Of a DNA stretch of 64,000 nt, positions 1 through 64,000 are shown piece by piece; the first letter of the stretch is position 1, and each line of letters begins with the position of its first letter. A program made the translations under genes and the position numbers. A model generated the notes under the pieces. The model saw only the letters and a program-made list of their open reading frames with translations. It was not told where the DNA came from and searched no databases. Source of the stretch: Hirudinaria manillensis (taxonomy: Eukaryota; Annelida; Clitellata; Hirudinida; Hirudinidae); NCBI GenBank assembly GCA_034509925.1, contig CM067527.1:8183501-8247500 (forward strand), given 5' to 3'.

Positions 1-1618
1 AGTCTTCCTCCTTTCGTCCTCTGCTGCCCTTTCAGCAGCCAATCGTTTCTCTTCGACTTCTCGTTGTTTCTTTCTTTTTTCCTAAAAATATTTTTAAATT
101 TTATATTCAAATATATGTTCAAATTTATATCAAAATTATTAATTATTAAAAAAAAATTGCGGTAGAAATTACATTCGAATTGATTGAACGGATTCAAAAT
201 TTAAAAAGTTAAACTGCTGCGCTTTTATTAATTTCTTAACTCGTGCTAAAAGCATGTCTTCACGTCATTTATAAGGACATGTCTTTCTTAATCTGAAAAT
301 ATTCGTTTGTTTAACATTAAAACCTGCCTAAAGGAACAGCTAGACATTGCATGGGAAAGGGTATCCATATGGACAGGTTGTCCCTTTGATCAGGCGTCTG
401 AATTAAACTACAGTAAAAATCGGTTCCTATAAAACGATCCTAAAGACAGGTTTTTACCATCTTCTTGGGTGCCCCAATTCAAAGGTTTTGCTATATTTCT
501 CATATCTCTGATATTCTCATATCTGTCTCAAGGCTATTCGTTGTCATGGATACGTTTTCACTCAACTTTTTGTAAATCTTAATACAATTGTTTCCGTCAA
601 ATAAATATGCGACTTGAAAGAAGTTTCTCATTAACTTATTCTTAATTAATTTAATATTTGATTTAATATTAACAAAACATTCAACGATGATAGAGTTCGA
701 ATGTACATGCCAATGCTACGATTAACAATAGAGATAGTGTTAGAGACAAAGGTTGATAATTGAACATTCATTTTTCTTTTTAAACATCTGCAAAGATAAA
801 AAATTCTTCACTTTATCTTTCTTTCTTGAATTAAATTCGGTAGTTTTTTTTTGTTTTTTTGTTTTAATAAATATTAAAATATTTTAATTAAGATTATTTA
901 ATGACATTTCGACTGACTAAATGGTTTAAATTTTCTATTATCCAAGACGTTTTACAAGTCATGCAAATAATATTTGCACCATTTGCGAACAAAATTTACA
1001 ATTGAAATTTGCCTGAAAATTGGTATTAAAAACGTTACAGTTTTATGATCATAAATTTTTCGATTTTCTTTTTTATTAATTTTTTAAGTAATTCGTTTAA
1101 ATGATACATGAGACAATTTGGAATCAAAAAACAAATCGAGAAGCGAGCATAACATAATCAAATAAACACTTTATGTAAATGTCAACATCTGTCGAACACA
1201 CGTTGTTTAATGTTACTTAAAATATTTACGTCTCGATTAACACTGTTTTATACCGTCATATAAAAATATGATGTAATCAAATAAACTAATTAATTAAATA
1301 ATTAATTAACGCAATATAGCGATGATGGAGATTATTATTATTATTAAACAACACTGTACTGATTACCAAGCATTGCAATTATTATTATTATTATTATTAT
1401 TATTTAACATTATATTAATTAATTAAATAATACTGTTTGATTTGTATTAACAAATTAATCGATAAAATACAAACGCTTCTCTTCCTGAGTTCTTCAATTT
1501 CCTCCTCCATTTTGTCCCTTTCCTGTCTGTTCAACTCCAACAATTCCTTTGCAGTGTCATCCAAGCCTGCTGAATCTGGTGCCTCTGCTCGTTTCTAACG
1601 ACGACGACGATGATGGAG

Positions 1619-1665
<47 letters not shown>

Positions 1666-2133
1666 AAGTTAATCGATTTAAAAATAATACTAAAAAGAAA
1701 TTGCTTCGTTTTAAAAACATTTGAAAAGTTGACACAAGACATCCAAGTAAATGTTTAACTTTACAAGTATACTTCTTATCGGAACATCAGAATGGCTATT
1801 TTTAAACTTGGAATTTCCAAATTAAGTGCACTGACAAACACCTGAAGCTATTTTGATTGCTCCATTTTAAGCGCTAAAAAAATTTATAGCTTTTTCTAGA
1901 AGATCAATCCACCTCCTTTAAATTATTATTATTATTATGTCATAATAATATTAGAAGCATCATGGTTTTTATTTTTAACACGCCACAATTTTTGCTACTC
2001 ATACGATTATGCTTGTTATAACTTATCGATTATTGTATATATATTATTATATTATAATTATATTATTATAAATATTATAAATTATGTAAAATAAAAAATA
2101 AATTCATAAAATAACTTTATTTATTTATTATTA

Positions 2134-2171
<38 letters not shown>

Positions 2172-3565
2172 GTTCGTTATTTGAATCAAGGTTGCTATTT
2201 TAAATGTTATTGTAAAATTAATTGACCCACTTAATTTACATAATTTATTCTAATGATGCATATTAATGAACAAAGAACATGTCGTAAATAAATAAATAAA
2301 TAAATAAATAAAACTCACTTTCGCTGGAGCAGGTTTCGATGGTTTGACAACCTCATGTTCGCTTCAATGTTTTTATTTCACATTTATTCACAATTATAAA
2401 CTATTTCAATTTTAATTCTAAATTTATGTTTATTTATTCATTGGTAGTATTTATTAAATTTATAATCCAGTAATTATAACACATAAGTAATTAAAATTAA
2501 ATTATACGTAAAAGTCGAGACATACTTTGTCTTGTTTGAATGATAACCTATCATTTGATACGATGCCAATCGATGAATTGTATACAACCTTAGTATGACT
2601 TTCATCATGTATATCTTTGTATATTCATACATCTATTATAACGCTAGAATTTCTTTTCTGTTTATTTTTGTATTTTCTGAGAAACATGTTTACTCAGTGA
2701 CGTCTCACCTTTCAGAATCGCTGCAAAATGTAAAAGAAAAATTATTCAAAAACAAATATTCGAAAGGTTTTAGAACAAGTTAAGAAATAAAATTAATTAC
2801 GATTTGTTCTTAATTCGTAAAATAATGTTTTAAAATCCGATGAAATCCTTTCCTGGAGATAGCATCTTTTCTATTTTGTTTGCAAAGAAGTTTGTCGACT
2901 TACAATCGTGTCAGGTGACCTTGACATTTAATCACTTTAAAATAACCTATTTATTACAATCTTTCACCATATCTTTCTAATGGTGATGGTGGTGGTGACG
3001 ACGACGACGATGATGATGACGAAAGTGATTTCACTCAGAGGAGCAAAGGAATGAATGCCCTATGAGTGGCATCAACTCTTCACTCCAAATGCAGAAATAT
3101 TACAAAAAATAATTTTAAAATAACAAACGGTGAAACAATCAATAAACGGATTACGTCCACAATGCTCGGGTTAATGCAGCTTTTTATGGACTCTTCGAAT
3201 ATCAATGTCACGTAAAGTTCAAGTGTGTACTCTTTTAAAAAAGAAAAAACACACCCCCATCTTCAATTTTAAAACGTATCAGTGAATAAAATGAATAAAC
3301 GCAAATATAAAAGAAATAATTTTAAAATAAAGTTGGATATTAGAAGCAAGAAACACGTTATTCAGAATAATTCAGAAATTCACCTGCGGTTTGATTCGTC
3401 GTCGGACATTTTTGAAGCAATTGAAGCGAATTTTCCGAAACTCGAGCGGGTCGAGAGAGTCAGACAAAGATAAACTTTTAAAGCTTAAAGGATGAATGCA
3501 GTTGCTTACCTACGCATCTCACTCGCTCGTTCCAATGCTCCAGCTGCCACATAAGTTTCATCGCT
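1..3565 (-). CDS. Charged coiled-coil protein, N-terminal part, possibly troponin T-like (partial)
   Basis: Four minus-strand exons join in phase: 3565-3510, 2361-2319, 1594-1475 and 81-1. The gene runs off the left edge. Donors are GTAAGC, GTGAGT and GTTTGT; acceptors end in CCAG, GAAG, TTAG and TTAG. The joined 100 residues start SDETYVAAGALERASEMR, pass through a short Pro/Lys linker (KPSKPAPAKK), then become a very charged helix with EEEIEELRKRS and EKRLAAERAAEDERRK. Invertebrate troponin T has a similar Glu/Arg/Lys helix after a short SDE start, so that family is my best guess, but no diagnostic tropomyosin-binding segment lies inside the window. The initiator codon was not located. The only ATG followed directly by GT between 3566 and 4100 on this strand is at 4048-4046, inside the X-box. 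The gene is divergent from DNAI1. Other coiled-coil families remain possible. Confidence 0.5.
1330..2311. repeat. Cluster of ATT and AAAT microsatellites
   Basis: Several (ATT)n tracts lie in the introns of the minus-strand gene: about 1330-1347, 1379-1405, 1619-1664 (the longest pure run, about 15 units) and 2126-2172. An (AAAT)n run follows at 2284-2311. The same motif recurs across the window and also serves as the tail and target of the LINE at 61.9-62.8 kb. Confidence 0.9.
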
Positions 3566-4041
3566 CTGGATAAATCAAATGTTTTGAATCCTAATTGTTT
3601 GCAGCCAGTGGTCAAAATATAAAAAAAAAACTAATTTTTTTCCAGAAAAATGCTTAAACTTGTAACTTTTTTGTCCATCATTTCTGTGACGCAAAGGACT
3701 TTTGCATGCACGTGGTGATTAAACATTGTTCAGCCGAAATGCAACTCTCCGAATGTGTGGCAAGTTGCAAGTTGCACACCTGCTCTTTCTAAGTCGACAT
3801 TGTTCCCAAAACAATTTGCTCTGAGCGTTTTTCTTTTCACTGTTTTTCACCACCTCCTAATGAGTTTGTCAGGTTCCTTCTCACTCGATTATCGGACTGA
3901 AGATATGCGACCTACATTTTCTTTTTTAGGAGAATGCAACCTTATAGAGTTAAAAATTATAATTTAACAACTTTTGAAATAAATTAATGATTGGAATTGG
4001 TGAAATAAAATATTTTCCTAAAAGCGCAAGTTTTTGTTTCG

Positions 4042-4055
4042 GTTACCATGGCAAT
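4042..4055. promoter_or_regulatory. Near-consensus X-box (RFX binding site)
   Basis: The 14-mer GTTACCATGGCAAT (ATTGCCATGGTAAC on the other strand) matches the palindromic X-box GTTGCCATGGCAAC at all but two positions. RFX factors bind this motif in promoters of ciliary genes. It lies about 370 bp upstream of the first firm DNAI1 exon and about 480 bp from the nearest exon of the divergent minus-strand gene. Position and match are seen; function is inferred. Confidence 0.65.
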
Positions 4056-4408
4056 AAATTCGTCTCTAACGATGAAAGCAGGTTCTGGTTTACTTCGATA
4101 AACAAGTTTATGGCTGTTGTAAAGCAGCGTTTTTTCAGTTGCAAATCATGAAATCTTATACGAAATTGGTCTGTTTTTTATATTGTGGATCCGTTTTTAC
4201 ATACTTCAAAGTGTTTTGATTTAATTTAAAGCATTGTTTGCACCCGACCTACTCATTTTCTTGATTAGCTGCGTGAGCGAAAAAGTATTTTAAAAAAAGA
4301 ATAATTTTTGACGAGTTCTTTATTAAAGCCGTACTTTTCTAAAATTTGAAACATTCTTCAGTTTAAAATGTTCTTCCAAAACAGACCGATGCTTCGAGCG
4401 TATCTCAG

Positions 4409-6011
4409 ATTTCGAGACCAAGGTTCAAAGGAAAGGGCAAAAGAGTAAGAAGGAATTCGTTGAAAATATTTTACGAGTTCGCGTCATTCTCATTCAATTT
4501 CTGCAGGAATCCGACAATGGAACATACATAGAGCAGGAAGACGACGTATGACTTCATGAGAACAATGATATGATTTTGTTATTTTGAATATCTTTAATTA
4601 CATTGAGTAAATCTTCCGTTGATTGAAGTGATTAATAATTTTTGCCAGTATTCTCGACTCATCCTGAAGCCACCCGATCAACTGCAGTTGACTGAACAGG
4701 TAGAAATTCTGATTAATTTCACAGCTTTGCTGAATCTTTGACATAATTTAATTTTAATATTTGATCTTTTATTTTCTGAAATTTAATATAAAATTAAGGA
4801 GCTGAAAGAAGAATTCACAAGAATTCTAACTGCTGACAATCCAAGAGCACCAAAGAACCTTGTCATATTTGACCACAAGGTCATTTGCCAAAAGCATTTC
4901 ATTATTCATTGATTGCTACATTTTTTCAATTCCCAATATTATTATTATAATTATTATTACTATTATTTGTCACCAAGTCTGCATAATTACAACAACTCAA
5001 CTTTCAACACGAACATACGTTCATTGCAGACAGGGGGCTTCTTACCTTCTGCGAGTTCGAGCCACATCGCCGTTCACTTTTCCTGTGAAGGAAACAAAAT
5101 CCACGTCGATTCTGAGGAGGCAAAGAGACAAATTCAACTCAGACCTGGTTTTAAATTTTGTGTTCTAATTCTTCACGTTAATTTCGTTAATGAATAATTA
5201 CTATAAATAATTAACACAACTAATTAATATTGATTAGTAATTAATTAGCATTATTTGTCGTATGCAAATTGATTTTTCGTGATCGTCGATTCACCAGTTG
5301 AGGTTTCGTCGCCGTCGACGACCGAGAAACGGGTTGTGTCGGATGATGAGGAGGAGGAGGAAGAGGATGGAAAGACTGAAGGGGTGAAGAAAAAACCAGT
5401 GGAAGAGGTTTTTATGGATGTTCTTTAATTTTTTTATTATAATTTTTTATTTTTTATTGACATTTTTATTATAATCATAATATATATTATTATTATAATT
5501 TATGTTGTTGTTGTTGTTGCCATGAATCCCCCTTCAACAAATGTTGTTGATGATTGAAAATACAAAATATTTGTACAAAATTATAAGCAGTGACTCCTTT
5601 GCAGATTAGAAATGAAAGATTTAAAAATTGTTGAGCAAAAGATCTTATCAAGATAACTTACAAAGTTGTTTTAGCAAGGAATTCCAATAATTTTTTCATT
5701 TATTATTATCATCATCATTATTTTTTATTATTATTATTTATTATTTTTATTGTTATTATTACTTTTTTTTTATGAGTTTTATAATTTTTGTTTTATTTTT
5801 AAATGAAATTTATTTTCTCAAATTAATTGTTGACATTTGAAAGCCTCAAAATGCAGTAAAACAAAAGAAGAAACTGACGAATCAGTTCAACTTCACAGAG
5901 AGAGGAACACAAACGTACAACAACCCTCCCAGGGTTGAAACTTATTTCAGTTAATCAATTGCAGTTAATTATTAAATGAACAGTTGATTGACTGATTGAG
6001 TGATTGATTGA

Positions 6012-6106
<95 letters not shown>

Positions 6107-9100
6107 TCTAATCAATTGTGTGATAAATCAGGACAAGACCACGTTTACTGAACCACCTCCGACAGTGGATTTTGACGGAAGCGTGACTCAATGGAGCATC
6201 CACGATGCTTATCAACAGGATTTCGAGAGGAATGTGAGATCCAAATTATCTTTCGATCGAGTTTTAAAATTATTTTATTTATTACCTTTTAAGGCAATTA
6301 TTAAATTATTAAAGATTAATTTCTGAACGCTAAAAATAAAAAGCGCTAAAAAACGATGCTCGTTGAAATATTTATTCGCAAATTAATTTATTCGCGGTTA
6401 CGCTCCGAGCAAGGACCGACCAATTAAGATGCAACCCGCACGGAATCAACAGGTGCTAATGCGTACCTGACGAGCGAAAGATTGTCGATTGAAGAAATAA
6501 ATCCCTTTCATTTCAGCATGGAAAGGACAAGAAGCAAGGGAAGGAAGTAGGAGGAATAAAGCAGGAATTGCCTGAGGTTATTTCAGTACATTGTTGCAAC
6601 TTGTTTCAAGCTTTAAAATTACAGTTATCAAAATTAAATGCTATTGAAACTATTGGTTTACGAGAATTGTTTTAGTCGCAATTATTGATAATTTAGCCGA
6701 TAATTTGAGTATGATTATTATTTAATGTTTATAATTCTTTAATTAATCGTGAAATCATCATCCACTCTGCAGATCTCAGCAAAACATTGCAGTTTAAAAT
6801 CTGCCAAAATCATTGAAAGGATGGTGTGCCAAAACATGTTTGATGAAATTGCCATGGGTGAGTATCAAGATGATGATGATGATGATGATGATGACGATGA
6901 CAAAGATACTTGGGTGGTTTTGATCCAAATATTATTAATTCATCTATCTGGCTGTTTTGATGATGATGATGATGATAATCTTTTTATGCAATAAGTAATA
7001 AATAAATAAATTATAATCATCTGGTTCTCTGCTTGTTTTTAATCTTTTCTAATCAAAAGCCAATGAGGCTTTTTTGAGAGAGAATTCTTTGAGCTTCAAA
7101 CGATCAAATTTTCTACAATTTTTTTTATGATTCAAACTCGGATGCATTTACAAAACATTTTTTAACAAACACCCTTTTGAAGCATAAATAATCAATCATC
7201 CAATAATTTGTATGGCTAATTATTATTAATTATTACATGACGTGGTCGTTGAATATAAAATTTCATTTAGATTTAATAATTTATGGCTAATTATTATTAA
7301 TTATTACATGACGTGGTCGTTGAATATTAAATTTCATTTAGATTTTAAATACTACGAGGACCTGTCAGACGAGTTCAGAGAACCGAAGGGGACGTTGTTG
7401 CCTTTGTGGTCCTTCAAGTATGGGTTCAAGTCTCGTCTCAGGTCCGAAGATTTGAAGAATTTGTGCATCACTGGCATCTGTTGGAGCAAACTTCACTTTG
7501 ATCTTTTTGCAGCCTCTTTCGGATCATGTGTGCAGTTATTTTCATTATTATGTTATTTAATTAATTCTTTACAAGATGTTGATTTTTAAAACTAAAACCT
7601 CTAAAGTTTATTATATTTATATACTAAAAATAAAAGCCAGTAATTTGATTTTAAATGATTTTAATTATAAAATTTTGTTTAAAAGTTAATCATTAGACAT
7701 AAAATCGTTAAACTTTTCAGATGACTTTGAAAAGCAGGGACGCGGTGCTCTTTTGTATTACTCCCTTAAGAACCCCTCCTACCCCGAGCACGTGTTCCTC
7801 ACCCCATGCGGGGCCACGTGCCTGGACCTCCACCCGAAACACCCCCACCTCGCCGTCGTGGGACTCCACGACGGAAACGTGGCCGTCTTCGATGTCATCA
7901 GAAACACTCATTCCCCTGTTTTTATCAGCAACGCAACAACTGGCAAGCATCTGGACATCGTCTGGCAGGTCATAGATTTTTTAAATAAAATCTGTTTAAC
8001 TCTTATTATTCTTGATATTTTAATTAATTATTATTATTATTAATTATTATTATTTATTAGTGTTTATGTCAATTGAATGTATTTATGAAATTATTTGCAA
8101 TTTTAAATCCTTCCGATGTTTCGTCGCATCAGGTAAAATGGCAGGATGAAGATGGCGACTTCAAATTCTTCTCGATATCGGGAGATGGACAAGTCTTGTG
8201 TTGGACGATATTGAAGGTGTCAATATAATTTCCTTTGGAATATTAAGTTATTATAATTTTAATGCCACTTCAGATTTTTTTATTTTCTTTGCAAACTAAA
8301 TTTTCAGAATGAATTGATCAGCAGACTTGTGATCGAGTTGTCTCTGACCAAACCAGACATCCTTAATAATCAGCTTGATACTCTTCCTGTCCCCCTAAAT
8401 GGTGATATAATTGAAATAATTTTTAATTATTTAATCATAAAAGTTGTGACAGAAGTAAATTATTAGTTATTATGCATAATTTCAGCATCTGGGACGACCT
8501 TTGACTTCCACCCTTCTGACGATCAGTTGTACATTGTGGGTACGGAGGAAGGAATGGTACATTTGTGTGCAAAGAATCAAACCAGTAGGTACCTCGGCTC
8601 GTACGATGCCCACTCCGGTCCGGTGCACAAAGCCGTGTGGAATCATTACCACCCTGCCGTTTTCATGACCTGCAGCTACGATTGGACGATCAAGATCTGG
8701 GACAGGTCGATAAACGGAAGGTCGCTACAAATTTTTAACTTCGACGTGAAGATTTTTAATTGCACTGTTTAAATGGACGTCGGGGTTTTTCCAGGTTTCC
8801 GTTGCTGGTCTTTGATCTCGGACATCCCGTGTCGGACGTGGAATGGTCGCCTTATTCCTCCACCGTCTTTGCTGCCGTCACCATCGACGGGAAGGTTGTG
8901 GTTCCGTGCTCCTTAAACGAAGATTTCTCATTAAATAAAAATTCCCTTTTAAGTAAAATTGTTAAATAATAAATTTAATTAACGACCTCTTAAACAATCA
9001 GGTGCACGTGTTCGACTTAAATGTCAACAAATATGAAAGTCTGTGCGAGCAACAAATCGGCAAAAGGAAGAAGTCGAAACTGACGCACGTGTCGTTCAAT

Positions 9101-9983
9101 CCAAAACAACCCGTCATCCTTGTTGGAAACGATAGGTTTGCAATGGGGAAGCTTGTTATTTGAGAAAATAATTTGCCTAATTAAATTAAATTAAATCATT
9201 AATTGCATCATTAATTAAATTATTATATTTATCTCAATAACCTTTTAATTTATAATTATTTATATTTTATTTTAAAGAATTTCCTCATTCCAACAAAAAG
9301 AAAAGTTATTGAAGCATTTGTTCCATGAATAATAAATTTTTATGAATAATATTTATTTTTATTTTAATAATCATGATTCTACTTTTTCAGAGGTGCAGTC
9401 AAGTCACTCAAACTTTCACCAAATTTAAGGAAAATGCCAAAGGTGTTATTAAAAATCAAATATTTAATTTGAATTGAGAGTTGATAATGATACCGTTTCA
9501 AGTCCAAAAGTTGAATATTTTTATATATCAGATTATTTACTTAATAATCCACCTTTAACATGTATTTATTTATTTAGTGAACACTAAACGCGAATTCTGC
9601 TCTGAACTTTCTACTCATTTTTAGATCTTCCTATCTTTTCCTTGATAAGATTTGTCGGTGCTTTCTCCCACCTACATCAAAAAAAAATGTCGAAATTCCT
9701 TTGAGTTTAAGTTGTGTTACCTATTTATCTCATGCAAGTCTTATTAAGACATTGACCAACAACATCAGCAACAATAACACCAACAACATCATCAGCAACA
9801 ACAACAGATTTTATATCACTTGACAATTTGAAACAGGAGAAGAAGAATCAGGAACAACTGAAGGAGGAGGACAAAGACAACAACAGGCGACAAAATGAAG
9901 TGGAAAAAATGGAAAAAATTCTCGCCATGGTGCGACCATCGCCACCCGATCGCGTTTCCAAGGGCGCCAGGATTGGTTCTTGA
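4409..9983 (+). CDS. DNAI1: Axonemal outer-arm dynein intermediate chain 1
   Basis: This orthologue of DNAI1 (IC78-like) is a WD-repeat intermediate chain that anchors outer dynein arms on ciliary doublets. Exons: 4409-4444, 4507-4545, 4649-4699, 4799-4879, 5030-5147, 5298-5407, 5868-5933 (start could be 5857), 6132-6233, 6517-6576, 6773-6857, 7342-7527, 7721-7968, 8133-8216, 8308-8401, 8486-8705, 8795-8894, 9002-9135, 9391-9442 and 9837-9983. They give about 670 residues plus a missing first exon; ATG 4148 with donor GTCTGT is one candidate. Diagnostic segments are ELKEEFTRILTADNPRAP, LTNQFNF, GTLLPLW, the WD stretches SYDWTIKIWD and EWSPYSSTVFAAVT, and the near-terminal LSPNLRKMPK. A TQT-type LC8-binding motif (RGTQT) precedes YNNPPR. 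The C-terminus is a charged helix ending GARIGS. A polyadenylation signal lies at 10029-10034. Family length is about 700 residues, so the model is nearly complete. Confidence 0.95.
6010..6106. repeat. (GATT)n microsatellite in a DNAI1 intron
   Basis: An almost uninterrupted GATT/TTGA tetranucleotide run of more than 20 units lies just upstream of the acceptor of the exon at 6132. It reads TTGATTGATTGATT throughout. Confidence 0.95.
7211..7352 (+). repeat. 71-bp tandem duplication that copies a splice acceptor
   Basis: Two nearly identical copies start at 7211 and 7282, each containing TACATGACGTGGTCGTTGAA and ending in TTTCATTTAGATTT. The downstream copy supplies the real acceptor (AG at 7340-7341) of the exon at 7342. 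The upstream copy has the same AG at 7269-7270, followed by a TAA six codons later in the spliced frame. The copies differ at only one or two positions, so the duplication looks recent. Confidence 0.9.
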
Positions 9984-10483
9984 TGGAAAAATATTTCATG
10001 GAATGTTTTAATTATTAATGGATTTTTAAATAAATCATTGAAAGTTGTTTTGAGATCAGGTTTGGGCGGGAAGTGAGTTACGGCATCAACAAGTGCATTG
10101 AGATTTCATATCGCTTGGAAGATGGTGATGATGATGATACTGGGGCGGAGGAGGATGGCGATGATGATGACGATGGTGATGGTGTCAAGGACGAGTAGGC
10201 AGCGCTATAAATTGTTTGATATTCGACCAAGTTCTTGTGGCATTCTGGCTCGAATATTTTCGATTAATATATAATAATATATTGGCTTATTATTAGAATC
10301 TGCATGCAAGTAAACATTTTTGGCTGGAATGTCGGCGTAGAACACGTATGGAAATTGCGAATTTCTGCAATGGTTGCTTTCAACTTTTAAAAAAAATAGA
10401 AAACAAAGTTAAATTATTTCGTAAGTCTGCCTTGTCGCTGTGAATCAGGTTTTAACTGCATGTCCTCCTATCTTTAATGATGT

Positions 10484-10514
<31 letters not shown>

Positions 10515-12300
10515 TCAGATTATTAAAGTGGCGTATGTCCGGTGGACTTCAAGGCCACTGAGGGGGATGAGGGTGACTTTAATGGTGTAAATTATTTAAA
10601 TGGAAGACGTTATCAAGTTTTTAGAACTTGAATGATTTTATCCTGTGTTTTCATTATTATCGATATTAAGATAAGTTTATTTTCTATCTGAATCTTTATA
10701 AAAAACTGGATCACATTCTACACAATTCTGATGAAACGATTGTGCATTTGAATCCTTACAAATTTCACAAGAAAACCATCTCAATTGTTATGGTAAAGTT
10801 AAATTTAAATGACACAATTATGATGTAAAATATAATTCAGCTGATTGTAAGCAATCCAAACAAAATAAACATTAATAAAAAGATGCGAAAACTTAAGGAA
10901 AACTTATTATACTGCACATGGTACTCTCCATCCCTGGAAATCAAGGATGATGTGCTCGGACTATCGCGCTGTGTTAAATCGACTTTTGAAATGTGATGGA
11001 CATTTATATACTCATTTATTTATTTATTTATTTTATTTCAACAAATTTAAGGGCCATCCAATGACCCTTGACACAAACTTGTTCAACAAGTATACCATGA
11101 TTATCACCATAATCGGTAAGAAAATATAGAGTATCAGCGATACAGATATCGTGATAAGTTATAAGGATACGAAATAATGAGATTAAAAAATCATTTGTTA
11201 AAGAGACGATTGTTGAAGTCGCTTGAAGAAAGGCAGGATTTAGAACGAGATGATGTTGACCTATTTGTTGTAAAATGTTGATGAGCTAATGATATCGGGT
11301 AAGAAGTTCTAGGATTTGATGACACGTTTATTGAAGAAGTGTTGCACGTGACTGGTGACGTGAGCAAATGGGTTGACCACGGGTCAGGGGCTGTTAGGGA
11401 CATCAAAAGGATGGGGATGGTGCAAAGAGTAAGACCTCCAACTGTTTTTCTGAAGCAGAGGCATAAATCATTCTCATCTTCTAACGTAAGGCCGTCTGAG
11501 GCTGTGTTCTGAAACCTGAGATGGCTCAAAGTGAAGTACTTTGGTTATAAACTGCTTGTTATTATCTGGGTTCCAGATTGTGGAACAATGTTCAAGGATT
11601 GGACGAACATAGGTTATAAAAAATAATAATGTATTCATTTAATGTAAAAATTTATAAAGAACATAAATTATATGAATTATTCATTTATTCATAAAAAGGC
11701 TGACCACAATAAAACTAGGCGATTAAATAGGATCGGCGCTTTTTTATAACGAAAATTATGTTAAGTATAGACGCGTTATAATTCATCATATGTTAACATT
11801 CATTGCATGTTAAATATTCATAAATTAATTTATAAAATTATAAAAATAATATTATAATAATAAAAATAAAATTATAATAACAATATAATTTTGAAGATTT
11901 TGAAGACACGAAATATAAAGGTGTAAATAATTATAAATTAAGATCAACGACTTGTTCTCAAAAACAATAGATTCTTATATTATTAACTTATTATTATAAC
12001 TTAATATAATTAAAACTGAAAATAAAATTCATATTAATATCATTATTATTATTATTATTTAACAAATGAAATTTCTTTAAAATTAATTAAAAGTGACAAA
12101 ATTCATTTCTCAACAAAAGGGTGTCTAAAAAAGAGAGTTAAAGCACTACTTACGAAGATGGCTGACAAATGACCAGCAAAGACAGCTTCTCTTTTAACCA
12201 TTTATTTTTAAAATAACTTTTTATAAACAGCTGCTTGTATTGCTTTCACTTGATTGTATTTTTTCTACTTAACCTAAGCAAATTTCTGAAGAGTAACTAC

Positions 12301-12567
12301 TCATACTTTTATGCAGTACTTTTTGTAACTTAAAACTTTAATTTCATAAAAACTACTATAACACTCTACATTACAAGACGCGAACGTCAAATTTTGGATT
12401 CCTTTCTCAGCCTTCAGCAATTCCAATATCGGTGATACGCCTATTGATTTAGGTTTAACATTTTTTGCAATTTCAGAAGCTATTATAACGTGATTCATCG
12501 AAAAGGCTGAAATGTTAATGATTTTCAGTCTCCAAGCGATAAAATTCAGAATATTCAAAGGTCCCAT
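12301..12567 (-). CDS. Unidentified 88-residue open reading frame
   Basis: An ATG-initiated 88-codon frame lies on the minus strand. Its composition looks more protein-like than most of the surrounding AT-rich DNA, for example ASEIAKNVKPKSIGVSPILE and a Cys-containing FASCNVECYSSFYEI stretch. No signal peptide or membrane segment is evident. I do not recognise a family; the alternating Leu/Ile/Asn pattern is weakly reminiscent of leucine-rich repeats. It could be one exon of a longer gene, a transposon remnant or a chance frame. Confidence 0.25.
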   Translation of the reverse strand: MGPLNILNFIAWRLKIINISAFSMNHVIIASEIAKNVKPKSIGVSPILELLKAEKGIQNLTFASCNVECYSSFYEIKVLSYKKYCIKV

Positions 12568-12953
12568 GCAAATTTATAATTGTTTTGACGTTAATTTTTT
12601 TACGAGATAAGTGTTCTTTTGATAAAAATAAATTAATAATAACAAACAATAATAATAAATTTGACTACCCCGTAAGTCTTCAAACTGGGATTTGGGGAAA
12701 AATTAATTTTATTTAATTTATTTGTACAGGTTTCCTAAAATCTGTTAAACTCAAAATATTATGAATACCACATTATGGCGTATTTTGTTCAAATGAAGTT
12801 TTAGAAATTCAACTTCTGAAGTAAATACTTTTAAAAGTGACGCGAATTAGAAATGGTTAAGTCGGTTTAAGATTACTCATAGTCTCGCAGAATACGAATT
12901 TGTGTACGCACAGAAAGGCTGTTGAAGACATTAGTTTGTTCGAGCTGTGCCAG

Positions 12954-12958
12954 CCAAT
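12954..12958 (+). promoter_or_regulatory. CCAAT box, probable ATP1A promoter
   Basis: CCAAT in the context CAGCCAATAGG lies 166 bp upstream of the ATP1A start codon, within range of a core promoter if the 5'UTR is short. Its role is inferred from motif and position only. Confidence 0.35.
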
Positions 12959-13123
12959 AGGAGTGGCGCAATTACAAGTCCAATTATTGTTTTAATAATA
13001 TTTTCACGTTTATTTATTCACTCGTGGAGTGACGAACTGTAACTTTGCTGGGTTTCTGTTGCCGGTGCTTAATTCTGTTCTCATAGAAACTTAGGACCTT
13101 ACTGGAATAATTTAACCAGCAAA

Positions 13124-18757
<5,634 letters not shown>

Positions 18758-20145
18758 TTCTTTGACAGTATTTCTCTCATTAACTGAGATTAATCGTCGT
18801 CAATTCTGTAATGATAATTATTATGTTATTAGTAATAACACGTTGTTGTTGTTATGGTAGCCCAAAAAGTAGTGTTCCACATCGTTAGCACATCGTCAAA
18901 CTTTAGGTTCATTTCAAGGATGCTGAGCGACTTTAAATAGACTGTATCGCTTCTTTACTTAGGTTAAAATAGAAGTTGTGGTATTGGTTGTGATTTGTTT
19001 TTTTAAAGCAGGAAATAATAATAAGTCGTTGACTTCACTGACCGATCCCAGTTTCATAAACTGTTAAATGTTTATAGGATTCTTTTCATTTCTGCACAAA
19101 CACTTGTGATTATGTTTCAAATATTCCGTATAAATAAAATTGTTTCCAATCAAATTTGAATGTTGCAAAGTCCTAACTTTCCGTGTTCTCGTAGACTTGT
19201 TTTTTCAACTTCTGCGAATTGTTATCACGAGAAATCAGACACTTGTATCCAAATTTATGTCTTCAAAAGCAATATATTAAAGGCCAATGAAGATCGTCAA
19301 ATTTAAATCTCGTCGACAAAACTGGATGAAACAAAAACATTATAATTCCTTGAAATACCTGAGAGAAGAAGGCTGAATAGCAAGTGTTAGAAAAGTTGGA
19401 TCAGATCCTATAAAAATGGCTGCTGTACTTTCTGATTACAAAGGAAATTGGTTGATAAACTTAGGCCTTAACATTAACTCTTAAGAGAGTTTATCAACTT
19501 GGTTTGGCAAGCATTATTGTAGTTAACGATGAAGCTTACGAATATACTAAATATGTTTGAAATTGAACTAGTCTTGAATTCTAAGATAACATTTAGTTTC
19601 TTGTCACTACTAGACCGATTTATAACAACGACTTATAATATTGATATTATTCTAAAATTACCCCAAAATTAGTTGTGGCTACAGCTCATGATCTTGTCGT
19701 TGAAATTTTGAAATTTTAAATTATATTGTATCTATCAAAAATATATGTTTTTAAACGAATTTTTTTGAATTAATTTATAATGACAGGCGAAAAAGCAGCA
19801 CTAACGGCTTGTGCAATTAATTAATTGTTTTACCAGAACCGCGGATCCATCGATGAATGTTTTTCTCTAAAATATTTTGCCAGAAATATGCGTAAACTGA
19901 CAATAAAAATGTTTTAAAGTATGAGTTTTTATTTAACTAAATTAGTTCGTTGTAAACACTGACAATTTTGAGCCATTTTGATTAGCTTCCTGTTTGACTT
20001 AATGTCATTGGTGGGATCGCGATCATTCGTCTCACATGATCGGCGGAGCTGGATTGGAAAAGGAAAAAGTTCAGTGCTTAAATTTATTTAAAAGAGGAAT
20101 TGTTTTTACTTTTTCCTGATTATTGCTGTCACCCTGAGTTGTGTC
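18758..20145. other. ATP1A 3'UTR and OSBP upstream region
   Basis: The ATP1A 3'UTR probably runs to just after AATAAA at 19133-19138. The remaining kilobase is AT-rich with no convincing reading frame. An inverted CCAAT (ATTGG at about 20052-20056), about 90 bp upstream of the OSBP start codon, may belong to its promoter. Confidence 0.55.
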
Positions 20146-23100
20146 ATGGCGGAATCTAAATCCAACCACTCGGATCAGTATAAAGGATGGCTCTATAAAT
20201 GGACAAATTACATTAAAGGATACCAGAAAAGATGGTTTGTGCTACAGAACGGATTTCTATCATACTATCGGTTGGTAAAAAATGAGTAATTTCTTTAAAT
20301 ATGACGACATGAATGCAAGGCAAATGTTGTGCACTTTGTTGTAGAGATGGAGTTATGAATTTATTTATTTAAACAAACATTTGTTGTCGATGCGAATTAT
20401 TAAGTAGGGGTTTGTTTATAGCTTTTTGGTTCTAAATATCCTTTAGAATTAGTCTCTCAATAGTCTGTCAAACTTTCCATTTTTTAGAAACCAGGCAGAA
20501 ATGTCCAACGCATGCCGGGGTACCATCAATCTCGCGAATGCTTTCATTCACACGCAGGACTCGTGTAGCTTTGTAATATCAAACAGCGGAACTATGACTT
20601 TTCATCTGAAAGCAGGTTCTGAGGTGGAAAGACAGAAGTGGGTGACAGCCCTTGAGTTGGCAAAAACTAAAGCAATTACTTTGTTAGAATCAGGTATACC
20701 ATGGGACTTTATTTACTATATTATTAGGTTTTAATGATTTATTTGTAATTTTTTGACCAGCTCTTTGAAACATAATGGAAAAGTAATTCTGGGATTATCC
20801 AAATATCCTTCGGATTATTTTTGGTCATTCCTCTAATTCTAAAACTCTAACTTGATATTTTTAGTTACTAAAAGATTCCACTCACTAACTTATCGTTAAT
20901 TATTTCTAGATGATGACGACGACATCATCCAGCCAGATAAGGGCGAACTTCAAAACACTCTGAAGGCATTGGCTGCCAAGATAGATGATCTAAAGACTTG
21001 TAACGATTTGATCACCAAGCACGGGGCAGCGCTTCAAAGGGCTCTGGTCGACTTGGAGGGTCTCGATAATTTTGCCGAGGGAGCTCCTAAAATAAAGTCG
21101 GTCAACGAGAGGGCCACGCTCTTCAGGATCACGTCGACTGCCATGATCAGCGTTCGTTCTTGTTTGTTGTGGCAATTTTGTAATAATTGAGTGGTATGAA
21201 GGTGTTGTGATTGTTGATGTTGTGAATTAGTTGCAATGGTTGTTGCTGAAAGGCTGCTTAAAAGACAATTTTGATGTTATATCCATTTTAAATGAATAAT
21301 TTAAATGAAATTTAACTCATTTAATTAATAATTCTGATGTTATACAATTTTTATTTCTTTATCTGGATGTTGTTCAAATAGTTAGTTATGTTAATTAATG
21401 AATTATTAATAATAATTATGTTATTATTGTTGTTGTTTAGGCTTGTGTGGAATTCCTTCAACTGGCAACAACTCAGGGTGCCAGGTGGCAAAAGTTGTTG
21501 CAATACGAGCACGAGAGGAGAGTGTATTTGGAAGACATGGTAGAACAGCTTGGAAAGCAGCACAGCAACCTGGAAAAACAGATTAGGAAGTCGCTCATTC
21601 CCAGCAACAAGAATGAATCATCCATGGATGACATAGCAGGTGACCTTTCGCTTTGATCGCTTTATTGAATCTAAGTAATATATGAGCCCTTATGCTGCTA
21701 AACGTGATTTTAAAAATAACAAGTGGCAATATTAAGTAAAATAATTAATTATTAATTAATTAATTAATCAATTGATTAAATTTAAAAACGACAGAATGTG
21801 ACGAGGACGAGGATGACTTTTACGATGCCGTCGACCACGACGCAAAGTCGCATTCCTTCCATGAAGTGCATTCTCCTGTGTCAGTAAAAGTCTTGACTTT
21901 CCATCCAATTGCATTTCAACATTGAACGCCATTTTGTATTTGCAGCTTCCACGACGTTCTGTTCAAAACGTCGGAGGCTCGTGCGGACGTCGCGCAGGTT
22001 TGTTTTTCCTTTTCTGTTTCTTTTCCTCGTTAACTCCGACAAATTAATTAACAAACAAAATTATTCGATTTAGAAGCCGAAAGAGGAAACCGCCGCCAGT
22101 CCTGAGAATGATCTCGAGAACGACACGAGCAAAACTTTGGCCTGCAAGAGGCAGAGGAGGAAGGCCATTCCCGAGAGGCCCAATGCCAGCATCAACCTTT
22201 GGAGTTTCATGAAGAATTGCATCGGCAAGGAGCTCAGCAAGATCCCGATGCCCGTCAGTTTGAGCGATCGCGAGCCCGTTTTTGTCTAAACGATGCAATG
22301 CGTCACACTCGACTCGGTCGCTTCGTTTCAGGTGAACTTTGGCGAACCTCTGTCTTTCTTGCAACGTTTGACGGAAGACTTCGAGTACTCGGACTGCCTC
22401 GACAGAGCGGCTTCGTGTGCAGACGCCCACGAGCAGATGGCCTACGTGGCCGCGTTCACGGTGTCCTCTTACGCCAACACCACGCTTAGGACCGGGAAGC
22501 CTTTCAATCCTTTGCTCGGCGAAACCTTCGAATGCGACAGGTTCGAAGATCTCGGTTGGAGATCCTTTGCCGAACAGGTGAGCGATTCGTCGTCTCGGAC
22601 GGTCGGTCGGCGGTTTTAACCGATGACTTGACAATCGACAGGTGAGTCATCACCCGCCAATGGTCGCCATGTACACGGAAGGCAGAGATTGGACTCACTG
22701 GCAGGAGTTCACCATGTCGAGCAAGTTCAGGGGGAAATATTTGCAGATCATTCCTCTCGGTCCGTGTTTCTTCATAATCTGCAGTGCTATACGTAGTTAA
22801 CGTAGTATTGGTTAAATGCCATGTTGGCGAGGATGTTCGATGAAATCTGTGATCTTTCAACGTGTCAATGTTCAAATGTAATTCCACGATCAGGAATTGC
22901 CCACCTTGTGTTCCCGAAGAGCGGAAATCATTACACGTGGCGTAAAGTAACGACTACCGTCAACAACATCATCGTCGGCAAGTTGTGGGTAGACAACCAC
23001 GGAGAAATGGACATAGTCAACCATAACACCGGCGACCTCTGCCATCTCAAATATTATGCCTACAGCTATTTCTCCAGAGAACCTCCGAGAAAGGTGGGAT

Positions 23101-24642
23101 TTGTCGGTCGTCCCTGGCGAAGACGTGTTCTTTCGATTTTTGTGATTTATGAGTTTGTTTTAGTCTTGTTGATTAATTCACATCAATTTAAATCGAAAGA
23201 ATGGATGACTGGTCAAATAGTATGCTTCGCATCATCAATTAACGAGACTGACTTGTGGTTTCGTGCTGGTGATGATGATGATAATGATTATGCAGGTGGC
23301 AGGAGTCATAACAGATGCAGATGGTGTTTCCAAGTACATTGTGACAGGAACCTGGGACGACAAGATGGAAGGTGCAAAGGTCATCGGGGTCGATGAGGTC
23401 GGCAAGGGCAGAGTGGAGTACAGGACTGAGCCTTCCATTTCTCTTTGGAAAAGAAGATTCATACCGTGAGTTGTTGATGTTGGTGGTGATGGTGATAATG
23501 ATGTTAGCAGTGGTGATGATGATGATGTTGGTGGTTTTGATGATGATGGTGATTCAAGGATCCATAAAGAGCAGATGTCATCAGAGATTTTAACCCAACC
23601 AGAATGTTTTGTGCTGTTTATGTGCTAATATTTCCCCATTGATTTGATTTGATTTTTTTGTTATTAGTTTTAAAAATTACTTGGCCAATTCACCATATAT
23701 TTTTTTTCAGGAGCAGGAAGTATTTTGCCATCCATTTTTATTACGTGCCATTTCCTCGTGTCAATTCACCATTCAAAACTTGCAGAACATTTTTGTCGTG
23801 CACTCGTCGATCTCTAATTAAAACGTCTCGAGTGCACGGATTTCACGATAAACGTCCGTCGTTGTCGTCTTCAGACCCGAACTGGAGAAGTGCTACAACT
23901 TCACACAGTTGGCAGTGGAGTTGAACGAGATGGAGCCCGGGATCGCTCCGACGGACAGTAGAAACCGACCCGACCAGAGGCTCATGGAGGAGGCCAGGTG
24001 GGAGGAGGCCAATGCCGTGAAAATGCTGCTTGAAGACAAACAACGGGCTTCCAGGAAAGTGAGGGAAAGTCTTGCGGAGGCCGCTGCTGAACAAGGTGAG
24101 CGTCTTCGGCAGTTAGGAGGACCGGAGGGGCAAAGCTGTGGGTGGAAAAGTTGTTAATAGCTCTATTAACGCTTATTATTAGTTGATTCAAAATCTTTAT
24201 AAACACATGCATGAGTGGTGACCATCAGTGTAGTTCTCAAAACTAACCCTAATTAAAATTTAGTTACTTCTATTATACTATTATTAGTCTTTTGAGTGCA
24301 GAATTAAGTCAATATTTGTTTAGACCTAGGTTTGCATGTTAATTATTTTAACACAATGCAAACTTCTGGTTAATGTATTCAAATTTCAGGCGTCGAAGCC
24401 AGTGTACGAATTAATTATGAAAACGAATTTTAATGGCATCTGCATGTTTTATGTTAATTCGTCCTGCAGGCAAAGAGTACGTGGGTTACGAGCCCAAGTG
24501 GTTCCGCAAGGAGAACGATCCCCAGACTGGCAACATCATCCACATATACACCGGGGAATATTGGAAGTGCAAGGAGAAGCAGGAGTGGTCCAGATGTCCG
24601 GACATATACCTGAGCAAGCCCCAGCCAGATGCCGGCCAATGA
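20146..24642 (+). CDS. OSBP: Oxysterol-binding protein
   Basis: This lipid-transfer protein is expected to exchange sterol and PI4P at ER-Golgi contact sites. Exons: 20146-20270, 20488-20693, 20910-21151, 21441-21639, 21795-21879, 21946-21997, 22074-22253, 22332-22577, 22642-22759, 22894-23093, 23296-23465, 23875-24095 and 24470-24642, all in phase, giving 738 residues. A PH domain fills about residues 14-115 ([36 protein letters not shown]). A coiled-coil region follows, then an acidic FFAT-like VAP-binding motif near residue 262 ([10 protein letters not shown]). The ORD domain starts near residue 345 and carries the family fingerprint EQVSHHPP around residue 445 and [12 protein letters not shown]. 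The tail has WECK-type residues ([12 protein letters not shown]). The long Gly/Ala-rich N-terminus of vertebrate OSBP is absent. FFAT plus PH point to OSBP rather than the short ORPs. A polyadenylation signal lies at 24914-24919. Confidence 0.95.
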
Positions 24643-27370
24643 GAACCCGGGGACGTCGAGGGGGCGGAGTCCGTCGGAAGGTGCCGCGCCCCCTCCTCCT
24701 CGCGGTCCGCTTACTTCCATCCACCTCTGCCGCGCATCCGCGCGATTTCTTAGCCGCTTTCATCCGATTTTCATTCGATTCGTCCACCTTCGAACGTTGC
24801 AGGTGTAAACGACGTGAGGTCAATGATTTTGTACAAAAAAAAGGATTATTTGTAATTTGTATAATTATGATTCTGCAATGTCTTTCCTGTAAAATTCGTG
24901 TGCGTTCACCGCGAATAAAAGAGACGTGGCACTCGATTCAGGCGTGACGTCGGCGTGACATTTAGTGAATTTGTATTCAATAGAAACATCTGCTTGGGTC
25001 ATCATAACGTAGTTTGGAATTTTACGTGCATTCATTAAACGATAATTTGATAGCTTATATAGTTGGAACTTGAAGAGCAAGATGCCGTTTGACGTTGTTC
25101 TTGGATTGTTTTCTACCTATTCGTGGCCCTCCAATCGTTTGTTAATCAATCAGGACCTCCCCAATTGGTTTTTCTTCCTTGAGGGACCGCCGAAACAACC
25201 CCTTAATCGGCTGGGTGAAGCGTCTGAACGTAAATTCGACGCTGGGGGTGTCGGTTGGGGAACGAGCGTTTCACGTGGTGATTTAGAACGTTGGATTATA
25301 GGATTGATCTGGCATTTCTGAGACGCCGCCGAGCGTCGGAGATGACGTTCGGGGCAGCCGCGTTCCAAATCGGCAGTTGACGCGAGGAGTGGGTTGTTTT
25401 GGCGCTTTGTTAGACGTGGAGGTGCGTCGAGTTATTCCATGCGCTGCCACGGATAAATCTACGATTGCATCGAGAAACTGCGGTCGGAGAAGGCCTTCGA
25501 AAGTCGTCGTCGACGCCCGTAGATGTGAATCGCGACCAAAAATGCTAAGTGAAATTCCGAGTGATTTATGGTGAAAAAAATCGTCACACTCGTTTGTTCA
25601 ACACATTTTATTCTCAAAATAACTTCGAGACAGGATTTGGCCCCTTTACGCTTCGACTTTGTGTTTGACTGTTGTACTTTGACAACTTAAAAGTTAAATT
25701 GGTCTTCATTTGTTGAAAAATGTCGTGGCTCTGGCTACATTTTGCTTCATGACAGATGCCATCGTTTCAATTTCGTTTAAGTAATTCAAAATATTTTTCA
25801 TATTAAGTGATGGCATACTTTAAATGTCCTTTGCCTTGAAGCTAATGGAATTAGACACTAGCTAATTATGCTAATTAGCTAATTATGTTTAATGAATTTA
25901 GTGTAATTACATTCTTTATAACTGTTTCCTTAATGAAGTTGGTCGCACATTCTGAGCGTCCAAAGTAGAAGAGATATTTTATTTGGTTAGCTGATGTTTG
26001 TGGTGAGATTACCTAGCTACTGTAGGTTTACATCTGCAGTCCGATTTGATGCATATTTCTGAAGTTTGAACTCCACCTAGAACTTGGAGAATGCGATTAG
26101 TTTATAAATATCCTCAGATTAAGCCGATCTACAATATTTTGAGGGGCGGACATATATTGGAGTTCGGGCTCGTGTCTGACCGACCGCGGAATTTCGGTCC
26201 GCAATTCCATGCTTAAATCTGCTAGTGTTCTGAGTATGAAATCGGAGATATTTTAGAAGTAATGTGCACTTTATAAAAATTTTGATATAAGCAAATTTCC
26301 ATTGAACTCCAGAAAATTCAAAACACGGGGATGCGTGTCATTAATTTTGAAGCCAGGTGCGGGAGATGAACTCGTTATGAACGAAATAGTTATTAATGCT
26401 TCAGTAACCAAACGCAATCCCAGACCCTCACAATGTTCTATCTGAGTAAAAAAAACTGCTACGTCACGTTCTTGATGTCGGATTGTTTACCAAAGAAAGT
26501 CATTGGCGTAAAATTTAACAACAGCTGCGCAAAAATACATCAAGTTGGACAAACAAAGTCTTATTCGTCAGAATAAAAAAAAACAACAGTATTTGATATC
26601 AGCAAAGAAAATCCATTGACCTGACATCAACGAGCTTTCGAATGAATCCAGCGTGGCGTGGAAATCGGGGTTAATGACGACAAACGTAACTAAAGATCTA
26701 ATTTGGAATAACATTAAGTTAAAAGTATCATTGAATTATTATAAATATTATTAATTATTATAATAATTATCGAACTAACTTTTTTTTACTTTTATTTACG
26801 AATGAGTTGTAGGCTTTCATAACAACTTTAATAATATTAATATTATTATACTAATATCTGTTGCTAGGACTTAATCAGCATAAAAACTTATTTAAATAAA
26901 GTGAATGTTTGAGAGTCAATGCCGCTGCTGCATGTGGCTATTCAAGAGATTTATTTCTCGCTATTTATTCAGTAATTCAATTAATTCAGCAAATAATTCA
27001 CTCCATCTTGCATGCATACCCACGAGTACTAACGTGACTTCTATTATAAGTCTTCTATTTTAACCATTTTGCGAGAAATTGGCAGAATCTGCATATTTCC
27101 ATAATTTTTATCATCGTTAAAATTAACTAATCAGATAATTGTTGTAATTGGTTAAGCAATCATTGAATTAAGTGTTGTTATTAGCCGTAGTAGTAATAAT
27201 CAGCACTGGCTGCTCTAAGTGCCTGATGAAACAGTTTGAACTGTGGTTGGAAATCACGTGACACAAAAGGTCAACAAGTTACGAAAGGAAAATTTTCGAG
27301 TGATTAGTTGAATTGGATGATGATGCTTATGATAATGATAGTAACAACGCTTCTGCATCTGCAACTTGTC

Positions 27371-27405
<35 letters not shown>

Positions 27406-28600
27406 ATGATAATAATAATGATAATGACGCTCTTGTTCGATCGAAAAACGGGTGAAAAGTTCCAAATTTTACTTGGAGAAAGGTCTCATCCAACTAGACC
27501 AGTAACACATCCATCTCGTTAATGCTAACATTATTATTTATATTGGTAATTAAGAATTTTCCACAAACTATGGAGTAAATTAATATGCTTAACCAGTTGT
27601 ATTAAAAATAAGACCTTATTGTAACAAGCATGTTACTAAATGCAACGTAAATAAATTAATATTAAAGTGCCTAAACTATTAAATTTTAGGATGATATTTT
27701 CATAATATCTGCCAAATTTAAAAAAAAAATCGTTTGATTGAAGCCATGTATGAGTTCATCACTCATAAAACCATTGAGAATTTGTTTCTATTTATAAACA
27801 TTTTACCGACGTCTTGACCTTGATTCCATTACCGAGGATTTGGTCGATTTTTTTTATTACATTTATTTTATATAATTTAAAAATCCTTGATGTAAACAAA
27901 TGCATGAATTGCTGCTCCCTTTCATGACTTTTTACGAGCAAGAAATAATTGTTGAAGAAATAATTGTTGAAGATAATTTATTTATTAAAATATTTATTTA
28001 GACGTTCGTCCTTCTAACTTTGAAAAACATGACACGATTTATAAATAAAATATGAAATTCGTTCTGCCAACCTCAACAACTTTGAGTCATGGAAAACTAC
28101 CAAGAACATCAGCAGCAGAATGTTTTCAACGTTCACATGTGATCAGTTGTTACATTCAATATTTTTTATTTTTTCAGATAAAAAAATCTGTTAAATATTT
28201 TTTAGTTTATAAATTTTATTTAAAAAAATTAAATTTAGTTGCCTTAAAAATAAATTACAAATCCGTTTCCAAAAAATCCGAAGCAGCTTCAAGCAGACAG
28301 CTGTTTTGTCTGGTTTGCCTGTTAACAACCTCTTCAACGAAATTAAGTTTTCTGATTCGAAAGCATTGTCGCTAATTCTGCTGATTAAAATGCTAGACCG
28401 TCAAAATGGTTGACTAAACAAATAAATAAATAAACAATTAATTAATTGAATTAACTGAATATTTTCTGGCAGATTATTAAACAACTATTCAACAAGTTAC
28501 AAAAAAAACAATCCCTTGTTTCATTTGTGGTTCAAACCAGCCCTACTTCGTGCAGACGTAACTTGGGGCACAATGAACGAGCCTCGAGCGAGTACCCGCC
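24643..28600. other. OSBP 3'UTR, then about 3.7 kb with no recognised gene
   Basis: The OSBP 3'UTR is unusually GC- and CpG-rich for this window (24650-24800). A second CpG-rich island lies at about 25170-25560, open in several frames on both strands, but nothing in it resembles a known protein; it could be a promoter or an old mobile element. From 25600 the sequence is AT-rich. A GAT/GGT-rich stretch lies at 27312-27430. No gene was found. Confidence 0.5.
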
Positions 28601-28613
28601 AAGCGCTGAAATC

Positions 28614-28622
28614 TTATAAAAG
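28614..28622 (+). promoter_or_regulatory. TATA box candidate for the HNMT-like gene
   Basis: TTATAAAAG stands about 170 bp upstream of the methyltransferase ATG, directly after a locally GC-richer stretch. A start site some 30 bp downstream would give an unspliced 5'UTR of about 145 bases. Motif seen; use inferred. Confidence 0.4.
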
Positions 28623-28791
28623 CTCAAGTCTTTCATCCAAAATTGCACGCGGCATCAGTAAAGAAGCTGTCGTGCAGGCAATTAAATTAATAGAAAAATT
28701 ACTCCTAATAAATTTCATCAGTAAATTAATAATTTAAAAGTTTTTAAACTTTTATTTAACTTATAAATAAGTTTTGAAACCATTTGGAAAC

Positions 28792-29586
28792 ATGGGTGAC
28801 ATCAAAGAAATGACTTATCCCGACATGCTGAACAGATTCAGGGAGAGAAGAAATGAGTCTAAATTTCTTTTGCCCCTCATGTCCAGAGTCGGGCAGTCCT
28901 TTGAAGCCTTCAAAGCAGTTCAATCGTGCCTGAGCATCGGACCTGGACCAGGGGAATACGATCTGGAATTTATGGAGAGGAGCCTTCCCAATCTCAGGAG
29001 ATTAGTTGCAGTCGAAAAGGATCACTTCTGCGCCGAAGAACTAAAGGTGAACATCGGTAAAATTTACAACGGCACTTTGAAGTCTCAGGTCATTGAGGCA
29101 GATGTCGAAGACTTTGTTCCCGAAGAAGGACAGAGATTCGACTCAGTTCTGATGTTTCACATGTTATATGATCTTCCAGCAGAAAGCAGAAAGAAGCTAC
29201 TTAAGTCTGCTCTCGAAGATTGGATCGACCAAGAGAAAGGTGTCCTGGTCATTGTCAACATGTCCGACGATTTGGACGACAAGAAGCAACCGATCAACGT
29301 CATGCAGAAACTACATCGTTACTTCAGCGACAGGATGGACCTGCTCCTTGAAGCTGACAACATCAGAGAGGACTTGAACCAATTGGGAGGCGTGGTGGTT
29401 TGGTCGCAAAAGTATAAATGCGACATGGATTTCAGAGTTTATGACAGCGACGTGGCACAGCTCTTTAACATGTACACCAAGAAATTCATCGACTCTGAGA
29501 CTATGAAAAAAGCACTCGAGGCATGCGAACCTTCGCTACTTGGAGCCTACGTAGGGGAGATGTTAATCATCAAAAAGAAACAATGA
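28792..29586 (+). CDS. Histamine N-methyltransferase-like SAM-dependent methyltransferase
   Basis: This single-exon gene encodes 264 residues, starting MGDIKEMTYPDMLNRF at the first ATG with a good context (AAACATGG). It carries a class I methyltransferase motif I, LSIGPGPGEYDLEF (glycines near residues 50-54), an acidic residue at the end of the next strand (VAVEK, Glu near 75), and a post-II segment FDSVLMFHMLYDLP. Layout and length match the HNMT-like family, which methylates histamine or related small amines in the cytosol. The substrate cannot be inferred: several HNMT-like paralogues in animals have no assigned substrate. The gene is intronless although its neighbours have 13-27 exons, which suggests retroposition or intron loss. 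A polyadenylation signal lies at 29725-29730. Confidence 0.8.
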   Translation: MGDIKEMTYPDMLNRFRERRNESKFLLPLMSRVGQSFEAFKAVQSCLSIGPGPGEYDLEFMERSLPNLRRLVAVEKDHFCAEELKVNIGKIYNGTLKSQVIEADVEDFVPEEGQRFDSVLMFHMLYDLPAESRKKLLKSALEDWIDQEKGVLVIVNMSDDLDDKKQPINVMQKLHRYFSDRMDLLLEADNIREDLNQLGGVVVWSQKYKCDMDFRVYDSDVAQLFNMYTKKFIDSETMKKALEACEPSLLGAYVGEMLIIKKKQ

Positions 29587-29734
29587 TGGTTCATGTGTTC
29601 CTCTATCCCTTCAATTCTTCAACTGACAGTCGGTTTAAATATTTGCTATTAGAAGCTGCTTATCAAATCAATTTAAAATCTTTTTCATTATATCGAATTT
29701 TATTCTTAAAAATCGCCTCTTACCAATAAAATAT

Positions 29735-31616
29735 TGTGGCATTTTTCTTCTTCTTCTTCATGAATATTCATACTCCACCTAGGTCAAGGACAAAGCCTTA
29801 AGACTAGATGACTTGACTTTTCAGACGATGAAACTATTTATAGAAACATTCGTAATTGGATGATAAAAATAACATATAAAACTGTTTTTTTTAAATGTAT
29901 TTTAGATGAATCTGTTTTATTGAGTTTTAATCTCGTGTGTCGGAGACCGTCGATTTGTTGCAAAGTCTGATGATTTTCAGCTGATAATAAGTTCATTCCT
30001 CAACAGCATTTAAACTTGAGTATCGCTCTTCTCTTGAAATAAAGAAATTTTAAGTTTTCGTTTAAGTGTATAATTATAAAGGGATTTAGAACTTAGAACT
30101 TGAAATATTTTAATTTGCCTTCAAGTACATGGAGGAAAGTGTTTGCAAAAAAAGATATTAAATGAATTTAATAAGAAAGCTTAATTGGATTATCAATTAC
30201 ACAATTAAGTTTCTGAGAGAATCCGTCATTTGCGGAGCCCTGAAAGTTAACTATATTCAATATAAAAAAAACGGCAAACCATCACTTCAAGATTTTAACA
30301 GGGCACGTTGCATCTCCTAAACCCCGAATTTAATTAATTTAAAATTTAACGAACTCTCCTAGCATCGGCCCCATTAGGTTCATGCTCATCAATAATTAAT
30401 CGACTTTTTGCTGATCCTAGCTCATATAAAAAAAAACGTGGCTACAGATTCCCGATGAATCATTATTATATTTTTGGGGAAAGCAAACTTTTCTGAAGCG
30501 GAACGACCCCTGCCTTCGAACAATATAAAGAGAGTAAAGTTGCGGTTAACCATGAAAAATGGCAGCTATGGCGATGAATTTCAGCTCACCTCTCCTGGTA
30601 CCTCACCCAAGAAGGAGTTACGGACTATTAATTTCCTAGAATAGGAACCAGTAGCGTAACCAGTATCTTAAAATTAGTCGAGATTGGGCAGGAGAAAGGA
30701 GTAACTTTCTTTTATGTGGCTGGTGATCATTAACGAGTTCATCGAGGAAACGAAGGAAAGAACGACCCTAAGACAATTTGCCCTTGACGCATTTTTAGTG
30801 TGAAAATCGAAAATAAAACCACCATCTATCGCACAAATAAGTTTATCCCCTCCTTTTTTTGCTGTTCCCATAAAAAATCAGTCACTTAAAGGAAGAATTC
30901 TGGTAGGGCACTTTTACATTTAGGTCTATAAATCTACATTAATTTAAGATTGAAATCTAAATTCACATAAAGACATATTAAATATCAATTAAAATTAATG
31001 TTTTAGCTTATTTTTTGCTTGTATTTATTCATTGATGATCAATCATTGATTCATAAGCGATGGATTTTAGGTTTAAGCAAAATTTGAAATTCACTAACTC
31101 GAAATAACTAAAACTAACTATGAATTCGCTGTATCGTGAAGTAAATTATTAAATTTCAATATATATATCGTCTCAATTAATTAGAAAAATGAGAAGGTGA
31201 TATAGGTTCAGCCCTAGGTTCGAGTTGTTTTCGTACCTTAATTATCGTTTTGTTCACGATGGTACTGTCTTTTCTCGGTCGAGTGTCTAAGAGCATTCTA
31301 TCCACATTGACAAGTAAGACATAACATGAAAATTTTTTTCTCGGTGGAGTCTTTGATCGATATCTTGAAATTTTCGATTCTACCATCACTTTTCAAAAAT
31401 TACCTTGAAACTTTCAAGCGGCTTGGATTACACAGATCTAGATCTGCATTTGCGATAATTTTTAATTGTCTTGTTTTTGTTTAGGAACAGCATTTACAAG
31501 GATTGTCATTTAATTATTTATTTCGGTACTCGTTTTAAAGTGCTCAACATGTAACTCAAATCGATCAAAGCCAATCCATAATATTAAATTAGTAATGAAG
31601 TAGTCATCATCACCAC
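29735..31616. other. Interval between the HNMT-like gene and MRPL27
   Basis: AT-rich DNA with no convincing gene. One ATG-initiated minus frame at 30871-30674 encodes 65 residues beginning MGTAKKGGDKLICAIDGGFI. The KKGGDKLICAIDGGFIF stretch is weakly like the start of a FLYWCH zinc finger, a domain often fused to MULE transposases, but the expected Cys/His pattern is incomplete. A 6-bp duplicated GATCTA lies near 31436. Confidence 0.35.
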
Positions 31617-31699
31617 ATGTCAGCCAAATTTATATGGCAAATGTCTTCCTTTTTATATAGTTTTAGTTTATGAAGTGCATGGTTTTATTTTTGAAACAG

Positions 31700-32211
31700 A
31701 TGAGGTGCTGACAATAAGCTGTCGTGATGCTTCAAAGAAGGCAGCGGGTTCCACTAAAAATAGGAAGGCTTGTGCAAAGCCCAAACGCAGGGGTTGGAAG
31801 AAGTTCGATGGTGATTATGTAGAAAAAGGCATGATTGTCTTCAGGCAACTCGGATTGAAGGTTTATCCCGGAGAAAATGTTAGTCGAGTATTGCATAGCT
31901 TCTATTTTTATTATCGAATTATATAATTTGTTACAGAAATAATGTGATTGTCATGCAAAGATTTCTGCAATCCATCTTGTGTATGATTTCTAATATCTTC
32001 CATTTGTTTTTAGGTGGGTTGTGGCAGAGACTACACGTTATACGCTTTGCGTCCCGGAAAGGTTATGATTACAAAGGAGGTTTTGTCTCCACTTCCAACC
32101 AGTCCATTATACAAAGCAGTTGCAGCAGGAAGGGTGTTTGAGAAATATTTTTTCCATGTCCTCCCAGAAGAGCCACAAAAACAAGTCTTTAAGCTAGTTT
32201 CCCAAATATGA
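31700..32211 (+). CDS. MRPL27: Mitochondrial large ribosomal subunit protein bL27m (5' end not resolved)
   Basis: Two firm exons, 31700-31878 and 32014-32211, encode about 125 residues of the nuclear-encoded mitochondrial L27 protein, which sits near the peptidyl-transferase centre. The family's conserved start is visible as CRDASKKAAGSTKNRK, then GWKKFDGDYVEKGMIVFRQ and PGENVGCGRDYTLYALRPGK, followed by the animal-specific C-terminal extension ending FKLVSQI. The reading phase needs one more base from an upstream exon. A candidate first exon is ATG 31617 to 31658 (donor GTTTTA), which would give a 14-residue start and a 41-bp intron; that is very short, so the true start may be elsewhere. 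AATAAA follows directly at 32221-32226. Confidence 0.88.
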
Positions 32212-32868
32212 GAGAATTGTAATAAAATTATTGACACTAGCGGGTGTTTTACATTTAATAATCTTTTGATTCTTAAAATGTGTCTATAAAGAAGAATTCC
32301 CCCAATCCAGAAACTGCCTTGCAGGGTTTTGTGTCTTTTGATCATTTAGAGTTGTTATCTAGATCTCCCCAAAGTCTGTTGCCTTTGAAGTCCTAAAGCG
32401 TTGATGGTCCTTACTGCTTTACTGAAACTGTCCAACTTGAGGGCTTCCATGGATCTGGGGTTAATGAACCCCTAACTTGCGGTTAATCTGTGGGGAGCTC
32501 CCGAGACGAGATCAGTTCTACTCTGCTTTTGGCTGGCATCGTTACACTAATTGTTAAGAAAATCTCATTTTTGATGGCGAAGTGCGAATAGTGGCTATTC
32601 TTATACATTTATGTAATAAACGAACACAGGTAAATAATGTATTTGTAAATTATGTTTTTATAATAATTTTTTAACCAAGTCATTCCATGAATCTTTTATA
32701 AAATCCAATTGTTTTAAAATATGTTTAACGTGATTGTATACACATTACAAAAATATTTGTTAAAAATTGTTTTATTGTAGCACAACGGTTTTTCTTTTGT
32801 GGTGGTGGTTTTTAAATCGGATCGAAATACGGCATTGTTTATAAACATATATCTTGTGGCCGTCCGTG
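32212..32868. other. MRPL27 3'UTR and FOCAD upstream region
   Basis: After AATAAA at 32221 the DNA shows no coding signal. A small perfect hairpin, GGGGTTAATGAACCCC, lies at about 32457-32472 in a locally GC-richer block of unknown origin. The FOCAD promoter should lie in the last 300 bases; no TATA box is obvious. Confidence 0.5.
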
Positions 32869-35800
32869 ATGGAGTTATTGAAATCGCTTCCATACAACTG
32901 CAATCGAAGTTTGAAAGGCCAAGTAATGATGAGCGATCTAATAGTTTTAATTAAAAAATGCTTTTAAAATGCGAATGTGACAAATTGTAGGCAGTGCAAA
33001 AGCTGTATAAAAGCATCCTATCCAAAGAAGTGAAAACTGGAGCTAGAGAAGTAGTTATAGTAGTTTTATTAACAAAACAACATATTGAAACTGATTGTGA
33101 TTTATAGTCCGAGGAGCTGTCATTATTATGGGAATGTGCTACTGGAGAAGACGACGTTCTCTCGTTTTTGTCATTTGAAGCAATTTTAGATTTGGTTAAA
33201 TGTAACAAGCTCTCAGCTACACAAGTAATCCAGAATATAGTAGATTCATTTAGATCTTCTAAGTAAGTTCCAATATCCTACATTAATAAATGGCTTTGTC
33301 TATTTAGAAAAAATTCCAGCTTAAAACTTAAAACTTGATTTATATTAGGTCCAAAACAAATTATCTTCATGCTTTAAAGAAAATTTTTTCATTTGTGAGT
33401 GGAACTAAGTTTAATGTTACCACTTCCAATTTGGGGTTTGTTTTTAAATGTTTTTTTTTGGAGCCTGATGCAGTGCACTTTAAGACAAACATTTTCAGAC
33501 TAGCTCATCCGTTCAATGTTTTGGTGATGTCAGAAGTTAGCAGTGTGCCACTATTTGTTCCTGTTATAAAGGACATCTTCAATGTTTATAATTCTCGGAG
33601 GTGAGAAAGCCTCCCAATAACTACCAAAAATTGCAAAATCTCAAAATTCCATGATCTGTGTAATGTATAATGATCCTTTTTCCAATTTTCAAGTGATGGA
33701 TTCTTTGAACTGATGGATCCATTCTTCAAATATGTCTTTCTACAAACAAGGGATTCTCAATTGTTTATGCCTATTAGACAAACGATAGTTCACAGCCTGA
33801 TTCTGCATGAGGAAAATGTGAAATATGTTCTCAATGTTTTGCCTTGGATGCAAGTCAGATTCAAAGCTTTTTATTTTTTATTATTATTTATTATTAAATA
33901 TATGTAATTAATTAATAGTAATTAATCATATGTAACCATATATTTGTTAGTGTTAACTATTGTATTTATTCTTGTTTTACTAAATGTACTTATTTTCATT
34001 AAATGTACATATTTTTGGCAATTATTCACGGCAGATGGAGGGAAACAGCACAGAACTAATTGAATATTTAGATATTCTGATAACAAACCTTGACGTTCCT
34101 GATAAAATACTTGCTTTAATTCTCCAAACTTTTCCTGAATTCCCTCCAAATGTGCAAGAAACACTCTTGGATTTTATTCTAAAGATCCTCAGAAACAGCC
34201 CGAAGGTTTGTACTGACTTCTAGTCTCATTTTGTTTACATCAATAGTCTTAAAATGTCACATAATCTTGTAGTTATTGACTTTGCTCATTTTCAAACTTG
34301 TTGGTCAACAAAGTATCTGAAATATCTACAAATAATCCATATTTCAGCTGGCAGAAAGCTCTTTGCTTTTATTTCATTGCATGGCAAACCTGAAGAATTT
34401 GGCTGATCTCTCAAGAACTTTTGAAATATGTAATTAATTTTTATTTTTAAGTCGAAATTAAGCTTGATTAAGGTTGATCGATTACAAAACAGTTTTGTTT
34501 CATTCACAGTGTTTTTAATGCTTAAGAAGCAGAAGTTTTTGGGGAGCAAGTGCTATTTGTCGATGCTGGTTCTGCCCCTCCTGCAATTGGTCGTCATTTC
34601 AAATAAAAAAGCTGCATTTTTATTGGATGTCATCAACGAATATTTGCTCGAAGACAGTGTTTCGGTTGGTTATTGTTATTTGTGATTGATTAGCATAATT
34701 AATTAATCACATATTAATTTTGTTGGTCAGGAGAACCAATTTGCATCGAAGACACTACAGATCTCATCTGTTTCCCCAGTGAATTCTTTGTTGTGCCTCT
34801 GTGAAACAATTTTATCTTCGAGAGAAAAGAGAAACAATTGGCTGAAAAACACATCAAAAATTCTCGACTCAAAATCTGCATCATCTTACGAACTGTTAAA
34901 TTTGATTGCTGGGATTCTTCATGGGTGTCAAAATGGAGACGAGTTACAGGCAAGTGTGGAATGCCTGCAGAAGATGTGCTCCAGTGATCCACACATGGTA
35001 ATAAAATCATTTTGTTATGCTTTTACCTTTTCTTAATAGATTGTTTATTTTTATATTTATTTATAATCGTAATATAATTTATTTAAGAATAATTTGTTAA
35101 TGAATAGATTAATTTAAAGATAATTTATGCATTTAAACTATTTTCAGTCTGTGGAGTTGTTTCCTTTGCTGATGAACAAATTGAAGAAATTAACTGATCC
35201 TGAACAATGTTTCAACTTATTAAAATCCCTTCCTGTCATTTCCACCAATAAGGTAGCTCTTGAACGGCTTAATTACTTAATTAAACATTTAAATCCGATT
35301 CAGTTTCTTTTGAATATTCAATAGGAAATAAATTCTTAACTTCAAGCTTGGTCTGTTAAAAAAAAGGATTAAATTTCAGGTTTCAACTTCAATGACCTTG
35401 AAATTTCTTATTTCAAGTGGCAGTTTATCATCAGCTACTCCCAGTCTTTTGATTTCTCTGTGGAAAAACCATGAAGACTGCTTCGTTCACCTGATTGGTC
35501 AACTGCAGGACTGCAAGTCTTCCCCCAATGAAGCTGCCCTAATGCAGGCAAAGTGCTTGAGAGACATTTGTAAGTCGAGGTAAGTGAAAAACTTTTTAAA
35601 AATTCTTGGAGATGTGACCATCGGAAGTGTTTTATCAGCCGATAAAAAGTCTTTCTTACCGATAAATGGTAATATAATTCAGTTTAATTTTATTTAATTA
35701 TAAATTTATATACAAAGTGCAACAAAACATGGCAAGGAGTGCACGGCCATGTTGTTTCAACTCCTCCAGAAGAAAAATGATCGACCCGTGCGGATACTCT

Positions 35801-38800
35801 GCATGGATGCCATTTATTATCTCTGCCTGGAAAAGGTTAACTTAATATTCTGATTATTTAATATACAGCTTTGAGTATAAGATTCTTAACATTTTTAAAT
35901 ACGTTGAGTAATAGTTTATATTGATGTAATGAATATGCTAATGAGTTTGTTCTAATTCTAAAGAAACAAATTATATACCAATGTTACATTGGTGCTTTGA
36001 ATGTTACCAATTGGTTTACTTGTCTTTGGTCGTCCTCTGCTGCTTTTCTTTGCTGAAAACAAAACTGCATTTATTTAATCATTAAAATGTTATTTTCATC
36101 AATTTATTAAATAAATTTTAATAAAATGTTTGAATTATAACCAACTGACTATAATTGATAAAATAATAATATTGCTATTTCACCACCAAAAGGTTCTCAG
36201 TTTCCAATCCTTCTGGTCTTATTTTCAAACCAACTTGAAGCCATTGTTGCTGTGAGACATTTCATTTTTGTTCTTTAAAAATTGTTTTTATTTTAATTTA
36301 CTACCTTTTTTTCTTTATATTTTCTTATTAATTCATAAAATTTTGATGACTTTCATCACTTGGTAATATAATAAATTGATTACTGATTATAATTAATTTT
36401 CGTTTCAGTTCAAAGAATGTGACTCCCTTAGAAGCACAATCCATGCTCAAAATATTCGAGATTCTATCAAACTGCGATATAGGTGTAAGTAACCATTATG
36501 ATCAGCATCTTTATTATTGTCATCAATTAATTGCTTTATTTGTGACAGTGTTAATGTTAAAATTAGGGTTAAAATATTAAAATAAAGTTATAATTGCTTG
36601 TTATAGAGTCTAGCCAATGAGGTGCTGATCTATTTGTGGAGTTTGCTAACTTGTGAGGTCAACAAGTGTGTTGTCAATGAAGCCTTCATCACTTTGTCTT
36701 TGTTTCCAAGGAGTGCTTTTGTCTTGTCACAGTTGCCACAAGAAGTAAGTTTGTATCTGTTGCATCTGTTTCATGTCTTGTTTCATAATAACAATAAGTT
36801 ACATAATAAGTTATGTAATTGTTTAGATAATTTTAGATTCATTTACTTAATGTAACCATTAATGTGATCTTAGTGGAATCTTGATTTCTTGCTAAATAAG
36901 CAACATTATGAAAGGTAACGAGAGCTCAGTTGTTGAAAATGGAAGAGAAGGAAGTCGACGAGAGTTTGAGGGAAACGATTTATGGCGACACGTACCTGGA
37001 GCTGGTTGCAAAGTACTATTCAAGAGAAGTTGAAAATGGTCATATATTGATGTTATGATATGATGTGATAATACAATATGGTGCTACAATATAATGTTGC
37101 ATTATCATCAACTTATTGAATATAAATGACCCAATTGTAATTAATTAAATACATATTAATGGCCTGATTGTAATTAAATGCATATTAATGATCCATTTGT
37201 AATTTAATTAAATTATTATTTAAACATTCCTTGTTTTAGGACTTGAAAGGTTCTTCTCGAGGTTGATGGACGATGAACTCCTGTCACTTCCTAGGGGAGT
37301 TTTTTTCAAATACAAGGAAATGATTCGACTTTCTTTCGCTTATCAACTCAAAATGGATTCTGATCACTCAAGAGAAGTTGACTTGAAAATAAGCAAAAGT
37401 GAGTAGATTAATTTATTATTATAGTTATTATTATTGTTATTATTATTATTATATGTGATGTGTTCCATATTATTACAATAACATCATACCACTAGTAATA
37501 ATAATTATTATTAAATTTAATTTTTTATTAAAAAAATCTATTATTAAATAGCAAATTATAAAGGCACTGATCCTCATTAAATATTAAAATATTTAAATAA
37601 TGCATTTAGCCAAATTCATTTAACTCCTAACTAAAGCTTAATTAATTTCAATCCTTAAAACAGTGGCCACAACAGTTTTACATCTGACAGCCAATAGTTT
37701 GTTGAGGAGCTGTTTTGAGTACATGATTAACTTTGTGAGGCAAGGTATGTCATGAATTTTATATCTTTGATGGATAATTTATTTACTAACAACTTCAATT
37801 AACTTCAACTTAATAATTATAACGACAATAGTATATTAATCTTACTAATAATAACATGACAATGGTTTGTAAATTGAAAATAAATAAAATTAATAATTTA
37901 ATAACAGTTGGAAAACATAAATAAATGAATAAATAAATAAACAAATGAACATTTAAGGAATGAATGAAGAGAAACTTCCTCTTTTCAAGATGATCCTTCG
38001 TTCATTCACAAAGGATGCCACGAAACACCTGCTTCCACCTTTTAATTGGTTTTTCATCCTCCGACCCATCCTAATCCAAGCTCCAGGTAATTGATGATGA
38101 TGATGATGATGATTACTAGTTTGATTGTTATGTTTATATTTTTATTTTAATGTTTATTTTGTTTATTATTTTTATTGTTATTCTTTGCATTTGTCAAAGT
38201 TTTAATGCACAAATTTTACTTTTGAATTATTTTCAAAATGTGAAATTCAGCTACACCCAGTTGACTAGTTGTAGTAGAATAGTGATTAATATTTTAAGGA
38301 ATTAATAATTAATATTAAGGAATTAAAAGTTTACAAAAGTATTGCTTGCATAAGAGTAGCTATAATCTAAACTTGGTCATTAAATTAGTCAAATTGTATA
38401 AAAAATGCAGAGAGCATTGACAAGGAGACGATTGAATTGTGTTACAAGCTGGTCTTCCAACAAAGTGTGAATTATCCAGTACTCAGTCACCTGTTGCTTC
38501 AACTTGTTGATGGTTCTGACTTTGATGATTGCCAGGTAATCTCGATTATAATTGTCACATACGTCGCCATATTTTCATTTTATAATGTTTTTCTTATGTT
38601 TTTGTATTTTAAATGAAAGATTTTCAATTAATTAAATTAAATTACTTAAAATTAAATTAATTAAATACTGTTGCAGTTGAATCAAACAAAGTTGATGATG
38701 AAGAACTTTGCAGACTTTCTGACAATTTGTCGTGTGAAAAGCATCGGAGATAAGTTTGCGAGGTTCGTTCATCCAATCCTTGAACGACTGGCGAAGGATG

Positions 38801-40600
38801 GAGAAGAAGAGAAAGAACTGTTGAAGGACTTTGTGATGAGTAAGTAATTATTAATTAAATATTAATTAATTTAATTAGAATGAATAAATGTTTTTTATTA
38901 TTATTATGTAATTGAGAGTGAATTAAATGTATTTGTTTATTTGTTTTCTTAGGCCTCGGAGACTTTGCCAAGTCTCAAGTTGCACTGAAGGAGTCCAAAA
39001 ACTACGTTTGGGAGGTGCTGGGGACTGTCATAAACATGATTCCTGTGAGTGAATTTCAAATAAAAATCATTTTCATGTTTTAATTGTTTAAATAAATTAA
39101 ATTAAATGACGACAAACAGGTAAAATTCCACAAAGAAATCGAAGAAATGCTAGGAAACTCTCCCCAGGTCGTGGCTGACGGGTTGTTGAATATTCACGAA
39201 GGTTGTGCGGAGGTCAACAAGTTCTTCATTCTCAGAGCATCACTCGTTTCCAGCGACCAACGAAACATTTCCTTCCTCAACCATGCTTTGGAGACTTTTA
39301 TTAAAATCGATTCAACTGAAGTGTAAGGAAGATTGCAATGATTTATTTATTTTTTTTTACTTATTTATTTATTTATTCAATAATTCATTCAGTTATTTAT
39401 TTGTTTTATATATTTATTTTAAACTTGGAAATGCATTTATTCGTCTGATAATTTTAAACTGCAACATTGATTAATAATTTTGTCAAAGAAATTTTTGAAA
39501 TAATTCAAGTTGTTTTCCACCTTGCACTGAACTTCCTAATTGCTTTGCTTTGGAATATTAATAATATATATTATAATCAAAATATTTTAATATTCTCTCC
39601 AGGGACAAATGTTTCACATTGGTGGTTGCATTGCAAATGTTTCAAAACTGCAATCAATGCAAAACAACCTCATTGAAGCAGTGGATGGTGGAAATGATGA
39701 GTTTCATCATATTCCATACAAAACAGCGCCACCATCAGGTTCCCTATAACTTTTAAATTAAGCAGCAGTTAATTATTTAGCATCTCTTAATGTTATAATG
39801 TAAATAACCAATTAATTAAAATTATTCAAATAGGGTCTGGATTGGTTGGTTATGGTTTGGTTCTCGTCGATTGTGAAGTGGTCCCCCAGCGGTTTGCATG
39901 GGTTGCTGTTCTTTCCTTTGGATTCCAGTTACGAGGTCATCAAGGACTTTGCAATGGAGACCAATTATAATACGTTTACTAATAACTTGATGAATCTCCT
40001 GCCATATTCTTTGAGTCTGCTTTTGAAGGATGCAGAATGGGCCGGCATGTCCGACAAGGTATTATTATTATTATTATTTTTATTATTATTATTATTAACA
40101 ATTACTGTAATTATGAGATATTATTACTATTATTTAATTTGAACATTTTTTTTCATTGCAGGTCTTAGATTTGCTTTATCATTTGCTGTCTCTGGAGAAA
40201 ATCAAACTGAATCCTAGAATAATTGACACAATCACAGGTAAGGACTGAAAGTGTTTAAAATGCTTTGCATAAATGGTAGTAAAATAAGTAATAATATATA
40301 AATATATATATTTAAAATTAAAATAATTATATTTACTTTATGTATATTTAATTAAATATTTATATATTTAAAATTAAATTAAAATAATTATATTTATTTT
40401 ATGAATTTATAATATTTAACGAGCAATTCATTGTTCAATTATTTGCATCTGCAACAACTTCTGATGAATCATCTTTTCTTTTCCAAGAATCTCTGAGGTG
40501 TTTGAGAAGCGTTGGAAGTTGTAAAAATCCTTCCTTCTGGATGAAACTTGCTGAATTGATGGACTTCAGAGCAGATCACTTAATCAATGGAAATTGTTAA
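32869..40600 (+). CDS. FOCAD: Focadhesin, compact form lacking the central region
   Basis: A HEAT/ARM-type helical repeat protein; in vertebrates focadhesin is linked to focal adhesions and to stability of the SKI mRNA-surveillance complex. Exons: 32869-32922, 32991-33050, 33108-33262, 33349-33600, 33694-33853, 34035-34205, 34348-34429, 34510-34664, 34731-34997, 35148-35252, 35380-35579, 35718-35835, 36193-36251, 36409-36484, 36607-36744, 36915-37038, 37240-37398, 37664-37744, 37958-38086, 38411-38535, 38677-38839, 38953-39044, 39120-39322, 39603-39738, 39834-40058, 40162-40237 and 40488-40600. All phases agree, giving 1225 residues. Landmarks shared with vertebrate FOCAD are QAVQKLYKSIL near the start, CLRDICKSR near residue 552, LERFFSRLMDDELLSLPRG near 725-745, LPPFNWFFILRPIL, and LLPYSLSLLLKDAEW near the end. 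The vertebrate protein is about 1800 residues; the missing part falls between exons 17 and 18. AATAAA lies at 40629-40634. Confidence 0.9.
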
Positions 40601-40624
40601 AAAAATATAATAATAATAATAATT

Positions 40625-41410
40625 TTGTAATAAAATGAGTTTATGGAAAGATACCATGGAGATCAATTTAGTCTACCAATTTTCATTGTAAATTTTCTTG
40701 CATCTCTTTTGAAATTTTTGTCTTTCATTGTTTGATGCATAAATTGCTGGTTGTTGACCGAATGGAATTGGTCGGATGTTCAACGAACAATATAAGGTCT
40801 TGTTTACTACTTTGGCACGAGGATGGCAATGAGGGGCAGATGTAAATCGATTGCAACAATTTGGAGGTTACTTGCTCTGATAGACTTTTCAATTACATGA
40901 TAGGAGGTTCGATGGCGGATGTAGAAGATACGGAATGAGGTGAAATTTTTGGATGTTAAATTAAACTCAATTAGACTCAATGCGCTAACAATTGCTTCGA
41001 GCACGTGGTAATAATTAAAAATTTCAAATAATCGTTTATCCTTTTAAGCATCTTCCCGAAATCATAAGCCTTCGGTTTCATTTCATTGGAAGACGTTGGT
41101 AGCTTACAGTCCCCACCCATGCCGGTAATAGTGATCAGAAGTTGTAATTTTAACGACTTTTAACAATTATCACATAGAATTCCATAATTTACCTGCAACA
41201 AAACAAGTTGCTGTTGATGGTTTAATAAGGCAGTTTTGGTGGGAAGAGATAACAATTCTGAGGAAGTCAGAGATGAAGGAACCGGTCGTAATATATCCGA
41301 GTCGCTTGACAGCCCAAAAAAAATCATAACCAGGAAGGAATTGTGTTTGAAGATGGACTTCTTCCTTTGACTCAGGAAATTTCGTCGCAATATTTCATCG
41401 GACACAAAAA
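40625..41410 (-). pseudogene. Decayed minus-strand unit B, diverged copy of unit A
   Basis: The minus strand carries coding-like stretches. One at 41405-41186 reads LSLPTKTALLNHQQQLVLLQ up to a good donor (GTAAAT). Another at 41121-40981 starts MGGDCKLPTSSNEMKPKAYD. A third at about 40950-40650 contains IDLHLPL, then after a one-base frame change KVVNKT, IRPIPFGQQPAIYASNNER and QKFQKRCKKIYNEN. The third part aligns over about 230 bp with 42220-41980 in unit A. The frame break (GTGCC where unit A has GTGGCC) suggests decay. No family recognised; an old retroelement tail or a tandemly duplicated gene are both possible. Confidence 0.35.
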
Positions 41411-41648
41411 AAAGAGTACATTATTGGTTAACTAGCGATAGGTTCGCACTTGAGCAATGGGTAATGGTTAACAATTGGTTATATTTGCGGGGGCTGAAAT
41501 TCCATTTTGAGATTAATCACATTAGTTTCAAAACTAATTCTACTTTTGATGACAATTTGAAAAACGGTATAAACGCCAAGTCATACAGTTTTCCTCGTGA
41601 GATCCTTTCACGCCTCCGCAAAAAGAGATTTCAAATACCAAAGAGAGA

Positions 41649-42290
41649 CATCAAGTAGAACGAACTGGATACCGTTGCAGTTTGAGAAAGGATGAGGTGC
41701 CAACGCGAGGTGTTAACAGAAAATTGCTAAGGATCGGATGTTGAAGGACAGGATTGACTGCTTCAATGCAGTTCAAATCGGACGATGTTTGAGGAGCTGC
41801 AGAAATCTTGCGTTAAGCAAAAAAACTGTTCTGGTTTTGGTTTTGATGGTTTTTCAATGGGTCATTTAACGAAGAAATATTATTAAAAGTTAATAAAAAT
41901 TTGTGATAACATAAGTTTAATAAATGCCAGGAATCCATTTTATCTTCGAGGTATTGCAGCAAATTTATCTGCATTGGTTTTGAGCTATTGAAATTTATGT
42001 CATTCATTATTCGCTGTCATAAATCTTCGGATTGTTGACAAAGTGGGATTGGCTGACTGTTGACCAATTCCTCAGTTTTGTTTATTACTTTGGCCACCAG
42101 TGTTGGTGACGACAAGGGAAGCTTTAAATCATTGACATCAATTTGGAAAGAACTTCTGTTGAACCCGAATTGAAGTGATAAGTGGTTGAGTGATGCATTC
42201 CTTTGGAAGACATGGAATGATAAATGGATTATGGATTGCAATTTCTGCTTGGCTTCAGTTCGGAGCTTACACGAGGAAGATTCTCCTGAA
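41649..42290 (-). pseudogene. Decayed minus-strand unit A, diverged copy of unit B
   Basis: The minus strand at 42241-42017 encodes a 74-codon frame with FNRSSFQIDVNDLKLPLSSP, LVAKVINKTEELV and QPIPLCQQSEDL. It aligns with unit B, but has one extra base near its end (CAACAATCCGA against CAACAACCAGC), which brings in a stop. Further along, an exon-like stretch at about 41796-41649 follows an acceptor TTCTGCAG and reads PQTSSDLNCIEAVNPVLQH before ending KLQRYPVRST and TGA. Protein family unknown. Paralogy to unit B is seen directly in the DNA. Confidence 0.35.
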
Positions 42291-43800
42291 TTTATTTCTG
42301 TTCATGACATAAATAGTTATAATAAAAAATAACTAATACTAGGAAGTTCTTTCGAAAGCATAATATTTGTAGTTTTTTAATGTTTCTTAGCCAGTAATAT
42401 TCAAGTGTCAAATGCATTCGGTTCTTATATTTATTTCTTTATATAATTTCTATGATTTACCCAAAAACTTCAAGGACCAAATAAAACATGTTAAATACAC
42501 TTACTGAAATTTCTAATATTATCAAATTTTTATTTATCACTAAATTACATAGGTCGTCTTCATCGATTCTGTCCTAAGCGTACACATTGAGAGTGGATGA
42601 ATCTGTTTCAGTCTTTTAAAAAAATAATAAAACAAGCGACAATAATTTTTTTTATATCTGGAAATAATTGCAGCCTTTGGTATGTCGATGCCCCCACATA
42701 AATCATTACCCGGTGTCATCAGCATCAGCAGAGGTTAACAAGTACAACTGTTGCATAACTTATCAGTTAAATATACTTAAAAATAACACATGAATAATTT
42801 TTTTCCCCAAATTTTCAACCGCCTTTGGTTATAAATTGTCCAATTTGATTGGCGTCAATTATTTGTGAGTAGACAAATGGAAAGTTAACATCTGAAAGTG
42901 AAAGGGAAGGCTTGGATTTTGTTTTGAGCTTGCGAATTATTTTATAATTGATAAAAACTGATATTATTTTATTTATTATAATTGTTATTATTATTTTATT
43001 AATTATTATTATGATAAAATGCTGCTTTAAAATTACTTTTGCTGCTATTATTACCACCAATTCCAAGCCATCAGTTATTATTTGGATCAGGAAAATTGAA
43101 ATTTTATTGCAGTTCGAATTTTATGATTTCATTTAAAAACAAACACAAAAAAATTACTAACGTATCACGTGATTTGTCGAGAGGAATGGTGGAAAACGAT
43201 TTATTTTGCAATCACCTCCATGAACAAGCATTCATTTCTATGGATGGATGGATAGATGGATGGACGGACGAACGAACGGATTGATGAATGGATGAATAGA
43301 TGGATGGATGGGTTGGTGTATGGATGGATAGACGGATGTATGCTTGGAAAGTCTAACAGACAAATAAACTTTTTCTGCTCGGACAAAGCGTAAAGATAAG
43401 ATTAACATAAATGAAATGACTCGCTCGATCTTGAAAATGATAACGATTATGGCGGTGCTATTCGTGGTGAACATGCCCTCCTGATTTTTCCCATTCATTT
43501 CGTGGATTGGTTGATCCTAAATGCGTATCCACGTAGAGAAGTCGCAATTATACCCTCAATATGGTGATTTTGATGATGATGATTATTGCAATAAATATTT
43601 TAAATATGCACGATTAAAAAAAGTGTTGCATAGCACTCCAGCAATGCCAACTGGTTTTGATTAGTACCCAACGAAAAGGGTATCCGGAAAATTCATCGCC
43701 GGAAAATTTTAAAGGGTTACTAAATTGGGGTTACTAAACGAGAACGACCATTTTGAATAGAATGAGACAACATGGATATTTAAAGATTTTATTATAAAAC
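42291..43800. other. Interval with weak minus-strand coding-like pieces
   Basis: Two short stretches look protein-like on the minus strand: about 42725-42640 (MTPGNDLCGGIDIPKAAIIS) and about 42905-42815, after an acceptor TTTCACTTTCAG (NFPFVYSQIIDANQIGQFIT, then Lys-Gly-Gly and a stop). They may belong with the decayed units at 40.6-42.3 kb. No known domain. The rest is AT-rich or simple repeat. Confidence 0.25.
43237..43345. repeat. (ATGG)n-type imperfect microsatellite
   Basis: About 110 bp of ATGGATGGATGG with interspersed ATAG, GACG and AACG variants. Read on the minus strand it would encode a Pro-Ser-Ile-His repeat, which I take to be meaningless. Confidence 0.9.
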
Positions 43801-43805
43801 ATGAC

Positions 43806-44360
43806 TTAATTATTATTTAAAATTATAAGCCAAGCTCCTAAAATAGTCAATGATATTCCTTTTACCATACTCTTTATTATATTTTGAACTCTAAGAGGGG
43901 CATCTCGATAACATTTCTTCGGAAAGGTTACTTTGATGCCTGCCTGATGTTGTTCCAACTTGCCCTCATTAAGGGCCTGTTCTTTTCTCAGGACTTGGAT
44001 AAATTTCCATATGGATGGATGGCTTGTTCCAATAGACTCGTTAAAGGCCCTGTGCCAACCCTCACAGGAATTGCTAGTTTTAGGCAAAGCAGTAAAACCA
44101 TCCTTGTAGCAATTCCAGAGATGACGTGGAAATCGGGGTAGTTTTCGGCCACGCCGGTGAGGGCCTCCAATCCCGCGGCAAACCAAAAGCGGGAGCTGGA
44201 AAATATTTGGAGATGTTGTTCTACGGCGAAAATCAGCATTCTCTCGGAACTTTCGCTCAAGCTACAATTTTGTCGAACGCACATTGTGATAAGTTTAATG
44301 CTAGCGCGATAAATTTTTCCGAAAACCAACGAAAAGCATTTGAATCTCACCTTTATCATA
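43806..44360 (-). mobile_element. Broken MULE-type transposase fragment
   Basis: The minus strand at 44186-43806 encodes the C-terminal part of a MULE/Mutator-like transposase of the kind common in invertebrates: FPRHLWNCY, LPKTSNSCEGWHRAFN, HPSIWKFIQVLRKEQ. The residues just N-terminal to it (FEALT-like LEALTGVAENYPDF) are readable only in another minus frame (44359-43988), so there is a frameshift near 44150. The catalytic core and the termini are missing. This is a dead fragment. Confidence 0.8.
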
Positions 44361-45830
44361 CCTTAACGACGTAATTCTATAAGTTTTGATAACCAAAGAG
44401 GTTCTTAAATTCGATAGTAAATGGTAATTAGTAATAAGTTACTAATAAATAATAATTTCAATTATCCCCATGCTTTTTTTGCGATGGAAAACATCATCGA
44501 TCAGCAGCCACATTTTCTGTCAAAAGCTGTTATTTCGGAAAAAAGAAATTATTAAAATATATTAAATTATTATAAGTAAATTAAACAAATACAAATAAAA
44601 TTACGTTTAGATTTAATTAAATAAATTTAAACAAATAAAATATTTTATTAGTAATTCATTCTCCTGTGGGCAGCTTCTAAAAATATTAATTTATTTTTAA
44701 AATATAAAAATTTAAAATTGCTTAAATTATTCCGTTTCTACAAAATCCATAATTGATTTGACGTTTTCAATTCCCGTCGCAAATGTTTGTAAAAGTTTTC
44801 CGATGATTTCAGGGCGAATTGTTTCATCAATTTCGCCATTTTATGCTATTTTATGATATTTTATGATTTTGCAGTTTTTGTGATTGTGTAAATTGTGTGT
44901 GTTGCTTTTCTTTATTCCCGCACTTTTCTCATCGCCTGATGCTCTGCTTGTGTTACTTGGAAATAAACAAAGAAATAATAATAATAATAAATAATAAAAT
45001 AAATTTCAAAAAAGACTTTTAAAAGGTGAAGGTCTTTGAAATCCTGTTTTTTTTTTATTTCCAGGAACAGGAAAACATGTTTTGATAAATAAACGCAATT
45101 TGTTTAAAAAAAAATATTCTCATCCAAATGAGATCTTTGTCAACTTATCACGCCAGGTGTCTCTTTTTTTTTATTTATTCCAGATTTAAGTTTCACTTCC
45201 TTCTGATTGAAAGCAATTATTCCAAACCAACATGCACGGCAGTGGCATCGAAAGCTCTTAAGTTTCAAAGTTTAAGATTTGAAATTGTTTGATCCAAATT
45301 CGTACAAATATTATCTGCTGAATATTTATAGTTAATTATTATTGTTATTGTTATTGTGATTATTGTTATTATTGGTATTGTGATTATTGTTAATATTACT
45401 GTTATTATTATTATTGTTATTATTATTATTGTTTTAATTTAATATTTTTTTCATTTGTTTTTGTTTTCTCAACTGTTCCGCCGGAATGGCAAGTTTATAA
45501 TTTTACGAGAGGCAGGTCGCTTTTCTTTCGAATTCCAATTTACTATCGTGTTGCTATGACAGTTTTAAATATGTTGAAATTATCTCCAAATATTTTATCA
45601 ATTAATTTTAATAATTTTAATTATCTTTTTTATTAAATACTTTATTTTATTATCAAACCACTCATTTGGAATTTAATATGTTAATTAATGTCCAGCTTAA
45701 TGTATTATCAACAATAATTTGTTCATTGTGCAGTTTTATACATTATTATTCATTATATTCCAAATCTTTCCGTAAAAGTTTATAATAAAAGATTATTTTA
45801 CATCTGCCAAACCTTGTAATTACAAATATC

Positions 45831-45945
45831 CATCCATCCATTATAAATATCCGCCCATCCATTACAAATATCCATCCATCCATCCATCCATCCATTATAA
45901 ATATCTATCCATCCATTGTAAATATCTATCTTTCCATCCATTCAA
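45831..45945. repeat. (CATC)n-type imperfect repeat
   Basis: About 115 bp of ATCCATCC interrupted by TATAAATAT or TACAAATAT spacers, so the array has a higher-order period of roughly 20-25 bp, not a pure microsatellite. Confidence 0.85.
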
Positions 45946-48900
45946 CTGAACGTTCCAACATAATCTTAGCCATTTTCTTATACCTTAATCCTAATCCTAA
46001 TCCAATAATATCCTTAATACTTCCTTCATAGTGTGTGTAAAAATCTTAAAGGAAGTAATGTCACGTTACATTGGACATGTTTTTTGATTAATGTTAAATT
46101 CTGATCATCGTTAAAGGAGGTCTATTATTTAAATTAAATTATCTGGTTAATTTGTTGCTAATTTAAATACAATTATATTCTATAAATTCAAATTTATTAA
46201 TTTTATTATAACTACTGGTATTTAATTGTAATTTTATTTTGTTCATCTTAAATCGTCGAGGATGCTTATCAAGTTTTTGAACTTTTCGTAGAGAATGTAG
46301 TTTCATTCGACCACGAGGTTGATAATTTCACGAAAATACGATAAAGGTTTTCTTGGTACATCTGATCGTCAAATATCTGATTCAAAGCTTTAATGACATT
46401 CATAAAATTAATTTATGCAGATAGCATGAGGCTAATTAATATGCATGCATAGGTAAGCCTCAGCATTGGTTTCAACTCGTTTTTATCGTAACGGGATCGC
46501 CACCCATAAATGGAATACAGTGTTAATGAATATTCGAATTGAAGCTAATTTGAATATCTATGCAAATCCAGCTGAGAACGGCTAGTGATGTTCCATATTC
46601 AACGTCAAAACCTAGTAAGACATGAAATTTGCATATGCATGAATCGAGTACCATTCAATAGCTAACATTTGATCCTTTGTCGAATTTAAAATTAATTAAA
46701 TGAATTCATTAAACTCCATAACCTTTATTTAACATAATATTATGCATGCAATGTTGTTAATTACTGGATCTTGTAAATCATTTGTTTCAATTACATTGGG
46801 ATCAAGAGATGCATGCAGGCCAACAAGGGGCCTCATAATGCCTTCGCATCTTGCTGGAGTCCGTGTTTCCATGGAGATTCAAGTTAGTTTTTGGCTGTTT
46901 TTAAATAATTAATCTAATAATTAGTTATGTTAAACTAGTGCCGTACAGATTACTTTATAGCATAATGTATAGATTAATATAGACTAATAAATAAATTTAA
47001 TAAATAAATAAATTATTTACAAAGCGAATGTTGTCAAAACAAATCTGGTAAGAATTATGAGTTGATTTGTTACAACTGATAACGTTACCGAGAACAAGGT
47101 GACGGTCATGACGGTGATGATACGAAAACGTCATGATGATGATGATGATGATGATGGTGGTGGTAATGATGATGATACACTCATTACGATGATTATGTCA
47201 TACTTGATCACTGATGTTCTCGCTGCTCAAACGTGACTCATTACGTGAATTCAAAGCCATTACTTTAAACAATCCTTTGTAAATTCTCCTCGTGAAAGAT
47301 CCAAGATGGAAACTGATTGAGTGACAAAAAAAAAAAAACGACAACATTAAAAAAATTAGAACAACATGTAAGTAAGTAGGACCTGATTCTCGATGTCAGA
47401 TTTTGTTTTAAAAAAGAAGTTCTTTTCTGATGGAGTCCAGGACTTGATTGGCAAGAAACTAATTGCGAATGAAAATTTCATGAAATCCATCTTTTTGAGA
47501 CTGATGAATGAAATGTTCCTCTATGCTTCCTTTCGAGGCCGTCAAGAATCTGAATAATTGAAATTATTATTAATATTAATTATGTAAATTGTATAATTAT
47601 TTTAGATTAATTCATTTAATTTATTACTGAATATATTATTAATAATCTAAATTATTATTAATATGAATTATATTATATTGTTAATAATTTTATTATTTAA
47701 ATGATTATTAATTATAATTATTTTAATTTAATCTGTTAAAAATGAAACATTATAAAAAATTTTAAATTTATAAATTAAAGCTGAGGTAGCAGACCCACCT
47801 CTTCTTCATGATGTCCTTATTGATGCCTCACGTGTTATAATCCAGAAAATATTTGAAAAAAATATTAATTAACTTTCGTTTCAACATAATTTTCACCACA
47901 ATTTCAAAATGATTTCAACTAGAAAATGAAAACAAATTGAAATTGAAATCATTGGTGGTAACGAATGCTTTGTTTGTTTGTATTTAAGCGATTGTTTACA
48001 TCGAATGTTCAACAGATTTGATCGATTTTCGTAAAAGAAGAAAAACAAAAAACCAACAGTTTTGTTTTCAGGAAATAGCACGTTATTCGGTTTAATTTGC
48101 AAAATTCAGATTAACGTCCCTCAATCTGGAAATCCCCAGAGATTCAAAATGGCGCTCAGAAAAAAAAAAACAATAAACGTTCTTTTCAAATTGAACTTAG
48201 ATAATGATGCCATTACGTGGATTTTGGTTAACCCAAATAAAGGATATTAAATGCAACAAACTTCGAGTAGAAATTACTTCTTTTCAAAGCAAGAGACGTC
48301 GAACTTCTGAAAGTTTTGCACAAATTCTCGACGGCAGATGTCGCTGCAAGATTGTGGACATCAAAGTACGCTTCCCGTTCTTGTGAATAGCGCTTAATTT
48401 CTGCAAATAACGATATTCATCGGTCATGATAATCGTCCTAGATGATTCTCATCCGAGGGTCAAAATCGTCCTTCTTTTTCTTCTTTTCCTGGCAAGTCAT
48501 TTCAGTTTTTAAGTTGTATTTTTTTGACGTTTCGACAACGAATGTGTTCCTGTCTGAAACAGAAACAATCTGGATTTGTATTTTTGAAATTCCTTTTCAA
48601 AACAAAAACGTAATGGGCGTTTTTTCCCCGAGGCTTTCACCAAAAAAAAAAAACTTTAAAAACTGAAATTAGAAGATGAATTAAACCGTTGAGAAACCGA
48701 GAATTTCAAATCAAGAAAAGCAACAATTTTTTGTTTTCTCGTCGTTTGACGTGTTTTGCTGAAAGCTAGTTGATCGAATGACCGAATTTCCAAAAGGGTT
48801 GTGACAATAAAACGCTGGACAGACAGATGGAAAGCAAATGAATCGTTAGAATTAATTTATTTTTATTTAGAAAGTAATTTTTCTAATAAAACTTATTGCA

Positions 48901-49454
48901 GATGCTTTGCTCTTAGATTCCTGTAGATTCTAACCTAGTCATTATCATCTTAAACTATTATCAAATGTTTATTATATCATTATATGATCTTTATCAAAAG
49001 ATATTAAACATCATTTGATCAATTATTTTGATTAAAATGAACGTTAATCGCATAAAACTTGCACCAAATTCCGTCAAATCCTTACCAAGAACGCACGAAC
49101 AAAGAGTGTTAAGGACATGATGCCATTTAATGTCTAATGCTCAGAATCTAAAGTGGATATAATGTTATAATTGTTATAATTATAAATTCGTGAAATTAAG
49201 TTTTTATTAAGTAAATGCGGATTGATTTAATCCACTTTCTAATTAATAAAAACGATTTAATTCATTATTGATTTTTTTATATTTTTCTTTATTAATATAA
49301 ATAAATTAATTAATTATGAAATGTGAACAAAATTTAATTCACTTTTTGAAAGGCCGGCAGAATTGAATTTTTAGGGATTTAAGAAGCAATCAGTTTCCCG
49401 TGCTGTAGGGGCACTCAATGAAGAATTATGTCTCGTGCCAAAAATTGAACGATT

Positions 49455-49700
49455 TTTTATTGTTACTGCTATTACATTTATTATTGCTGCTATTATATTT
49501 ATTATTGCTGTTATTATATTTACTATTACTGTTTATTGTTAATGTCATTATATTTATTCCTAATGTTATTACATTTATTGTTCGTGTTATTATTACATTT
49601 ATTAGTTTGTTATATTTATTATTACTGTTAGTATATTTATTGTTATTACATTTATTGTTATTGCAGTTGTAATTGTTATTATACTCGTTGTTATTAATTG
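49455..49700. repeat. T/A-rich imperfect tandem array (TTATTGCTGCTATTA-like)
   Basis: About 245 bp of degenerate units such as TATTGCTGCTATTATATTTA, with TTATTACATTTATT variants. It encodes spurious poly-Leu on one strand and poly-Asn on the other. It probably derives from an ATT microsatellite. Confidence 0.8.
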
Positions 49701-52700
49701 TTAAATTAATTAACCACCAAAAATTCGGAAATAAGAGGATGTCGAACATAGGAACTGAGTGACATTTTGCGTCCAGCAGACTTTTCCTGTGTTGTTGTGA
49801 TGAATGCCATCCAAGAGTAACCATGGAGACAGCGTCTTTGCAATAAATTTTTTTTTTGTTTTTAAATTCCTTCTTTTCCTCTTTTCAGAGTTTGGAGTTA
49901 AATTGGTACCGAGTTCCGACAACTCGCTTGAGGTCATGATGGTACGTGCGTCTAACGATTGTAAGCATTAAATAAATATAATTTAATTTAACTCCATAAA
50001 ACTGGATTAAATGACATTTGTTTCTGAACTAGAATCTTAGGACTTAAAACAGATTTAAAAAAATTGCGCCTATTTCTTGCAATTTACGGTTTAATTTTAC
50101 TTTAAACATTTTAATTTGGATTCTTTCTATCTAATTTTAATTTTTAGTGTTGCTCACAACTGTCAAAGGAGCCTTGACATACTTTCGAATGCTTGCTCGG
50201 TGAAAATATTTGTGTCAAATAAATAAATAAATAAATAAACAAATAAATTCTATTTTGAACCTATTCGGTGTGATAAAATAATTCCTTAATTAAAACCCGA
50301 AGGGCACCCGACGAAATGCAAGTTTTCAAATGAAATGCTTAATGGATGTTGCCAAGCATTGGAATTGAATTAAAAATTCAAGAAAAACAGGAAAAAAAAT
50401 ATTCCTGAAACAAAGAAAACTCTTGACTGACGCATTCCTCGATTATCTGTCGTCGTTTCAAGGATAAATTATACTTCCATTTATTTTTAAATTATATTTT
50501 ATTCGATATATTGTCTTTCTTCTTAATTATTGGTAATTATTTAATTAACATTATTTCCACGACGGCGGTTCCATTGTTAAGCATCGTTGGGTGACAAGTC
50601 CTATGCTAGTTGATGATGAATTTTTCACTAGGGGGATGCAAAGGAATTGTTTCCGAGCAAACAACTCATTATCTCCTCGTGAGGGAAGCAAAAATTTGTA
50701 AAAGAAAATTTTCTCGGCAGCAGATGAGGTTGTTGGTTTTGGCTGGCCAACCATTGATTGCCTGCTTCAAAGCGGTCATCGTGCGATCTTTATCAGATTA
50801 TAACCAGCCTGTACTCATCATCGCATTATCATTGCTATCATCATCATCGTCGTCGTCATCATCATCATCAGCCGCCACAACAGAAGGACGTTGAACCAAC
50901 AAAGTGAAGAGATAAGCAGCCGTGGTGGAAGATGTTCAGTCAGGATTATTGACAAACGTGTCAACCACATTCTTGACCTAGAAGTTTTCCTGTTTTAAAA
51001 AATTTTCCCGTCTTTTTGTGTCTTTATTTTCAGAAAGTTTAATACCTTTGACCCGAAAATATGCAGCCTCCATAAATAGGAGCAAATGTTTTTGCGTTCA
51101 ATTCATTTCTTATCAGCAATTTGGAATCTGAAGATGTTACTGGAATGGCATTTGTCGGGACTCAAAAACGGCTTCAACATGCGAAGCATACAAAAGCATG
51201 TTGTTTTTATCAACACAAACGTTTTATCAATAAGAAATGTTTGTTTGCAAGAAATCAACAAATTGCGAAGCGACGATATTTCACTCCCAGGGCAAAGCGC
51301 CAAAATTTGCACTTTTGACCCAGGCTGCCCTTAGCATTATCTGTATTAGCATCCAGCACCATCTTACAATGGAAAATATCTGTTATACGTTACAACAGCA
51401 ATATGCACACTTCTTCCCCGTCAATATCAGTGGCATGAAAGTTTACATAAAAAGCACTTTTGATGGAGGGCATGCTTCCAAATCTTCTAAGAATAGTTTA
51501 TGTGAAAATGTTCAATCAAATCGTTTAACCAGGAGACCGCACGCATGACTATAATCTAATCAATAAATATACGGCAGTCGTTGGCCAAAACAACATAGTC
51601 TGTATTTTTTACTTAAAACATGTGTGCATCCCAATTTTCATTAATGGGTTCAACGTGTATATAATCCAAAAAATCCATCGGAGATATTTTGAGCCCCCTT
51701 GGCGCCCGGGTCTAATGACCCGAAAGTACCCCCTCGCTAAGCTTAATTTCTGTGGAATGCTGGGCGTCCTTCCACGAGAAAAGTGTTTTTGTATTAAGCA
51801 TTCATTTTTAAAACTAAAAATAAATTATTCCCAAATTAAAAATTTAACATTTTTTGGACTGACATTAATTTCCTGAGATTTCTTGACTTAATGATGTTAA
51901 AATGAAGTTTTAAAACTCTCGAGAACTTGGCGTGAGTTGAATTTGCAAAGAATAAGAAGTGGAATTGAAGTCTCAGACGAATAAAAGATTTATTTTCGCT
52001 GATCATTTAATTCCACAATTAGTGCAATAAATTTAAAAATATATATATATAAATATAAATTATATTCCGACGTTGTGTGAGGACTTTGTGTGCATGGCAT
52101 TATAACACTCCTTAAAACTCCAAATCACTGTTAAGACTTTTGTAAAAAATTTTTTGCCCCGCTGCAAAGGAGCACGTGGCATTTACAAAGTCAATTTTAT
52201 AAAATAACAAAATGCAAAAATTCACATCCATCGTTATCATCATCCATCAATAAAGGAAATCGCTCGCTCATATGTTATGAAACACAGCAGAACGCAATCG
52301 ACAAATTTGGAAAACAGCATCGCAATTGTGATCACAAAAGATATTATAATATAACAACAATTGAAATCGTAATATTCAATAATAAATGATTTTTAATATT
52401 TAATATTTAATGCAACGGTTAAATACTTGTTGCAAAAAAAAAAATAAAAATAGAGGCGAATGCTGGACCTTTGAACTGGAAACTATTTGCATCCTCGTGA
52501 TTTGTGAGTTTCCACTGGAAGGAAGGGAGGAAGGAAATAAAAAAGATGTTCGCAGGGATTTCAGATGTCAATCCGTAAATAAATCCACCTTAAATTGGTC
52601 AACAAATTGGTGTTTGCAAGGTCGACGAATGGACAATGAACTGTTAGTTAAGCGCAAAGAATTATGATTTCATATTAAACGAATAAGTCTTATTTTATTG

Positions 52701-52986
52701 GAAATTTAAAAAATTTGCGGCCTAACTACGCATCCGTAATACGAACCAAATTATGCGCTGTCATGACTACGAGGTAACGCGTTTTGGCATAATTGATGAG
52801 CATAATTGATTAGAATGGACACTCCTTACGAATCGTTTTAGAATTAATGCACATCAGAACTGCCACAAGTAAAGATCTAATTTTGATAATACGTTACAAA
52901 TTAACAGGAACACTGCCACGAATACGTTCAATGTCTTCGATGCTGAAACCTTGCTTTCTTTGGAAGAACGAAAGCAAGAAGCGGCT

Positions 52987-55900
52987 ATGAAAATGACGAA
53001 GATGCCGTTTGACTCGCAAACGTCATCAGGCAATTACATACCATTCGTCACGAAAGACGATATCATTGCGACCAACCAGACTTTAGACGTCTACAATGCA
53101 GAACCTCTGGTCTCAGTTCTGAGGTTCATTTGCGAGGTTTGCGTTTCTCTGCCCCTGTCCATCCTCGGCGTCGTGGGCAACCTCCTCTCTCTTTACATCT
53201 TATCTCTCTACAGCAAGAAGAAACTCCAAATCATTCTCATACTGTTGAGGATGCTGTCCGTCGTCGACACTTTGGTTCTGCTTTTCAATCTTCACTTGAG
53301 ATCGCTGAGGTACATCTTCACCAAAGGTTGGTTTTCATTCGTCGTCGAATAATTTCCTCGTTTAGCATTTCTTTTGCCGAAACCTGAAACAAGTCGTGCA
53401 AGCGCTTTTAAAACGAGATCACAAAGTGGAGATTCATGCCCCTTCATGGCACTTTGACTGGTGTTGCAATTTATCAAAGAAGAGTATATTTCAAAATACA
53501 AAGGACAACATGACTACTTCCTCTGAAACGAATGAGCGTTCTTATTATAAAGACAAGCCGGAAATTGTCGTCCGACTTTTTGTTCCGGGGGAGGTTTCCA
53601 ATTTCAAATAAAAATTTCGACCCCATTTTTTGTACTTTCAGGAAGTTACTTTTCATGACTTGTTAATTATTTATTCTAATTACTTATTACAACACCAGTT
53701 AAATGCGAAAATAATAATTCAAAATCGCTTTCGGGATCGTCAAAGATTCAAAATATTTAATAAAACGTTTTATTTCTGCGTTAAAGTGTTTTCTTGCCTG
53801 TTTTGCAAAGACTTTTACAGCCTACTAAAGATACAGCAAATGGTCGAATGCTTTCTCAGAAAGGAAACTCAGCCTCAATAAAGAAATTGTTGCTTCGCTT
53901 AGAAATAATTGTTGAATTAAAGTTAGGGACTTTCGGGTAAATAAGGACCGATAAAAATTTAAAATAACTGCCTTCTTTTTGCATAATATTTTATTTGTGC
54001 AACAAATTGAAATAATGCTTTAATAATAAATTTAAATGTTTAAATTTAACTAAACCATTTGGCCAACTGGATATTAGATGTATGTATAAAACTTTAACAT
54101 AATTCGTAGCTTACTATGAAGAAGCGAGTAATTATGCAAACTATGAACGCATTATTTAACAGATAGACAATAATTAATAACTATTAATAATAACATTTTT
54201 CTATTGGTTGATTCTAAAAGCAAGTATTTCTGTGAAACAGAGGAAATTGTTAAACAAGAACTGAATCATTCAAAAGACAGGGGTCCCCAACCTACGTCGG
54301 CCCTTGAGGGTATTTTGTTCGATACGTGAAAGAAGCAGCAAATTTATTTTTGAGGCCCGACAGATCGTTTTCTGGTTTATTTGTTTGCTTCGCTGGACAC
54401 CTACGCTTGAAACTTTCCTTTCCTTTTCTTGGATCTCCTCGTGTAATGCCCTTCTTGCTAGTTAATCCTATTTAAATAATTGCAATACCACGTACATATT
54501 GAAAGTTGATCGGGCATTTTTAATTTTATGTACGTTTTATGTTTGTTTAAAAATTTCAATCTATGCGGCCCCCATAAAGGACCCCTTCAGACTTGTAAAT
54601 GCGACTCTTGGTACTCTGAAGTCTGGCCGCGACGGACACAATAATTCAGCTTTAAGACAGCAAAATGTCTGAGTTTAACGAAAACACTACAAAAAGAACG
54701 AAATTTCTCTAGAAAGAAAGTTAGAAAGACTTTTTTACGGTTATGAATTCGTTTATTCAAAAAAATTTTTTTGAAATATACACAGATCATGCCCAAAAAA
54801 AATCACAAATTCATCAATGGTTTATCCCAAGGGAATTTAATTCCCGTCTAGGGGATAGGCTAATTCATATTGACAAAGTTGAAGGGGCGTATGAAAGGGT
54901 CTTTACATAAATGATAAACTGATATTTTGATGACAAAACTTCTAAACTTCTAAACACGATGGGAACAACGAACACCTGATAATGAGAGATGTAGATTAAC
55001 CAGGGAGGTGCTGTGACAGAAGACCAAGGATAACGAAAGGAATGATGAATGATGAAGTGATGAGGAAATGTGCGGTTCAACAACTGGAGAGAATGTGTTT
55101 TTTAAGAAGGGATTTAAATAGAGAGGAACTGTTTAAAGAAGTAAGGGATAATGGCAGAGAAGAGAACAAAAATGGACCTTTACAACATATGGAGAATTTT
55201 TTGAAGGTGGTACGGGAAAATTCAGATCTAAATTGATTGGATGATCTAAGATTGTAAGAGTGGATATCTGAGGATTTGGAAAGCATATTACTAAAGGCAG
55301 AAGGCAGCAAGTTATGTTCATAATTATACATGAAGAGGCAAGTTTGGAATTTATTGATCTGATAAATATTCAAAAAACCATTTGAAATGAAGAAGTCCTT
55401 TGTGTGAGCACGTGGATGGAGGCGAAACATAATCCTTTGAATTAAATCATTTCGTGAATAAATTATTTTATGATAAATGGACATTGAAATTGTATAATTA
55501 ATTATCATTGGACTAAATAATTCTAATACAAATCAAATTTAGATTGATTATTGTGTAAGAAATCAAATTTAGACTAAATAATTTTATAATAAATAAAATT
55601 TAGACTAAATAATTGATTTAAATAATAAATAAACACAAAATTTAAAATAAAAAATGTTGGAGGAGAAGAGCGTTCATCAATATTTTAGCCTCGAAGTTGC
55701 AAAAGCGTTAGAAATAGTGATCATAAAATCTACTGCTGGCTCACAGGTAATTGTTTATTCGTGTATTTGTTTGTGCAGGTATGGAGTAATTTTAACAATT
55801 ATTAAATCAATTTTATAATTTTTAAAATAACTTCCAGGGAGAACTAAGCTTAATTAGGTCATTTAGACCTGAACCAGGCGCAGACTGGAAATTGTAATCG

Positions 55901-58900
55901 AGTGACATTTGCTTCCATTTCGAAGATGCTCACCTTGCTCCCATGTGGACCAATATTTCAGCATCACTCCTCGACCAATAGGAATCCCTGCCTAGAATTA
56001 ACCTATTTCTCTTCCAATCACGTTGTTGTGCGACACATTGCAAAGGTCAACAAACATTTTCATGAATGAAAAATCTTACTCATTGACCGGGAATCAGTCA
56101 CCAACAACAACGAACGTATTTCAACGACAAGAATACAATTAAAGGACTCCTTTTAAGTTCACTTTTTGATAATAAATAATTATATGCTTCTTTAACTCAT
56201 TCATAAAAATTCAAAATTTCTTTCATTTATTCCAATTATTTTGGAAAATTCTTTTTATTTTTCAAATAAATCCTTTTTCTTCTAAAATTCCATAAAAAAC
56301 AAACTCTTTGTTAGCTTAAAAAATATTTTTTGCGGGGTTCATTCAACCTATGTATCTCTCACGGTGAAATAAGCATTTTAAGAGAGTAATTCGGTCTCAC
56401 AAAAGTAATTGTTGTCTGAAAACATGAAACACTTTAATAACAGCTCAAGGTCAGTCAACGTTTAGGCTTTCAGTCCATCACAGTCATCGTCATTATCATC
56501 AAGATCAGAATTGACGACTTCAGGATGTTAACTTTAATTTGTTCAGAAAATACAAGCAAATGTGGAATGATTGAAACGATTCTGTTATTGTTCTTTAAAA
56601 AAAAGCATCGAAAACCCTGTAATTGTTTACTTCAATTCTTAACCATTCTTAACCACCCTCATTTCAAAACTAATGGATTTTGAGCCGTGAACGAAAGGGA
56701 TTTCTGCAAATCCAATCAATCACTTTTATCCATCTGATAACTTTTCGTATTCACAGGCAGATATTTTAAATAAATTTTTAAATTTGCTGCTTAGAAACAT
56801 CGAATTTAAATCTTAATTCGATCTTTATTAATAAATAAAACAAAATAAAGCTTTGAAAGTAGAAGCAAGAAAGGCATGAAGTTAAAGATAATATTAAAGA
56901 TAAAAAAAATACAATTACTATTGAATGAAGTTTACCCAACGAAAGAATCATTTGCAGGTTACTTTGTGGTGATGCACGCCTACACTTATCCAGTCATCCA
57001 TCCTTTCATTTACATCTTGAGGATGATAAATACCTGGCTCCTGGTGCTTCTAACCATGGACAGATACTTGGCAGTCTGTAAACCCCTCCATGCTTATGCT
57101 TTGAGTTCCGTCAGGAGGACCTACTTTTGTCTCGTCGGTGTTGTCTCCTTCTCTGCTCTTTTCTGTCTGCCCAGGTTTTTTGAATCGCATACCAAGTGAG
57201 TCAAATTTTTATTAAATGATTCTCTTGTTACCAGCGCTTTGCACGTTAATTAATGAAATTAATGATTATCAGTAACTGTGGTTGTTACAGCTCAGCATTT
57301 ACATTAACCGGCTATATATAATATGCTGATAAATTTAATAGATTAACTTCATCCTGGATTAACATTAAATTAACATTGCATATTTCAAAATTCCTAATTT
57401 CATTACTTGTGAATAACAAAAATGATTTGAATATAATTTAAAATAATCACAAATTAAGGAATCTCGAAAAATATTACAGAAGGAATGAAGATGTGGTCAC
57501 AGATGGAGAACTGCAATTTTAAAATCTTTTATGAAACAAATGACAATTAATTAAATTAAGTTTAATTCCTAATTAAATAAAACAAGCTGGTCAACACGTT
57601 GAAGTTCAAAGAACTCGTAAATTGAGAGAAAATTGAAAACAACTCCTGAGAGGATTTCATTCCTTGAAAAAGGAGATTTAAATTTGGAATTAAAACATAA
57701 ATATTTGAAGACAATCTTAAAATAGAATTAAAACGTAAATGTTGAAAAATAAGCTCAGAGGAAAATTAAAACATAACACAAGTGAAATTAAAATATAAAT
57801 ATTTAAAAATAAACTAAAATTAAAACATGAATAATTGAAAGCAGATGTTTTGAATTCTTTTATCCAACTTTCCTCGCTCTTCCTTTTATACATTTAATAT
57901 TTAATTACTTAAAATTATTATTTATTTATTTAATTAGTTATATTTTAATAATTACGTCATTATAAGCATCTGATAAGCTATAAATAAGCTAATATTAAAT
58001 ATTCATTGTCGTAAAAATAACATGGGCATATGTCTCCCATTGAACAAGACTTTAAGAATATTTTTATTTTCAAATTTTCAAAATTCATAAAAATAATATT
58101 TTAATATAATATATTTTCATCCACAAATATATATTATTACACATATTCATTGTGTTAATGTTACTAATAAAAGCGACAAAGAATCTAATACCACCCATTC
58201 ATTCAATTTGATAGAAAGAACACCTCAATCTATGTATAGATAAATAAATTTTATTATTAAATTAAATTTATTAAAAATATTTTTATTTGCGAAAGAACTA
58301 CTTACCTAATCTTGAAGTAATATTTTACTTTGATTATGGTAATAAATACAAAAGGCAGGAAATGACATTTTTAGGCAGAAGCATCGCATTTGAAGATCTT
58401 TCAAAAGCATTTTTTTTACATTCCTTGTAAAATGCTAATTCAAAGAAAAGCAAATTGCGAGGCTTTTAGAATTTTTTGGTATTCCCAGAAGCAAATGTTT
58501 GCTTCAAAACGGATTTTTCAAATTAATTAGCTTTAATGCTAATTCATGGGTACATTAGCAGATTAATTAAGTCTGACTTTAATCCATAATCATAATATCA
58601 TAACATGTCTTTATAACTGCTTCACTTTTTTTTTAAATTTTGTTCTCAGGAATGAAAAGGATGGAAGGTACGGATTCAGAAACACAAGCTTCTTTGATGA
58701 CCACACGTACACGGTGGTCTACAGAATCTTCCTCTTCATTTGCTTCCAATACCTCGTACCAGGTGCCATACTCACCTGTATAAATACGAAAGTAATAATC
58801 CTGCTGAGAGCGTCAGACACGTTTCGTAAGAATCACTTGACCCCAAACACTCCTCAAGTTGCTCCCCCAAAGTACCTGAGAAAATGTCGCACGGAATGGG

Positions 58901-59325
58901 ACATCAGGATATCCGTGAACACCAAGGCACCGGCTCACGTCAACAGATCGGCTTTTCAATCGACTCGCAACATCACCATCATCGTAGCCATCGTGGTGAT
59001 GATATCCATTGTCTGCTTGATCGTTAACATGACGGCTCACATCATGTACTGCTTGGAGGCAAGATTCAAAGAACATCCGTTCATTAGCAGCCTCAACTTC
59101 AGCACCAGCAGAAGAATCGCTGCTCAGCTCAGCAACGTCCTCGTGACTTTCAATTCGGCTTCGAATTTCATTATTTACTGCTTCTGCAGTAAAAACTTCA
59201 GAACCCTGTTGTCTTCGTGTCTTTGCAGGAAGTTGTTGTGCATGAAATTCAGAGGGAGGAGCATCAATACCGAGATAGAGTGGGAACAACATTGGAGGAT
59301 GAGATTCGTGCGCAGAACCAATTGA
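52987..59325 (+). CDS. Rhodopsin-family GPCR, FMRFamide-receptor-like
   Basis: Three exons (52987-53326, 56958-57195, 58650-59325) encode 417 residues with seven hydrophobic segments. The N-terminus has an N-glycosylation site (ATNQTLD). TM1 is VSLPLSILGVVGNLLSLYIL with the conserved GN pair. TM2 holds RMLSVVDTLVLLFNLHL, and TM3 ends MDRYLAVCKPLHA (DRY intact). TM4-TM5 follow the FMRFamide-receptor pattern, with LPRFFE after TM4. TM6 is IVAIVVMISIVCLIVNMTAH, and TM7 reads FNSASNFIIYCFCSKNFR, so the usual NPxxY is NSxxNFIIY, as in the FMRFaR and GPR139/142 relatives. The tail is Cys-rich (CLCRKLLC), suggesting palmitoylation. The ligand is not determinable; a neuropeptide is likely. Introns of 3.6 and 1.5 kb are large for this window and hold mobile-element remains. 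The start ATG was chosen as the first in frame; an upstream exon is possible. Confidence 0.85.
54278..54590. mobile_element. Probable non-autonomous hAT element (MITE)
   Basis: The left end CAGGGGTCCCCAACCT matches the typical hAT terminal form CAGNGGTNNNCAAC. About 300 bp on, GGCCCCCATAAAGGACCCCT is a diverged inverse (AGGGGTCC pairs with GGACCCCT). There is no coding capacity between. An 8-bp target duplication is not visible, so the right boundary is approximate. It lies in the first intron of the GPCR gene. Confidence 0.45.
54865..55508 (-). mobile_element. LINE (CR1/Jockey-group-like) reverse transcriptase C-terminal fragment
   Basis: The minus strand at 55508-55077 reads the tail that follows the RT domain in many animal LINEs: a helical KFQTCLFMYNYEHNLLP segment, HSYNLRSSNQFR, and KGPFLFSSLP in place of the usual GPKxWNSLP. 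It ends with a LKKHIL-type segment and a stop. The RT core is absent, so this is a 5'-truncated copy. Downstream, 55076-54865 is probably its 3'UTR; no poly-A or tandem tail was recognised. It is inserted antisense in the GPCR intron. Confidence 0.7.
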
Positions 59326-61883
59326 AAGTTTCGCTTTCGATCTGAATCTTTATTCCCAGTGACTATTGTTTGACCTCTTTTATTTTTGTTTTGAACTGAA
59401 ACGTTCTAGTAACGATCATGATGATGATGATGATGATGATGGTGGTGGTAGTAATGGTAGTAGTGATGGTGATGATGATGGTGGTAATCGTGTTGCTTGA
59501 ATTTATGTGACAGTGACTACGGTAAAGAAATTGAAGATAACGATGATGAAGAACCCAATGATGATACCTCACTGATTAGTGTTGCCTCTCATGACATTCC
59601 AAAACATTACGTAGATTTATATTTTTAGCCAATTTATAAATTACCTTGACATTATCAAAACAATTTTATGTTGATTAATTGTCATTAATAATTAAATTAT
59701 TTAAAATTACGTTTGCAAATACAATCAGCGACCTAGTAAGTTATATTTGGCTTGCATTAAAATAACATCATTGTTAACACCATAGCAACATTATTACAAG
59801 TTCTGTTTATATGAATTATATATTTGAATCACATTTGTGTTATAACAATTATTAATGGTAATAAATTAAGATTTATTATGTATTTGAAAATGTAATCAAA
59901 TTTTAACCGCTTAATAATAATCGTATGGAAATCGATTTATTAATTTAATGCCGATTCCACAAGATATTTTCAAATTATTTAAGAATTGTTTGGAAAAGAA
60001 AATTCTTTTTCAATTCTTGAGTTCATAACCTTTCATATTTTTATGGAATTGGTGAAATTATAATAAAATGTAATTCATAATATTATTAATGTTTATAATT
60101 AGTTTGCAAATAATCACTTCAGTCTGTGTTTATTGTAAATCCATTCATTCATTGTAATGCTGTAATGATTTGAATCTTCCGTGGTTATTTTATTTTTATA
60201 ATATTATTTCATTGAAATGTCTTAATAATTATATTAATAATATTATCATTGCTATTACTAATTGTTATAATTTCGTTAATATTTAAATGACGAGTAACTC
60301 AACGTGTAATTGAACTTAACTTACTTTTGCCGAATTAATAATATATTGAATAAAAGATCAAATTAATTTTTGTAATTATTGTAAATAAGAGCATTAAAAT
60401 CATTTGTAAAAATACTTGTTCAAAATCTTGTATATATGCTGATATAAAGTTTTTATTTTTGTATTTATTGTGATTAAATCGAGTCATTCAAATATCAATT
60501 GCTGTTGTCTTTTAAATATGTTTTCAGAATTATTTTCATAATTATTAAATATGTTTGAAATTCTCATGTCATTCGAAACGAGTTCTTTGTGTTCGATGAA
60601 ACGCACCCCGACGACCCAGATTGGCTGACGTTAAATTTAGAATATCCTTTAAAAGCAAACCATCGACGAATGTCTGAATGATATTCCAAAATGGCAAACT
60701 AATGTCTAACATCTGAGATCTTGGCAACGTGCCATCTATCTTTTCATCCGCGCCAGGAAGCTTCTGATTGGTCGTATAAGTGGTCCAGAGAATGAACGGA
60801 AGTGCATTTTTAGTTTCGTGGGCTATTTTTAAAACCATGGTAACAATTGGAAGACGAAACTGAAAGTAACATCAAACTCGAAACAATAGCAAATGAAATG
60901 ATTTTAAGAATTTTTAATTATTTAAAATTCGTTGGGAAATGTTTTTCCGTTCGTTCATTGTTTCTGTGTGATTTTTTTTTCCGGTTAAAATTTCAGAGAA
61001 TTTCTTACAAATGATTAATGCTTTTAAAATTTTATTTTCACAGAAACTGGAAAAAAAAAACAAGAAAACAATATGCGTCAAGTACAAGAATCACGTAATA
61101 TGATCAAATTGTAGTCCTCGTGCATATTTTACGACTGTCAATTTGTTTCTGATTTTAAAGATGGATGTTTGGCTTTTAAAACGTTCTTCTGAAAAGTTAT
61201 CTCGAAGTTTTTCTTCCTACTTTCCCACTTTGTTTCTTATTCTGTTTGATTCGTCTCCATTCGTGTCATTAATTTTTAATTTTTAAAAGTTTAAAATGGA
61301 CGTCAGGTGCACGTCATTGTATTATGTAATGATACTCTACAGAATATTTATTTTCCTATTCCTGGAATGTAATAACATTTACAGGTGATTCATGCTCTAA
61401 TCACAGTGCTGTAAGGTTTTTACGCACATTCATTCGTGGGTCGTATTCACGCGAATGTACCATGCGTCATTCAGTCCAGTAAGAAATGCATCATGCATCA
61501 TTCAGTCCAGTAAGAAATGCATCATGCATCATTCAGTCCAGTAAGAAATGCATCATGCATCACCTCAGTCCATGCATCATCTGCCATACCACTCCGTGAA
61601 GTGAAGTGGAAATTAATCAAATAAATTGTTTTTTGCTTGAATTTCAACTGTCAGGAACTTCTTTTTTTAGGCTTTAAGTTTTGCATGACATATTGTTGAA
61701 ATTAAATATATTTATATATATTTTAAAAAAATATTTTCAGGGTTTTTAACTTTTCCCAAAATAATTGAAAGAAATGTGGGCCAGTCCTTTTAAAAAAAAT
61801 CAATAAACTATTATTTGATTAAACTTCGAGTTGATACATTTGCGCTTACATTTAACACAATTAATTTATTTATTTATTGACTA
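59326..61883. other. GPCR 3' flank, no recognised gene
   Basis: A GAT/GGT-rich tract lies at about 59417-59485. From 59580 the sequence is strongly AT-rich. A less AT-rich island at 60575-60840 is open on the minus strand (89 codons from ATG 60838, with KLPGADEKIDGTLPRSQML), but no family fits. An inverted CCAAT occurs at about 60767-60771. Confidence 0.5.
61462..61575. repeat. 31-bp minisatellite, three full copies and a partial
   Basis: Units start at 61462, 61493 and 61524, each of the form ATGCATCATTCAGTCCAGTA plus 11 further bases. The first unit differs only by ATGCGT for ATGCAT. A shortened fourth unit follows with CACCTCAGTCC. Unit boundaries fall at TGCATCATGCATC, so each junction has the palindrome ATGCAT. 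Confidence 0.95.
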
Positions 61884-62764
61884 AATAATAATAATAATCC
61901 GATAATTGGAATGAGTGATTGGACTTCAGCAGCGGTTCCAAGAGTTCCAAAAGTTCCATCTGGCCAATACATCAAATGCATAAAAGTCCGAGCGGCCGCC
62001 CTTCACTGCAGACTCCGAGCATCGAGATGGAATCCTCTGGCTTCAATGAGATGCGGGGAGGGCTATAATTCTTTCGAATCGCTGGGCCACATGATCCAGA
62101 GATGCCCGAGATCGGATGGTCCAAGGCATGAAAGACACAACGCTGTCGTTAGGGAATTAGAACGGGAATTACGAAAAAGGGACTATACTACGGTAATAGA
62201 GCCCCGTATTCCCACAGAAAAGGGACTCAAAATTCCTGATTTGTGTGCCTGGAGACGTGACCTCTACATAGTGACTGATTATGATTTAGACAAGTGTCAT
62301 GAGAGCAAGGTTTCAAAGTACGACATTAAAGATGTTCATGATTGGATGTTGAGGAATGCCCCAGTCGGCGTCCAAAGAATGCTTCCGAAGGTTGGCGCCT
62401 GCGTTTGCAACTGGAGAGGAGTCATGAGTGCAGAATCATACAGATTCTGGAGAGAGTGCGGCGCTTCGAAGACGAGTTTAATGTACGTTGTGCTCTCGGT
62501 TCTCAGTCACACTTGCAAAATCTGGAGGGCTCGCAGGTGCCCACTTCCGAGGGCAATCGCACTTTTTCGGACTGCGAATTCTCAATGACATTGGCAGTTG
62601 ACGTTACTCGGCGCGTTCGATCGCGATTTCACCTTCTGACCGAATGTCCAGGGTGATCTCGGGCCCTAGTGCGGACACTAAACTTTGGAGAGGCCGTCGG
62701 AATATTGTTGTTTGTGTTTTGGGTGTGAGGCCGAGAAAATAAAAGAAAAAATAATAATAATAAC

Positions 62765-62800
<36 letters not shown>

Positions 62801-62805
62801 CCGAT
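61884..62805 (+). mobile_element. 5'-truncated LINE with restriction-like endonuclease (R4/Dong-like), with target-site duplication
   Basis: The body runs from 61904 to about 62785. The bases (AAT)5 followed by CCGAT stand at the left edge (61884-61903) and again at the right edge (to 62805), the right copy merging with the element's own AAT-rich tail. This is the expected target-site duplication of target-primed reverse transcription. Only the 3' part of the element is present. The AAT context and the endonuclease type fit the R4/Dong clade, which is known to target TAA repeats. Clade assignment is inferred, not computed. Confidence 0.75.
61911..62588 (+). CDS. LINE C-terminal domain: zinc knuckle and restriction-like endonuclease
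   Basis: The 225-codon open frame starts just inside the element boundary, so its ATG is probably internal to the original ORF. Order: a short segment after the RT thumb (KVRAAALHCRLRA), a knuckle (RCGEGYNSFESLGHMIQRC) in which the second Cys of CxxC is Tyr here, then GPRHERHNAVVREL, and the endonuclease domain with the catalytic PD pair (KIPDLCAW), TDYDLD and KVSKYDIKD. Conserved Trp and Cys residues follow (CNWRGVMSAES). The frame is intact over its whole length with no internal stop, so the copy is fairly young. RLE-type LINEs (R2, R4, NeSL, Dong) share this layout. Confidence 0.8.
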   Translation: MSDWTSAAVPRVPKVPSGQYIKCIKVRAAALHCRLRASRWNPLASMRCGEGYNSFESLGHMIQRCPRSDGPRHERHNAVVRELERELRKRDYTTVIEPRIPTEKGLKIPDLCAWRRDLYIVTDYDLDKCHESKVSKYDIKDVHDWMLRNAPVGVQRMLPKVGACVCNWRGVMSAESYRFWRECGASKTSLMYVVLSVLSHTCKIWRARRCPLPRAIALFRTANSQ

Positions 62806-63385
62806 CTAATCGATTAATTAATAATCAATACTTAATTAATATTTAATATACTTATATTTAGCCAATCCTAATTAATTTGATTGAATATAGTTAATAATAC
62901 TTAATTAACAGAGTGTGATAAAAACAAAGATTCTTTTATTAAAGAGGTCAATGGAATGAGATGCTTGACTTGCATCCTGCGACAGTCACGATTTGAGACA
63001 TCGAGTAGAAAAATATAATCTGTTTTTCGCACAAATTATTGAAAGTGCCTTTCAATAGGTTGTTCATCCTTCAATGAATTGAATTCCATTAGGAATACAT
63101 GTCCAATATCAAGTCCATCGATGATGACGATGATGATGATAATAATAATAATACCTTGTTAATAACAGCAATAAAAACGGTATTAACAATATTTAACATG
63201 GTGACATTGCCATTTTATAATTAATAATAATATTAATTTTTTATAATTAATAATTGTAATAACTTTCTTAAATTAATAACAAAGTTCTCCTCGTTGGGAA
63301 TCATTTGGAATTTATAAACTGCTGCCCTGTTTTGCTTCCGATGCGAACAAGCGAATACTTGGACGGTGACGGTGAATGATTCGTG
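62806..63385. other. AT-rich spacer between the LINE and the minus-strand gene
   Basis: Mostly AT-rich, with a GAT/AAT run at about 63121-63152. No coding signal beyond the 3' flank of the minus-strand gene. Confidence 0.6.
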
Positions 63386-64000
63386 TCAGGAGTGCGTGTC
63401 CAGTTGTGCCACTGTGCCGTTGTGAGTCTTATTGAGTTCGTCGTAGATGAGGTAGATGGCAGCAAGAGGAGAGGTTCTGTGGAGGCTGACAGTTCCAGCT
63501 TCGTTGTCGCTTGACGAATTGGAATCTTGCCTCTTGGAGTGAACCTGTTGCATGGACAGTTGGAAAGACACGTCGTAGTTGGACCTCGAAAGGCTGAAAA
63601 TGTCTGAGCGTGTGGGCAGAGGCAGCCCAATGTGAGTGTCTTCGTCCAACTCGAAACTTGGGTTTCCATGTCCCTCGACTTCTTTCATCTCCATCGAGTG
63701 TCTCTTGGCCTCTTCCTCCTCAGACTTTCTCATTTTTCTTCGAATCAAAATGGCTACAGAAGTCATCGTCATCATAGGTTTTGTCATTATCGTCATCTGA
63801 TTTAGCACTATCACTACCACCATCGTCATCATTACCAGTCACCACAGGCATCGCTGTCAATGTCATCACCATCATCGTCGTCATCATCATCATCATCATC
63901 ATCATCATCAACAGCATCAGCGTCTACCTACCTCTTTTTGTGGAACGTGTAAGAAAAGACGACGATGCTTGTCGTGAGGAGTATAACTCCCGCCACGAAA
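63386..64000 (-). CDS. Unidentified single-pass membrane protein, C-terminal part (partial)
   Basis: Two minus-strand exons: 64000-63932, which runs off the window, and 63737-63386, joined in phase 2 across an intron rich in ATC repeats. The first exon encodes a membrane segment FVAGVILLTTSIVVFSYTFH followed by a basic stop-transfer HKKRKMRK. The rest is a hydrophilic cytoplasmic tail of about 110 residues, with an acidic/basic SEEEEAKRH stretch, SRSNYDVSFQLSMQQ and a Ser-rich RQDSNSSSDNEAG segment, ending VAQLDTHS. Type I topology is inferred. No domain is recognised in the tail, and the extracellular part lies outside the window. Splice sites (GTAGGT donor, CGAAG acceptor) are acceptable. 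Confidence 0.6.

Follow-up and report, generated by a model that had tools for sequence, protein, structure and literature searches.

The window, by which we mean the whole 64-kb stretch of Hirudinaria manillensis DNA analysed (C2:8183501-8247500 in the 148.4-Mb, 23-contig assembly that we searched), carries a LINE fragment lying in an AAT repeat, and the question raised by this locus is whether the repeat is the target of the element and what kind of LINE would choose such a target. The original prediction was of a young LINE copy of the R4/Dong type. We conclude that the feature is very probably a dead insertion, truncated at the 5' end, from a LINE family that was active recently, encodes a restriction-like endonuclease (RLE) and targets TAA/AAT microsatellites. 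We refer to this family as family 1, and discuss its affiliation after the evidence on the copies and their target.

The copy in the window

The LINE copy occupies 61904-62749 on the plus strand, on which all the window features given here are read; it is truncated at the 5' end and has an A-rich 3' end (GTGAGGCCGAGAAAATAAAA...). The upstream flank at 61884-61903 is (AAT)5-CCGAT, and the same 20 nt, again ending in CCGAT, are found without a mismatch at 62786-62805, so that the intact target-site duplication (TSD) that had been claimed is indeed present. The AAT tract at 62750-62800 (17 units of period 3 with 95% matches) comprises the 3' tail plus target repeat. There are seven perfect AAT tracts of at least 6 units in the window, counting the 3' flank of the element itself, and while the genome had been described as packed with such tracts, which do occur, their density in the window is modest. 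Shortly upstream of the insertion, at 61454-61572, there is a 31-bp tandem repeat of 3.8 copies (AATGCATCATGCATCATTCAGTCCAGTAAGA).

The open frame at 61881-62588 (stop codon at 62586-62588) contains the C-terminus of the LINE ORF. The remnant itself (61904-62588) consists of a linker, a CX3CX7HX4C zinc knuckle in which the second Cys is now Tyr, the RLE and the stop, and it matches the knuckle and RLE end of a 1160-aa ORF found elsewhere in the genome. That ORF aligns to R2Bm with an E value of 1.4e-112 over RT, knuckle and RLE, which bears out the assignment of the fragment to a truncated RLE-type LINE.

Copies and structure of the family

A DNA search of the genome with the window copy gave 49 matches. 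Of 128 candidates 40 were scored, one being the window copy, and the other 39 are copies with BLAST identity of 90-96%, in some cases along only a part of the stretch. A 3'-end pattern, with up to 3 mismatches allowed, has 93 matches in the genome (49 on the plus and 44 on the minus strand), with none for either reversed control, and these 3' ends are dispersed over contigs C1-C13. The corresponding 5'-end pattern has 43 matches, again with none in the controls. The 20 copies taken with 9-kb surroundings were those with the best scores against the window copy, and the sample is thus biased to good matches; another 30 5' ends were added to it, together with 31 3' sides and 10 junctions from truncated copies.

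A full copy measures about 4.0 kb, with a 5' UTR of about 340 nt, the single 1160-aa ORF and a short 3' UTR that ends GTGAGGCCGAGAAAATAAA..., followed by A-rich sequence and TAA repeats. All 20 copies examined terminate in the A-rich tail, mostly with TAA after it. Nine of the 20 have an unbroken ORF, a figure to be read with the bias of that sample in mind, and identities of 99-100% occur in the family. Near-identical copies, some of them ORF-intact, are in keeping with recent activity of family 1. We also considered a fixed-length non-autonomous family; the common start of the matches at query position 21 is the window copy's own truncation point, and longer copies exist, so this was dropped.

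Age and damage of the window copy

The window copy is 93.8-97.6% identical, gaps left out, to 22 other copies in an alignment drawn from the 20 fetched loci. It departs from the majority of these at 19 bases, and 12 of the changes are private to it. It also has a private 9-bp insertion, absent from all 22 others. Eleven of the private changes are inside the ORF, and as eight alter the protein and three are silent they fit an unselected copy. Two of them make the TGC to TAT change at 62065-62066 in the zinc knuckle (62052-62105), where all 22 others differ. The Tyr for Cys had been remarked on as unusual and is certainly there; it is a mutation of the window copy alone and no family trait, as CGEGC is present in all 21 knuckles from the 20 fetched loci.

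The coding region had also been called uninterrupted, which is true of the reading frame but not of the RLE active site, where a 21-bp in-frame deletion between 62275 and 62276 removes seven residues directly after the second RLE aspartate. This deletion is not in 21 of the 22 aligned copies, but the remaining one, the diverged L016b, has an overlapping 24-bp gap, and we therefore no longer treat the deletion as strictly private. The window copy and L016b have no base in common that is absent from the other 21 copies, so that the deletion may or may not be of common descent: the two gaps may be separate losses or alternatively an old common loss.

The terminal branch of the window copy is 0.015, in a range for the other 22 of 0 to 0.044; most of these are at 0 to 0.005, and the two that are longer are L023 (0.020) and L016b (0.044). 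With 12 private substitutions the copy is not among the youngest, and the term young is better applied to the family: the window copy is dead and of moderate age, within a family having very recent members.

TAA tracts as the target

We took 61 5' junctions, a selected part of the family, and dropped three that run into N, leaving 58 that are readable. In 55 of the 58 the 120 nt upstream contain a sense (TAA) run of at least 4 units (in 56, one of at least 3 units), while antisense TTA runs of at least 3 and at least 4 units are found in only 4 and 3 junctions respectively. The background, taken from 8,755 sampled window positions, is 0.6% on the plus and 2.4% on the minus strand for matching sense runs of at least 4 units, and random insertion is thereby ruled out. 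The longest TAA run within 250 nt of the 5' junctions has a median of 21 units (range 1 to 82), and L046 is the sole readable case with no sense run of at least 3 units within 250 nt upstream. For the 3' side, a sense run of at least 3 units within 200 nt is found in 43 of 51 copies and is lacking in the other 8. Tabulation of the flanks, which had been suggested as a check, thus upholds the AAT/TAA microsatellite as the target, and the family-wide pattern at the 5' junctions excludes chance for the flanks of the window copy. Family 1 targets TAA/AAT tracts, nearly always with the repeat in the sense orientation.

N runs abut the 5' junctions of L022, L063 and L067, and perhaps long TAA tracts break the assembly. 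In L039, L044 and L064 the 5' end is directly preceded by a brief repetition of the element's own sequence, as might result from slippage or a jump in reverse transcription.

The protein and its relationship to R2

The family-1 ORF is R2-like in plan to judge from its sequence, with a C2H2 finger and two Myb-like repeats predicted ahead of RT, a CCHC knuckle and the RLE. The finger is at aa 32-53, and the N-terminal region with finger and Myb aligns to R2Bm 113-215 (27.1 bits, i-Evalue 9.3e-06). The two Myb-like units are suggested by an internal repeat, aa 73-133 against 168-228, whose score of 68 was reached by none of 5000 shuffles. A Pfam search of the ORF matched no Myb or finger family, and AlphaFold on the N-terminus alone gave a mean pLDDT of 41, a confidence too low for use. 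The residues that we take to be catalytic in the RLE were positioned through the R2Bm alignment. The PDB matches of the ORF were confined to R2s, L1, a group II intron RT and retron RTs. A scan of viral contigs for relatives gave nine stretches that fit a pattern, none of which was confirmed.

The single ORF, in which a CCHC knuckle and a PD-(D)-K RLE come after the RT, places family 1 among the RLE-encoding LINEs (the R2/R4/HERO/NeSL/CRE group). By its zinc finger and Myb N-terminus it would be an R2, but not by its sites, as R2 is defined by 28S rDNA whereas the family-1 3' ends are spread over C1-C13 and the 5' junctions are in TAA tracts. R2 lineage D (R2Bm, PDB 8gh6) has the same C2H2 and Myb N-terminus, RT, CX3CX7HX4C knuckle and PD-D-K RLE, with 30.7-31.7% identity to family 1 over 599 sites; family 1 differs from it in having a TAA target in place of 28S rDNA, TSDs reaching to about 235 nt past the repeat, and a second Myb-like repeat. 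A single CCHH finger is used as a mark of R2D (PMC5035012), and one lineage-D R2 from a fish is reported to have its Myb duplicated (PMC13188248). R2 lineage A (R2Tg, 9dou/9nl3; 9nl2) is homologous over RT, linker and RLE, with 30.1-31.8% identity to family 1, and differs in having three zinc fingers as described in PMC13188248, a CX2C knuckle in the aligned chains, and the 28S target.

With phmmer, family 1 (802 aa) against R2Bm gives 352 bits, and R2Bm (715 aa) against R2Tg 295 bits. Families 1, 2 and 5, the last two being found beside family-1 copies, have 28.8-32.9% identity to each R2 (R2Bm, 9nl2 and R2Tg), and R2Bm has 30.3% identity to 9nl2 and 34.2% to R2Tg. The unrooted tree of families 1, 2 and 5 with R2-D and R2-A is a three-way split, with stems near 0.9. 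In its RT region family 1 is roughly as distant from R2-D and from R2-A as the two are from one another. This would fit a third R2-type branch, and also a sister clade such as R4 or HERO.

Family 1 would thus work like Dong with a protein whose plan looks like that of R2, and the R4/Dong label can be no more than tentative. One possible account, less likely than not, is that a third deep R2-type LINE lineage, with one C2H2 finger and a duplicated Myb-like domain, has swapped 28S rDNA for TAA microsatellites and so converged on the niche of Dong, and that the tracts, shared with a distant RLE lineage, serve as self-renewing pads for head-to-tail stacking of different LINEs.

A reading with a somewhat stronger claim, though still short of an even chance, is that family 1 is a genuine R4/Dong element that happens to retain an N-terminal zinc finger. 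Targeting of (TAA)n by Dong elements is described for an ostracod and for most insects, molluscs and cnidarians, and the elements also have a Myb-like domain (PMC7998251; PMC3774820). The sites that mark the group are (TAA)n for Dong and rDNA for R4, and by the former, at 55 of the 58 junctions, family 1 would be one of them; R4 is moreover described as related to R2 (PMC3774820), and that R2Bm and R2Tg are slightly closer to each other than is any of our families to an R2 is as expected for a sister clade. However Dong-like elements are described as having a divergent Myb-like domain with zinc fingers absent (PMC7998251), whereas in family 1 the Myb-like repeats are accompanied by the C2H2 finger which aligns to R2Bm. 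Thus Dong of Bombyx mori and the Dong-like LINEs of the R4 clade resemble family 1 as RLE LINEs with a (TAA)n target (PMC3774820; PMC7998251), and differ from it in the N-terminus, the comparison being with Dong as described in PMC7998251.

A possible second difference from Dong concerns the HDV-like ribozyme reported in Dong, R2 and R4 (PMC3774820), which we did not see in family 1. At the 5' end Rfam gave no ribozyme family among matches at E values up to 5, a rough descriptor matched weakly in one of six copies (with any match in 15 of 100 shuffles), and the fold energy is not unusual (z -0.64); none of the three gave a convincing HDV-like ribozyme. Also weighing against the R4/Dong label is the presence in the same genome of a far more different TAA-flanked RLE lineage, fam3, which could equally be the Dong one.

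It is rather unlikely, in our estimate, that family 1 belongs to HERO or to some other clade related to R2 (the BLAG group, for instance) and prefers microsatellites as a member of it. Some HERO families are described as microsatellite-specific (PMC4640811), and the BLAG LINEs of the German cockroach are, like family 1, R2-related and located outside 28S, but they are described as non-site-specific (PMC7650587) and family 1 is site-specific.

To return to the possible third R2-type lineage, TAA-targeting LINEs are already known, and what appears to be new, on the basis of predicted domains, is the pairing of that target with an R2-type zinc finger and Myb N-terminus. Within the R2 superclade PMC5035012 gives other targets for R8 and R9 only, and adds two non-specific families; we found no TAA-specific R2-type element in searches of the open-licence PMC literature. 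The family touches on the open question of how zinc finger and Myb domains alter specificity, at a time when R2 proteins are under development for transgene insertion (PMC13188248).

Target-site duplications and a possible mechanism

Among the 51 copies for which both sides are available, the last (TAA) run of at least 4 units is less than 8 nt from the element in 23 and at least 8 nt from it in 27, and L046 has no such run. In the 23 the 5' break is within 7 nt of the repeat, and a TSD would be hidden in the repeat. In the 27 the intervening sequence can be looked for on the other side, and it is strongly duplicated in nine (L017, L039, L042, L047, L052, L056, L061, L065 and L068) and weakly in four (L025, L037, L060 and L062); no convincing duplication was found in the other 14 copies with unique sequence before the element, the match in L031 being far away. 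L056 is only an apparent exception to a start in the repeat, as its alignment of 237 nt starts at a TAA tract lying 234 nt upstream. TSDs are thus present in part of the family-1 copies, beginning in the TAA tract and extending up to about 235 nt beyond it. That the tracts are by-products, with a UAA tail carried by the element and the repeats expanded after random insertion, would suit the tails of the 20 copies described above, but is hardly tenable given that TAA is also present 5' of the element, 5'-truncated copies included, and is contradicted by the nine strong TSDs, which hold TAA and unique downstream sequence on both sides.

Insertion into a TAA target may be pictured as follows. The RLE would nick the bottom strand inside the TAA tract, and the TTA-rich 3' end so formed would prime reverse transcription of the element RNA from its A-rich/UAA tail, as in target-primed reverse transcription. 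The top strand would be cut afterwards at a loosely placed site, 0 to about 235 nt downstream. A specific TAA nick with a loose second cut downstream would give a duplication whose start is in the repeat and whose end may fall in unique DNA, and an early stop of reverse transcription would give 5'-truncated copies such as that in the window. With its many copies, near-identical and ORF-intact members among them, and with TSDs that end 0 to about 235 nt past the repeat, the family could provide a testable system for retargeting and loose second-strand cleavage.

Stacking of LINEs in TAA tracts

In 5 of the 20 fetched 9-kb loci a piece of another RLE LINE adjoins the family-1 copy with only TAA-type or A-rich repeat between them, so that stacking does occur in some loci. 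The orders are fam3 - fam2 - family 1 in L009, fam2 - fam3b - family 1 in L019, fam3 - family 1 in L014, family 1 - family 1 in L024 and family 1 - fam5 in L028. At the junctions of L038 and L066 there is also a family-1 tail upstream.

Over 712 aa, fam2 and family 1 are 50% identical. In BLASTP, fam3b matches R2Tg weakly (E 7e-6) and family 1 not convincingly (best E 0.023), and as it barely matches family 1 yet lies in the same tracts, there are at least two distant RLE lineages in these TAA tracts. The TAA-flanked fam3 pieces are at L009:980-1612 and at L019 oriented 2397-3305, with a CX2C knuckle (L019 copy) and RLE motifs ANRPD...IDVSVP / IDIAVP; the TAA flanks of fam3 rest on three copies, C-terminal pieces only, which were found beside family-1 copies and are thus a biased sample.

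With TAA tracts at both ends of an insertion the landing pad would be regenerated, and more LINEs could stack head-to-tail in the same orientation; we infer that regenerated pads may be the cause of the stacking, which suggests a feedback between LINEs and microsatellites.

Three further loci may be mentioned. In L019 (C7, minus strand), at oriented positions 61-4109, the three LINE pieces are in the same orientation and the TAA tracts that separate them total more than 100 units each. In L015 a short fam2-like stretch at oriented 8876-8983 lies about 250 nt past the TAA tract downstream of the family-1 copy, and was excluded from the stacking count. At C4:4395902-4404617 (minus strand) family 1 is present three times within 9 kb, the copies all having the same orientation.
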